Shown here: piece by piece, positions 1-46,275 of the stretch
Layout: the number at the start of each line of letters is the position of its first letter
Numbering within the stretch: position 1 is the stretch's first letter
DNA from: Bacillota bacterium
GTDB lineage: Bacteria > Bacillota > Clostridia > Oscillospirales > Oscillospiraceae
DNA: 46,275 nucleotides
Direction: 5' to 3'
Assembly: GCA_021768085.1 (NCBI GenBank)
Contig: JAETOJ010000033.1
Span: forward strand, 1-46,275
Made by a program: the position numbers and the translations under genes
Notes under the pieces: model-generated
The model's database searches: none
What the model saw: only the letters and a program-made list of their open reading frames with translations
What the model was told of the DNA's origin: nothing

Positions 1-51
1 CGGGGCGTGGCCGAGCGGCCCGCTTCAATTCCTGCCCGTCCCTGCCATCGA

Positions 52-98
52 GAAAAGCCCCCGGATTGCCGTTTTTAAGCGGTTTTCCGGGGGTTTTC
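52..98. terminator. Terminator-like hairpin at window start
   Basis: The arms CCCCCGGA (58-65) and TCCGGGGG (86-93) are perfectly complementary; GAAAA precedes the left arm and TTTTC follows the right one, so it could end transcripts from either side. What lies upstream is outside the window. The rest of 99-344 holds no ORF with a convincing ribosome site; it shows a C/T-rich run at 280-330. Confidence 0.6.
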
Positions 99-344
99 CT
101 GTTCAGCCGGGTCGATGCCCGCCGCGCCGCGCCGCCGCCGACGTGCGGCCTCCAGCGGCCCCTGGGCATAAAAAAAGACGCCGACCGCCGTCGACGCCTT
201 CGCGCTCAATGAATGTGAGAATGTGCGGGCCTTTCCCGCCTGAAATATGCCCGTTCCCATTGAAAAACGGGGGTTTTCCAACACTTCCCCCGGTTCTCCC
301 GGTTTATCCCGGTTTCTCAATTATCCTGTCCCCTTACACTGGCG

Positions 345-1784
345 GTGTTCTGCGCCATGTTCACCGGCAACATTTTGGCCCTGCCCGTCTTTTACGGCAT
401 TGTCAACGCCCTGGCGATGGGGATCTACGGCCTGCTGGATCTGGTGTTCCATGGCTTCTACTACGGCTTCGCTGGCTTCAGCGACGGCGTGCAGGCCGTG
501 GTGAAGTGGCTCACCCCGGTGGTGCGCCTGAATGAGGCGGTGACCGCCTATAACGTGAACTCTGCGCCGGGGTTCTCTCAGCTTGCGCCGGAGGATCTGG
601 CGTATGTGGCCAGGGTGGGCGGCGTCTGGGTGTCGGACAACCGCTATATGGTTGTGCGTGGCCTGGGCACGGTGGGCGTTTACGCCGTTGTGGCGGTGGT
701 GCTGGCGGTGTGCGCCTTCCTGCTGTACCGCGTCCGGCGGCTGGAGAGCGCCGGGGACGTGGTGGCCGTCAACCCCATGAAGCCGGTGTTCCAGTACGGG
801 GTGGCCCTGTGCGTGGGGATGGCCTTCGGGATGGCCACCGCCATGGTGGCCGGCGGCGGGGAGATCATGCTCATGGCCGCCATGCTGGTCTGGGGCGTGC
901 TGGGGTACTTCGCCGCCCGGATGCTGCTGGACAAATCCTTCAAGGTGTTCCACCGGTGGAAGGGGGCCCTGGCGGTGGCGGCGGTGTTCGTGGCCCTGTT
1001 CTGCGTGGTTGGGTATGACCTCACCGGGTTTGAGACCCGGGTGCCGGACCCGGCCGGCGTGGACAGTGTGTATGCCAGAGGGATCAACGCGGTCTGCCTG
1101 GGGGACGACGGCGACTATGTGAGCCTGGACGCCACCGACCCCGGGGCCATCGAGCTGTTTGCCACCCTCCACAGGGCGGCGGTGGAGCAGCGGGATTGGG
1201 ATTGGTACGACCAGGAGGAGTGCGTCACCACCAACCTGAGCCTGGAGTACCGCCTGAAGGGCGGCGGGACGCTGTCCCGCCGGTATGCCCTGTGGCTGGA
1301 TCCGGACGAGGCGGATCAGGCGGGCACGGCGGCCTGGGCCGTCCAGCGTCTCTATGACAACCGGGACCTGTACTGGCAGGAATACGGCTTCGCCGAATTG
1401 GAGGAGGCCCTGGCCAACGGCGCGCGGCTGGATCGGGTGGAGGTGAGCTGCTACAAGGAAGCAGACGGCGCGTATGAGTCGGGCTATCTCTACTCCGCCG
1501 ACGCCCGGACGGTGCTGGCGGCGGTGAAGGAGGACTTCCTTGCCGGACGCATCGGCGTGCGCCGGGTGGACGACCAGGAGCACTGGCACGGCGGGCCGGA
1601 GGCGGACTTCCTGCATTTCTTCTCCGGCGAGGTGCCGGTGGGCGACGCCTATACCAGCTATGCCGTGAAGATCACCCTTCAGGACACCGCGTCCAGCACC
1701 CTGGCGGCGCTGGACGCCCTGTCGGACGAGCTGGAGCTGAGCGGGGGCTGGGCGGCGGACTTCCCGGACACCCAGATGGGGTAA
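345..1784 (+). CDS. ABC-2-type transporter permease (DUF6449-like), possibly 5'-truncated
   Basis: Membrane protein of at least 479 residues. Hydrophobic segments lie near residues 5-40, 102-125, 148-192 and 208-226; the C-terminal half (about 245-479) is soluble. This arrangement, and the ending region with 'AVCLGDDGDYVSLD', resembles permease subunits of YtrC-type ABC exporters of Firmicutes; that match is from memory and is moderate. The start is uncertain: GTG 345 and ATG 357 have no Shine-Dalgarno, and the reading frame continues upstream as plausible membrane-helix sequence (LTLAVFCAMFTG) until it turns non-coding near 320. No ATPase gene is next to it. I read it as possibly missing its N-terminus, with expression uncertain. 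Confidence 0.6.
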   Translation: MFCAMFTGNILALPVFYGIVNALAMGIYGLLDLVFHGFYYGFAGFSDGVQAVVKWLTPVVRLNEAVTAYNVNSAPGFSQLAPEDLAYVARVGGVWVSDNRYMVVRGLGTVGVYAVVAVVLAVCAFLLYRVRRLESAGDVVAVNPMKPVFQYGVALCVGMAFGMATAMVAGGGEIMLMAAMLVWGVLGYFAARMLLDKSFKVFHRWKGALAVAAVFVALFCVVGYDLTGFETRVPDPAGVDSVYARGINAVCLGDDGDYVSLDATDPGAIELFATLHRAAVEQRDWDWYDQEECVTTNLSLEYRLKGGGTLSRRYALWLDPDEADQAGTAAWAVQRLYDNRDLYWQEYGFAELEEALANGARLDRVEVSCYKEADGAYESGYLYSADARTVLAAVKEDFLAGRIGVRRVDDQEHWHGGPEADFLHFFSGEVPVGDAYTSYAVKITLQDTASSTLAALDALSDELELSGGWAADFPDTQMG

Positions 1785-1792
1785 AAACCGCC

Positions 1793-1821
1793 TTGCCTTT
1801 CCCAACCGGTTATGGTACAAT
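1793..1821 (+). promoter_or_regulatory. Sigma-A promoter for the 45-aa gene
   Basis: -35 TTGCCT (1793-1798), 17-bp spacer, -10 TACAAT (1816-1821). It begins 8 bp after the stop of the preceding permease gene and lies 23 bp before the next start codon. Confidence 0.65.
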
Positions 1822-1844
1822 GGAGAAGGCAAGGAGTGGGCTCA

Positions 1845-1982
1845 ATGGATATGCAGGAAAACTTCAGGCTGATCGAAGCGCTGGAGAGCGCGGGCTGGAC
1901 GGCGGAGCAGATCATCAAGCTGATCAAATATGTTGAGAGCGGCGAGGAGCAGTACAAGCCCAACCTGGACAAGAAAAACTGA
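1845..1982 (+). CDS. 45-aa hypothetical protein
   Basis: Short ORF starting MDMQENFRLIEAL and ending LDKKN. ATG 1845 is 8 nt after AAGGAG (1831-1836), has its own consensus-like promoter and is followed directly by an intrinsic terminator, so it looks like a stand-alone monocistronic gene. The predicted structure is two amphipathic helices joined by a 'GWTAEQII' turn, the sort of helix-turn-helix seen in small UBA-like or regulator fragments; I do not recognise the family and assign no function. It has no signal peptide or membrane segment. Confidence 0.7.
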   Translation: MDMQENFRLIEALESAGWTAEQIIKLIKYVESGEEQYKPNLDKKN

Positions 1983-1984
1983 GA

Positions 1985-2017
1985 ACGGCGCCGGGGTTGC
2001 CCCCGGCGCCCTTTTTT
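1985..2017 (+). terminator. Intrinsic terminator of the 45-aa gene
   Basis: GGCGCCGGGG (1987-1996), a 3-nt loop, CCCCGGCGCC (2001-2010), then C plus six T. The -35 box of the next promoter (TTGCCC) starts inside the loop. Confidence 0.85.
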
Positions 2018-2025
2018 GCTATAAT
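1997..2025 (+). promoter_or_regulatory. Promoter of the HD-domain gene, overlapping the terminator
   Basis: -35 TTGCCC (1997-2002), 17 bp, -10 TATAAT (2020-2025). It is followed by a 5'-leader palindrome at about 2037-2064, GTTCTCTCCGCCCC paired with GGGGCGGGGAGAAC (one G-U pair), upstream of the ribosome site. Confidence 0.7.
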
Positions 2026-2095
2026 AGAAGTAAGAGGTTCTCTCCGCCCCGGGGCGGGGAGAACAAATATTCTGCTATGATTAGGAGGCCGCGCC

Positions 2096-2677
2096 ATGCC
2101 GGGAAAAGAGGAATTTATTGAAATCTACACGGAGCACATCCACCGGGAGGGCAGCGCCGAGCTGCTGGACTACCTGGAGAACAAGAGCGACTTTTTCACC
2201 GCCCCCGCCTCCGCCCGGTTCCACGGCTCCTACGCCGGTGGGCTGTGCCAGCACAGCGTCAACGTGTTCCGCTGCCTGGAGGCCTACCTGGCCCGGGAGC
2301 GGGTGAAGGAGGTCTATGGGGTGGACTATCCCATGGAGTCCGCCGCCATCGCCGCCCTGCTCCACGACCTGTGCAAGATCGGGTGCTATAAGGCGGGCAC
2401 CCGGAACGTGAAGGACGACGCCACCGGAAAGTGGGAAAAAGTGCCCACTTTCTACTACGAGGACAAGCTGCCCTACGGCCACGGGGAGAAGTCGGTTTAC
2501 ATCATCTCGGGCTTCATGCGCCTCACCCGGGACGAGGCCATGGCCATCCGCTGGCACATGGGCTTCTCCGGCCCGGAGGACGACCGGATGGTAGGGCAGG
2601 CCCTCCAGCAGTACCCCTTGGCCTTCGCCCTGGCCACGGCGGACATGGAGGCGTCCTACTTCCTGGAGGGGAAATAA
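2096..2677 (+). CDS. HD-domain phosphohydrolase-family protein
   Basis: 193-aa soluble protein. The metal-binding HD motif is seen as 'LLHDLCKIG' near residue 88, preceded by a conserved-looking His in 'GLCQHSVNV' near residue 52, and later His residues (GHGEK, RWHMGF) that could complete a metal site. HD proteins of this size are phosphohydrolases acting on nucleotides or are of unknown substrate; the substrate here cannot be inferred. ATG 2096 follows AGGAGG at normal distance. It has its own promoter, and the next gene downstream is over 300 bp away on the other strand, so it is probably monocistronic. Confidence 0.8.
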   Translation: MPGKEEFIEIYTEHIHREGSAELLDYLENKSDFFTAPASARFHGSYAGGLCQHSVNVFRCLEAYLARERVKEVYGVDYPMESAAIAALLHDLCKIGCYKAGTRNVKDDATGKWEKVPTFYYEDKLPYGHGEKSVYIISGFMRLTRDEAMAIRWHMGFSGPEDDRMVGQALQQYPLAFALATADMEASYFLEGK

Positions 2678-2730
2678 GAGCACCTCCCCGCTTTGCCATC
2701 GCGGCCATGGGGCAGCTCGCATTTTGTCCC

Positions 2731-2759
2731 TTGACAGCGGCCTGAGCCGGGGCTATAAT
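2731..2759 (+). promoter_or_regulatory. Consensus sigma-A promoter for a small RNA
   Basis: -35 TTGACA (2731-2736), 17 bp, -10 TATAAT (2754-2759): a perfect consensus promoter. No protein gene follows on this strand; the predicted transcript starts near 2766. Confidence 0.8.
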
Positions 2760-2765
2760 GAAAAT

Positions 2766-2862
2766 ATAAGGGCGCCGCACATCAAGGGCGGTTAGTCCGA
2801 AAGAGTTATGTTTCTAATTGGTTCTTAGAAACCGTCACTTGCCGGAGTGGCGGTTTCTGCGT
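2766..2862 (+). ncRNA. Candidate small RNA with overlapping alternative hairpins
   Basis: Predicted ~100-nt transcript from the consensus promoter. It can fold GTTTCTA...TAGAAAC (about 2809-2831), or alternatively GAAACCGTCACT...AGTGGCGGTTTC (2828-2857, one G-U pair) followed by TGCGTTTT as a weak terminator. The two folds share AGAAAC and so exclude each other. Only tiny ORFs (up to 6 codons) occur in it. It overlaps the 3' part of the 25-aa ORF on the opposite strand (2835-2912), so it would act as a convergent antisense RNA. I do not recognise an Rfam family. Confidence 0.5.
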
Positions 2863-2912
2863 TTTACAACGATCGTGACAGTAAACTGCCCGACGTGGAG
2901 CGTAATCCGCAT
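2835..2912 (-). CDS. 25-aa basic peptide ORF opposite the small RNA
   Basis: ATG at 2912-2910 lies about 7 nt after a GGGGGGTG ribosome site, and its own promoter lies at 2997-3025. The peptide begins MRITLHVGQFTVTIVV and ends in a basic tail KRRNRHSGK: one short beta-like hydrophobic stretch, not long enough for a confident membrane helix. Peptides of this kind recur, to my memory, in Oscillospiraceae genomes without known function. The convergent overlapping small RNA suggests antisense control as in type I toxin-antitoxin loci, but toxicity is only a guess. Confidence 0.45.
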   Translation of the reverse strand: MRITLHVGQFTVTIVVKRRNRHSGK

Positions 2913-2996
2913 ATAGTCACCCCCCTTCGGGGCCAACGTGACCAACCGCCTCTAACACAAATGTGCAGCGCCCAGGCCCTGTTCAGAGCCAGTCCC

Positions 2997-3025
2997 ACAA
3001 TAGCACAGATTTTGACACAATGCAA
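2997..3025 (-). promoter_or_regulatory. Promoter of the 25-aa ORF
   Basis: On the minus strand: -35 TTGCAT, 17 bp, -10 TATTGT. It leaves a leader of about 80 nt before the ATG, which contains a CCCC-TTC-GGGG type hairpin (about 2921-2932). Confidence 0.5.
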
Positions 3026-3055
3026 GCCCCGCCGCAAAACGGAGGCCCCTTCTTT

Positions 3056-3868
3056 CTAATAAATGGAGTCCAGAATCTCAATGGCCTGGGCCACGGCGTG
3101 CTGGTCGCAGTGGCCCAGCACCCGGGCCCCCCAGTCCTTCACCTCCTGGGCACAGTTGGCCGGAGCGAAGGGGATGGCGCTTAGCGCCAGCATGGGGATG
3201 TCGTTCTGGTTGTCCCCCATGCAGTAGAAATGCTTCGGATCGATGTGGAGCAGCTCGGCCGCCCGGGCCGCCATGGAGCCCTTGTGGCAGCCCTTGGCGG
3301 TGAGCTCCAGCAGGTAGGGGTTGGAGAAGATAGCCTCGAAGCTGTCCCCCCAGCACCGCAGCAGATGGGCCTGCACCGCCAGCAGATAGGGGTGATCCTG
3401 CTCCAGCAGCACCTTCACCCAGGGGGTAGGCATCTCCCCGATGGGGCATGGGATCTGGATCCCTCCCACTTTGTTCAGATGGGCGGTGGTGACGGCGTTG
3501 GGGTTGTGGACGTAGATCTCCTCCTCATGGTAGGCCTCCACCGCCAGATCGGGGAACACCCGGCACAGCTGGGCCAGACGGGCCGGGGCCTCCCCGTCCA
3601 GGTGGGTTTCCACCAGACAGCGATCCGCCTGATAGTCGTACAGGGCCGCGCCGTTGGACAGCACCACCGGGGCGTTGAGCTCCAGCTTCTCCCGCTCAAT
3701 CTGGGGGGTGAAGGTGCGGTGGGCCCGGCCGGTGGCGATGGAGAAACGGCCGCCGTTCTGAATGAAGTAGTGGATGGCGGCACGGTTTTCCGGGGAGACG
3801 GTGTGGGCGCTGTTGTATAAGGTGTCGTCGTAGTCGGAGTAGAACAGGACGCCGCTGAATTTGCCCAC
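3056..3868 (-). CDS. Cof-type HAD-superfamily phosphatase
   Basis: 270-aa cytosolic hydrolase of the HAD IIB (Cof) group. All four HAD motifs are visible: motif I 'YSDYDDTLY' near residue 10 (nucleophile Asp and acid Asp), motif II 'IATGR' near 44, motif III Lys in 'AKGCHKGSMA' near 195, and motif IV 'MGDNQNDIPML' near 217. Such enzymes dephosphorylate sugar phosphates, FMN or pyridoxal phosphate; the substrate is not predictable. The start is GTG 3868 with a weak GG-rich ribosome site. It lies downstream of thiT on the same strand, separated by the hairpin repeat at 3921-3951, so co-transcription is possible. Confidence 0.85.
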   Translation of the reverse strand: MGKFSGVLFYSDYDDTLYNSAHTVSPENRAAIHYFIQNGGRFSIATGRAHRTFTPQIEREKLELNAPVVLSNGAALYDYQADRCLVETHLDGEAPARLAQLCRVFPDLAVEAYHEEEIYVHNPNAVTTAHLNKVGGIQIPCPIGEMPTPWVKVLLEQDHPYLLAVQAHLLRCWGDSFEAIFSNPYLLELTAKGCHKGSMAARAAELLHIDPKHFYCMGDNQNDIPMLALSAIPFAPANCAQEVKDWGARVLGHCDQHAVAQAIEILDSIY

Positions 3869-3889
3869 AGGATCGCCGCCTTTCTTTTG

Positions 3890-3979
3890 TCAGGCGATAT
3901 CCTCGCCCGAGCTGATTGGCCGTCTCCCCCCGCCTTCGGCGGGGGGAGACGCATATTCTTTTAGGCGATATCCTCGCCC
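3890..3979 (-). repeat. Duplicated thiT 3' end around a hairpin repeat
   Basis: The last coding bases of thiT (GGGCGAGGATATCGCCT on the minus strand) occur twice, at 3963-3979 and 3892-3908. The inner copy ends in TAA, the outer in TGA, so both still spell GEDIA-stop. Between them lies a 14-bp perfect hairpin, CGTCTCCCCCCGCC (3921-3934) against 3938-3951. This matches the pattern found at lepA and pta. Confidence 0.75.
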
Positions 3980-4524
3980 AGAATGTATTTGCGTGTAGAA
4001 TCCAAGTTATAGAGCGCAATGCAGACGATCACCGTCAGGATGCCGGAAACGCCCACCGTGATGCCGTTATAGAGGAAGGAGTAAAACCACTCATTGGTCA
4101 TGGTGAGGCCCAAGAAGGTCTCGGGCATATATTCGCCCCAGATGGTGGCCCCGGTGACTAACACACAGGCAAAGCGGCCCAGGCAGCCCACGATGGAGCC
4201 CACCACAACGCCGGGCATTCCTTTCTTATGGCCGAGTCCGGCAAGGCCGATGAGAGCGATGGCCAGGATATAGTCGCCAAAGATAGACTGCCAGCCTACG
4301 ACCTCGCCGGACAGCATGAAGTCCAGCACCCCCATCACAAGGCCCGCCAGCAGGCCGTCCGCCACACCCCAGCGCAGAGCGTACACGATGATGGGGAGCA
4401 TCATCAAGGAGACAGAACCGCCATTGGGCAGGTGCCCAAACTTCAGCGCCCCCAGCACCTCGCCGGCGGCGATCATGATGGCCCCCTCGGACAGGGCGCG
4501 GATCACATTGTGTTGCTTGTTCAT
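3961..4524 (-). CDS. thiT: ThiT, thiamine-binding S component of an ECF transporter
   Basis: 187-aa integral membrane protein with about six hydrophobic segments. It matches the ThiT/YuaJ family by length, by the acidic/aromatic region around 'TMTNEWFYSFLYNGI', and above all by the TPP riboswitch directly upstream. It captures thiamine and works with the general ECF energising module (EcfA, EcfA', EcfT), which is not encoded here. Start chosen: ATG 4524-4522 lies 7 nt after AGGAGG (4532-4537); the ATG two codons upstream is too close. Thiamine pyrophosphate should repress it through the leader. Its last codons are duplicated downstream. Confidence 0.9.
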   Translation of the reverse strand: MNKQHNVIRALSEGAIMIAAGEVLGALKFGHLPNGGSVSLMMLPIIVYALRWGVADGLLAGLVMGVLDFMLSGEVVGWQSIFGDYILAIALIGLAGLGHKKGMPGVVVGSIVGCLGRFACVLVTGATIWGEYMPETFLGLTMTNEWFYSFLYNGITVGVSGILTVIVCIALYNLDSTRKYILGEDIA

Positions 4525-4547
4525 TGTCATTCCTCCTGAAATAAGTA

Positions 4548-4576
4548 TACCGCAATGCAAACGGTGCAATGCGGTA
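4548..4576 (-). promoter_or_regulatory. Hairpin between TPP riboswitch and thiT ribosome site
   Basis: TACCGCA(A)TGCA (4548-4559) pairs with TGCA(A)TGCGGTA (4565-4576) with one mismatch. It sits 10 nt before the AGGAGG on the minus strand without a clear U-run, and is a candidate expression platform. Confidence 0.5.
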
Positions 4577-4605
4577 GCGGGAGAAACGACAACGGCCCAG
4601 TTTGT

Positions 4606-4713
4606 CGAATTCACTTCCTACGCCGGCATTACCCGGATCAGGTACGAGGGACCGGAGACTGCGCTTTGTCTCACATCACAGCCGGGGATGACCCCCAGCG
4701 CCCCTGTGATATT
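4606..4713 (-). ncRNA. TPP (THI-box) riboswitch
   Basis: The minus strand contains the hallmark of the thiamine pyrophosphate aptamer, TACCTGATCCGGGTAATG followed by CCGGCGTAGGAA, plus the 5' GGGGCGC block and TGAGA. P1 is formed by GAATATCAC (4713-4705) and GTGAATTC (4613-4606). It lies between the thiT promoter and thiT, so TPP binding should reduce expression. Confidence 0.92.
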
Positions 4714-4736
4714 CCATTCACTATGCGGTTGAGCTT

Positions 4737-4765
4737 ATTGTAACGGAAGCAGGGGGCGCTGTCAA
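4737..4765 (-). promoter_or_regulatory. Promoter of the thiT leader
   Basis: Minus strand: -35 TTGACA (4765-4760), 17 bp, -10 TACAAT (4742-4737), about 20 bp upstream of the riboswitch P1. Confidence 0.8.
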
Positions 4766-4919
4766 GTGGGGTGGGCAAAAGGGCGAAAATTGGGGTTAAA
4801 TTTTGGGGGTTTTGCCAAGTACACCAGAAAATGTGCCTCACTCCCCTCAGATCCGTCAAAGGACAACAAGATATGCCCCAAAGATTTGGCGGTTTGTCCA
4901 GCAGCCGGAAAATCAGGGG

Positions 4920-4948
4920 TTGACGGACGGGCCAAATAGGTGTAGGAT
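4920..4948 (+). promoter_or_regulatory. Promoter of the M23 peptidase gene
   Basis: -35 TTGACG (4920-4925), 17 bp, -10 TAGGAT (4943-4948). The WalR-type box begins 6 bp after the -10. Region 4766-4919 shows nothing else recognisable. Confidence 0.6.
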
Positions 4949-4953
4949 AACAC

Positions 4954-4970
4954 TGTAACCATTTTGTAAC
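4954..4970 (+). promoter_or_regulatory. WalR (YycF)-type binding box
   Basis: TGTAAC (4954-4959), 5 bp, TGTAAC (4965-4970) fits the known WalR consensus TGTWAH-N5-TGTWAH exactly; a third TGTAAC lies at 4985-4990. WalRK controls cell-wall hydrolases in low-GC Gram-positives, and the downstream gene is one. The box lies at or just after the predicted start point, which would favour repression unless a downstream promoter is used. Confidence 0.6.
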
Positions 4971-5037
4971 TCTTACGCTCCTTTTGTAACTGGTTGCAGG
5001 ATGGGCGGATACCCCAATCTCAACAGGAGGGACAGCC

Positions 5038-6759
5038 GTGAAGCGCACACACGACAGCCGCGAACCCAAGGACGCGGCCACAGAGAGACCTGACGTGAGA
5101 GGCGAGAACGACACAAAAGAAACCCTGGGGGGCGGGAAGGAAACCTCCTCCGCGCCCCAGTCCTGGAAGCAGTATATCGATCAGGCCATGCCCGTCCATG
5201 GGCAGGCAAAGCCGGAGCCGGAGCCGATCCCGTCTAAAACGGAGCGGCAGGCAGGCCCCGGCGGAAAGGAGGCGGCCCTGGCCGCCTGGGCCAAGTTCCG
5301 CCGGAAGGCGGAGGAGGCGGGAAAATCCGCCCTCCACGCCGCCGGGGAGGGCTGGGACAAGGTGAACGGAGCCACCGGCGGGGGCCTGAAGCGGGTGAGC
5401 CGGGGCGCGGGCAGGATCCGCGATATGGTGGCCCGGCACCCGGTGTCCCCTCTGCTGTACGCCACGGTGCTGGCCGTGGGCATCGGCTGGGTGGCCTTTA
5501 AGGGCAACTACGCCCGGGCCTACGTCATGGAGGTCAACGGCCAGGAGGTGGGCCTCGTCTCCAACGAGGACGAGGGCAAGGCCATCGTGTCCAATGTGGA
5601 GACCCGGGCCGCCAGCGTGCTGGGCGAGGACTACGACTACCAGCCCCAGGTCACCTTTACCCCGGCCTACGCCGCCCCCGCCGCCCTGAGCGACGCCGGG
5701 GAGGTGGAGGAGACCCTGTTCCAGGACGTGGGGGCCTATATGACCGCCTACGCCATCTCGGTGGACGGGGTGGAGCTGGGCACTGCCGCCGACAGCGGGG
5801 AGCTGTACCGGATGCTGGACGAGATCGCCCAGCCCTATATCCCCGCCGACGCCATCCGCTATGAGTTTGTGGAGGACGTGCAGGTCTACCCCGTGGAGCT
5901 GCCCGCCAACACCAAGTTCGACCTGGAGCCCATCCGGGCGGAGCTCAGCTCCCTGCGGGTGGAGCAGGCCACCTATGAGGTGAAGAAGGGGGACACCTTC
6001 AACGCCATCGCCTACTCCCTGGACATGATGCCCAACGAGCTGTCCGTGCTCAACCCGGACGTCATCGTCAACAAGCTGTGGGTGGGCCAGGAGCTCATCA
6101 TCCAGCAGGCAGTGCCCCGGCTGTCCGTCCGGGTGGTGACCAACGAGACCTATGACCAGGTGATCCCCAGCCCGGTGGAGTATATCGAAACCGCGGAGCT
6201 GTACGTGGGCGACACCAAGGTGAAGGAGCAGGGCGAGGATGGCATGGCCGTGGTGAACGCCCAGGTCACCTATGTGAACAACGTGGAGATGGATCGGGAG
6301 ATCCTCAGCTCCACCACCACCAAGGAGGCCACCACCACCTACACCTACACCGGCACCACCCCCCGGCCCGTCACCGCCTCCAACGGCTACTTCATCTGGC
6401 CGGTGCGGGGCACCATCACCTCCAACTTCGGCGGGCGCACCCTGTGGGGGAGCTACGACTTCCACCTGGGCATCGACATCGCCGTCCCCTACGGCACCGG
6501 CATCAAGGCCGCCGACGGCGGCACTGTCATCAAGGCGGGCTGGAGCGGGAGCTACGGCATCCTGGTGGCCATCCGCCACGACAACGGCATTGTCACCTAC
6601 TATGGCCACAACTCCTCCGTGCTGGTCAATGTGGGAGATAAGGTGTACCAGGGCCAGATCATCGCCCGGGCCGGCTCCACCGGCAACTCCACCGGCAACC
6701 ATTGCCACTTCGAGGTACGGGTGAACGGCACCAGCGTCAATCCCCGCAACTACTTGTAA
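5038..6759 (+). CDS. Membrane-anchored M23 peptidase with LysM and G5 domains
   Basis: 573-aa cell-wall endopeptidase. The order is: a charged low-complexity cytoplasmic N-terminus (1-135), one transmembrane helix (136-156), an extracellular linker, a LysM peptidoglycan-binding domain beginning 'YEVKKGDTFNAIAYSL' near 312, a G5-like beta domain around 370-445, and a C-terminal lysostaphin-type M23 domain from about 450. Zinc ligands are visible as HLGID (His476, Asp480) and HCH (His555, His557). It should hydrolyse peptide cross-bridges outside the membrane, like SpoIIQ or growth-phase DD-endopeptidases. GTG 5038 is 7 nt after AGGAGG. A WalR-type box precedes it and a strong terminator follows. 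Confidence 0.9.
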   Translation: MKRTHDSREPKDAATERPDVRGENDTKETLGGGKETSSAPQSWKQYIDQAMPVHGQAKPEPEPIPSKTERQAGPGGKEAALAAWAKFRRKAEEAGKSALHAAGEGWDKVNGATGGGLKRVSRGAGRIRDMVARHPVSPLLYATVLAVGIGWVAFKGNYARAYVMEVNGQEVGLVSNEDEGKAIVSNVETRAASVLGEDYDYQPQVTFTPAYAAPAALSDAGEVEETLFQDVGAYMTAYAISVDGVELGTAADSGELYRMLDEIAQPYIPADAIRYEFVEDVQVYPVELPANTKFDLEPIRAELSSLRVEQATYEVKKGDTFNAIAYSLDMMPNELSVLNPDVIVNKLWVGQELIIQQAVPRLSVRVVTNETYDQVIPSPVEYIETAELYVGDTKVKEQGEDGMAVVNAQVTYVNNVEMDREILSSTTTKEATTTYTYTGTTPRPVTASNGYFIWPVRGTITSNFGGRTLWGSYDFHLGIDIAVPYGTGIKAADGGTVIKAGWSGSYGILVAIRHDNGIVTYYGHNSSVLVNVGDKVYQGQIIARAGSTGNSTGNHCHFEVRVNGTSVNPRNYL

Positions 6760-6767
6760 CCTATCGT

Positions 6768-6802
6768 CCCGCCCCCGGAACTGCCTGGGGGCGGGCTTTT
6801 TT
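6768..6802 (+). terminator. Intrinsic terminator of the M23 gene
   Basis: CCCGCCCCC (6768-6776) pairs with GGGGGCGGG (6787-6795), followed by C and six T. Confidence 0.9.
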
Positions 6803-6875
6803 CCGCAACTTCCACAATTCAAAAGGAAGCTGCGGAAATTTTTTAAAAATAATCGAACAAATTTCCGAAACCCTC

Positions 6876-6904
6876 TTGACAAACTCGAACAACCATATTA
6901 TTAT
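6876..6904 (+). promoter_or_regulatory. Promoter of the 122-aa membrane protein gene
   Basis: -35 TTGACA (6876-6881), 17 bp, -10 TATTAT (6899-6904). TCGAACAA occurs twice around the -35 (near 6853 and 6885), a possible operator half-site pair. Confidence 0.65.
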
Positions 6905-7008
6905 TTGGGGCGAGAAGAAAAAAAGTGCACACTCCCTTCCAAACATCCCGATTTATGGGACTGCAAATACGATATGCTCAGGCCAAACAGAACGAGGAGG
7001 CTTCAGCA

Positions 7009-7377
7009 ATGAAAAAAACCATCTATCTGACCCAACAGAGTCTGTGGCAGGGCGAGGCCGCGGGGCGGCGCCTGGAGCGAGCGTCCGGCGGAGAGGGCGG
7101 CGCGGCCTCCTGCTGGTGGGAGACGGCGGCCCCGGCGGGCAAGGTGGTGGATCTGGCCGCGTGGAAGGCGGAGAACCTGGTGGAGCTGGACGGGCCGGCT
7201 CAGCCGGAGGACGGCTGGGAGGAACCGGAGAGCGGCCTGGCGGCCTACGAGGGCCGGGAGCTGCACCGCCGCCCCCGGGAGAAGCACCGGGCGGCCCTGG
7301 CTCTGGGGGAGCTGGCGGCCACCCTGTCGGCGGCGGGGGTCATGGTGGCCCTGGTTCTCCGGGTGCTGGTGTTCTGA
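7009..7377 (+). CDS. 122-aa single-pass membrane protein, unknown
   Basis: Begins MKKTIYLTQQSLWQGE, has an Ala/Gly/Glu-rich soluble region and ends in one hydrophobic helix (about 103-122, LSAAGVMVALVLRVLVF) right at the C-terminus, so it should be a tail-anchored protein with its body in the cytoplasm. ATG 7009 follows GAGGAGG at normal spacing; an upstream in-frame extension to 6925 has no ribosome site. It has its own promoter. I do not recognise the family; the composition of the middle part is typical of GC-rich low-complexity sequence. Confidence 0.7.
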   Translation: MKKTIYLTQQSLWQGEAAGRRLERASGGEGGAASCWWETAAPAGKVVDLAAWKAENLVELDGPAQPEDGWEEPESGLAAYEGRELHRRPREKHRAALALGELAATLSAAGVMVALVLRVLVF

Positions 7378-7461
7378 ACAAAATATAGACGGAAAGCGGG
7401 GCGGGAAACCGGCCCGCTTTCGTTTTTTGCGATAAAAAGGGGAGGCATGGGTAATTTTCGC

Positions 7462-7490
7462 TTTACAAATGGGAATAAATATGATATGCT
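7462..7490 (+). promoter_or_regulatory. Promoter of rpsO
   Basis: -35 TTTACA (7462-7467), 17 bp, -10 TATGCT (7485-7490). It leaves a leader of about 115 nt before rpsO with several GC-rich inverted segments; such leaders often bind S15 for autoregulation, but I cannot match a specific leader class. Confidence 0.65.
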
Positions 7491-7611
7491 TCCAAAGTAC
7501 GTCCCGCAATGGGGCGCCCGCCTGCTTGGTTCTGGGACACCGCCGCGCAACGCGGCACACACCCGCCCACCACTCAGCGGCAGGGACTCTATTAGAAAGG
7601 TGGAATTCCCC

Positions 7612-7878
7612 ATGATCCGCAAAGACCAGAAGACCTCTGTCATCGAGGCCAACCGCACTCACGAGACCGACACCGGCTCCCCTGAGGTGCAGATCGCCAT
7701 TCTCACCGCCCGCATTCAGGAGCTCACCGAGCACCTGCGGGTGCACATCCATGACAACCACAGCCGCCGCGGCCTGTATAAGATGATCGGTAAGCGCCGC
7801 AAGCTGCTGGACTACCTGGCCAAGAAGGATATCGAGCGCTACCGCGCCATCATCGCGAAGCTCGGCATCCGTAAGTAA
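7612..7878 (+). CDS. rpsO: 30S ribosomal protein S15
   Basis: 88-aa protein with the S15 signature region ([14 protein letters not shown]...[18 protein letters not shown]). It binds 16S rRNA in the platform of the small subunit. ATG 7612 follows AGAAAGGTGG. An in-frame ORF extends upstream to 7447 but lies in the leader. As in most bacteria it is next to pnp, separated here by 270 bp of structured sequence. Confidence 0.98.
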
Positions 7879-7888
7879 GGGACAACAG

Positions 7889-7961
7889 AAAGGGGTGGTG
7901 CGCCTGCGCGCCACCCCTTTATGGGAATCCCTGCAAAACCGTCCTTCAGGTTTTGCAGGGA
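7889..7961 (+). terminator. Two stacked hairpins after rpsO
   Basis: First AAAGGGGTGG (7889-7898) against CCACCCCTTT (7911-7920); then CCCTGCAAAACC (7929-7940) against GGTTTTGCAGGG (7949-7960), perfect over 12 bp. Neither has a strong T-run, so they may attenuate or protect 3' ends rather than fully terminate. Confidence 0.55.
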
Positions 7962-8045
7962 GAGGCGGCACAAGGGAGCGCACGCAGTTTTCGCCGGAGG
8001 CGGAAACGAAGCTTAGCGGACTTTGCGCCGACGAGGAGCCGCGTT

Positions 8046-8101
8046 TTTAGCAGTTGAACATGGGTCCTGGCAACAGCCGGGGCTTATGTTCAAGTGCTAA
8101 A
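8046..8101 (+). promoter_or_regulatory. Long stem-loop in the pnp leader
   Basis: TTTAGCAGTTGAACAT (8046-8061) pairs with ATGTTCAAGTGCTAAA (8086-8101) with a single mismatch and a 24-nt loop. A long near-perfect stem just upstream of pnp is the place where RNase III cleavage and PNPase autoregulation act in other bacteria; this role here is inferred. Confidence 0.5.
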
Positions 8102-8148
8102 GGGTGGCTCCCCGGGAAATTTTAATATACGAAAGGAGCAAACACCCT

Positions 8149-10299
8149 ATGTCAACCGTGATCAAGCACAAGCAGTTCGTCAACCACAAGGTGTATGAGA
8201 CCACCGTGGCGGGCCGTCCCCTGTCCATCGAGGTGGGCAAGGTGGCGGAGCTGGCCAACGCCTCCGCCCTGGTGAAGTACGGCGACACCACCGTGTTGGT
8301 AGCCGTCACCGCCTCCGCCCGCCCCCGGGACGGCATCGACTTTTTCCCCCTGTCCGTGGACTTTGAGGAGAAGCTGTACGCCGTGGGTCGCATCCCCGGC
8401 AGCTTTATGCGCCGGGAGGGACAGCCCTCTCTGCCCGCCGTGCTGGCCAGCCGGCTGATTGACCGGCCCATCCGGCCTCTGTTCCCCTCCGACCTGCGCA
8501 ACGACGTGGTGGTGACCTGCACCGTCATGAGCGTGGACTATGACTGCTCCCCCGAGGTCACCGCCATGATCGGCGTGTCCGCCTGCCTGTCCTACTCCGA
8601 CATCCCCTGGGCCGGACCCATCGGCTGCATGGAGGTGGGCTACTGTGACGGCAAAATTGTCATGAACCCCAACCAGGAGCAGAAAAAGACCTCCCAGATG
8701 GACGTGACCGTGGCGGCCACCATGGGCAAGGTGGTGATGATCGAGGCCGGGGCCAAGGAGATCCCCGACGACATCATGTACCAGGGCATCGTGGAGGCCC
8801 ATGAGGAGATCAAGAAGCAGGTGGCCTTCATCAACCAGATCGTGGCCGAGATCGGCAAGCCCAAGTTCGAGTACGAGCACGCCGACTTCAACCAGGAGCT
8901 GTTTGACGATATCCTGGCCAACTTCATGGACGAGGCCAAGGCCGCCATGGACACCGACGATAAGAACGTCCGGGAGCAGCGCTGGAACGCCATGATCGAC
9001 CACTGGCACGACAAGTACCTGGAGCAGTACCCCGACATGGACAAGTACCTGGAGGAGTTCACCTACAAGTTCCAGAAGAAGATCGTGAAGGCCTGGCTGC
9101 TGGAGGGCCACCGGGTGGACGGCCGCGCTAAGAACGAGATCCGGCCTCTGGCCGCCGAGGTGGGCATGCTGCCCCGGGTGCACGGCTCCGGCCTGTTTAC
9201 CCGCGGCCAGACCCAGGTGCTGTCCGTGTGCACCCTGAACACCCTGTCCGCCGCCCAGAAGCTGGACACCATCTGGGAGGAGACCGAAAAGCGGTATATG
9301 CACCACTACAACTTCCCCGGCTTCTCTGTGGGCGAGGCCCGGGGCGCCCGTTCCACCAACCGCCGGGAGAAGGGCCACGGCGCCCTGGCCGAGCGCGCCC
9401 TGGAGCCCGTGATCCCCTCTGAGGAGGAGTTCCCCTACGCCATCCGGGTGGTGTCCGAGGTGCTCAGCTCCAACGGCTCCACCTCCCAGGGCTCCATCTG
9501 CGGCTCCACCCTGGCCCTCATGGACGCCGGCGTGCCCATCAAGGCCCCGGTGGCCGGCATCTCCTGCGGCCTGATCCAGGACGACGACGGCTCCTTCACC
9601 ACCTTCATTGACATCCAGGGCGTGGAGGACTTCCACGGCGAGATGGACTTCAAGGTGGCGGGCACCAAGAAGGGCATCACCGCCATCCAGATGGATCTGA
9701 AGAACGACGGCCTGTCCCACGCCATCATCAAGGAGGCGCTGGAGATCACCAAGGACGCCCGCTATGCCATCCTGGACGAGATCATGCTGCCCTGCATCGC
9801 CGCGCCCCGGCCCGAGGTGAGCAAGTACGCCCCCAAGATGATCACCGTGAAGATCGACCCGGACAAGATCCGGGAGGTCATCGGCAAGGGCGGCTCCGTG
9901 ATCCAGAAGATCACCGCCGAATCCGGCGCCCAGATCGACATCGAGGACGACGGCACCATCCACATCGCCTCCCCCAACGCCGAGGCCTGCGAGATCGCCA
10001 AGAAGATGATCGACACCATCGTGTTCGTGCCCGAGGTGGGCTCGCTGTATTACGGCAAGGTGGTGCGCATCCTCCAGTTCGGTGCCTTCGTGGAGCTGGC
10101 CCCCGGCAAGGACGGCATGGTGCACATCTCCAAGCTGGCCAACCACCGGGTGGCCAAGGTGGAGGACGTGATCAACATCGGCGACATGATTTGGGTCAAG
10201 GTCACCGACATCGACGAGAAGGGCCGGGTGAATCTGTCCTACAAGGACGCCCTCCGGGAGATCGAGGAGAAGAAGGCCCGGGGCGAGATTGTGAAGTAA
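8149..10299 (+). CDS. pnp: Polyribonucleotide nucleotidyltransferase (PNPase)
   Basis: 716-aa phosphorolytic 3'-5' exoribonuclease of mRNA decay. The order is a first RNase PH-like domain ('DFFPLSVDFEEKLYAVGRIPGSF', here abbreviated by its start at about residue 63), a helical linker, a second catalytic RNase PH domain with 'GSTSQGSICGSTLALMDAG' near 445, then KH ('IREVIGKGGSVIQKI', about 575) and S1 ('YYGKVVRILQFGAFVEL', about 630) RNA-binding domains. It is full length for the family. ATG 8149 follows AAAGGAG; the track-length upstream extension is in the leader. It is probably transcribed with rpsO. Confidence 0.98.
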   Translation: MSTVIKHKQFVNHKVYETTVAGRPLSIEVGKVAELANASALVKYGDTTVLVAVTASARPRDGIDFFPLSVDFEEKLYAVGRIPGSFMRREGQPSLPAVLASRLIDRPIRPLFPSDLRNDVVVTCTVMSVDYDCSPEVTAMIGVSACLSYSDIPWAGPIGCMEVGYCDGKIVMNPNQEQKKTSQMDVTVAATMGKVVMIEAGAKEIPDDIMYQGIVEAHEEIKKQVAFINQIVAEIGKPKFEYEHADFNQELFDDILANFMDEAKAAMDTDDKNVREQRWNAMIDHWHDKYLEQYPDMDKYLEEFTYKFQKKIVKAWLLEGHRVDGRAKNEIRPLAAEVGMLPRVHGSGLFTRGQTQVLSVCTLNTLSAAQKLDTIWEETEKRYMHHYNFPGFSVGEARGARSTNRREKGHGALAERALEPVIPSEEEFPYAIRVVSEVLSSNGSTSQGSICGSTLALMDAGVPIKAPVAGISCGLIQDDDGSFTTFIDIQGVEDFHGEMDFKVAGTKKGITAIQMDLKNDGLSHAIIKEALEITKDARYAILDEIMLPCIAAPRPEVSKYAPKMITVKIDPDKIREVIGKGGSVIQKITAESGAQIDIEDDGTIHIASPNAEACEIAKKMIDTIVFVPEVGSLYYGKVVRILQFGAFVELAPGKDGMVHISKLANHRVAKVEDVINIGDMIWVKVTDIDEKGRVNLSYKDALREIEEKKARGEIVK

Positions 10300-10314
10300 C
10301 GGTAACCTGTAAAC

Positions 10315-10341
10315 AAGGGGGGGCGGCATCTGCCGCCCCCC
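10315..10341. terminator. Bidirectional terminator between pnp and XRE module 1
   Basis: GGGGGGGCGGC and GCCGCCCCCC flank a 4-nt loop. On the plus strand it is followed by TGTCATTTT; on the minus strand it lies 3 bp after the stop codon of the XRE gene. Confidence 0.75.
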
Positions 10342-10343
10342 TG

Positions 10344-10565
10344 TCATTTTGCCCTGGGATAGGGATTCTTTTCGTTGGTCAGGCCCAACAGGTAGTCCAC
10401 ACTGGTGCCGTGGAGCTGGGCTAAAGCAATCAGAATTTCCGGCGGGATCATACGCTGGCCCAATTCGTAATTGCTGTATACTTGTTGAGAACAATGCAAC
10501 TTACAGGCGACCGCGGCCTGTGTCCAGTCAGAGTCCTCCCGCAAGTCCCGAATTCGTTGATACAA
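10344..10565 (-). CDS. Small XRE-family repressor, module 1
   Basis: About 73-aa single-domain helix-turn-helix protein (YQRIRDLREDSDWTQAA..., recognition region 'CSQQVYSNYELGQRMIP', ending 'SVDYLLGLTNEKNPYPRAK'), typical of Cro/CI-like regulators. Start: TTG 10565 lies 7 nt after GAGG within GAGGTGAT, an extended match to the 16S 3' end; the ATG at 10571 overlaps that ribosome site and is less likely. It is divergent to the RHH gene at 10657. The inverted repeats between them are likely operators. It is a paralogue of the XRE gene at 14021-14245. Confidence 0.85.
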   Translation of the reverse strand: MYQRIRDLREDSDWTQAAVACKLHCSQQVYSNYELGQRMIPPEILIALAQLHGTSVDYLLGLTNEKNPYPRAK

Positions 10566-10591
10566 AGCCATCACCTCAATAATAAATTACA

Positions 10592-10638
10592 TTACTGCAA
10601 ATTGTTGTATTTACATTTACTTTAATTTGCAGTAAAAT
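10592..10638 (+). promoter_or_regulatory. Operator/promoter of XRE-RHH module 1
   Basis: TTACTGCAAATT (10592-10603) and AATTTGCAGTAA (10624-10635) form a perfect 12-bp inverted repeat. The RHH promoter is TTTACA (10610-10615), 17 bp, TAAAAT (10633-10638), so one half-site overlaps the -10. A binding site for the XRE repressor is inferred. Confidence 0.65.
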
Positions 10639-10656
10639 GCAGCTGAGGTGATTTAC

Positions 10657-10818
10657 GTGAAAGAAGGGCTAAAGAAAACAGTTTCCATCTTGCTCCCAGA
10701 GGATCTGTATCAGGAGCTACAGGCGCTGGCGGCAGAATCCTCCCGGCCGCTGTCGGCCTATTTCCGGCAGGTATTAAAGGCGCACCTGCAATACCTGGAT
10801 CGATTCCGGAAGCCGTAA
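10657..10818 (+). CDS. Ribbon-helix-helix protein, module 1
   Basis: 53-aa protein with a ribbon-helix-helix (Arc/CopG-like) pattern: strand 'KKTVSILLPEDLY', helix 'ELQALAAESS', turn, helix 'LSAYFRQVLKAHLQYL'. It would bind DNA as a dimer. GTG 10657 is 8 nt after the GAGG of GAGGTGAT. It is divergent to the XRE gene and clearly paralogous to the RHH gene at 14339-14554, sharing about half of its residues. No toxin-like partner is seen; the pair may be a regulatory switch or part of a selfish module. Confidence 0.7.
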   Translation: MKEGLKKTVSILLPEDLYQELQALAAESSRPLSAYFRQVLKAHLQYLDRFRKP

Positions 10819-10854
10819 GCCGGATCTGTCACATTTCCAATGCCAATAAAGCAC

Positions 10855-10886
10855 CAACGCGCAGGGAACCGCCTCCCTGCGCGTTG
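10855..10886 (+). terminator. Perfect 13-bp hairpin after RHH gene 1
   Basis: CAACGCGCAGGGA (10855-10867) pairs with TCCCTGCGCGTTG (10874-10886). It probably ends the RHH transcript though no T-run follows. Further on, the segment GCCGGTCACTCCCGC (about 11007) is also found after RHH gene 2. Confidence 0.5.
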
Positions 10887-11064
10887 TCCGTATGCAAGAG
10901 AAACCCAGGCGCTCCAAAGAGAACCCTGACTTCTCAGTATCTGAGAAACGCAGGCCCGGTGTGGGCCGGAAAAAGAAGGGAAGCCCATTCGTAACCCGCA
11001 ATAGCCGGTCACTCCCGCACAACCTGAAAGCGGCGAAGGGGGTACATAGGGGCACAGCCCCTAT

Positions 11065-11106
11065 GCGCGCTCTTTGGTTACTTTCTCTCGCGTGAGAGAA
11101 AGTAAC
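11065..11106 (+). repeat. Palindromic repeat, copy 1
   Basis: GCGCGCTCTTTG (11065-11076) followed by a 30-bp palindrome starting GTTACTTTCTCTC and ending GAGAGAAAGTAAC (11077-11106). Preceded by the hairpin CATAGGGG...CCCCTATG. Same orientation as copy 3. It supplies the last codons and stop of the metallophosphoesterase gene on the minus strand. Confidence 0.85.
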
Positions 11107-11752
11107 CCCCCGCGGAGCGGCGCCCCAGGCGCTTCCACCAGGGCTGAGGGGCCTCCTCCCGATCCGGCAGCTCAATGAGGTACTTGCCGAAGGCGTTCAC
11201 TACCTTGGTGTCCCCATACTGCCGCAGCCGCGGCTGTGTGGGGACGTACTGTAAATGTACGTGCCCGTAGCAGTGGTACAGGGGATGATAGCGATCCAGC
11301 AGCTCCCGGAAGCAGGCAAACCCCCGGTGGCAGTAGTCCTCCATGTCCCCCAGTCCCTGGGCGGGGGCGTGGGTGAGCAGGATGTCCACCCCACCCCGGC
11401 GCAGGCCGGCCCCTAACCGGGCAATCCGCCGTTTCATTCCCCGCTCCGTGTACTGGTGGGGACCTCGGCTGTACTCAATGCTGCCCCCCAGGCCCAGAAT
11501 CCGGTAGCCCCGGAAGGTGACAATCTCCCCGTCGATGCAGTCGCAGCCCTCCGGCGGGTTTTGATCATATTTCACGTCATGGTTGCCGTGGACGTAGAAC
11601 AGGGGGATATTGCCCATGGTCACCAGAAAGCTGAGGTAGCTGGCGGGCAGATCCCCGCAGGATAAAATGGCGTCCGCCCCGCCCAGCTTGTCCTTGGTAA
11701 AATAGTCCCAGAGGCCGGGGTCGGCGGCGTCCGAGATCACCAGCAGCTTCAA
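11078..11752 (-). CDS. Calcineurin-like metallophosphoesterase
   Basis: 224-aa soluble enzyme. Metal-ligand motifs are seen in order: 'ISDAADP' near residue 7 (where D-x-H is usual, so the His is replaced), 'CGDLPAS' near 33, 'GNHDVKY' near 56, 'LTHAPAQG' near 128 and 'YGHVHLQ' near 163. The substrate is unknown. The C-terminus (GYFLSRERK) is encoded by the palindromic repeat, so the original end has been replaced or extended. It overlaps the stop of the upstream ParB-like/BMP gene by 4 bp and is surely co-transcribed with it. Confidence 0.8.
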   Translation of the reverse strand: MKLLVISDAADPGLWDYFTKDKLGGADAILSCGDLPASYLSFLVTMGNIPLFYVHGNHDVKYDQNPPEGCDCIDGEIVTFRGYRILGLGGSIEYSRGPHQYTERGMKRRIARLGAGLRRGGVDILLTHAPAQGLGDMEDYCHRGFACFRELLDRYHPLYHCYGHVHLQYVPTQPRLRQYGDTKVVNAFGKYLIELPDREEAPQPWWKRLGRRSAGGYFLSRERK

Positions 11753-13683
11753 AGGCTCGCCTCCTCCGGCGGGATCTGCTCCCGGTGGACGCCCAGGCGG
11801 CGGACGGTGGGCCGGGCCACGGGGAGCAGCTCCTCATAGGCCGGCAGGGCACCGTCCACCCGGTCGCACAGCCAGTCCATCTTCAGGATCTCCTCCATGG
11901 ACAGGGGGCGGCTTCCGTCGTTGATGAGCTGCCCATCCTGGGCGGTGATCCGCCGCTGGAAGGGCTGGATGGCTCCGGCCTGGATGCCGGTCTGGAGGAT
12001 GCGGGCCAGCTCCCGGACGCCGTCGGGCAGATCGTCGCTGTACCGCAGATCCACCACGCCGCTGTTCATCCCCCACCAGAAGTTGAGGGCCCGTTCGCTG
12101 TCCCCCGCCAGGGGGATCCGCCGGGGATCCTGGAGGAATTCCCGCACCATGCGCACGTAGAACTCCCCCCACAGCCAGCTGGGGGAGGCCAGCAGCTTCA
12201 GCTTGCCGTCGTCGCCCAGGCGGGCCAGCCCCTGGGCCCCCTCGGGCTGCTCCGCAATGTGATCCCGGTCGCTCACCAGCCGGATGCCCTGCCGCCGGAA
12301 GTCCTCCATATAGTCCCCGGGCAGGCAGTGCCAGCGCAGGGCGATCCGGGCGTCCGGGTTGGTGAGGGAGGCCCCCAGGGCGAAGGCGTTGATGCTGGCG
12401 GGCACGCCCAGGATGGGGTAGCTGCCCACGTAGCCGATCCGGCCGTTCTTGCACAGCGCCCCGGCGATGGCCCCGGTGATGAACTTGGCCTCGTACACCC
12501 GGCAGTAATAGGCCTTCACGTTCACATAGGGCTGGTCGATGGAGCAGTTCAAAAAGCGCACCTTGGGGTACTTCACCGCCACCCGCAGGGTGGCGTCGAT
12601 GAGGCTGACAGAGGTGGTAAAGATGAGCTCCGCCCCGGCGGCCACCGCCTCCTCCACCACCGCGTCCGCCCCCTGGGGATCCACATCGTAGTAGCAGGAG
12701 ACGGAAACACTGTCTCCCAGCGTCTCCTCCAGATACTCCCGGCCCCTGTCGTGGGAGGCCGTCCAGGCGCTGGTCTGGGGATTTTTCTGGAACAGGAAAG
12801 CGCAGCGCAGGGTTTTGCGCCCAAAGGACAGCAAGCTGGAGCCGGCCTTTTTCTCCTCCCCCATGGGGGCCAGACTGACGGCGATGGGCTGCTCATCGGT
12901 GTAGACGCAAAGCTCCTTCCACACGGCGGACAGGGTCTGGCGATAGTCCTCCGCCTCCATCTCCAAAAACTCCGCCCCGGAGTGGAAGCTGAGCCAGCGC
13001 AGCAGGGCGTCCCCCGTGGTGAGCCCCAGCCCACCGCCGCCTAAACGGTAGAAGCAGTCCCGGAAGGTGAAGTAGTGCCGCTTGAACTTGCGCTGGAACT
13101 CCTCCGGCCACGGCTCGTCCTTCCGGAAGCCGAAGGCGGCCTGGAGGGCGGCGTAGCCCCCCGGCTCGGTAAAGTGGACCCCCCAGCACTTGGAGCAGCG
13201 GAAGAAGTCCAGGAACTCCATATAGATCTTGACGGTGACATCATCCGTCTGCTCGGGCATGAGGCGGATCACCTCCGCCCGGATGGTGGCGGAGCCCAAG
13301 GATTTCAGCACGCTGACCCGCTTGTTGCCCTCCTCCACATAGAACCGGCCCAGGTACTCACAGCATTTGATGGGGTCATGGATGCCCTCGCTGAGCTGGG
13401 CGCCGCACAGGTTGATCCATTTCACGGCGAACTCCGTCTCCGGCTCCAGCAGCGGGAAGAAGCTGGGGGAGAAGGAGTTGCACCGGGCGTCCTGGGTGGA
13501 GCCCACGATCAGATAGATGGGGATCTCCATGGCCCCCAGGGCCACCTGGGACAGGGGCTTCTGTCGCACCTGCTGAAGGGACTGGATATAGGGGTAGCGC
13601 CCCCGATGGACGCAGTTCTTGTATTCCCGCTGGCCCTGCTTCAGGGCGGCGGAGTAATATTGCAACGCTTCGGCGCTTGGCAT
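11749..13683 (-). CDS. ParB-like domain fused to a BMP/Med-type binding domain
   Basis: 644-aa protein. Residues about 100-130 (DPIKCCEYLGRFYVEEGNKR...) resemble a ParB/Srx-type fold with the 'EEGNKRVSVLK' element. From about 291 to 600 it matches basic membrane protein/Med periplasmic-binding folds: 'LRCAFLFQKN', 'GAELIFTTSVSL', 'FLNCSID', 'AKFITGAIAGALCKNGRIGYVG', with the last motif typical of nucleoside-binding BMP proteins. No signal peptide or lipobox is present, so unlike transporter BMP proteins it should be cytoplasmic and may sense a nucleoside-like ligand. It is the first gene of an operon with the metallophosphoesterase. The ribosome site is AAAGGAG before ATG 13683. The operon is bracketed by palindromic repeats in inverted orientation. 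Confidence 0.75.
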   Translation of the reverse strand: MPSAEALQYYSAALKQGQREYKNCVHRGRYPYIQSLQQVRQKPLSQVALGAMEIPIYLIVGSTQDARCNSFSPSFFPLLEPETEFAVKWINLCGAQLSEGIHDPIKCCEYLGRFYVEEGNKRVSVLKSLGSATIRAEVIRLMPEQTDDVTVKIYMEFLDFFRCSKCWGVHFTEPGGYAALQAAFGFRKDEPWPEEFQRKFKRHYFTFRDCFYRLGGGGLGLTTGDALLRWLSFHSGAEFLEMEAEDYRQTLSAVWKELCVYTDEQPIAVSLAPMGEEKKAGSSLLSFGRKTLRCAFLFQKNPQTSAWTASHDRGREYLEETLGDSVSVSCYYDVDPQGADAVVEEAVAAGAELIFTTSVSLIDATLRVAVKYPKVRFLNCSIDQPYVNVKAYYCRVYEAKFITGAIAGALCKNGRIGYVGSYPILGVPASINAFALGASLTNPDARIALRWHCLPGDYMEDFRRQGIRLVSDRDHIAEQPEGAQGLARLGDDGKLKLLASPSWLWGEFYVRMVREFLQDPRRIPLAGDSERALNFWWGMNSGVVDLRYSDDLPDGVRELARILQTGIQAGAIQPFQRRITAQDGQLINDGSRPLSMEEILKMDWLCDRVDGALPAYEELLPVARPTVRRLGVHREQIPPEEASL

Positions 13684-13702
13684 TCAAAATTCTCCTTTCA
13701 TT

Positions 13703-13838
13703 GGCAGGGGTGCGCCCTGCCGGGGGCGTTACTTTCTCTCTCGCGAGAGAAAGTAACCAAAGAGCGCGCTTAGGGGGTGGCCTCCGGCGGACGCTGCGCG
13801 TCCTTAGTCGGCCACCCCCTAAGAACCCCCTTTTACGG
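13703..13838 (+). repeat. Left inverted-repeat arm with palindromic copy 2
   Basis: Arm: GGCAGGGGTGCGCCCTGCC, GGGGGC, the 30-bp palindrome (13728-13757), CAAAGAGCGCGC and CTTAGGGGG, then a 14-bp stem (CTTAGGGGGTGGCC with GGCCACCCCCTAAG, about 13768-13821) and AACCCCCTTTT. About 75 bp of its outer part is repeated in inverted orientation at 14729-14804 with one or two differences. The following 13839-14020 stretch holds no gene. Confidence 0.85.
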
Positions 13839-14020
13839 GGGAGTCAGATCGGGGGATGGGTGGTTACCCTTCCGGCGCGGAGGTTATACGGACGCAGATC
13901 CCCCTGTCGCCGCTGCCGCTGAATGGTGTGGGTACTGTTTATGGGTGGGATCCATATTCTGTGCGCCTGGGTGTGCGGGGGTGCCCCACGCGGTGGGGGA
14001 CGGGCGCACCCGCCCTGCCG

Positions 14021-14245
14021 CTATCCCCGTATTCTGGGATAGGGTTCCCGCACGTTGGTCAGGCCCAGCAGATAATCCACGCTGGTCTTGTAGAGCCGGG
14101 CCAGGGTGATCAGAATCGCGGTAGGGACGTCGTTTTCCCCGGTTTCGTATTTAGAATATCCCGTTTGTGACATATCAAGCTGTTTGGCAAGTTTTGCTTG
14201 GCTCAAGTTGGCATCTTCCCGTAGATCTCGCAGTCTTGGATACAA
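14021..14245 (-). CDS. Small XRE-family repressor, module 2
   Basis: About 74-aa helix-turn-helix protein (YPRLRDLREDANLSQAKLA..., 'MSQTGYSKYETGENDVP', ending 'SVDYLLGLTNVREPYPRIRG'). It is clearly paralogous to the XRE gene at 10344-10565: same length, same ends, same divergent partner. Start chosen: TTG 14245, 7 nt after the GAGG of GAGGTGAT; an upstream TTG at 14263 lacks a ribosome site. It lies inside the unit bounded by inverted repeats (13703-14804) and is likely autoregulated through the repeats at 14275-14311. Confidence 0.85.
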   Translation of the reverse strand: MYPRLRDLREDANLSQAKLAKQLDMSQTGYSKYETGENDVPTAILITLARLYKTSVDYLLGLTNVREPYPRIRG

Positions 14246-14274
14246 AGCAATCACCTCACCCAAGACTATACCCT

Positions 14275-14319
14275 AACCTGAAACAGAGTATTTACTTTCA
14301 ACCTAAAACAGGTTAAAAT
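14275..14319 (+). promoter_or_regulatory. Operator/promoter of XRE-RHH module 2
   Basis: Half-sites AACCTGAAACAG (14275-14286) and AACCTAAAACAG (14300-14311) are direct repeats with one change; the latter is part of AACCT-N5-AGGTT. RHH promoter: TTTACT (14291-14296), 17 bp, TAAAAT (14314-14319). The sequence differs from the module 1 operator, suggesting the two repressors recognise different sites. Confidence 0.6.
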
Positions 14320-14338
14320 GGGTGTGAGGTGATTGTTT

Positions 14339-14554
14339 ATGATAAGCGGCCCGAAGAAAACAATTTCTATAATCGTACCATTGGATCTCTATGAGGAGTT
14401 GAACGCACTGGCAAAACGCACTTCCCACTCCCTGTCGGCCTACCTCCGGCAGGTGTTAAAGGCACATCTGCACTATATCCGGCGGGTTTCCCCGCGCCCA
14501 GTCAATCCACCGCACCATCCAGGCGCTAACCGAGGGAACCGCCCGGAATCCTAA
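14339..14554 (+). CDS. Ribbon-helix-helix protein, module 2
   Basis: 71-aa protein. The first 50 residues form the RHH fold: strand 'KKTISIIVPLDLY', helix 'ELNALAKRTS', helix 'LSAYLRQVLKAHLHYI', close to the module 1 homologue. The remaining Pro/Arg-rich tail (about 51-71) is absent from module 1 and may be read-through into non-coding sequence. ATG 14339 is 9 nt after GAGG; the upstream TTG at 14333 is less well spaced. Divergent to the XRE gene. Confidence 0.7.
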   Translation: MISGPKKTISIIVPLDLYEELNALAKRTSHSLSAYLRQVLKAHLHYIRRVSPRPVNPPHHPGANRGNRPES

Positions 14555-14651
14555 ACCGCACATGGGCGGCAGCACCAATGGGGGAGAAGCCAGTCCAGAT
14601 CCTGCGCGCCGGTCACTCCCCCGCCACTCGAAATCGGCGTGCCCTTGACCT

Positions 14652-14804
14652 TAAACGGGGGTTCTTAGGGGGGGGAGACGCCTGTGAGCGAGGGAGCGCC
14701 CTTCGCTCCCGAAGTCGAACCGGCGGCTCCCCCCCTAAGCGCGCTCTTTGGTTACTTTCTCTCGCGAGAGAGAAAGTAACGCCCCCGGCAGGGCGCACCC
14801 TGCC
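14652..14804 (-). repeat. Right inverted-repeat arm with palindromic copy 3
   Basis: Mirror of the left arm: CGGGGGTTCTTAGGGGG, a variable loop, CCCCCTAAG, GCGCGCTCTTTG, the 30-bp palindrome (14751-14780), GCCCCCGGCAGGGCGC and ACCCTGCC. With the left arm it encloses a ~1.1-kb unit containing XRE module 2. The following 14805-14887 contains only a GC-rich hairpin that may end lepA. Confidence 0.85.
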
Positions 14805-14887
14805 CCCCGAGGGGGTTAGCATCCCCGACACCCCCAGGGGAACGGGGGAGCGCCCCCTCCCCCGCAGGGGCAGGGGTGCGGGAGGGG

Positions 14888-16699
14888 CTACCCCTCGTCA
14901 TCAATCTTGAGCACCGCCATGAATGCCTCCGTAGGCATTTGCACCGTACCCAGAGAGCGCATCTTCTTTTTGCCTTCCTTCTGCTTCTCAAGCAGTTTTT
15001 TCTTCCGGGTGATGTCGCCGCCGTAGCACTTGGCCAGCACGTCCTTGCGCAGGGCCTTCAGGGTCTCCCGGGCGATGACCTTGCCGCCGATGGCCGCCTG
15101 GATGGGCACCTCGAACATCTGACGGGGGATGTTCTCCTTCAGCTTCTCGCAGATCCGCCGCGCCCGCTTGTACGCCTTCTCACGGTGGGCGATGAAGGAC
15201 AGCGCGTCCACCTGGTCGCCGTTGAGCAGCAGATCTACTTTCACCAGATCCGACGGCCGATATTCGTCCAACTCATAGTCCAGGGAGGCATAGCCCCTGG
15301 TTTTGGCCTTCAGCGTGTCGAAAAAGTCGTAGATGATCTCGTTCAGCGGCATGAGATAGCGGATCTCCACCAGGTTGGTGTCCAGATACTGCATATCCTT
15401 GTACTCCCCCCGGCGATCCTGGCACAGGGGCATGATGGCCCCCACATAGTCCGGCGGGGTGATGATGGACACGGCGGCGTAGGGTTCCATGGCCTGCTTG
15501 ATGGAGCCGGGGTCGGGGTAGTTGTGGGGGTTGTCCACCCGCACCACAGTCCCATCCGTTTTCGTCACCTCGTAGATAACGGAGGGTAATGTGGTGATGA
15601 GATCCAGATCAAACTCCCGCTCCAGCCGCTCCTGGATGATCTCCATGTGGAGCATCCCTAAAAAGCCGCACCGGAAGCCAAAGCCCAGGGCCACGGAGGA
15701 CTCGGGCTCGAAGGACAGGGAGGCGTCATTGAGCTGGAGCTTCTCCAGGGCGTCCCGCAGGTCTGGGTATTTGGAGCCGTCCTCGGTATATACGCCGCAG
15801 TACACCATGGCCTGGGCGGGGCGGTAGCCGGGGAGGGCCTCTGCCGTGGGCCGGGCAGCCTCGGTGATGGTGTCGCCCACCCGGGTATCTTTCACGTTCT
15901 TGATGGAAGCGGTAAACCAGCCCACCTCGCCGGCGGACAGCTCGGGGGCGCTGTCCATGCCCAGGGGCCGCAGGTAGCCGCAGTCCAGTACCGTATACTG
16001 GGCCCCGGAGGCCATGAGGCGTACCTGCATCCCGGGGCGTAGCGTGCCCTCCATGATGCGGAAGTAGACGATGACGCCCAGGTACGGGTCGTACTGGCTG
16101 TCAAAGATCAGGGCCTTCAACGGGGCACCGGGATCGCCGGCAGGGGCGGGGATGTTGTGTACGATGTCCTCCAGCACCGCGGGGATGTTGATCCCCTGCT
16201 TAGCGGAGATCTCCGGGGCGTCCAGGGCGGGCAGGCCGATGATGTCCTCAATCTCGTGCTTTACCCGCTGGGGGTCAGCGGCGGGCAGATCGATCTTGTT
16301 GAGCACCGGCCGGATCTCCAGGTCGTGCTCCAGGGCCAGGTAGGTGTTGGCCAAGGTCTGGGCCTCCACCCCCTGGGCGGCGTCCACCACCAGCACCGCC
16401 CCCTCGCAGGCCGCCAGGGAGCGGCTCACCTCGTAGTTGAAGTCCACGTGGCCCGGGGTGTCGATGAGGTTCAGGCAGTAGGTTTCCCCATCGGCAGCCT
16501 TGTAGTCCATACGAACCGCCCGGGCCTTGATGGTGATGCCCCGCTCCCGCTCCAGATCCATGTTGTCCAGCAGCTGGGAGGCCATCTGCCGCTGCTCCAC
16601 CGCGCCGCAGATCTCAATCATCCGATCCGACAGGGTGGATTTGCCGTGATCAATGTGGGCGATGATGGAAAAATTGCGGATTTTAGATTGGTCGGTCAT
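14888..16699 (-). CDS. lepA: Elongation factor 4 (LepA)
   Basis: 603-aa translational GTPase of full family length that back-translocates or aids 30S assembly on the ribosome. G1 'AHIDHGKST' near residue 14, G2/switch 'RERGITIKA' near 51, G3 'DTPGHVDF' near 80, G4 'NKID' near 134, then EF-G-like domains and the LepA-specific C-terminus ending '[17 protein letters not shown]'. ATG 16699 lies after GGAGGTTTCTTT. The first ~75 bp including ribosome site and start codon are duplicated upstream at 16873-16947 with mostly synonymous changes, on the other side of a repeat element. Confidence 0.98.
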
Positions 16700-16947
16700 A
16701 AAGAAACCTCCGTAGGCAAATCCACCCTGGGGCCCCGCCGACAGGTAGGGCGGCGCGAATGCGCCGTAAATTCGGAGCCGCAGGCGGAGAATTTTCGCAG
16801 GGCGAATTCACTTCGCCCAAGAACATAAAATCATAAGGGGCCCCCACAAAATCGTCAGATTTTGTGGGGAACGGATTTGCCGTGATCAATATAGGCGATG
16901 ATGGAAAAGTTCCGGATTTTCGATTGATCTGTCATAGCTTACCTCCG
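16637..16947 (-). repeat. Duplicated lepA 5' end around a repeat element
   Basis: Copy 1 (16637-16712, joined to lepA) and copy 2 (16873-16947) align over about 75 bp; codon differences are mainly third-position, so both encode [13 protein letters not shown]. Copy 2 stops after 26 codons (16855-16935). In between: CGAATTCACTTCG, and GGGGCCCCCA, an ACAAAATC...GATTTTGT hairpin, TGGGGAAC. The element begins with GGCAAATCCACCCTG (16715-16729), the exact reverse complement of 16631-16645 inside lepA. Confidence 0.8.
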
Positions 16948-16950
16948 GGT

Positions 16951-17982
16951 TCACGCAAAGATGGCGTCATAATCATACTGGGTCACAAACCGCCGCAGCT
17001 CGTCCATCTGGCCGTGGTAGGATCCGGGCCAGATCCGCCACCGGCCCGCCATCAGCTCCCCGGCCATCCACCGGGTGACTGCGGAGGAGCAGTGGATGTG
17101 GTCGGCGTAGTTGTCCAGGTTGGTGATGTACGCCTGGGCGTTGAGGAAGCTGGCCACCTGTACGTTGCCGCACTGGAGCAGCTCCCCCCAGGCGTATTCT
17201 ATGGCGGACAGCACCGCCGACCTCCGGCCCAGTCGCTCCATCTGATCCCAGTACAGCACACTATAGGGCGGGAACCATACGATGAATTGTGTGTCCGGGT
17301 GGGCCTCCGCCCAGCCCCGGATCACCGCCACATTGGCCCGAGCGGCGTCCAGAAAGGCGTCCGCGGGCAGGATCTGCCCCGTGGGCTCCGGCCTGGGGTA
17401 GCCCGCCAGGGCGGTTTCCCGGGCAAAATAGTGGGTTCTGTCCCAGGTGTAGGCCTCGTCCAGGGTGGTCTTGGCCTCCTCCCCCCGCAGCAGGGATTTC
17501 ACCGCCAGGGCCAGGCTCTCGGCATTGAGGTAAAGCTGGATGTCGTCCAGCGGATTGTCGTTGTAGAGGTAGTCCGGCAGCTCCGAACTCTGATCCGCCC
17601 GGATCAGGATATTGGGATCCAGCCCGAAGTAGACCCGCTCCGGATCGCCGTGGGTGCGGCAGGCCAGATCCAGCGCCGTGTCAAACTCGCTGAGCCGCCC
17701 GTCGGGGAAGGTCACCTTCAGCGTCCCGCCGCCCAGTCCCTGGGTAAACCAAGACGCCCGGAAGTTGGCCGCCAGCGACGTGCCCATCACCAGGTTGCGG
17801 TAGTCCTGCCGGCGGATCAGCCCCGCCGCCTCGTACCGCTCGTTGACAAAAAGGGCAGTTTCCCCCTCCTCCGGGATCCCGGCGGACAGCAGGGGATCCG
17901 TCCAGGCCACCAGCCCGGCGCAGGCGGCCAGCAACGCTCCCGCCGCCAGCAGCGCCCCGATGAAAAACCGTTTCGCCTTCAC
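16951..17982 (-). CDS. SGNH-like membrane-anchored protein, partner of MBOAT acetyltransferase
   Basis: 343-aa protein with one N-terminal membrane helix or signal anchor (about residues 6-26, FFIGALLAAGALLAACAGLV) and an extracellular domain. It has 'VMGTSLAANF' near 65, where SGNH hydrolases carry the nucleophile Ser block, and a late 'NYADHIHCSS' near 296 that could supply Asp and His, as in AlgX/DltD-type O-acetyltransfer proteins. Start chosen: GTG 17982, preceded by a G-rich ribosome site and immediately before the hydrophobic segment; ATG 18033 would overlap the MBOAT gene. It is co-transcribed with the MBOAT gene and probably receives acetyl groups from it for an exported polymer. Confidence 0.75.
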   Translation of the reverse strand: MKAKRFFIGALLAAGALLAACAGLVAWTDPLLSAGIPEEGETALFVNERYEAAGLIRRQDYRNLVMGTSLAANFRASWFTQGLGGGTLKVTFPDGRLSEFDTALDLACRTHGDPERVYFGLDPNILIRADQSSELPDYLYNDNPLDDIQLYLNAESLALAVKSLLRGEEAKTTLDEAYTWDRTHYFARETALAGYPRPEPTGQILPADAFLDAARANVAVIRGWAEAHPDTQFIVWFPPYSVLYWDQMERLGRRSAVLSAIEYAWGELLQCGNVQVASFLNAQAYITNLDNYADHIHCSSAVTRWMAGELMAGRWRIWPGSYHGQMDELRRFVTQYDYDAIFA

Positions 17983-18019
17983 AGAGCGCCCCCCTTCCCG
18001 CGATTCACACAGGGTTCTC

Positions 18020-19468
18020 TCAGAAGTTGGCATAGATAAAGGTATCCACCCCGGACAGGAACAGCACCGACGCCGTCAGGCAGGCCGCGCACAGCGCCGC
18101 CCGTCCCCCTGTGGGCCGAAAATCCTCCGCCCGGGCGGTGGGGTTGGGACAGGCCAGCAGCGCCAGCCCTGCCGGCAGAAGCAGCAGCGGGATCCAGTAG
18201 CGGAACAGCCTTCCCCCCGGAGCGATCACCCGCTGGAGAAAAGCCAGGGCCTCTCCCACCGCCGTCAGGGGCAGGACAGCGGCAAACTCTGGCGACGGCA
18301 AGGCCCAGCCGGGGCGAAATAGCCCGCCAAGGAGGGCCAGGGCCTGCTCCACCGTTCCCGCCCGGAAAAACACCCAGGCCAGATTGACAAACAGGAAGGT
18401 GAGCAGCCACGCCGCTATTGGGGGCAGGGTCACCCTGCCCTTGAGCAGCCGCTGGAGCACCATGGCCAGGCCGTGGAGGCCCCCCCAGATTAGGAAGCCC
18501 CACCCCGCCCCGTGCCACAGCCCAGACAGCAGGAACACGATCAGCAGGTTCCGGCAGGTGGCCAACCTCCCGCTCCGGTTCCCTCCCAGGGGGATATACA
18601 CGCACCGGCGGAAGAACCGGGACAGGGTGATGTGCCACCGGCCCCAGAAGTCCCGCGGTGACAGGGCCTGATAGGGGCTGTTGAAATTCACCGGCAGGGC
18701 CACGCCCATCATCTTCGCCATGCCGTGGGCCATATCGCAATAGCCGGAGAAGTCGAAGTAGATTTGCAGGGTATAGCACAAAATCGTCAGCGCGCAGTCC
18801 GCGGGGGGCAGGCCGGCAGCGTTGGCAAAGCCGTAGTCCGCCCCGTTGGCGAATACGGCGGCCAGGATCACCTTCTTGGCCAGCCCCAGGGTAAAGCAGT
18901 ACAGTCCTGCCGACAGCCCGTCCCAGGAGAAAGGGGCGGGCCTACGCAGTTGGGGGGCCAACTCCCCGATCCGGGTGATGGGCCCGCAGGTGGCGGTGGC
19001 GAAGAAGGTGAGGCAGCAGGCGTAGTCCAGAGGGGTAACCTCCTCCGGGATTTGACCGTCATAGCAGTCCCGGAGCCAGAGGATCTGCTGGAAGGTGAGG
19101 AAGGACAGCCCCAGGGGCATGAGCCCCGCCGGAGGCGTGAACAGCCCCTCCAGCGGGGTGAGGGACAGGGCAAAGCCGGTATATTTGAAGAAGGCCAGCA
19201 CGGCCAGCGGCAGCGCCGACCCTGCCCACAGCAGGGCCTTTTTATGGGGATCGCCCCGGGCGATCCATCGGCCCAGCAGGTAGCTCACCGCCCCCTCCCC
19301 CGCCAGCACCAGCAGGGACAGGGGCGCGCCCCAGCCGCAGAACAGGATACCCGCGCCCAGCAGGCACACCCGGGCCCACCGGTTCCCCGCCCGGGCGTTG
19401 ACCGCCCGCCACACAACGAGCAGGGCAGGCAGGTAGGCCAGCACAAATAGATGGCTCTGGACGTTCAC
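18020..19468 (-). CDS. MBOAT-family O-acyltransferase (AlgI-like)
   Basis: 482-aa polytopic membrane protein with about 10-12 helices. It has the AlgI/DltB signature 'YFDFSGYCDMAHGMAKMMG' near 240, 'FNSPYQALSPRDFWGRWHITLS' region near 265, and the active-site His in 'LSGLWHGAGW' near 318. It moves acyl (usually acetyl) groups across the membrane for modification of an exopolysaccharide or wall polymer; the acceptor is unknown. GTG 19468 follows GGAGG. The SGNH-like gene follows directly, forming the usual two-gene module. Confidence 0.92.
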   Translation of the reverse strand: MNVQSHLFVLAYLPALLVVWRAVNARAGNRWARVCLLGAGILFCGWGAPLSLLVLAGEGAVSYLLGRWIARGDPHKKALLWAGSALPLAVLAFFKYTGFALSLTPLEGLFTPPAGLMPLGLSFLTFQQILWLRDCYDGQIPEEVTPLDYACCLTFFATATCGPITRIGELAPQLRRPAPFSWDGLSAGLYCFTLGLAKKVILAAVFANGADYGFANAAGLPPADCALTILCYTLQIYFDFSGYCDMAHGMAKMMGVALPVNFNSPYQALSPRDFWGRWHITLSRFFRRCVYIPLGGNRSGRLATCRNLLIVFLLSGLWHGAGWGFLIWGGLHGLAMVLQRLLKGRVTLPPIAAWLLTFLFVNLAWVFFRAGTVEQALALLGGLFRPGWALPSPEFAAVLPLTAVGEALAFLQRVIAPGGRLFRYWIPLLLLPAGLALLACPNPTARAEDFRPTGGRAALCAACLTASVLFLSGVDTFIYANF

Positions 19469-19510
19469 CGATCCGCCTCCCTCTTAGGGGCTCCGTTACG
19501 GGTTTGCACC

Positions 19511-20007
19511 CTACTTGACGTTTTCCAGATGATCGGACATCTCCCCGTTGAGCCGCTCCCCGCAGGTATGGACAATCTGGAGCAGGGACTGGTAGGTGCC
19601 CGGGTAGGCCTCCTTCATGGAGGCGTGATCCATGGGCGGGAACTGGGCCCCCTTGCCGGGATTGCTCAGGGCCTGGACGTACTGGGCCTCGCTGAGGATC
19701 ATATCTGATCGGGGCAGCCCCGCCACAAACCAGGCGTCGGGCACGGAGAAGATGTCCTCCTCCCCGTTGGGGCCGGCCCGGTGGAGGTGCCGGAACAGGA
19801 TGTAGACGGTGGTGGACAGATAGTTGGAGACACATTATAGAAGTCACAGGCCTTGCCCACAAAGACCAGGCCGGGCTCCCGGGCCCCGTTCTCATAGTGG
19901 GACAGCAGGGCCTGGGAGATGCCCAGGGCCTTGGCGGCCTGCCGCTGGGAGATACCCTTCTCCTGCCGCAGCAGGGAAAGAGTGCGCGCGAAATCCGGAT
20001 TTGTCAT
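19511..20007 (-). pseudogene. XRE-family regulator with internal deletion and frameshift
   Basis: The N-terminal part (MTNPDFARTLSLLRQEKG..., 'KALGISQALLSHYENG') is a good XRE helix-turn-helix up to 'ACDFYNVS' near residue 58. There the frame breaks near 19838; in another frame the sequence continues as 'NYLSTTVYILFRHLHRAG...' to a stop at 19511. In intact Clostridial homologues, as I recall, 'FYNVS' is followed by 'TDYLLGRT' and a 60-70-residue linker before this C-terminal domain. So the gene appears to have lost an internal segment, with a frameshift. The truncated product could still bind DNA. Promoter and a palindromic operator lie upstream. Confidence 0.65.
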
Positions 20008-20159
20008 GTCTCTATTTCCCCCTCTTGTAAGTCTCATCGAGGAAGGGCGGGACAGATCCATGCGCGTGGGACGTTCCGGCGATTCCTCATAGGGTCCGTC
20101 CGGCAGATCCGGGCGGCGTCAGCATGGGGCGGCAGGGCACAGGCCGCCCAAGTACAGCA

Positions 20160-20193
20160 GGTATAGTATACCCACGAAAAAACGGTTTGTAAA
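20160..20193 (-). promoter_or_regulatory. Promoter and palindromic operator of the XRE gene
   Basis: Minus strand: -35 TTTACA (20193-20188), 17 bp, -10 TATACT (20170-20165). The perfect palindrome GGTATAGTATACC (20160-20172) covers the -10, suggesting autorepression. The ~150-nt leader to 20008 shows nothing else. Confidence 0.6.
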
Positions 20194-20292
20194 GGGTGTT
20201 TTGCCATCTTGCCCCGTCAAAACTTTTTTTGCGGCGGCTGTCAGGGCGCCCACTCCTGAGCACGTCATTTGCGAAAATCTCCGTGCTCCCCC

Positions 20293-20321
20293 TTGAAAAA
20301 TGGGGGAAACGGTGATACATT
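20293..20321 (+). promoter_or_regulatory. Promoter of pta
   Basis: -35 TTGAAA (20293-20298), 17 bp, -10 TACATT (20316-20321), 55 bp before the start codon. Confidence 0.55.
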
Positions 20322-20376
20322 ATGTTCAAAGCGGTTTTTACGCCGCGCCGGCAAACCTGACTGGGAGGTAACAATT

Positions 20377-21354
20377 ATGTTCCGAAAACTGATTCAAAAA
20401 CTGAAGCACAACCCCAAGACCATCGTGTTCACCGAGGGCTCCGATCCCCGCATTCTGGAGGCCTCCGCCCGCCTGCTGTCCGGCACCTTCCTCACCCCCA
20501 TCCTCATCGGCAACAAGGAGGAGGTCCTGGCCGCCGCCGAGCGAGAGTGCCTCAACGTGCGGGACGTCCAGGTGCTGGATCCCGCCACCTATGAGGGCAT
20601 GGACGAGATGGTGGACAAGATGGTGGAGCTGCGCAAGGGAAAGATGACCGCCGACGAGTGCCGGGAGGCCCTGCTCAAGGCCAACTATTTCGGCACCATG
20701 CTGGTGGCCATGGGCAAGGCGGACTGCCTGCTGGGCGGCGCCACCTACTCCACCGCCGACACCGTGCGCCCCGCCCTCCAGCTTGTCAAGACCAAGCCGG
20801 GCAACAAGATCGTCTCCTCCTGCTTCATTCTGGTGCGGCCCTTCGCCACCGGCGGCAACCAGGTGCTGGCCATGGGCGACTGCGCCATCAACATCGATCC
20901 CACCGAGGACGAGCTCATCGAGATCACCCAAGAGGTGGCCAAGTGCGCCCGGATCTTCGGCGTGGATCCCAAGGTGGCCATGCTCAGCTACTCCACCAAC
21001 GGCTCCGGCAAGGGCCCCGTGGTGGATAAAATGCGCAACGCTACCAAGCGGCTCCAGGACATGATGCTGGACTTCCCCGTGGATGGCGAGCTCCAGTTCG
21101 ACGCCGCCGTCAGCCCCTCCGTGGGCCAGCTGAAGTTCCCCGGCTCCCCGGTGGCGGGCTACGCCAACACCTTCATCTTCCCGGAGATCACCTCGGGCAA
21201 CATCGGCTATAAGATCGCCCAGCGCATGGGTAACTTCGACGCCTACGGCCCCATCCTGCTGGGGCTGAACGCCCCCATCAACGACCTGTCCCGGGGCTGC
21301 AACGCCCTGGAGGTCTACTCCATGGCGATTATCACCGCCGCTTTAGCGGAGTGA
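20377..21354 (+). CDS. pta: Phosphate acetyltransferase
   Basis: 325-aa single-domain Pta: acetyl-CoA + Pi to acetyl-phosphate + CoA, the energy-conserving route to acetate in fermentation with acetate kinase (not in this window). It shows the family pattern 'IVFTEGSDPRILEA' near residue 14, 'GGATYSTADTVRPALQ' near 130 and 'MLSYSTNGSGKGP' near 207. ATG 20377 follows GGGAGG; longer in-frame starts lack ribosome sites. Its last 40 bp are present twice (21315-21354 and 21470-21509), with the functional stop in the first copy. Confidence 0.96.
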   Translation: MFRKLIQKLKHNPKTIVFTEGSDPRILEASARLLSGTFLTPILIGNKEEVLAAAERECLNVRDVQVLDPATYEGMDEMVDKMVELRKGKMTADECREALLKANYFGTMLVAMGKADCLLGGATYSTADTVRPALQLVKTKPGNKIVSSCFILVRPFATGGNQVLAMGDCAINIDPTEDELIEITQEVAKCARIFGVDPKVAMLSYSTNGSGKGPVVDKMRNATKRLQDMMLDFPVDGELQFDAAVSPSVGQLKFPGSPVAGYANTFIFPEITSGNIGYKIAQRMGNFDAYGPILLGLNAPINDLSRGCNALEVYSMAIITAALAE

Positions 21355-21509
21355 GCAGGTTTCGACGTGGAGTAGACCTCCGCCCGCGAAGCGGGCCGCC
21401 CAGGCGGAATTCACTTCCGCCGAGCATTTGCAATTTTCTGGGGCCCCCATGGGCAGGGCCCATGGGGAACTACTCCATGGCGATTATCACCGCCGCCCTG
21501 GCGGAGTGA
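21309..21509 (+). repeat. Duplicated pta 3' end around a repeat element
   Basis: CTACTCCATGGCGATTATC... to the stop is present at 21315-21354 and 21470-21509; three synonymous changes (GCT-TTA versus GCC-CTG) separate them, both ending ALAE-stop. The element starts with TGGAGTAGACCTCC (21368-21381), the reverse complement of GGAGGTCTACTCCA (21309-21322), contains GCGGAATTCACTTCCGC and GGGGCCCCCA, an ATGGGC hairpin, and ends TGGGGAAC, as at lepA. Confidence 0.8.
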
Positions 21510-21536
21510 CCGGCCATACCGCGCCCCGCGTTCTTT

Positions 21537-21565
21537 GCGCCCCCGCCGCCGCGGGGGCGCTTTTT
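21537..21565 (+). terminator. Terminator of pta
   Basis: GCGCCCCCGC (21537-21546) pairs with GCGGGGGCGC (21551-21560), followed by five T. Confidence 0.85.
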
Positions 21566-21575
21566 GCCGGGGGGC

Positions 21576-21610
21576 AAAAAAGCCGCCTGCCGGATGGCAG
21601 ACGGCTTTTT
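21576..21610. terminator. Bidirectional terminator between pta and rpsT
   Basis: AAAAAAGCCGCCTGCC (21576-21591) and GGCAGACGGCTTTTT (21596-21610): A-run on the left, T-run on the right, serving rpsT from the minus strand. Confidence 0.8.
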
Positions 21611-21633
21611 CATTTGCTTGGGAAGCGCGCGCT

Positions 21634-21897
21634 TCAGGCCAGCTTGTTCAGCTTCAGGGTCATGGCGCTCTTTTTGTTGGCAGCGTTGTTGCTGTGCAGC
21701 AGACCCTTGGCGGCGGCCTGATCCACGGCCTTGACGGCCACCTTATACGCGGCATCGGCCTCGCTGCGGTTGCCGCCGGCCACCGCGGCCTCAAACTTCT
21801 TCAGATGGGTCTTGAGGGCGGACTTCTGCGCCTTGTTCTGGGCGGCCTTGGTGGTATTCACCAGGACGCGCTTCTTGGCAGACTTGATATTGGGCAA
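21634..21897 (-). CDS. rpsT: 30S ribosomal protein S20
   Basis: 87-aa, Lys/Ala-rich protein of normal S20 length. The family N-terminus PNIKSAKKRV begins directly after TTG 21897, which lies 7 nt after GGAGG, so TTG is chosen as start; the ATG at 21927 would add ten unusual residues containing the ribosome site. It binds 16S rRNA at the base of the small subunit. A UUG start in rpsT is also used in E. coli, where it allows autoregulation. Confidence 0.96.
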   Translation of the reverse strand: MPNIKSAKKRVLVNTTKAAQNKAQKSALKTHLKKFEAAVAGGNRSEADAAYKVAVKAVDQAAAKGLLHSNNAANKKSAMTLKLNKLA

Positions 21898-21957
21898 ACC
21901 AAACACCTCCTCCGATTTTTTCATCATGATTACGGCGGTTTGCCGCCGCAGATATGT

Positions 21958-21986
21958 ATTTTAACATTAAGAGAAAAAAATTGCAA
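21958..21986 (-). promoter_or_regulatory. Promoter of rpsT
   Basis: Minus strand: -35 TTGCAA (21986-21981), 17 bp, -10 TAAAAT (21963-21958). The 15-mer GTTTGCCGCCGCAGA occurs on both sides (about 21938 and 22015). Confidence 0.65.
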
Positions 21987-22086
21987 CACCTTTTTTCACT
22001 TTTTCGCATAGAAAGTTTGCCGCCGCAGAAAATAGCCCCATAAGCCGCGGATAGCCACAAGATATTGGGTTGAAGGGGGAATCTTT

Positions 22087-22983
22087 ATGACACAGCGCCG
22101 CACCGATCTGGCGGTGGAGGCCCATCAGCTCTGGCGGGAGGGGGCCAAGGACGCCGCCGCCCTGTCCGGCGTCCGGGGGGAGGAGCGGGAACGGGACGGC
22201 TTTCAGGTCAGCGCCGTCTCCATCGAGAGCCCGGAGGGGGCCCAGGCCCTGGGCAAGCCGGAGGGCGTGTATATCACCATCGAGCTGGACGGGCTGCTCC
22301 GCCGGGAGGAGGGGGCCTTCCAGCGGGCGGTGGGGGCGGTGGCGGCGGAGCTGCGGCCCCTGCTGCCCCCGTCCGGCCCCGCCCTGGTAATGGGCCTGGG
22401 CAGCCGGACGGTGACCCCCGACCTCATCGGCCCGCTGTCCGTGGATCACCTGCTGGTCACCCGGCACCTGGTGGAGAACATCCCGGAGCACTTCGGCCAC
22501 CTGCGGCCGGTGGCGGCGGCGGCCCCGGGGGTGCTGGCCTCCACCGGGCTGGAGAGCAGCCTCATCGCCCAGGCCCTGGCGGCGGAGCTGCGGCCCGCCT
22601 GCGTGGTGGCGGTGGACGCCTTGGCCTCCCGCTCGCTGGATCGGCTGTGCCGGACGGTGCAGTTGTCGGACACCGGGGTGATCCCCGGCTCCGGCGTGGG
22701 CAACCACCGCCGGCCCCTGAACCGGGAGACCCTGGGGGTACCGGTGCTGACGGTGGGGGTGCCCACGGTGGTGGACGGGGCCACCCTGGCCCTGGATCTG
22801 CTGGAGCGGGCGGGGCACACCGGGACGGATCGGGGGGATCTGCCGGGCGGGGAGGAGTTCTTCGTCACCCCCCGGGAGGTGGATCAGCGGGTGGCCGACC
22901 TGGGAAAGGTGCTGGGCTACGCGGTGAGCCTGGCGCTGAATCCCTCCCTCAGCCTGGACGATCTGGTGATGCTGCTGGAGTGA
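22087..22983 (+). CDS. gpr: GPR endopeptidase (germination protease)
   Basis: 298-aa aspartic-type protease that degrades small acid-soluble spore proteins early in germination; it is made as a zymogen in the forespore. Family features are visible: N-terminal 'RRTDLAVEA', 'LVMGLGSRTVTPDLIGP' near 98, 'VVAVDALASRSLDRLCRTVQ' near 176 and 'GVGNHRRPLN' near 205. ATG 22087 follows AAGGGGG. This gene shows the organism belongs to an endospore-forming lineage. I saw no clear sigma-G promoter. Confidence 0.95.
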   Translation: MTQRRTDLAVEAHQLWREGAKDAAALSGVRGEERERDGFQVSAVSIESPEGAQALGKPEGVYITIELDGLLRREEGAFQRAVGAVAAELRPLLPPSGPALVMGLGSRTVTPDLIGPLSVDHLLVTRHLVENIPEHFGHLRPVAAAAPGVLASTGLESSLIAQALAAELRPACVVAVDALASRSLDRLCRTVQLSDTGVIPGSGVGNHRRPLNRETLGVPVLTVGVPTVVDGATLALDLLERAGHTGTDRGDLPGGEEFFVTPREVDQRVADLGKVLGYAVSLALNPSLSLDDLVMLLE

Positions 22984-23038
22984 GCGGCACGGATTCCCTG
23001 GGGCGGCAAAATTTTTTCTATTTTCTTGAAAAAAAGAC

Positions 23039-23093
23039 TTTACAAACGCCGCGGCTTGTGGTACTATCCTTAACAGGAATGATTCCTATTAAG
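23039..23093 (+). promoter_or_regulatory. Promoter and Fur/PerR-type operator
   Basis: -35 TTTACA (23039-23044), 17 bp, -10 TACTAT (23062-23067), then the near-perfect 25-bp inverted repeat CTTAACAGGAAT-G-ATTCCTATTAAG (23069-23093) over the start point. Its size and symmetry fit Fur/PerR operators, so the downstream regulator probably represses itself and rubrerythrin. Confidence 0.7.
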
Positions 23094-23123
23094 CTCTCAC
23101 CAAAACCACAAGGATTTGTTTTT

Positions 23124-23513
23124 ATGGCGATTGTCCGACAGAGCAAAAAACGGGACGCCATGCTCGCCCTGCTCCGGGGTACCGATCGGCACCCCTCGGC
23201 GGAGCAGGTATACCGCGCCCTGAAGCCGGACTATCCCGGCCTGAGTCTGGCCACCGTCTACCGCAATCTGGCCCAGTTGTGCGAGCAGGGGCTGGCGCTG
23301 CGGGTGGGGACGGTGAACGGTCAGGAGCGGTACGACGGGCACACCCGTCCCCATTCCCACTTTATTTGCAACCGCTGCGGCCGCGTCGCGGATCTGCCCC
23401 AGCTCTCGCCGGGGGAGGGCTGCGTGGAGCGGCTGGGCGTGCAATACGGATTCACGGCCCAGCGCTGTGAGTTCGTCATCCGCGGCCTGTGCAAGGACTG
23501 CGAAGATTTTTAA
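23124..23513 (+). CDS. Fur-family regulator, PerR-like
   Basis: 129-aa metal-dependent repressor. N-terminal winged helix (about 1-80, 'PSAEQVYRALKPDYPGLSLATVYRNLA') and C-terminal dimer/metal domain with CNRCG (about 91-94) and CKDC near 125 as the structural zinc site, and 'HTRPHSHFIC' for the sensing metal. Its position in front of rubrerythrin points to peroxide sensing (PerR) rather than iron uptake. ATG 23124 has a weak AAGGAT ribosome site. The gene lies 18 bp before rubrerythrin, likely one operon. Confidence 0.88.
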   Translation: MAIVRQSKKRDAMLALLRGTDRHPSAEQVYRALKPDYPGLSLATVYRNLAQLCEQGLALRVGTVNGQERYDGHTRPHSHFICNRCGRVADLPQLSPGEGCVERLGVQYGFTAQRCEFVIRGLCKDCEDF

Positions 23514-23531
23514 CATTGGAGGAAAACTATC

Positions 23532-24119
23532 ATGAAAAAATGGATCTGCCCCGTGTGCGGCTATGTCTATGAGGGTGAGAACCCCCCCGCCGAGTGCCCC
23601 GTGTGCCATGTCGCCGGCTCCAAGTTCACCCTGCAGGAGGGCGAGATGAAGCTGGCCGCCGAGCATGAGTACGGCATCTACGCCAAGACCGTGAAGAACA
23701 ACCCCGACATCAGCGACGAGGACAAGAAGTACATCCTGGAGCAGCTGATGGCTAACTTCAACGGCGAGTGCTCCGAGGTGGGTATGTATCTGTGCATGGC
23801 CCGCATCGCCCATCGCGAGGGCTACCCCGAGATCGGCCTGTACTGGGAGAAGGCCGCCTATGAGGAGGCCGAGCACGCCTCCAAGTTTGCCGAGCTGCTG
23901 GGCGAGGAGCTGGAGCCCAACATGAAGGCCAGCACCGCCAAGAACCTGGCCTGGCGGGTGGACTGCGAGTTCGGCGCCACCCAGGGCAAGTTCGACCTGG
24001 CCGCCTGCGCCAAGAAGAACGGCCTGGACGCCATCCACGACACCGTCCACGAGATGGCGCGCGACGAGGCCCGCCACGGCAAGGCTCTGAAGGGCCTGCT
24101 GGAGCGGTACTTCAAGTAA
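23532..24119 (+). CDS. Reverse rubrerythrin
   Basis: 195-aa peroxide-reducing iron protein. Unlike classical rubrerythrin the rubredoxin domain is at the N-terminus: CPVC (6-9) and CPVC (22-25) bind one iron. The ferritin-like diiron four-helix domain follows, with Glu/His ligands in '[14 protein letters not shown]', 'EAEHASKF' and '[13 protein letters not shown]'. It reduces hydrogen peroxide and protects an anaerobe from oxygen exposure. ATG 23532 follows TGGAGGA. It is followed by a strong terminator. Confidence 0.95.
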
Positions 24120-24137
24120 GAAAAAGCTAAGAATAAA

Positions 24138-24169
24138 GAAAACCCGGAACTTTCCGGGTTTTCTTTTTT
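24138..24169 (+). terminator. Terminator of the perR-like/rubrerythrin operon
   Basis: GAAAACCCGGAA (24138-24149) pairs with TTCCGGGTTTTC (24152-24163), followed by six T. Confidence 0.92.
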
Positions 24170-24236
24170 GCCCATAAGTATGTACGCCCGCCGCGGAAAC
24201 CCGAAAAATTGGAGCCGCACACACCCGCCCGCGCTC

Positions 24237-24265
24237 TTGTAAAAACACGGCCCGTTTGATATAAT
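24237..24265 (+). promoter_or_regulatory. Promoter of the Sel1-repeat gene
   Basis: -35 TTGTAA (24237-24242), 17 bp, -10 TATAAT (24260-24265), 51 bp before the start codon. Confidence 0.65.
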
Positions 24266-24316
24266 AACAAGAAATCACCGCGGAGCGCGGCAGGGATCGG
24301 AAAGGAAGCGGACACC

Positions 24317-27300
24317 ATGGCGGAGGAAAAAAACAGCGGCCTGCCCGGCGGGCAGGAGCAGGACACCATGATGGTATATATCAACCCGGAGGTCATCCAG
24401 AGCCTGGCCGACGTGTCGGCCAAAAAGGAGCAGTCCTTCCGGGAGCTGCTGGAGGCCGCCGAGGAGGGGGATCTGGACGCCCAGTACAAGGTGGCCATGA
24501 ACTACTGCAACGGCACCGGCGGCGCCCCCCGGGACGGGGAGCTGGCCTTCCAGTGGTTCACCCGGGCGGCAGAGGGGGATCACATCTCCGCTCAGTACAG
24601 CCTGGGCCTGTGCTGGCTGCGGGGCATTGGCGTGGAAAAGGATCCGGAAAAGGGCGTGCGGGAGCTCACCCTGGCGGCGGATCAGGGCTATCCCCCCGCC
24701 CAGTGTGAGCTGGGGCTGTGCTACGAGCTGGGCAACGGCGCGGAGATGGACAAGCTGCGGGCGGCGGAGCTGTACCGAGAGGCGGGGGAGGCGGACTACG
24801 CCCCCGCCCAGTGCAACCTGGGCTTCTTCTACTACCGGGGCATCGGGGTGGAAAAGGACTACGCCGAGGCGGTGAGCTGGTTCGCCAAGGCCGCCCAGCA
24901 GGAGTACCCCCGGGCCCAGACTCTCCTGGGCGAGTGCTTTGAGAGCGGCCTTGGGGTGGAAAAGGACGAGGAGAAGGCCGTGGAGCTCTACCGCGCCGCC
25001 CATGAGCAGGGGTACGACGCGGGCACCTGCTCCCTGGGCGTGTGCTACGACCGGGGCATCGGCGTGGAAAAGGACGAGAAAAAGGCGGTGGAGCTCTACC
25101 GCCGAGCTGATGAGGAGGGCTTCCTCCGGGGCACCTTCCTGCTGGGCCAGTGCTACGAGTACGGCACCGGGGTGGACAAGGACGAGGCACGTGCCGCCCA
25201 GCTCTACCAGAAGGCCTGCGGGGACGGGGACGACGACTATCCCCCCGCCATCTGCGCCCTGGGCCTGTGCTACGAGCTGGGCACCGGGGTGGAGGAGGAT
25301 CGCCCCCGGGCGGTGGAGCTGTACCGGCAGTCGGCGGAGCGGGGCTACGTCCCCGCCCAGTGCAATCTGGGCTTCTGCTACTACCGGGGCATCGGCACCG
25401 AGGTGGACGACAAACAGGCCGTCCACTGGTTTGAGCTGGCGGCGGAGGAGGGCTACCCCCGGGCCCTGGGCCTGCTGGGCGACTGCTACGACTTCGGCTA
25501 CGGCGTGGAGGCCGACCAGGCCAAGGCCCTGCGGCTCTACCAGGCGGCCAGCGACGGGGGCTATCCCCCCAGCATCTGCTCCCTGGGCCTGTGCTACGAG
25601 CTGGGCCGGGGGGTGGAGCAGGATCTGAACCGGGCGGTGGAGCTCTACCAGCAGGCAGCGGACGCCGGGGACGCCCGGGCCCAGTGCAACCTGGGCTTCT
25701 GCTACTACCGGGGCATCGGCGTGGCGGAGGACAACGATCAGGCCGCCTATTGGTTTGACAAGTCCGCCCAGCAGGGCCACGGCAGGGCGCTGTTCCTGCT
25801 GGGCCAGTGCTATGAGGCGGGCTTCGGCGTGGTTCAGGATCCGGCCCGGGCGGTGGAGCTTTACATACAGGCCGACGAGAAGGGCTTCCCGGCGGGCACC
25901 TGCGCCCTGGGGCTGTGCTATGAGCTGGGCACCGGCGTGGAGATGGACAAGGCCAAGGCCGTGGAGCTGTACCTAAAATCCGCCCAGGCGGGGGAGGCCC
26001 GGGCCCAGTGCAATCTGGGCTTCTGCTACTACCAGGGTATCGGCACGGCGGTGGACGACAAGGAGGCCGTCCACTGGTTCCAGGCCGCCGCCGACCAGGG
26101 CTATCCCCGGGCCCTCCAACTGCTGGGCGAGTGCTATGACAACGGCTACGGCGTGGACAAGGACGAGAACAAGGCGGCAGAGCTGTTCCGGCAGTCCCAC
26201 GAGGCGGGCTTCCCGGCGGGCACCTGCTCCCTGGGCCTGTGCTATGAGCTGGGCACCGGCGTGGAGCAGGATCGATCCCGGGCGGTAGAGCTCTACCGGC
26301 AGGCGGCGGAGGCGGGTTATGTCCGGGCTCAGTGCAACCTGGGCTTCTGCTACTACCAGGGCATCGGCGTGCCGGAGGACAACGTGGAGGCCGTCAAGTG
26401 GTTTGCCAAGGCCGCCGAGGCCGGCCAGGCCCGGGCCCAGCAGCTGCTGGGCGAGTGCTATGAAAACGGGTACGGGGTGGAGGTCGATCTGGAAAAGGCG
26501 GTGGAGCTGTACCGGAAGTCCCACGAGCAGCACTACGCCACCGCCACCTGCGCCCTGGGCACTTGCTATGAGTTCGGCAAGGGAGTGGCCCAGGACAAGG
26601 CCCGGGCCGCCGCCCTCTACAAGGAGGCAGCGGAGGCCGGCAGCTCCTGGGGGCAGTGCAACTACGGCTTCTGCCTGTACCAGGGCATCGGCGTGGACAT
26701 GGACGACAACGAGGCCGTCAAATGGTTCCGGGAAGCGGCCAAGCAGGGCAGTGCCCGGGCCCACTTCCTGCTGGGCGAGTGCCACGAGTACGGCTACGGC
26801 GTGGACAAGGACATAGACGAGGCCGTCCGCCTCTACGAGATCGGCCACCGGGGGGGCTACGCTGCCTCCACCTGCTCCCTGGGCCTGTGCTATGAGCTGG
26901 GCCGGGGGGTGGAGCAGGACAAAGAGAAGGCCCGGGAGCTCTACCGGCAGGCGGCGGAGCGGGGCAACGCCCGGGCCCAGTGCAATTTGGGCTTCTTCTA
27001 CTACCACGGCATCACCGTGGAGGAGGACAACGAGCAGGCCGTCCAGTGGTTCCGGCGGGCCGCCGACCAGGGCTATGCCCGGGCACAGTTCCTGCTGGGC
27101 GAGTGCTATGAAAACGGCTACGGGGTGGGCAAGGATCCCGCCGAGGCGGTGCGGCTTTACATCCTGTCCGACCAGGGCGGGCATTCGGACGGCTCCTGTT
27201 CCCTGGGGGAGTGCTACCTTCGGGGCTTCGGTGTGAAGCGGGACAAGGCCCGGGCCGTCCAGCTCTTTCAGAAGGCGGCGGACAAGGGCAACACCAGGGC

Positions 27301-27511
27301 CATGCACCTGCTGGGCCAGTGTTATGAGCAGGGCTCCGGCGTGGAGCGGGATCTGGAAAAGGCCCGGGAGCTCTACCGACAGGCAGCAGGCAAGGGCAAC
27401 AAGCGGGCCAAAGAGGCCCTGGAGCGCATGACGGCGGGCAGCGCCCCGGCCCCCCAAAAGCCGGAGCAGAAACAGGATCGCAAGGGCTGGTGGCCCTTCG
27501 GCAAAAAATAA
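24317..27511 (+). CDS. Giant Sel1-like repeat protein (27 repeats)
   Basis: 1064-aa cytoplasmic solenoid protein without signal peptide. After about 52 residues come 27 consecutive 36-residue Sel1 (TPR-like) units; the tail ends GWWPFGKK. From about the eighth unit the repeats follow a three-unit pattern: type A 'TCSLGLCYELGTGVEQD', type B 'QCNLGFCYYxGIG', type C 'LLGECYENGYGV', repeated six times (about 108 residues per set). Each unit carries conserved Cys residues, giving well over fifty, unusual for a solenoid. Such proteins are scaffolds for protein-protein contacts. ATG 24317 follows AAAGGAAG. rpoN starts 39 bp downstream and may be co-transcribed. Confidence 0.9.
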   Translation: MAEEKNSGLPGGQEQDTMMVYINPEVIQSLADVSAKKEQSFRELLEAAEEGDLDAQYKVAMNYCNGTGGAPRDGELAFQWFTRAAEGDHISAQYSLGLCWLRGIGVEKDPEKGVRELTLAADQGYPPAQCELGLCYELGNGAEMDKLRAAELYREAGEADYAPAQCNLGFFYYRGIGVEKDYAEAVSWFAKAAQQEYPRAQTLLGECFESGLGVEKDEEKAVELYRAAHEQGYDAGTCSLGVCYDRGIGVEKDEKKAVELYRRADEEGFLRGTFLLGQCYEYGTGVDKDEARAAQLYQKACGDGDDDYPPAICALGLCYELGTGVEEDRPRAVELYRQSAERGYVPAQCNLGFCYYRGIGTEVDDKQAVHWFELAAEEGYPRALGLLGDCYDFGYGVEADQAKALRLYQAASDGGYPPSICSLGLCYELGRGVEQDLNRAVELYQQAADAGDARAQCNLGFCYYRGIGVAEDNDQAAYWFDKSAQQGHGRALFLLGQCYEAGFGVVQDPARAVELYIQADEKGFPAGTCALGLCYELGTGVEMDKAKAVELYLKSAQAGEARAQCNLGFCYYQGIGTAVDDKEAVHWFQAAADQGYPRALQLLGECYDNGYGVDKDENKAAELFRQSHEAGFPAGTCSLGLCYELGTGVEQDRSRAVELYRQAAEAGYVRAQCNLGFCYYQGIGVPEDNVEAVKWFAKAAEAGQARAQQLLGECYENGYGVEVDLEKAVELYRKSHEQHYATATCALGTCYEFGKGVAQDKARAAALYKEAAEAGSSWGQCNYGFCLYQGIGVDMDDNEAVKWFREAAKQGSARAHFLLGECHEYGYGVDKDIDEAVRLYEIGHRGGYAASTCSLGLCYELGRGVEQDKEKARELYRQAAERGNARAQCNLGFFYYHGITVEEDNEQAVQWFRRAADQGYARAQFLLGECYENGYGVGKDPAEAVRLYILSDQGGHSDGSCSLGECYLRGFGVKRDKARAVQLFQKAADKGNTRAMHLLGQCYEQGSGVERDLEKARELYRQAAGKGNKRAKEALERMTAGSAPAPQKPEQKQDRKGWWPFGKK

Positions 27512-27550
27512 CCCGCGGGGATTTCCCGGGCCAGAAGGGAGAACGGGGCC

Positions 27551-28897
27551 ATGGAGCTGCTCCAAAAACAGGTACAGCAGCTGGATCAGCGGCAGATCCA
27601 GCGGCTGGAAATGCTGCAAATGAGCGCCCTGGAGCTGCGGGACTATCTACAGGAGCTCTCCCAGGAAAACCCGGTGGTGGATCTGAACGATCCCCCCGCC
27701 CCCGCGGAGGACATCCGGGAGGATCCCCGCCTCCAGCACCTGCGCTGGCTGGCGGACACCGACCGGCAGAACCGCTATTACCAGGGCCTGTGGGAGTATG
27801 AGGACGACCCCATCGCCCGGATCGGCGTCAGCGGCGGGCTGGAGGAGACCCTGCCCCAGTTCCTGTCCCGGCAGCTGGACAGGCTGCGGCTGGACGGGGA
27901 CACCGCCCGGACGGTGGAGTTCCTGGCCTCCTGCCTGGACGGGGACGGCTATCTGCGCCCGCCCCTAAACGAGCTGGCCCGGGACAGCGGCATCCCCCTG
28001 CCCCTGCTGAAGGAGGGCCTGGCGGTGCTGCGCACCCTGGAGCCCGCCGGGGTGGGGGCGGACAGCCTGTCCCAGTGCCTGGCCCTCCAGCTGGAGCGGG
28101 CAGGGGTGGACGGCCCCGCCCTGGCCATCGTCCGGGAGCATCTGGAGCCCCTGGCCCGATGCCGCTACCGCTTCATTGCGGACAAGCTGGGCGTTTCGGT
28201 GGACGAGGTGCTCTCCGCCCTGAAAACCATCCGGGAGCTGGAGCCCCGGCCGGGGGCGGTGTTTGACCAGCCGGGACAGACCCCCTACGTCTACCCCGAT
28301 GTGTTCGTGGAGGAGAAGGACGGTCATTTCACCGCCCGCACCCGGGCGGGGGAGCGGCCCGCCTTCCAGATCAACGGCTATTATAAGGAGCTGCTGGCCA
28401 ATTCCGGCCAGCCGGAGGTGAAGGACTACCTGCGCAAAAAGGTGCAGGCCGCCCAGGATGTGCTGGGCGCCATCGCCCAGCGGCAGGACACCCTGCTGCG
28501 CTGCGCCCAGGCCATCGTGGATCGGCAGGAGGACTTCTTCCGCCAAGGGGAGCAGGCCCTGCGCCCCCTGCGGATGGCGGACGTAGCGGACGCGGTGGGC
28601 GTCCACGAGTCCACCGTCAGCCGGGCCGTGCGGGAGAAGTATTTGCAGTGCCAGCGGGGGGTGTATCCCCTGGGGTACTTCTTCTCCCGGGGGGGCGCCG
28701 GGGGCGACATGGGGGGTGCGGCGGCCAAAGCGCTTCTGCGCCGCCTCATCGACGGGGAGGACAAGGCCCATCCCCTGTCCGACCAGAAGCTGTGCGAGGC
28801 GCTGGCGGCGGAGGGCTGCCCCATCTCCCGGCGGACGGTGGCGAAATACCGGGACGAGCTGAGCATACCCGGGGCCTCCGGGCGGAGGGCCCGGTGA
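27551..28897 (+). CDS. rpoN: RNA polymerase sigma-54 factor
   Basis: 448-aa sigma-54. The Gln-rich activator-interacting region I is at the N-terminus (LLQKQVQQLDQRQIQRLEML), the core-binding region follows, a helix-turn-helix region 'VADAVGVHESTVSRAVREKYL' lies near 350, and the RpoN box is at the end (RRTVAKYRDEL). It requires AAA+ activators, none of which is encoded in this window, and I saw no clear -24/-12 promoter here. ATG 27551 has AAGGGAG upstream. Confidence 0.96.
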   Translation: MELLQKQVQQLDQRQIQRLEMLQMSALELRDYLQELSQENPVVDLNDPPAPAEDIREDPRLQHLRWLADTDRQNRYYQGLWEYEDDPIARIGVSGGLEETLPQFLSRQLDRLRLDGDTARTVEFLASCLDGDGYLRPPLNELARDSGIPLPLLKEGLAVLRTLEPAGVGADSLSQCLALQLERAGVDGPALAIVREHLEPLARCRYRFIADKLGVSVDEVLSALKTIRELEPRPGAVFDQPGQTPYVYPDVFVEEKDGHFTARTRAGERPAFQINGYYKELLANSGQPEVKDYLRKKVQAAQDVLGAIAQRQDTLLRCAQAIVDRQEDFFRQGEQALRPLRMADVADAVGVHESTVSRAVREKYLQCQRGVYPLGYFFSRGGAGGDMGGAAAKALLRRLIDGEDKAHPLSDQKLCEALAAEGCPISRRTVAKYRDELSIPGASGRRAR

Positions 28898-28910
28898 GCA
28901 CGGCAGAGCA

Positions 28911-28940
28911 AAGCGGCGGGAGGATATCCTCCCGCCGCTT
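28911..28940. terminator. Bidirectional terminator, rpoN / SLH gene
   Basis: AAGCGGCGGGAGGAT and its perfect inverse ATCCTCCCGCCGCTT form a 30-bp palindrome between the two convergent genes. Confidence 0.85.
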
Positions 28941-28957
28941 GTTTGGTTGTGTATCGG

Positions 28958-30535
28958 TTAGGCGGACAGACGGGCCTCGGACACATAGGCCCGGTGGAGG
29001 AAGGTGACGATGGTGCCCCGGTCGCAAACCCTGCCCGGGCTGAATTCGGTTTGGGCAGTATTGGTGCCGTTGGTGACGCCGTTGTCCACCGCCCAGTCCA
29101 CCGCCTTGGCGTAGACGGCGCCGGCGGGCACGTCGGTGAAGCTGCTGGCCTTGGCGTCCTCCTTACCCAGGGCCTGCCAGATGTAATTGACCGCGTCAGC
29201 CCGGGTGCAGAACGCGCTGCCGTCAAAGCCGCTGTCAATCATTCCTTTTTGCAAGGCCCAGGCCTGGGCCTTGACCATGTCGGCGTTCTCGGCCTTGCCC
29301 TCGCCGCGGCTGGCACGGTAAAGGAAGGTCAGGATCTGGGCATGGGTGCACTGCTGGGTGGGGGAGAACTTTCCGTCCCCGGTGCCGTTGGTAATGTCCT
29401 TGGACACCGCCCAGTCCACGGCGTCGGCATACCACGTTCCGGCGTCTACGTCGGTGAAGGTGGGGGTGGGCGTTGACGGCTGGCTGTCCGGCGTGTAAGG
29501 CGTGGAGCTTATGGGCAGGAAGCCATCGGTGAACAGGCCCTCCTGATCGTTGCGATAAGTGTAGGTATACCGCTGGCTGCCGGCGGAAACGACGTACTTC
29601 CGCCCATTTCCGGAGGCATTGGCCATAAACACGCTGTCTTTTCCGATCCGGCTGTTGTCACTGTAGGTGATGTCCGCTATGTAAAACTTCCCGTCCTCCA
29701 TGCGAACCACGTTCCACATATGATTGTCGTTGCCTTCAGTGCCTTCGGCAATGTAGCAGGCCACGTCCCCGTCAAAATCAGACAGGTCACATAGATATTT
29801 AAACGCTTTGGCGTAGCCCTCGCACAGCACGTTGGTTCTGGGATTGCCATCAAAGACGTAAATTAACTGCCAAGGATTTCCATATACAGAATCGTCTTTC
29901 ATCAAAGCGTTGTAAGCGTCGTCGTTATAGGTATTCAGTGCGCAGATTTCGTCCCGGTAGGCTACCAGCTTTTCATAATCGGACTTGCCCGCATTCGCCC
30001 GGACGATGGATTCCGCCTTCCCTTTGACCGCATTGGCCTGGGCAATCTTAGCCGGGTCTACCGTGGTCTTGCTGCTGCCCCGATAATCGGGAGACACATC
30101 AAAGGAAACGGTTAGGCTCGTGATCCAAACGGTGCTGTCGGTATGCTGCTGGTACCAATACCAACTCCAAGAGTTATTCGCCCAAAACATCTCAAAGGGG
30201 AGATCCATCTCTAAGCAGGTATAAACCTTATCCAATACTTCATTGACTTTTTTGTTCAGCGCGTCTTCCAGTTTCTCATCATCAACGCTGGAAAGGCCCA
30301 ACTCCTGCACCGACCACTCCATTTCCCCCTTCTCCATTAGGAGGTCGGTTTCTGTGCTGGTTTGCTTCCCCCCGGCCACCTTCTCGACAACGTCTTTCAT
30401 CTCCTGATAGATCCGCTGGTTCACCCCGCTGAGCTTTTCCCCCGCCACAGACGGGACTGCGGACGCGAAGGCCGGAACAATCAGCCCGATACACAAGGCC
30501 AGCGCCAGGAAAATTGCCGTAAACCGTTTTTTCAT
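28958..30535 (-). CDS. Secreted transglutaminase-like protein with three SLH domains
   Basis: 525-aa exported protein. Signal peptide 1-26 (MKKRFTAIFLALALC..., cleavage near AFA-SA). The middle part carries a transglutaminase-like fold with Cys238 in 'NVLCEGYAKAF', His272 in 'NDNHMWNVV' and Asp288 in 'YIADITYSD'. A Pro/Ser/Thr linker near 343-358 leads to three S-layer homology domains (about 360-525) that anchor it to wall polysaccharide. Its role could be peptide cross-linking or proteolysis at the surface. ATG 30535 follows GGAGAGAGG; the 48-residue upstream extension is not needed. Its GC content is lower than its neighbours. Confidence 0.88.
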   Translation of the reverse strand: MKKRFTAIFLALALCIGLIVPAFASAVPSVAGEKLSGVNQRIYQEMKDVVEKVAGGKQTSTETDLLMEKGEMEWSVQELGLSSVDDEKLEDALNKKVNEVLDKVYTCLEMDLPFEMFWANNSWSWYWYQQHTDSTVWITSLTVSFDVSPDYRGSSKTTVDPAKIAQANAVKGKAESIVRANAGKSDYEKLVAYRDEICALNTYNDDAYNALMKDDSVYGNPWQLIYVFDGNPRTNVLCEGYAKAFKYLCDLSDFDGDVACYIAEGTEGNDNHMWNVVRMEDGKFYIADITYSDNSRIGKDSVFMANASGNGRKYVVSAGSQRYTYTYRNDQEGLFTDGFLPISSTPYTPDSQPSTPTPTFTDVDAGTWYADAVDWAVSKDITNGTGDGKFSPTQQCTHAQILTFLYRASRGEGKAENADMVKAQAWALQKGMIDSGFDGSAFCTRADAVNYIWQALGKEDAKASSFTDVPAGAVYAKAVDWAVDNGVTNGTNTAQTEFSPGRVCDRGTIVTFLHRAYVSEARLSA

Positions 30536-30623
30536 GCATCCTCTCTCCTTCACAAAGTTATGTCTCCAACAGACCGGCCCGGGACAGGCCGTGCGCCCGC
30601 CCCCGGCAGCCTGCCGGAAACAT

Positions 30624-30658
30624 AAAAAGCGGTGTCGAGTTTGAATACCCAACACCGC
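30624..30658 (-). terminator. Minus-strand terminator upstream of the SLH gene
   Basis: On the minus strand GCGGTGT...ACACCGC is followed by five T. It would end a transcript from the minus promoter at 30842-30870 before the SLH gene. Confidence 0.65.
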
Positions 30659-30702
30659 CTTGAAAATCAACGCGAACACAAAGCCTATCCCAATTTCTCG
30701 CC

Positions 30703-30731
30703 TTGCTATTCCGGCGGAAAACGGATATAAT
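30703..30731 (+). promoter_or_regulatory. Promoter of the candidate structured RNA
   Basis: -35 TTGCTA (30703-30708), 17 bp, -10 TATAAT (30726-30731). No protein start follows. Confidence 0.65.
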
Positions 30732-30737
30732 AGGCCC

Positions 30738-30926
30738 GTGGTACGATTATTTATCGCTGTATTGAGTGGTGCCTCACTCGCGCAGGGCCGTGGGGTGCTC
30801 GCTACACCCCATGGCCTGCCGCCTTTTATGCTTCCGCCCTCATTTTATCTGATCCGGCTGGAAAATGCAAGGGCTTTTTCCGTATAAAAACGCCCCGCCC
30901 GGGGGAACCCGGACAGGGCGCTCTTT

Positions 30927-30928
<2 letters not shown>
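30738..30928 (+). ncRNA. Candidate ~190-nt structured RNA, possibly 6S-like
   Basis: Bounded by a good promoter and a terminator (CGCCC...GGGCG with inner CCGGG, 30891-30920, then CTCTTTTT). The centre is a long GC-rich stem: GCAGGGCCGTGGGGTG against CACCCCATGGCCTGC (about 30781-30819), preceded by a small GAGTG...CACTC hairpin and followed by an unpaired pyrimidine-rich stretch. Length, single long apical stem and large internal loop resemble 6S RNA, but I could not confirm the closing stem. No ORF with a ribosome site is present. Confidence 0.45.
30842..30870 (-). promoter_or_regulatory. Opposing promoter over the structured-RNA locus
   Basis: Minus strand: -35 TTGCAT, 17 bp, -10 TAAAAT. 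It would give an RNA of about 210 nt ending at the terminator 30624-30658 and overlapping the plus-strand RNA by about 100 nt. Confidence 0.5.
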
Positions 30929-31838
<910 letters not shown>

Positions 31839-31916
31839 AGCAAACTCCTCCTAAAAAATAATGTATTCTAAACTCCAGAGCGAAACGCAGTTTCGCGGTT
31901 CAAGTTTTTCTTTTTG

Positions 31917-31948
31917 CTTCTTTTTCTTTTTTCAAAAAGAAAAAGAAG
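31917..31948. repeat. A/T-rich palindrome at the end of psuK
   Basis: CTTCTTTTTCTTTT and its inverse AAAAGAAAAAGAAG surround the psuK stop codon region. It can form a hairpin in either direction and may act as a partial terminator between psuK and psuG. Confidence 0.6.
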
Positions 31949-33029
31949 GCCCTTTACCCATCCGCGCCGTCAAGGCCTCCACGCTCATGGCCTCGTTGAT
32001 GGTCTCGGCGCTCTCCATGGCGATGGACGCCGCCGCCGAACCCGCCAGGGCGGTGCCCTCCAGATCGGTGCCCTCCAGGTAGGCCCAGGCCAGCGCCGCC
32101 ATAAAGGCGTCCCCGCAGCCGGTGGTGTTCACCCGCTTCCCCGGCAGGCAGGGCAGCCGCACCCGGCCGCTGTGATCCGCCGCCAGCACCCCCTCTCCCC
32201 CCAGGGAGAGGAACACCCGCCGCAGGCCGGTGTCCAGCAGAACGTCCGCCGCCCGGTTCAGGCTGGCCTCGTCGGTGATGGCCACGCCGGACAGCAGCTC
32301 CGCCTCCATGCGGTTGGGCTTGAGCGTGTGGAGCTTCCCCAGCACGGGCCCCAGGCGTTCCGCCTTGGCGGTGGACACCGGGTCGGCGAAGATGGGCGGG
32401 GTGACGTGCTCGGCAATCCAGCGGATGGCGTCGGCGGGGATGTTGGTATCCACAATCACCAGCTGGGCGTTTTGCAGCAGCGGGGCCCGGGAGGCCAGGA
32501 AGGCCGGGGTGATGTGCCGGTAGATCTCCATGTCGGACAGGGCCAGCCGCATCTCCCCGCCCTCGTCGGCGATGAACAGGTAGGTGGACGTGCGCCCCCC
32601 GGGCACCTGAAGGGAGCGGCTGATGTCGATGCCCAGCTCCCCGCAGGAGGCGGCAATGCGCTGGGCGTACAGGTCGTCCCCGAAGGCGGTGAGCATCCGC
32701 GCGTCCAGCCCCAGCAGGGCCATGTTGTGAGCGATGTTCCGGCCCACGCCCCCCAGGCTCATGCGCACCACGCCGGGGTTGGAGTCGGCGGCCACCAGCG
32801 GGGCGGCGGAGGCGCCGCCGATGTCCATATTGACCCCGCCCACCACCACCGCGTAGGGGGCGGAGGTGACGATGTAGCCCTTGCCGGCGATGTGGCCCTT
32901 TTTCATCAGGTTGGAGATATGCACCGCCACCGAGGAGCGGGCGATACCCGCCCTGTCCGCCAGCTCCTGCTGGGAGATCAGGGGGTTTTCCTCAATCCAC
33001 CGGAGGATCTGCCGTTCCCGCTGGGTCAT
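31932..33029 (-). CDS. psuK: Pseudouridine kinase (PfkB family) with N-terminal winged helix
   Basis: 365-aa protein. Residues 1-55 form a DNA-binding winged helix (MTQRERQILRWIEENP, 'ISQQELADRAGIARSSVAVH'); the rest is a PfkB sugar kinase with 'GGVNMDIGG' near 65, 'SLGGVGRNIAHN' near 92 and the catalytic 'TTGCGDAF' near 310. It would phosphorylate pseudouridine to the 5'-phosphate for PsuG. The fused helix-turn-helix suggests substrate-responsive self-regulation. ATG 33029 lies 8 nt after AGGAG; the GTG three codons upstream sits on that ribosome site. Confidence 0.9.
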   Translation of the reverse strand: MTQRERQILRWIEENPLISQQELADRAGIARSSVAVHISNLMKKGHIAGKGYIVTSAPYAVVVGGVNMDIGGASAAPLVAADSNPGVVRMSLGGVGRNIAHNMALLGLDARMLTAFGDDLYAQRIAASCGELGIDISRSLQVPGGRTSTYLFIADEGGEMRLALSDMEIYRHITPAFLASRAPLLQNAQLVIVDTNIPADAIRWIAEHVTPPIFADPVSTAKAERLGPVLGKLHTLKPNRMEAELLSGVAITDEASLNRAADVLLDTGLRRVFLSLGGEGVLAADHSGRVRLPCLPGKRVNTTGCGDAFMAALAWAYLEGTDLEGTALAGSAAASIAMESAETINEAMSVEALTARMGKGPSFSF

Positions 33030-33059
33030 GGGCCTCACTCCTAAACTTTCTTTCTGATG

Positions 33060-33091
33060 ATAAGCATATGCTTATTCTTTGGGTTTGTCAA
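33060..33091 (-). promoter_or_regulatory. psuK promoter with perfect palindromic operator
   Basis: Minus strand: -35 TTGACA (33091-33086), 17 bp, -10 TATGCT (33068-33063). The palindrome ATAAGCATATGCTTAT (33060-33075) covers the -10 and is the likely binding site of the PsuK winged helix. Confidence 0.7.
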
Positions 33092-33126
33092 GAGGAATCT
33101 TTGTCCCGGGCTCCTGTTTCTGCCGC

Positions 33127-33155
33127 TTGTCCTTTGGGCCGGCCTGTGCTATACT
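33127..33155 (+). promoter_or_regulatory. Promoter of the RibD/DHFR-like gene
   Basis: -35 TTGTCC (33127-33132), 17 bp, -10 TATACT (33150-33155), 28 bp before ATG. Confidence 0.65.
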
Positions 33156-33183
33156 GGACCAATCATCAGTTTGGAGGGGTTGT

Positions 33184-33696
33184 ATGAGCGTCTGTTTTTA
33201 TGGCTGCGTCACCCTGGACGGCTATCTGGCCGACAAAAACCACGGCCTGGACTGGCTCCACCAGACCGGCGCCGCAGAGGACACCGGCTACGAGGACTTC
33301 TACCGGCGGATGGACGTGACCATCATGGGCCGCCGGACGTTCCGGGAGGTGGAGTCCCTGGGGGCCCCGGAAACTGTTTACCCCACCACCCGGAATTATG
33401 TGTTCACCCATGACGCCGCCTTCTCCCGGACCGGCTTCACCCCTGTCAGCGGCAGCGTGCCGGACTTCGTGGCGGCGCTGGGCCGGGATCAGAACATCTG
33501 GGTCATTGGCGGCGGCACGGTGCTGGCCCCTCTGCTGGACTGCGGCATGGTGGATTGCCTCATTCTGCAAATTGCCCCGGTTCTCTTGGGGGACGGCATT
33601 CCGCTGTTTACGCAGCAGGAAGCCCTCCGGCGGTTCCGGCTGGAGGGGGTCAGGCAATACGGGCAGTTTGCCGAGCTGACCTGTGCCAAAGCATAA
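33184..33696 (+). CDS. RibD C-terminal/DHFR-like reductase
   Basis: 170-aa protein of the small stand-alone dihydrofolate reductase-like group (YyaP/YfjR type). It begins with strand 'VCFYGCVTLDGYLAD', has 'TIMGRRTFREVE' near 47 and the NADPH-binding 'IWVIGGGTVLAPLLD' near 100. It probably reduces a pterin- or ribityl-type substrate with NADPH; true folate activity is doubtful as many members have other or unknown roles. ATG 33184 follows GGAGGGG. It is monocistronic between its own promoter and a strong terminator. Confidence 0.85.
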   Translation: MSVCFYGCVTLDGYLADKNHGLDWLHQTGAAEDTGYEDFYRRMDVTIMGRRTFREVESLGAPETVYPTTRNYVFTHDAAFSRTGFTPVSGSVPDFVAALGRDQNIWVIGGGTVLAPLLDCGMVDCLILQIAPVLLGDGIPLFTQQEALRRFRLEGVRQYGQFAELTCAKA

Positions 33697-33729
33697 AACT
33701 GCCCCGCCGGAAAACCGGCGGGGCAGTTT
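33696..33729. terminator. Bidirectional terminator
   Basis: AAACTGCCCCGCCGG (33696-33710), AAAA, CCGGCGGGGCAGTTT (33715-33729): a perfect 15-bp stem between two convergent genes. Confidence 0.85.
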
Positions 33730-33732
33730 GCC

Positions 33733-34104
33733 CTAAAGATCCTGAATACGAGTTTTTTTCAACTGCCCTATGGTTTTCCAGCGCTTGCCCAGCCGGCACG
33801 CGCCGTAGGCGAGGAGCAGCAGCAGGGTGGGGAGGTTCTCCACCAGCAGGGCGAGAAACAGCCGCCCGGTATAGTCCGACAGCCTGCCCTCGGCGCTGAG
33901 CATGGCAACCCGGCTGAGCAGCACCCCCACCCGCCAAATCAGCCACAGTCCCGGCAGCACCAGCCCCAGCCGCCCGTCCTTTTTCAGCGACAGGAAGATC
34001 TCCAGCGCCAGCGCCGCCGCCATCACCGCCAGGAATACCGGAATATCCGGCCCGTTTATGGTGACGAGAGCCTCGCCCTCCTCAAAGTGGAACCCGCTGC
34101 CCAT
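33733..34104 (-). CDS. Small multi-pass membrane protein in DUF2089 operon
   Basis: 123-aa protein with three hydrophobic segments (about 23-38, 47-64 and 83-103) and a basic C-terminus 'KRWKTIGQLKKTRIQDL'. I do not recognise a named family. ATG 34104 lies 3 bp after the DUF2089 stop with GGAGGAA just upstream, so the two are translated from one mRNA; in other Firmicutes a DUF2089 regulator is often followed by a membrane protein of unknown role, possibly a sensing partner. Confidence 0.75.
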   Translation of the reverse strand: MGSGFHFEEGEALVTINGPDIPVFLAVMAAALALEIFLSLKKDGRLGLVLPGLWLIWRVGVLLSRVAMLSAEGRLSDYTGRLFLALLVENLPTLLLLLAYGACRLGKRWKTIGQLKKTRIQDL

Positions 34105-34107
34105 GGG

Positions 34108-34398
34108 TCATTCCTCCTTCGTTTTGCGATATTCGCGGATCAGCAGCTTGGCCGTGCCAAAGTCCAGCTTGTCGTCCACCGCCAGCCGCTTCACCAGCGC
34201 CTCGTAGGGATCGGCCTGGATCGCCTCCGCCAGCCGGATCTTCTGGATCAGCCGATCCAGCCGCAGCCGCACCGTGGGGTAGCTCACCCCGTACTGCGCC
34301 GCCATCTCCTTCAGCGACCCGGAGGCCAGCACAAAGCGCCGGATAAAGGCCGCGTCCTCGTCCTCCAGGTTTTCCATCCAGGCAGGAAGTCGATCCAA
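34108..34398 (-). CDS. DUF2089-family regulator
   Basis: About 96-aa protein (DRLPAWMENLEDEDAAFIRRF, then 'SLKEMAAQYGVSYPTVRLRLDRLIQKI'), with a helix-turn-helix of the DUF2089/sigma-70 region 4 type, ending in a charged tail. Start chosen: TTG 34398, 8 nt after AAAGGAG; the ATG at 34416 contains this ribosome site and lies only about 7 nt from the predicted -10, so it would be leaderless. Probably an autoregulator of this two-gene operon. Confidence 0.8.
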   Translation of the reverse strand: MDRLPAWMENLEDEDAAFIRRFVLASGSLKEMAAQYGVSYPTVRLRLDRLIQKIRLAEAIQADPYEALVKRLAVDDKLDFGTAKLLIREYRKTKEE

Positions 34399-34423
34399 CG
34401 CTGCCACTCCTTTCATAAAATCA

Positions 34424-34451
34424 AGTATAACATAAATAATATTAAAATCAA
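34424..34451 (-). promoter_or_regulatory. Promoter of the DUF2089 operon
   Basis: Minus strand: -35 TTGATT, 16 bp, -10 TATACT. The decamer CTTGATTTTA occurs twice, at the -35 and just after the -10, and may be an operator pair. Confidence 0.6.
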
Positions 34452-34476
34452 GATTTATTTTTTATTCCATCAAACA

Positions 34477-34511
34477 AAAGCGCCGCCCCTAATCTGCCGG
34501 GGCGGCGCTTT
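34477..34511 (-). terminator. Terminator of the TrpXYZ-type ABC operon
   Basis: On the minus strand AAGCGCCGCCCC...GGGGCGGCGCTTTTGTTT: a 13-bp stem with a T-rich tail after the ATPase gene. Confidence 0.85.
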
Positions 34512-34530
34512 GTTCGTTTGGAAGGAGCGG

Positions 34531-35325
34531 TCAGCCCAGCAGCAGCTTGTCGTCCGCCTCGTCCGAGCCGGTGGCCTGGCCGAACCGGGCCAGCAGATCC
34601 TCCACGGTGAGCTTCTTCTTATCCTCCCCGGCGATGTCCAGGGCGACGCGCCCCTCGTACATCATGATCAGCCGGTTGCCGTGGACGATGGCGTCCTTCA
34701 TGTTGTGGGTGATCATCAGGGTGGTGAGCTTATCCTTCTGGACAATGCGCTCGGTGGCCTCCAGCACCTTGGCCGCCGTCTTGGGATCCAGCGCCGCGGT
34801 GTGCTCGTCCAGCAGCAGCAGGTCGGGCTTTTGCAGGGTGGCCATCAGCAGGGTGAGGGCCTGCCGCTGCCCGCCGGACAGCAGCCCCACCTTGGAGGTG
34901 AGGCGATCCTCCAGCCCCAGATCCAGAATTTTGAGCACCTCCCGGTAGTGCTCCCGCTCGTCCCGGGTGATGCCGGGGCGGAGGGTGCGGCCCCGGCCCC
35001 GGCGGGAAGCCAGGGCCAGGTTCTCCTCAATCTGCATGGTGGCGGCGGTGCCCATCATGGGATCCTGGAACACCCGGCCAATATACTTGGCCCGCTTGTG
35101 CTCGGGCAGCTTGGTCACGTCCGCGCCACCGATGGAGATGGTGCCGGAGTCCACCGGCCACACCCCCGCCACCGCGTTGAGCAGGGTGGACTTGCCCGCC
35201 CCGTTGCCGCCGATGACGGTGACGAAATCCCCGTCCTCCAGGGTGAGGGACACCCCGTTCAGCGCCGTCTTTTCGTTAACGGTGCCGGGGTTGAAGGTCT
35301 TGTAGATATTCTGCACGTCAAGCAT
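34531..35325 (-). CDS. ABC transporter ATPase (TrpZ-like)
   Basis: 264-aa nucleotide-binding subunit. Walker A 'GGNGAGKST' near 39, Q-loop 'RVFQDPM' near 85, signature 'LLSGGQRQAL' near 147, Walker B 'LLLLDEHTAALD' near 168 and switch His in 'MITHNMKD' near 202. It powers import with the permease and lipoprotein encoded upstream. It overlaps the permease stop by 8 bp, so translation is coupled. Confidence 0.93.
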   Translation of the reverse strand: MLDVQNIYKTFNPGTVNEKTALNGVSLTLEDGDFVTVIGGNGAGKSTLLNAVAGVWPVDSGTISIGGADVTKLPEHKRAKYIGRVFQDPMMGTAATMQIEENLALASRRGRGRTLRPGITRDEREHYREVLKILDLGLEDRLTSKVGLLSGGQRQALTLLMATLQKPDLLLLDEHTAALDPKTAAKVLEATERIVQKDKLTTLMITHNMKDAIVHGNRLIMMYEGRVALDIAGEDKKKLTVEDLLARFGQATGSDEADDKLLLG

Positions 35326-36271
35326 GAGCGCTGCCCCCCTTTCCCGCCGGGATCACCTTTTTGGCAAAGTACCGCCCCTTCCAGTGGGGCACCGCCAGGA
35401 ACATGGCCACCACCAGGGCGGTGAGCAGCTTCAGATCGTCGGTGGACAGCCCCAGCCGCAGCACAAACTGGATCACGATGTAGTAGATCACCGCGCCGAT
35501 GGCGCAGGCCAGCAGCTTCAGCGCGAAGTTGCGGAACACCTTGGAGAACAGCACCTCGCCGATGATCACGGCGGCCAGGCCGATGACGATGGCACCCCGG
35601 CCCATGTTCACGTCGGCAAACCCCTGGTACTGGGCCAGCAGCGCCCCGGCCAGCGCCACCAGGGCGTTGGACACCATCAGCCCCAGCACCTTGCACAGGT
35701 TGGTGCTGATGCCCTGGGCCCGGGCCATATTGCCGTTGGAGCCGGTGGCCCGCAGGGCGCAGCCCAGCTCGGTGCCGAAGAACCAGTACAGCACGGCGAT
35801 AACCACCACCGTAAAGACAGCCAGCGGGATCAGCGGGTTGTTTAGGGCCAAATCCCGCACATAGCGGGCGGACACCAGCAGGCCGTACTTGTCCACACTG
35901 ATGGGCAGGTTGGCCCTGCCGCCCCCGGTGCCCCAGCCCATAATCCGCAGGTTCACGGAGTACAGGGCCAGCTGGGTCAGGATGCCGGACAGGATGGCGG
36001 GGATACCGCAGGCGGTGTGGAGCAGGCCGGTGACCAGCCCCGCCAGCAGCCCCGCCAGTACGGCGCACACCATGGCCACGCCCACCGGCGCCCCGTTGAG
36101 GGTGAGCAGGACGCACACGGCCGCCCCGGTGCCCAGGGAGCCGTCCACCGTCAGGTCGGCGATGTCCATAATCTTATAGGTAATATACACGCCAATGGCC
36201 ATCACGCCCCAGGCGAGGCCCTGGGCCGCGGCCCCGGGCATGGAGTTGAGCAGAGAAGTCAGGAAAGCCAC
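35318..36271 (-). CDS. ABC transporter permease (TrpY-like)
   Basis: 317-aa membrane subunit with about nine hydrophobic segments, related to LivH-type permeases ('DIADLTVDGSLGTGAAV' near 37, 'RATGSNGNMARAQGI' near 176). Together with an SBP of the DUF534 type and a LivF-like ATPase this is the TrpXYZ arrangement proposed for tryptophan or other aromatic amino acids; substrate not proven. It lies 120 bp downstream of the SBP gene, with a hairpin in the gap. Confidence 0.9.
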   Translation of the reverse strand: MAFLTSLLNSMPGAAAQGLAWGVMAIGVYITYKIMDIADLTVDGSLGTGAAVCVLLTLNGAPVGVAMVCAVLAGLLAGLVTGLLHTACGIPAILSGILTQLALYSVNLRIMGWGTGGGRANLPISVDKYGLLVSARYVRDLALNNPLIPLAVFTVVVIAVLYWFFGTELGCALRATGSNGNMARAQGISTNLCKVLGLMVSNALVALAGALLAQYQGFADVNMGRGAIVIGLAAVIIGEVLFSKVFRNFALKLLACAIGAVIYYIVIQFVLRLGLSTDDLKLLTALVVAMFLAVPHWKGRYFAKKVIPAGKGGSAHA

Positions 36272-36334
36272 AAGTTTCCCCCCGGTTTCAATCTAAAGTT
36301 TGGAAACAGCACAAAGACGGCAAAGGCCGGGAAC

Positions 36335-36365
36335 AGGCGGGAAGGGGAAGCTCCCCTTCCCGCCT
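36335..36365 (-). promoter_or_regulatory. Intra-operon hairpin between SBP and permease genes
   Basis: AGGCGGGAAGGGGA (36335-36348) pairs perfectly with TCCCCTTCCCGCCT (36352-36365). It has no T-run; such hairpins usually stabilise the upstream SBP message so more SBP than permease is made. Confidence 0.65.
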
Positions 36366-36398
36366 CGCCCCAGCTGGCCGGTTTGGATGATTGGTGCG

Positions 36399-37427
36399 TT
36401 ACTCCGCCGCAATGGCCTCGTAGCCCTCGGGGGCGGTGATGCCCAGGGTCTCGCAGTTGGCGGCGTTATACTTCTTCACCACCTGGGGGGCGGACTTCAC
36501 CGGCATGGTGGACACGTCCGCGCCGTTCATCAGGATGTCGTAGGCCATCTCGCCGGCGATGTGGCCGATGTCGTAATAGCTGATGGTCAGCGTCACCACG
36601 CCGCACCCTTTGCACAGGCCCTCCTCGCCGGTCACCACGGGCACCTTGGCGGGCAGCACCACGTTGGCGATGGCCTCGGTGTTGTCGGCGGCGGTGTTGT
36701 CGGTGGGGATATAGATCACGTCGCTGCCCTCGCAGGCGGTCTGGGTGACGGCGGCCACGTCGTTGGTGTCATTGAAGGCGAACCGCTTGACCTCGTAGCC
36801 CATGCCCTTCAGGTGGCCCTCGATCACGTCGCACTGATAGGCGGAGTTGGGCTCGCCGGAGCAGTAGAGCAGGCCCACGGTCTGGGCGTCGGGGAAGATC
36901 TCCTGGATCATGGCGGCCTGCTGATCCAGGGGGGCCAGGTCGGAGGTGCCGGACACGTTGGTGCCCACGGTGCCGTTCCAGTCGCTGATCTCCAGGGCGG
37001 TGGCATAGTCGGTGACGGAGGTGCCCAGCACAGGGATGGTGCTGGTGGCGGAGGCGGCGGCCTGAAGGGGAGCGGTGGCGTTGGCCAGGATCAGATCCAC
37101 CTTCTTGGACACGAAGCCGTCAATGATGGTGGGGCACAGGCTGGAGTCGCCGCTGGCGTTGCCCTCCTCGAACTTCACGTTGCCCTCGCCCAGCTTCTCG
37201 ATGAGGGCGTCTTTGAAGCCCTGGGTGGCGGCGTCCAGCGCCTCGTGGGGGGCCAGCTGGCAGATGCCCACGGTGTAGGTCTTGCCGTCGCCGGCGGGCT
37301 CGCCCTGGGAGTCTTTGGTCTCGGCGGGCTGGGTATCGGCCGCGCCGGGGTTGTTGGAGCAGGCGGCCAGAGACAGGGCCATGGTCAGCGCCAGCAGCAG
37401 CGCGGTGAGTTTGGACAATTTTTTCAT
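36399..37427 (-). CDS. ABC transporter substrate-binding lipoprotein (TrpX-like, DUF534)
   Basis: 342-aa lipoprotein. Signal peptide with lipobox 'LSLAACSNN' (Cys about residue 21), a short acidic linker, and the two-lobed ABC_sub_bind fold ('YTVGICQLAPHEALDAATQGF' region near 45, 'ANATAPLQAAASATSTIPVLG', 'VIYIPTDNTAADNTEA'). It binds the substrate outside the membrane for the permease and ATPase that follow. ATG 37427 lies after GGAGGAATTCAGA. The leader is about 80 nt; no T-box or tryptophan-rich leader peptide is seen. Confidence 0.93.
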   Translation of the reverse strand: MKKLSKLTALLLALTMALSLAACSNNPGAADTQPAETKDSQGEPAGDGKTYTVGICQLAPHEALDAATQGFKDALIEKLGEGNVKFEEGNASGDSSLCPTIIDGFVSKKVDLILANATAPLQAAASATSTIPVLGTSVTDYATALEISDWNGTVGTNVSGTSDLAPLDQQAAMIQEIFPDAQTVGLLYCSGEPNSAYQCDVIEGHLKGMGYEVKRFAFNDTNDVAAVTQTACEGSDVIYIPTDNTAADNTEAIANVVLPAKVPVVTGEEGLCKGCGVVTLTISYYDIGHIAGEMAYDILMNGADVSTMPVKSAPQVVKKYNAANCETLGITAPEGYEAIAAE

Positions 37428-37515
37428 TCTGAATTCCTCCATTTGGGTTGCTTTACTGCTTTTAGCCGTCAAAGTGCTGGCGGCAAAAGGCCGGGCCCGG
37501 AGGCCCACGCCTGAC

Positions 37516-37544
37516 AGTATAACGCTTTAACGCGCTGGTGTCAA
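37516..37544 (-). promoter_or_regulatory. Promoter of the TrpXYZ-type operon
   Basis: Minus strand: -35 TTGACA, 17 bp, -10 TATACT. The spacer contains GCGTTAAAGCGTTA, a direct repeat that may be an operator. Confidence 0.75.
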
Positions 37545-37635
37545 GAAAAAATCGCCCCGGCCCGCCATTTTTCCCGTCCGGCCCTGAAAGCCGGGTGGAA
37601 AGCCAGGTGCGCGGCGGCCCGGAGCCCTGGAAAAC

Positions 37636-37672
37636 GCCCTGATCCGGAAGTCAAGGGCTTCCAGATCAGGGT
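37636..37672. terminator. Terminator after addA
   Basis: CCCTGATCCGGAAG and CTTCCAGATCAGGG form a 14-bp stem with one mismatch, followed by TGTTTTT on the plus strand and GCGTTTTC on the minus strand, which is where addA transcription would end. Confidence 0.75.
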
Positions 37673-37759
37673 GTTTTTCCGTATCATATCAAACGCTCCG
37701 GCATCATGGAGGCGGGCCGACGTCCTCATCGGCCCTTGCCATACCCGCCGCGGGGCACA

Positions 37760-40700
37760 TTACACCTCCACCGCCCGCCCGACGGAGAAGAACCACAGGC
37801 ACCTCCGGCCCACCGCCACCCCCGCCGCCTGGGACAGGACGCGGCTGTACGCCTTGAGCTGGGGCCGATAGTCCTCTGCCCGGGCGTCCACCTGATCCAG
37901 CCCCACCCGGTCGGTCTTGAAGTCCAGCACGGTGGCGGTGCCGTCCTCCTCCATGAACCAGCAGTCCACCACCCCCTGGAGCAGCACCTCCTCTCCCGCC
38001 GGGGCCTCGGGGTAGTAGTCCGCCGCGGGGCATAGCAGGGAGAATTTGAACTCCCGCTCCACCCGGGGGGAGCGCCGCAGCCGCAGGCCCAGCTCCGACC
38101 GGAAAAAGGCCAGAATGTCCGCCGGGTTCACCGCGTTCCCCTGCTGGGGGGTGATGTACTGCCCCTCCACCAGCCGGGTGATCTCATCGGCGATGTCGGC
38201 AAAGCTGCCCGTCCGGTCATAGTTCAGGTACTGCATCACCATGTGCAGGGCGGTGCCCCGCTGGGTGGGGGTGAGGGGCCGCTCCCCCTGGAACACCGGG
38301 CGGCGCAGGACGGTCTGGGGCGGGGCGGGGGACAGCTCCACCCCGTGCTCCGCCGCCTCGCTGTCCTTCTCTCGGCCCTTGAGCTGGGTGGCGGTAAGCT
38401 TGGAGGGGATATCCGCGCAGGCCATATGGGGATAGCGCCACCCCAGCCGCTCCCCCAGCCCCTCCGGCAAGGCCGCGCCGCCCTCGGTCTGGGTCGTCTC
38501 CCCAGCCCCCAGCTCCCCGGGGGCCAGGAAGGCCCCGGCGGACAACAGCCGGATGTCCCAGGGCAGGCCCTCCTCCGCCGGGGGCAGGGGACGGGGGGCG
38601 TCCAGCCCCACCCACAGGGGGGCGCTGTCCCCCCGGCACAGCGCCGGAGAAAGCACCCACTCCGCCATGGAGCGGGCGGAGGCCATCTGCCGGGGGGGCG
38701 GCGGGCACTGGGCCTGGGCCGCCAGGGTTGCCAGCTGCCCGCCCCGTCCATTGACGGCGGCAAACAAGATCAGCTTGTGTTCCGCCCGGGTCATGGCCAC
38801 GTAGAGCAGCCGCAGCTCCTCCGAGCGCAGCTCCCGCCGGAGCCGCAGGGCCAGCGCGTCCCGGGCGATGGTGGTGTACCGCAGCCCCCGCTGCCGATCC
38901 ACCCGCTTGGGGCCCAGCCCCAGGTCGGGGTGGAACAGGATGGGGGCCTTGGCGTCCGCCTCGTTGAACTGCCTGTCCAGGCCGCACAGCAGCACCACCG
39001 GGAACTCCAGCCCCTTGGAGCGGTGGATGGACAGCAGGCGCACCCCGCCCCCCTCCCCGCCGGGGACGGGCACGGGGATGCCGTTCTCCGCCATCCGGCT
39101 CAGGTGGAGCAGGAAAGCCATCAGCCCCCGGTGGCCCCCGCTCTCAAACCGGGCGGCCTCGTCGTACAAGGCCATCAGGTTGGCCCGCCGCCGCTCCCCG
39201 TCGGGCAGGGCGGCAAACACGGCGGGGATATCCAGCCGCCCGTAGAGCCGCCACAGCAGCCGGTGGCTGCCCTCCTCCGCCGCCAGCTCCCGCAGCTCGG
39301 CCAGCAGGGCCAGGAACTGAGCGCAGTCCTGCTCCCCCCGCTCCGCCCCGGCGCACAGGCAGTCGTACACCGAGCCCTCCCCCCAAGCCCGCAGCGCCGC
39401 CAGCCGGTCGGGGGTGAAGTCGAACAGGGGGGAGCGCAGCGCCGCCAGCAGGGCCACGTCCTGCCGGGGGTTGTCCAGCACCTGGAGCAGGGCGATGGCC
39501 ACCGAGATCTCGGTGGTGCCGAAGAACTCCTGCCCCCCCTCGCTGATCCAGGGGACGCCCTGCTCATCCAGGGCGGCGGCGTAGTACCGCAGCACCGGGC
39601 CGGGGGAGCGCAGCAGGATCACGATATCCTCCGGCCGCACCGGCCTGTCCCCCACGGGCAGGCCCGACGCCAGCAGCTCCCGGACACGCCGGGCGGCGGC
39701 CCGGGCGGCGAGCAGATCCTTGTCCGGCCGCTCCTCCTCCCCGGCCTCCTCCTCTGGGTCGGGCAGGGCGGACAGATCTACGCAGTTCAGCTCCACGGCG
39801 TACCGGGGGTCGGGGGTCAGATCCGCCCGCCCGGGCCGCAGGGCCTCCGCGTCCGTATAATCCAGCTCTCCCACCACCCGGGTCATCACGTTCCGGAAGA
39901 TGAAATTCACCCCGCTGAGCACTTCGGGCCGGGATCGGAAGTTGTCCGACAGCAGGATCTTCCGCCCCTGGCCGGGGGCGGCCGCCTCCGCCGGGGGATA
40001 CTCCTCGTACTTTTGCAGGAAGATCTCCGGTTCCGCCAGCCGGAAGCGGTAGATGGACTGCTTCACGTCCCCCACCAGGAACAGGTTGTCCCCGCTGGAC
40101 AGCGCCCCGAAAATGGCGTTCTGCACGGCGTTGGTGTCCTGGTACTCGTCCACCATGATCTCCCGGTACTGCCGCCCCACGTCCCGGGCCAGGGGGGAGG
40201 GGGCGCCGTCCTCCCCGGTGAGCAGGGCGGCGGTGAGGTGCTCGCCGTCGGCGAAGTCGATGAGGCGGCGGTGACCCTTTAGGGCGGTAAAGGCCCGGTC
40301 GAACTCCGCCGTCACGTCCAGCAGGGCCTCCATGGCGGGGCCCATGGCCCGCAGATCCTCCATGGCCTCCTCCCCGCCCACGTCGAACCGCTCCCCCAGC
40401 TTCTTGAGCTGCTTCTTGCACTCGTCCCGCTGGGCGGTCATCCGGGCCTTCAGGGCCTCGTCGTGCTCGCCTCGCTTCAGCCCCGGCCGGGGAAAGGGGA
40501 TGGGGAAGCAGGACGCAGCCCCGTCCCATCCCTCCCGCAGGGCATCCCGCAGCCTCTCCAGCCCCTCCATCGTCTCGTCCAGAGTGGGGCCGTAGTTCTT
40601 ATCCAGCAGGGCGTCCCAGGTGATCTCGTCCCGCAGGGCGGACAGCGCCCCCAGCCAGTAGCTTGTCAGCTCGTCCGCGTCCGCCAGCAGGGCCTGGCCC

Positions 40701-41332
40701 CAAGGGGTGTCCTCGGGGCCCATCCCTGACCGGAGCAGGTAGTCTCGCTTCCGCGCCAGCAGCCAGCTTGCCGGATCCGCTTGGGCCTGCACCCGGCGGT
40801 GGATATCCAGAACCACATCCTCCAGGGTCTGGTCGTCCCGCTCCCCCGCCAGGGCGTCCACCAGAGCGGCAAAGGCCGGGTCGCCCTCGATGGCAGCGTA
40901 CCGCTCCTCCAGCACCTCCTCCAGGGCCTGCCGGCGCAGCTCGTCCCCCTCGGCCTCATCGCACAGGCGAAAGTCGGGATCCAAGTCCGCCAGGTGGCCC
41001 CACTGGCGCAGAAAGTCCAGGCAGAAGGCGTCGATGGTGCAGATGGGGGCCTTGTATACCAGGGTGGCGTTGCGCCGCAGGTGCCGATCTCCAGGCTTTT
41101 GGGCCAGGCGGGCGTGTATGCCCGCCGAGATCCGATCCCGCAGCTCCGCTGCCGCGGCGTTGGTGAAGGTGATCACCAGGAAGCGGTCGATGTCCTCCCC
41201 CTGTTCCACCCAGCCCATCAGCCGCTCCACCAGCACCCGGGTCTTGCCCGAGCCCGCCGCCGCCGACACCAGCAGGTTTCCCCCCCGGTTGTCCACCGCC
41301 GCCCGCTGCTCCCTTGTCAGCTCAATGGCCAT
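37760..41332 (-). CDS. addA: AddA helicase-nuclease subunit
   Basis: 1190-aa UvrD-family helicase plus nuclease that processes DNA double-strand ends for RecA. Walker A 'SAAAGSGKTRVLVERL' near residue 22, Walker B/motif II 'MVDEYQDTN' near 395, motif VI 'YVAMTRAEHKL' near 865, and the nuclease motif 'VLDFKTDRVG' near 1145. ATG 41332 chosen because it starts MAIELTREQRAAV, the usual AddA beginning, and overlaps the addB stop by 11 bp; the longer ORF upstream lies inside addB. The pair is translationally coupled. Confidence 0.96.
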   Translation of the reverse strand: MAIELTREQRAAVDNRGGNLLVSAAAGSGKTRVLVERLMGWVEQGEDIDRFLVITFTNAAAAELRDRISAGIHARLAQKPGDRHLRRNATLVYKAPICTIDAFCLDFLRQWGHLADLDPDFRLCDEAEGDELRRQALEEVLEERYAAIEGDPAFAALVDALAGERDDQTLEDVVLDIHRRVQAQADPASWLLARKRDYLLRSGMGPEDTPWGQALLADADELTSYWLGALSALRDEITWDALLDKNYGPTLDETMEGLERLRDALREGWDGAASCFPIPFPRPGLKRGEHDEALKARMTAQRDECKKQLKKLGERFDVGGEEAMEDLRAMGPAMEALLDVTAEFDRAFTALKGHRRLIDFADGEHLTAALLTGEDGAPSPLARDVGRQYREIMVDEYQDTNAVQNAIFGALSSGDNLFLVGDVKQSIYRFRLAEPEIFLQKYEEYPPAEAAAPGQGRKILLSDNFRSRPEVLSGVNFIFRNVMTRVVGELDYTDAEALRPGRADLTPDPRYAVELNCVDLSALPDPEEEAGEEERPDKDLLAARAAARRVRELLASGLPVGDRPVRPEDIVILLRSPGPVLRYYAAALDEQGVPWISEGGQEFFGTTEISVAIALLQVLDNPRQDVALLAALRSPLFDFTPDRLAALRAWGEGSVYDCLCAGAERGEQDCAQFLALLAELRELAAEEGSHRLLWRLYGRLDIPAVFAALPDGERRRANLMALYDEAARFESGGHRGLMAFLLHLSRMAENGIPVPVPGGEGGGVRLLSIHRSKGLEFPVVLLCGLDRQFNEADAKAPILFHPDLGLGPKRVDRQRGLRYTTIARDALALRLRRELRSEELRLLYVAMTRAEHKLILFAAVNGRGGQLATLAAQAQCPPPPRQMASARSMAEWVLSPALCRGDSAPLWVGLDAPRPLPPAEEGLPWDIRLLSAGAFLAPGELGAGETTQTEGGAALPEGLGERLGWRYPHMACADIPSKLTATQLKGREKDSEAAEHGVELSPAPPQTVLRRPVFQGERPLTPTQRGTALHMVMQYLNYDRTGSFADIADEITRLVEGQYITPQQGNAVNPADILAFFRSELGLRLRRSPRVEREFKFSLLCPAADYYPEAPAGEEVLLQGVVDCWFMEEDGTATVLDFKTDRVGLDQVDARAEDYRPQLKAYSRVLSQAAGVAVGRRCLWFFSVGRAVEV

Positions 41333-44300
41333 CCTGTTCCTCCTCCTCCTGGCGGGCCAGCCATGCCCAGAATTCCGCCGCCCGCACCCCCCGGCGGTAG
41401 CGCCGCTTGTCCCCGCAGCCCTCCTCGAAGTGGCAGGCCGCCCGGTAGTCGCACCAGCGGCAGGGATTTTTGTCCGCGTTGTGCCAATAAGGGTCTGCGT
41501 CAATGTTGCCCGCCGCCAGCTCCCCGGCGGCCCGTTTCAGCGCGGCGGTGATGTACCCGTCCAGCGCCTCCAACTGCGGCCCTGTGGCCAAGGCATCCCC
41601 GCCCCCTCGGCCCGTCCCCACAGGCAGGAAGCGGAAGCCCCCGGCCGTGTGCTCCATGGCGGACAGCACGTCGGGATCGTCCAGCACCAGCCCCTGCCGC
41701 CGCAGCAGTCTGTCCCGGCTCACCTGGATCTCCTCCTCGGTCATGCCCCGCTCGCCATCCACCAGGGGCGTCCGGGCGGGCACGTACAGCACCCCGGCGG
41801 GGGCGATCGCCCCGGGGCCCAACACTCGCTCCCCCTCCCGGGTGAGGGCAAACAGGTAGAGCAGCATTTGCAGCCCCCGGCCGTCCTCCACGTCGGAGAA
41901 GTCGAAGCTCTTTTTCCCCGTCTTGTAGTCCACCACCCGGAGGTAGCGCGTCCCGTTGTGCTCCCACTGGTCCACCCGGTCCACAAAGCCGCCTAAGCGC
42001 AGGCGCACGCCGTTTTTCACCTCCACCGGGGGCAGCTCCCGGCCCGGACCGAAGCCCAGCTCGAAGGCGGCGGGGGTGAAGTCGGACACGGACAGCTCCG
42101 CGCACACGCTCCGGGCCACCGCCAGCGCCGCCTGCTTCATCCGGGTAAAGAGGTGGCGGAACCGGGCCGTCTCCCCCTCCAGCCCCGCCAGCGCCTCCCG
42201 CTCATAGCGATCCGCCGCTGCCCGGGACAGCCGCTCCACCGCCGCCTCATCGTTCAGGGCGGCGCCCTCCTCTTTGGCCCCCCGGAGGGTGTCCTCCAAA
42301 ACGGCGTGGACGAAGGTGCCGTAGTCGGTGGCCCGGAAGGCCGCCCGCTGCCGGGGTTTGGCCTCCAGCCCGAACCGCAGGAAGTAGTTGAAGTGGCAGG
42401 AGTTCACCAGATCCAGCTTGGTGGCGGACATGGGCACCACCGGCCCGAACAGGGCGTCCACCGCCGCCCGGGACAGCCGCCCCCGCCGCCAGCCTGACGC
42501 GCCCTCGATGCGCTCCACCCGCTCCCCAAGGCCGGGGATCTCCTTCAACGCCGCCGCCACCAACCGATCCCGGCCCGCCAGCTCCAGCGCCGCGTCCGGG
42601 GCGGACAGGCGGGCCAGGGGGTCGGCCCCGTCCCGCACCGGCTGGTCCGGGAACAGCGCCCCGATGCGCTCCCACAGGAAGCAGGGGGTTTTTCGGTTGT
42701 CCCCCGTCCCGGCGGAAAAGCTGACGTACAGCCGCTGGGACGGGCGGCAGCAGGTCTCGTAGGCGATGGTCATCTCCCGGCGCAGCTTGTCCTCCTGCCG
42801 GGGGGCCAGCTCCACCTCCAGGGCGGACAGCGCGTCCCGATCCTGGTCGGTGAACAGCCCCGGGGACAGAGCGCAGTCGGGGATGGCGTTGCTGTCCGCG
42901 CCTAACAGGAACAGCACCTTGACCTCCTTGTGGGCCATCCGGGGGGCGTCCCCCACCGTCACCGCGTCCAGGGAGACGGGAATGGCCCCCACGTCGTACT
43001 GGCTGAGCACCAGGGAGAACAGCCGGGAGAACTCGTCCAGCTCCATCTCCCTGTCCCCCAGCAGCAGGGTGCACTGCTCCAGCCCCCCCACCAGGATGTC
43101 CCACAGCTGGCGGTACTGGGCGGCGGTGTTCCGATCCCCCCGCCGCTCCAGCCCGTCCGCCCGCTGGGCCAGCCGGGTGGGCAGATCGATGTCCTCTAAG
43201 AATTGGTACAGGGCCAGGGCCCGTCCCCGTCCCGTCTTATCCGGGTTTTTCCGCAGGGACTCCAGCGGGGCGATGACCCGGCGGCGCAAGCTGTCCAGCC
43301 AGGCCACATGGGCCCTGTCTTCGTCGGAAAACTCCCGGCCGTAGCCCTCCGGATGCATCTCCCAGGGTTTTTTCCGCGTCCAGGCCGAACCCTTCAGATC
43401 CCAGGTGAGCGCGTAATTTTCCAGCAGATCCCGCTCTTCCTCCGTGATCCCCGTCAGCCCGGTCTTCAGGTAGCGGAACAACTCCTCATAGGGGTAGTCC
43501 GACCCCGCCGCAGCCAGGGCGGAGGTCACCAAGGCCAGCACAGGCTTGGCCAAAATGTCCTCCATGGCAGAGCGGAACACGGGAACCCCGTAGCGCTCAA
43601 ATACGCTGTCGATGAGCTCCCCCCAGCCGTCCATCCTCCGGGCGCACACGGCGATATCCCGGCAGCGGTAGCCCTCCTCCCGCAGCAGGCGCAGGATCTC
43701 CGCCGCGCACCACTCTGCCTCCTGCCGGGGATCCCCGGCGGCGATGCGGGTGACCGCGCAGTCCCCCGCCCAGGGTCCGTCCGGCAGGGGGCCGAACAGG
43801 TGCTCCTCCAAAAAGGCCAGGGAGGGGTGGCGGGGCAGGGGGCGGGCCAGCGTCTCCCGCCGGACGGGGAGGTTATTGGCTTTCGCCAGCCGCTCCAGCC
43901 GTCTGGCAGCCCGGAGGGCGGGCTGGAAGATCCCCGCCGGATCGTCCCCGGGGTCACACACAAAGGCGGCGGTGAGCTCCCCCTGGGCCATGAGCGCGGA
44001 CAGCACCCCCTCCTCCTGGGGGGTAAAGTCGGTGAAGCCGTAGACGTAGAAGGCCATCCCCGACCCCCAGCGCGTCTCCTCCAACTGGCGGGCCAGACGG
44101 TCGAGACGGCCCCGGGGGTCGGCGCGCCCCTCCGCCTCCAGCGCCCGGTAGGCGGCGTAGATGAGCCCCAGATCCCGCAGCTTGTCCCCCTGCCGACCCC
44201 CCAGCTCCTCCCCGGCGGCCATGAGGGCCTCCGGCTCCACCCGGTAGGAGCGGCACTCGTCCACCGTGGCCAGCAGATCCGTGAGAAAGGCGGGCTTTCG

Positions 44301-44624
44301 GGAGGGAGCGCGGTAGGTGCTCAAAGCGTCCGCCACCCGGCCCAAGGCCGCATACATCAGCAGCATCCGCCCGCCCCCGTCCAGCATGGGGGCAGCCCCG
44401 CCCCCGGCGGCGTCGGTGAGCCGCCCGGCAAGCCTTGTGAAGGACAGCACCTCGCAGTCCAGCAGCGCCCCGGCGGGAAGGGCGGCGCACATAGCCCGCT
44501 CGCTCTCGTGGGAATACTGCTCGGGCACAATGAGCAACCGGCGGCGGGCGGGGGAGGCCCCCATCCGCTCCAGCAGCTCCCCCCGGATATCCTGCCCCGC
44601 CCGGGCGTACAGCAGCGTCAGCAT
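41322..44624 (-). CDS. addB: AddB subunit with degenerate Walker A
   Basis: 1100-aa partner of AddA. The C-terminal nuclease carries 'RVVDYKTGKKSF' near 890, and the iron-sulfur cluster cysteines are at 'VNSCHFNY' near 745 and 'NPCRWCDYRAACHFEEGC' near 1055. The N-terminal UvrD-like fold is present ('RRLLIVPEQYSHESERAM' near 30), but the place of Walker A, GRSGSGKT in B. subtilis, reads ARAGQDIR, lacking the Lys-Thr. ATG 44624 has AAAGGGGG upstream; ORF extension to 44690 is not supported. Confidence 0.94.
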   Translation of the reverse strand: MLTLLYARAGQDIRGELLERMGASPARRRLLIVPEQYSHESERAMCAALPAGALLDCEVLSFTRLAGRLTDAAGGGAAPMLDGGGRMLLMYAALGRVADALSTYRAPSRKPAFLTDLLATVDECRSYRVEPEALMAAGEELGGRQGDKLRDLGLIYAAYRALEAEGRADPRGRLDRLARQLEETRWGSGMAFYVYGFTDFTPQEEGVLSALMAQGELTAAFVCDPGDDPAGIFQPALRAARRLERLAKANNLPVRRETLARPLPRHPSLAFLEEHLFGPLPDGPWAGDCAVTRIAAGDPRQEAEWCAAEILRLLREEGYRCRDIAVCARRMDGWGELIDSVFERYGVPVFRSAMEDILAKPVLALVTSALAAAGSDYPYEELFRYLKTGLTGITEEERDLLENYALTWDLKGSAWTRKKPWEMHPEGYGREFSDEDRAHVAWLDSLRRRVIAPLESLRKNPDKTGRGRALALYQFLEDIDLPTRLAQRADGLERRGDRNTAAQYRQLWDILVGGLEQCTLLLGDREMELDEFSRLFSLVLSQYDVGAIPVSLDAVTVGDAPRMAHKEVKVLFLLGADSNAIPDCALSPGLFTDQDRDALSALEVELAPRQEDKLRREMTIAYETCCRPSQRLYVSFSAGTGDNRKTPCFLWERIGALFPDQPVRDGADPLARLSAPDAALELAGRDRLVAAALKEIPGLGERVERIEGASGWRRGRLSRAAVDALFGPVVPMSATKLDLVNSCHFNYFLRFGLEAKPRQRAAFRATDYGTFVHAVLEDTLRGAKEEGAALNDEAAVERLSRAAADRYEREALAGLEGETARFRHLFTRMKQAALAVARSVCAELSVSDFTPAAFELGFGPGRELPPVEVKNGVRLRLGGFVDRVDQWEHNGTRYLRVVDYKTGKKSFDFSDVEDGRGLQMLLYLFALTREGERVLGPGAIAPAGVLYVPARTPLVDGERGMTEEEIQVSRDRLLRRQGLVLDDPDVLSAMEHTAGGFRFLPVGTGRGGGDALATGPQLEALDGYITAALKRAAGELAAGNIDADPYWHNADKNPCRWCDYRAACHFEEGCGDKRRYRRGVRAAEFWAWLARQEEEEQDGH

Positions 44625-44750
44625 GACCCCGGCCCCCTTTCGCGTTTTTTCTCCATGGCAACAACCGGGCGCGGAAAAAGCGGTTGACAAACCGGCCCGT
44701 ATCTCTTTCGGGATATTATTATATCAAAAAGGGGCGGGCAAAAAAAGCGG

Positions 44751-44779
44751 TTGACAAACCGCGCCCCATCTGATATGAT
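44751..44779 (+). promoter_or_regulatory. Promoter of infC-rpmI-rplT
   Basis: -35 TTGACA (44751-44756), 17 bp, -10 TATGAT (44774-44779). AAAAGCGGTTGACAAACCG also occurs about 70 bp upstream (near 44676), where the spacing to TATTAT is too long; the minus strand there offers TATAAT for addB. Confidence 0.75.
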
Positions 44780-44785
44780 ACTTGG

Positions 44786-44930
44786 GCAAAAGGAAGCAGG
44801 AACGGCGCCGCCGTCCTCACCTCCCGCCGCGGGCGAAGGGGTTAACATGGTGAGCTCTCCACAGGATTGGTGGGGGGCTTGTTGTGGACGTGGGCGCCTT
44901 CGCGCTCACGTTTTGACGTTTTTGAGGAGG
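44786..44930 (+). promoter_or_regulatory. infC leader with attenuator-like terminator
   Basis: A ~145-nt leader. CGTGGGCG...CGCTCACG (about 44887-44910) followed by TTTTGACGTTTTT looks like an intrinsic terminator before the ribosome site; an upstream TCCACA...TGTGGA pairing could compete. L20-dependent attenuation of infC operons is known in Firmicutes; that it acts here is inferred. Confidence 0.6.
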
Positions 44931-44933
44931 TGC

Positions 44934-45467
44934 GTGACCATAGCAAGTACGGCTCATCAGATCAACGAGGAAATCCGCGACCGGGAGGTGCGGCTCATCG
45001 GCGCCGACGGCGCGCAGCTGGGCGTCATGTCCGCCCGGGAGGCCCAGGCACGCGCCGACGAGGCCGGGCTGGACCTGGTGAAGATCTCCCCCACCGCCAC
45101 CCCCCCCGTGTGCAAGCTCATGGACTACGGCAAGTTCAAGTTTGAGCAGGCCAAGCGGGAGAAAGAGGCCAAAAAGAACCAGCACGTGGTGGAGGTCAAG
45201 GAGGTGCGGATGTCCCCCGGCATCGACATCGGTGATTTCAATACCAAGCTGCGCAACGCCCAGAAGTTTCTGGGTGAGGGGAACCGGGTGAAGGTCACCG
45301 TCCGCTTCCGGGGCCGGGAGATGGCCCACACCGACATCGGCCGGAAGCTGCTGCTGGACTTCGCCGAGCAGTGCGGCGAGCTGGCGGTGCTGGACAAGGA
45401 GCCCAAGCTGGAGGGCCGGCACATGAGCATCTTCCTGTCCGCCAAGAGCGCGAAAACCAATAAGTGA
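44934..45467 (+). CDS. infC: Translation initiation factor IF-3
   Basis: About 177 aa; N-terminal domain 'INEEIRDREVRLIGADGAQLG', linker, and C-terminal 30S-binding domain 'VKVTVRFRGREMAHTDIG'. It keeps subunits apart and proofreads the start codon. The start is unusual: AGGAGG (44925-44930) is only 3 nt from GTG 44934 but 9 nt from ATA 44940, which directly precedes ASTAHQINEE. IF3 genes commonly use AUU/AUC/AUA so IF3 can repress its own synthesis, so ATA is a real candidate. The ATG at 44847 lies in the leader. The gene heads the infC-rpmI-rplT operon. Confidence 0.96.
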   Translation: MTIASTAHQINEEIRDREVRLIGADGAQLGVMSAREAQARADEAGLDLVKISPTATPPVCKLMDYGKFKFEQAKREKEAKKNQHVVEVKEVRMSPGIDIGDFNTKLRNAQKFLGEGNRVKVTVRFRGREMAHTDIGRKLLLDFAEQCGELAVLDKEPKLEGRHMSIFLSAKSAKTNK

Positions 45468-45518
45468 TCCCCCTGCGGCATACGCCGCGTATCAACTTAC
45501 GAAAAGGAGACAACCGCC

Positions 45519-45722
45519 ATGCCTAAAGTCAAAACCCACAGCGGCGCCAAGAAGCGCTTCAAGCTGACCAAGAACGGCCAGGTCAAACGGGCCCACGCCA
45601 ACAAGAGCCACCTGCTCAACGGCCACGGCAAGACCCGCAAGCTCAAGAGGAGCCTCCGCAAGGCCGGCTACGCCGATGTGACCAACGCGGCCACCATCAA
45701 GCGCATGATCCCCTATAAATAA
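45519..45722 (+). CDS. rpmI: 50S ribosomal protein L35
   Basis: 67-aa basic protein with the L35 pattern '[17 protein letters not shown]' and '[14 protein letters not shown]'. It is part of the large subunit. ATG 45519 follows AAAGGAG; 51 bp after infC and 40 bp before rplT in the standard operon order. Confidence 0.98.
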
Positions 45723-45762
45723 GGGAACCCACATTTTACTCAATACAGGAGGCTGAACAGAT

Positions 45763-46119
45763 ATGGCACGTGTGAAAGGCGCGATGATGACGCGCAAGAG
45801 AAGGAATAAGATCCTCAAGCTGGCCAAGGGCTACTGGGGCGCCAAGAGCAAGCACTTCAAGATGGCCAACGAGCAGGTGATGAAGTCCCTGCAGTACGCC
45901 TACGTGGGCCGCCGGCTGAAGAAGCGCGACTTCCGGCAGCTGTGGATCGCCCGGATCAGCGCCGGCTGCAAGATGAACGGCATGAACTACTCCACCTTCA
46001 TGCACGGCCTGAAGCTGGCCAACGTGGAGATCAACCGCAAGATGCTGGCCGAGCTGGCCGTCAACGACAAGGCCGCCTTCACCCAGCTCACCGAGCTGGC
46101 CAAGGGCAAGCTGGCCTAA
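45763..46119 (+). CDS. rplT: 50S ribosomal protein L20
   Basis: 118-aa basic protein, typical L20 ('[20 protein letters not shown]', '[10 protein letters not shown]', '[10 protein letters not shown]'). It is needed early in 50S assembly and in many Firmicutes binds the infC leader to repress this operon. ATG 45763 follows AGGAGG. Confidence 0.98.
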
Positions 46120-46132
46120 CAACGAAACACCG

Positions 46133-46200
46133 AAGCGCCCGGTCGAATGACCGGGCGCTTTCAGCCTGTCGAAAAAGTCTGCCGTGGGGCAGACTTTTTC
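46133..46200 (+). terminator. Two tandem terminators after rplT
   Basis: AAGCGCCCGGTC (46133-46144) with GACCGGGCGCTT (46149-46160), then GAAAAAGTCTGCC (46171-46183) with GGCAGACTTTTTC (46188-46200). Confidence 0.9.
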
Positions 46201-46235
46201 ATATTTATGAGGTAAAATAGAGCAGGGTGAGAAAA

Positions 46236-46275
46236 ATGATGGAAAAGGGGAAAATGGAGCGGGACGTGGTGGAAC
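46236..46275 (+). CDS. Start of an unidentified gene, cut by the window end
   Basis: ATG 46236 (or 46239) follows AGGGTGAG, and TAAAAT (46212-46217) could be its -10. Only about 13 codons (MMEKGKMERDVVE) are visible, too few to name. Confidence 0.4.
   Translation, partial: MMEKGKMERDVVE

What the first reader, a model, noticed from the sequence alone, without database searches (positions are those of the whole stretch)
21309..21509. pta 3' end duplicated with synonymous codons around a related repeat element
The last 40 bp of pta occur at 21315-21354 and 21470-21509; ALAE-stop is encoded by different codons (GCT TTA versus GCC CTG). The element opens with the exact inverse of 21309-21322, again crossing the duplication border by 6 bp, shares GAATTCACTTC and GGGGCCCCCA...TGGGGAAC with the lepA element, and ends at the second gene copy. 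Two independent genes with the same architecture argue for a defined mobile or recombinogenic element that targets gene termini.
Basis: partly seen in the sequence, partly recalled or inferred. Interest (0 to 1): 0.85.

Follow-up and report, generated by a model that had tools for sequence, protein, structure and literature searches.

The report
Guide-carrying elements that replace gene ends
Short non-coding DNA elements in gut bacteria sit near the ends of important genes, carry a replacement gene end plus a short stretch complementary to their own insertion site, and look like a new kind of site-directed mobile element whose enzyme is still unknown.

Summary
In this genome the same plan was seen at pta, lepA, groES, asnS and truA. 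A covariance model matches 38 of 42 genomes of the genus (own included), up to 36 places each.

A unit reads: gene body; replacement gene end (the working copy); spacer; a guide, the reverse complement of the junction (9-21 nt; 12-16 in 56 of 93); hairpins; a GAATTCACTTC hairpin; a terminal CCCC...GGGG hairpin; the displaced original gene end. Of 142 copies with full flanks, 125 have the duplication (control 1 of 122). The loop between junction arm and guide is 69-73 nt in 50 of 93. The two gene ends differ at 161 synonymous and 29 nonsynonymous codons in 43 copies. For pta, 27 of 29 readable alleles look empty.

Best reading: a non-autonomous, guide-directed mobile element that replaces gene ends and so spares its target. 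The enzyme is not found: five candidate families do not follow copy number and all are absent from a 98%-complete genome with 29 copies. No Rfam family or paper found matches it.

The parts
20377..21314 (+). pta gene body up to the insertion point
   Evidence: NCBIfam phosphotransacetylase / TIGR00651 pta above cut-off; ORF ends at 21354
21309..21322 (+). junction arm GGAGGTCTACTCCA (6 nt of gene body + 8 nt of the left copy)
   Evidence: 14-nt perfect inverted repeat with 21368-21381
21315..21354 (+). left copy: replacement 3' end of pta with stop (working end)
   Evidence: 37/40 identical to 21470-21509
21355..21367 (+). spacer between stop codon and guide, no similarity to the region after the original stop
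21368..21381 (+). guide: reverse complement of the junction
   Evidence: family statistics
21382..21396 (+). first hairpin after the guide (GCCCGC GAA GCGGGC)
   Evidence: in the family, similarity between elements at different targets begins at or inside the guide end
21403..21421 (+). conserved hairpin GGCGGAA TTCAC TTCCGCC
   Evidence: alignment A1, compensatory pairs
21440..21469 (+). GGGGCCCC, terminal hairpin (arms 21445-21454 / 21458-21467) and right end AA
21470..21509 (+). right copy: displaced original 3' end of pta
   Evidence: continuous with the gene body in the alleles of relatives that look empty
14888..16636 (-). lepA gene body (element on the opposite strand)
   Evidence: TIGR01393 lepA
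16637..16699 (-). replacement 5' end of lepA with start codon (working end)
16700..16712 (-). element-borne ribosome-binding region of lepA (GGAGGTTTCTTT before the ATG on the - strand)
   Evidence: sequence
16631..16645 (+). junction arm of the lepA element
   Evidence: 15-nt inverted repeat with 16715-16729
16715..16729 (+). guide of the lepA element
16730..16799 (+). variable hairpin region of the lepA element
16800..16818 (+). conserved hairpin GGGCGAA TTCAC TTCGCCC
16837..16872 (+). GGGGCCCC, terminal hairpin (arms 16842-16853 / 16858-16869) and right end
16873..16935 (-). displaced original 5' end of lepA; encodes IIAYIDHGKS where the working copy has [10 protein letters not shown]

Best explanation
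This is a family of short (about 113-190 nt plus a gene end) non-autonomous mobile elements that insert at one exact site chosen by base pairing. The inserted unit runs from the start of the left copy to just after the terminal hairpin. It carries (i) a functional replacement of the target gene's end, (ii) a guide of usually 12-16 nt complementary to the uninterrupted target (mostly 3-6 nt of gene body plus 7-9 nt of gene end), and (iii) a structured scaffold that folds on the + strand. Insertion displaces the original gene end to the right and leaves the gene working. SHOWN by sequence: architecture, family, guide complementarity, favoured loop length, alleles without the element, synonymous divergence of the two ends, scaffold shared between different targets. 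INFERRED: that the guide directs a single-stranded form of the unit (ssDNA or RNA) to the matching site, where an enzyme supplied in trans cuts between gene body and gene end and joins the unit; and that target-specific lineages spread between species by such homing, while new lineages arise rarely by acquiring a new guide and gene end. The step I think most likely is a single-strand cut-and-join with the guide in the role of the left guide of IS200/IS605 elements (about 0.35), ahead of nuclease-induced homologous repair (about 0.25) and target-primed reverse transcription (about 0.2).
For: Copies: matches in 38 of 42 genomes of the genus and 40 of 245 of the order, many of the latter weak. 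Duplication in 125 of 142 copies with full flanks; control 1 of 122. Guide of at least 8 nt spanning the junction in 76 of 111, against 10 of 1110 displaced junctions; own junction above the foreign 99th percentile in 94 of 110. Loop 69-73 nt in 50 of 93 although the stop codon lies at varied distances. L/R codon differences 161 synonymous, 29 nonsynonymous; 161 of 198 mismatches at third positions, in 43 copies whose frame could be fixed (same-gene copies counted apart): both ends evolved as coding sequence, which a local duplication followed by decay would not give. pta: 27 look empty, 2 occupied of 29 readable; the two occupied (G000, G024) share the exact junction, and G028, 97% identical in pta, is empty. 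In the 80 best of 227 pairs of elements at different targets, similarity starts -1 to +3 nt from the guide end in 37 and further inside in 33. About 45 target groups among 93 junctions. G.U outnumbers A.C in stems 171 to 61, so the + strand folds. Tandem units exist.
Against: No enzyme was found, and none of the 93 copies measured has room for a gene. Copy number does not follow Y1, RT, TnpB, IscB or IS110 matches (Spearman rho -0.25, 0.00, -0.21, 0.03, -0.20); none of the five is in G036 with 29 copies. In 6 of 28 same-gene pairs compared (chosen from the best scaffold matches) the element is 96-99% identical between species, but the left copies only 83-95%, with parts resembling the host's own right copy: the gene end does not simply travel with the scaffold, so conversion or repeated exchange must be added. 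Where the two ends differ in the guide region, the guide fits the left copy better in 21, the right in 8, ties 26 (binomial p 0.024), which may mean a role in cis (folding, excision) rather than targeting. 35 of 111 lack a strict guide match. 43 of 93 loops lie outside 69-73 nt. The right end varies by a few nt after GGGG. All inference is from sequence, mostly metagenome assemblies.
Confidence: 0.6

Rival explanations
1. Homing by RNA-guided double-strand break and homologous repair: the guide plus scaffold is a guide RNA for a nuclease encoded elsewhere; it cuts empty alleles and the break is repaired from an occupied allele, copying the element with short co-converted flanks.
For: Guide 5' of a conserved folded scaffold; mosaic left copies, part host-like and part element-like; same-gene elements most alike between species; empty and occupied alleles at one junction.
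Against: The left junction of an occupied allele still matches the guide, so it would be cut too; no conserved motif flanks the target (at most 0.77 bits, at the junction itself); IscB over the cut-off in 1 of 42 genomes, itself without a match to the element, and TnpB absent from element-rich G036, G002 and G060.
Confidence: 0.25
2. Target-primed reverse transcription: a transcript of the unit pairs through its guide with the top strand, the displaced strand is nicked at the junction and primes cDNA synthesis from the terminal hairpin; the gene-end part of the cDNA anneals upstream, much as in prime editing.
For: Geometry fits (guide pairs with the strand opposite to the primer); the right end varies by a few nt as RNA 3' ends do; + strand folding.
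Against: No RVT_1 reverse transcriptase in G020 (36 matches), G036 (29) or G061 (24); antisense 5' insertions such as lepA cannot rely on the gene's promoter.
Confidence: 0.2
3. An immobile cis-acting element: a local repeat-generating accident followed by selection for a 3' or 5' structure (terminator, mRNA stability, regulation).
For: The guide fits the cis copy somewhat more often (21 versus 8); strong hairpins; favoured loop length.
Against: Same plan sense at 3' ends and antisense at 5' ends (lepA, typA, miaA); about 45 target groups; patchy presence at one exact junction; scaffold shared between different targets; synonymous excess.
Confidence: 0.08
4. Assembly or binning artefact.
For: Most sequences are metagenome assemblies.
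Against: Records titled as strains show the full plan: Flavonifractor plautii ATCC 29863 (L202), Pseudoflavonifractor capillosus An827 (L256), Oscillibacter valericigenes An907 (L229); the repeat arms differ from copy to copy.
Confidence: 0.01

Closest known systems
IS200/IS605 family elements and their non-autonomous derivatives (single-strand transposition, DNA guide in the left end)
   Same: Simple insertion at one strand-specific junction, a guide just 5' of a left hairpin that pairs with the target, a hairpin at the right end; GL pairs with the target and was lengthened artificially to 12-17 nt (PMC5934647, abstract and passages read)
   Different: IS608 GL pairs with a tetranucleotide (same passages); here usually 12-16 nt spanning both sides of the junction, about 71 nt of loop, a replacement gene end inside the unit, and no Y1 transposase in several element-rich genomes
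Integrative elements that insert in gene or tRNA ends and restore them (att core duplication; recalled)
   Same: The element supplies a new gene end and displaces the old one
   Different: Those are kilobase elements with an integrase, each family at one or few targets (recalled); here about 200 nt, no gene, about 45 target groups among 93 junctions, and a target-complementary guide
IscB/TnpB guide RNAs (OMEGA)
   Same: Guide joined to a folded scaffold; possible homing role
   Different: No associated nuclease, no adjacent motif, guide spans the insertion junction; no Rfam family matches the scaffold above its cut-off
IS110 bridge RNA (PMC11208160, seen in a search listing only)
   Same: Non-coding RNA said to direct programmable recombination of target and donor
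   Different: IS110 recombinase not found in G000, G036, G020, G061 and G002; here one contiguous complement of one strand (the two-loop form of the bridge RNA is recalled)
REP sequences and RAYT transposases
   Same: Many dispersed hairpin elements; one copy in G020 (uvrB) lies beside a RAYT-like gene
   Different: RAYT relatives in 6 of 42 genomes only; REPs carry no gene ends or long guides (recalled)
Group I/II introns and IStrons
   Same: Tolerated insertions in conserved genes; an internal guide complementary to the exon junction (recalled)
   Different: Too short, no Rfam intron match, stop codon before the element, antisense insertions, so splicing is not how the gene survives

Membership tests
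IS200/IS605 (Y1 HUH) | Y1 transposase able to act on the element, in the same genome | tested here: not met
   PF01797 in 16 of 42 genomes; none in G036 (29 element matches), G061 (24), G002 (20); only an interrupted one in G000. A lost or very divergent enzyme is not excluded
IS200/IS605 (Y1 HUH) | Left hairpin with a guide 5' of it, right hairpin, same strand | tested here: met
IS200/IS605 (Y1 HUH) | Short fixed target motif 5' of the insertion point | tested here: not met
   no position above 0.77 bits; the target differs per gene
OMEGA (IscB/TnpB) | Cognate nuclease gene | tested here: not met
   PF14239 over cut-off in 1 of 42; PF07282 over cut-off in 14 of 42, not in G036, G002, G000, G060
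OMEGA (IscB/TnpB) | Conserved adjacent motif beside the guide match | tested here: not met
IS110 / bridge RNA | DEDD recombinase in the genome | tested here: not met
   PF01548 in 20 of 42 (19 over the cut-off); none in G000, G036, G020, G061, G002
Retroelement (group II, DGR, retron) | Reverse transcriptase in the genome | tested here: not met
   PF00078 in 25 of 42; none in G020, G036, G061; other reverse-transcriptase models were not searched
Group I / group II intron | Conserved catalytic core | tested here: not met
   No Rfam intron match on the window (gathering) or on 8 element loci up to E = 1
REP / RAYT | Associated RAYT gene | tested here: not met
   Relatives of one RAYT in 6 of 42 genomes; among the loci held it is found only beside the uvrB element in L063 and L263
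Gene-end-restoring integrative element | New functional gene end supplied, old one displaced | tested here: met
Gene-end-restoring integrative element | Element-encoded integrase | tested here: not met
   Guide end to right junction is 88-181 nt in all 93 copies measured, no room for a gene
Any of the above | Observed transposition or excision | not testable with these tools
   needs an experiment

The most novel reading that the evidence does not exclude
A natural programmable insertion system: a roughly 200-nt non-coding unit carries its own target guide (usually 12-16 nt) and a replacement gene end, is placed exactly at the matching site by an enzyme of an unrecognised family supplied in trans, and can be re-addressed in evolution by changing guide and gene end together. 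Terminus replacement would be a third way, beside RNA splicing and protein splicing, for a homing element to live in essential genes.
Probability: 0.4. Interest if true: 0.95.

Novelty: categorically new. Interest (0 to 1): 0.85.

Why it matters
Few mobile systems choose their insertion site by base pairing (IS200/IS605 guides, OMEGA nucleases, bridge RNAs, group II introns, CRISPR-associated transposons; recalled). Here a very small non-coding unit appears to do so at many different conserved genes, several of them usually essential (recalled), and leaves them working. If confirmed, an unknown enzyme that writes about 200 nt at a site set by a short guide may be found in cultured gut bacteria, and the family offers a direct way to ask how homing elements survive in genes without splicing.

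Tried and rejected
Rfam: one match in the window at gathering threshold, a TPP riboswitch elsewhere; on 8 element loci five matches up to E = 1, all far below their family's cut-off, one of them (AsrC, 25.6 bits against 111) on the coding end of lepA in L004. Viral contigs: of 7 stretches with the bare palindrome, L020 and L021 look like true elements, and L018, L019, L022, L023, L024 showed neither duplication nor terminal hairpin; one more scan gave L337, an element between genes without duplication, and another gave nothing. The viral contigs were not searched for an enzyme. No phage or plasmid record matched the lepA scaffold at E up to 1e-5. Five enzyme families showed no significant rank correlation with copy number. 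The RAYT beside uvrB in G020 was a promising lead, but relatives are in 6 of 42 genomes and, among the loci held, beside the element only in L063 and L263. Copies without a duplication were looked at for a master copy with an enzyme: the copies between DnaB-like and ParA-like genes (L115, L116) lie near recombinase genes, a tyrosine integrase in L115 and a serine recombinase in L116, which differ from each other and fit prophages; whether either acts on the element was not tested, and tyrosine and serine recombinases were not profiled over the genus. The idea that the guide tracks the right copy was not supported. My one search flagged every pta allele as empty through a wrong search pattern; corrected. 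The split between 3'-sense and 5'-antisense copies depends on the heuristic (76 and 17; 61, 31 and 1 unclear), so I give no ratio. Rows dropped before counts: 158 distinct hits, 142 with full flanks, 125 with duplication, 111 with the right copy starting within 12 nt of the element end, 110 distinct junctions, 93 with an inverted repeat of at least 9 nt. The loci are mostly the strongest matches, not a random sample. Literature: eight searches were answered and nothing describing this element was listed; only PMC5934647 was opened (abstract and passages); other papers were seen in listings only.

Full report
Check of the observation. The last 40 bp of pta occur at 21315-21354 and again at 21470-21509, differing at three bases in two codons (GCT TTA versus GCC CTG), with no similarity after the stop. 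The junction GGAGGTCTACTCCA (21309-21322) has a perfect reverse complement at 21368-21381, 6 nt of it from the gene body and 8 nt from the copy. The lepA element at 16631-16935 has the same plan on the opposite strand of its gene: a 64-nt repeat at 89% identity holding the lepA 5' end, a 15-nt junction complement at 16715-16729, GAATTCACTTC at 16804 and a terminal CCCC...GGGG hairpin. The listed ORFs use the copy attached to the gene body, so the element supplies the working gene end. The displaced lepA copy reads IIAYIDHGKS instead of [10 protein letters not shown]; that this histidine is conserved is recalled.

It is a family. In the window's genome three more copies were found at once, at groES, truA and asnS; the truA copy lacks a clear terminal hairpin. 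A strict pattern matched 8 of 60 genomes, own included. A covariance model built from 16 copies (9 of 17 predicted pairs show changes on both sides) matches 38 of 42 genomes of the genus, own included, with 36 places in G020, 29 in G036, 28 in G060, 24 in G061 and 8 in the window's genome, and none in G012, G013, G015 and G026. In the order 40 of 245 genomes match, many of them at weak E-values. Target genes checked with NCBIfam are pta, lepA (5' and 3' ends), asnS, groES, infB, secA, glmS, uvrB and formate-tetrahydrofolate ligase, and truA, miaA, serC and typA. Grouped by sequence, 93 junctions fall into about 45 target groups; some look like phage or plasmid genes by eye.

Architecture and statistics. 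Of 158 distinct hits, 142 have full flanks and 125 of these have a strong direct duplication, 111 of them with the right copy beginning within 12 nt of the element end. At random positions of the same loci the same test fires in 1 of 122. A reverse complement of at least 8 nt spanning the junction exists in 76 of 111, against 10 of 1110 displaced junctions. Scored against foreign junctions, the own junction lies above the foreign 99th percentile in 94 of 110 and beats every foreign one in 68 of 110. With slack for the border, 93 distinct junctions show an inverted repeat of 9-21 nt, 12-16 nt in 56, most often starting 3-6 nt before the border and ending 7-12 nt after it.

The most telling number is the loop between junction arm and guide: 69-73 nt in 50 of 93, with small groups near 36 and 95-101, in both orientation classes. 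The stop codon may lie anywhere within it and the spacer makes up the difference. Indels would blur this quickly, so I take the distance to be selected. In the stems non-Watson-Crick pairs are G.U rather than A.C on the + strand, 171 to 61, so the + strand folds as a single strand. This does not tell RNA from ssDNA, and the conserved GAATTCACTTC hairpin alone shows 5 to 13, the other way.

Where the two gene ends come from. In 43 three-prime copies with an unambiguous frame, L and R differ at 161 synonymous and 29 nonsynonymous codons, and 161 of 198 mismatches fall on third positions. A local duplication with a decaying spare copy would not give this; both ends have lived as coding sequence since they separated. 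The copies are not all independent, since several come from the same gene in related species. For pta, 39 of 42 genomes give a long match. Of the 30 such loci fetched, 27 look empty, 2 are occupied (G000 and G024) and 1 could not be read; in G002 and G014 only 80 and 97 nt follow the junction, so G014 in particular is not certain. G028, 97% identical in pta, is empty, while G024, 86% identical, is occupied at the same base with a different scaffold. Elements at the same gene in different species are the most alike. In 6 of 28 same-gene pairs compared the element is 96-99% identical while the left copies are 83-95% identical, with stretches that match the host's own right copy. So the left copy is often a mosaic of element-borne and host sequence, as short conversion tracts would leave. 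Elements at different genes share 80-90% of the scaffold in the best pairs. In the 80 best of 227 such pairs the similarity begins -1 to +3 nt from the guide end in 37 and further inside in 33; 8 of the other 10 begin inside the gene, and the printed ones are same-gene pairs that passed my filter. Similarity often stops about 20 nt short of the right end, in the terminal hairpin. The movable scaffold therefore begins right after the guide, and guide and gene end are renewed with each new target.

Mechanism. The plan resembles the left and right ends of IS200/IS605 elements, where a guide 5' of a hairpin pairs with the target and was lengthened artificially to 12-17 nt (PMC5934647, abstract and passages). 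But Y1 transposases are in 16 of 42 genomes and missing from element-rich ones, and the target has no fixed motif. Reverse transcriptases (RVT_1) are missing from G020, G036 and G061. TnpB, IscB and IS110 also fail. None of the five correlates with copy number, and G036, 98% complete with 29 places, has none of them. Either the enzyme is of another or an unrecognised family, or G036 has lost it; some of its right copies show nonsynonymous changes (L091, L092), in line with older insertions. Tyrosine and serine recombinases were not profiled. I rank single-strand cut-and-join first, break-and-repair homing second, and target-primed copying third. Against simple targeting stands that the guide fits the left copy better than the right where they differ (21, 8, ties 26), which points to a role in cis as well, for example in releasing the unit.

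Known or new. No Rfam family above its cut-off, no phage or plasmid record, and no paper in eight answered searches of the held library matches it. It works like a gene-end-restoring integrative element and like a guide-bearing single-strand element at once, but fails at least one defining test of each known family considered. I rate it categorically new as a kind of element, with the mechanism open.

Noticed in passing
11055-11111, 13708-13777, 14731-14800: Three copies of a 57-70 nt palindrome-bearing repeat (GTTACTTTCTCTCGCG...AGAGAAAGTAACC), two of them perfectly inverted to each other over 70 nt, around small regulator-like ORFs; looks like a separate repeat family.
   Followed up: no
10672-10793 and 14354-14475: Two 72%-identical 122-nt stretches that look like paralogous short regulator or antitoxin genes, each with a helix-turn-helix-like ORF nearby (by eye).
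   Followed up: no
24317-27511: 1064-aa ORF made of many 108-nt (36-aa) repeats, probably a Sel1-like repeat protein (name recalled, not searched).
   Followed up: no
4598-4715: TPP riboswitch on the - strand (Rfam RF00059, 56.6 bits).
   Followed up: no
L063:881-1405 (- strand): RAYT-like Y1 transposase shortly after the uvrB element in G020; relatives in 6 of 42 genomes.
   Followed up: partly
L020:4964-5160: Two elements in tandem between genes of a viral contig, without gene-end duplication.
   Followed up: no
L115:10089-10204 and L116:9013-9125: The best- and fifth-scoring model matches sit between DnaB-like and ParA-like genes in prophage-like regions of two species, without a duplicated gene end.
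   Followed up: partly
L036, L062, L244, L021, L047: Right copies that still contain the guide and sometimes the first hairpin of an earlier element, i.e. nested or tandem insertions at one site.
   Followed up: partly
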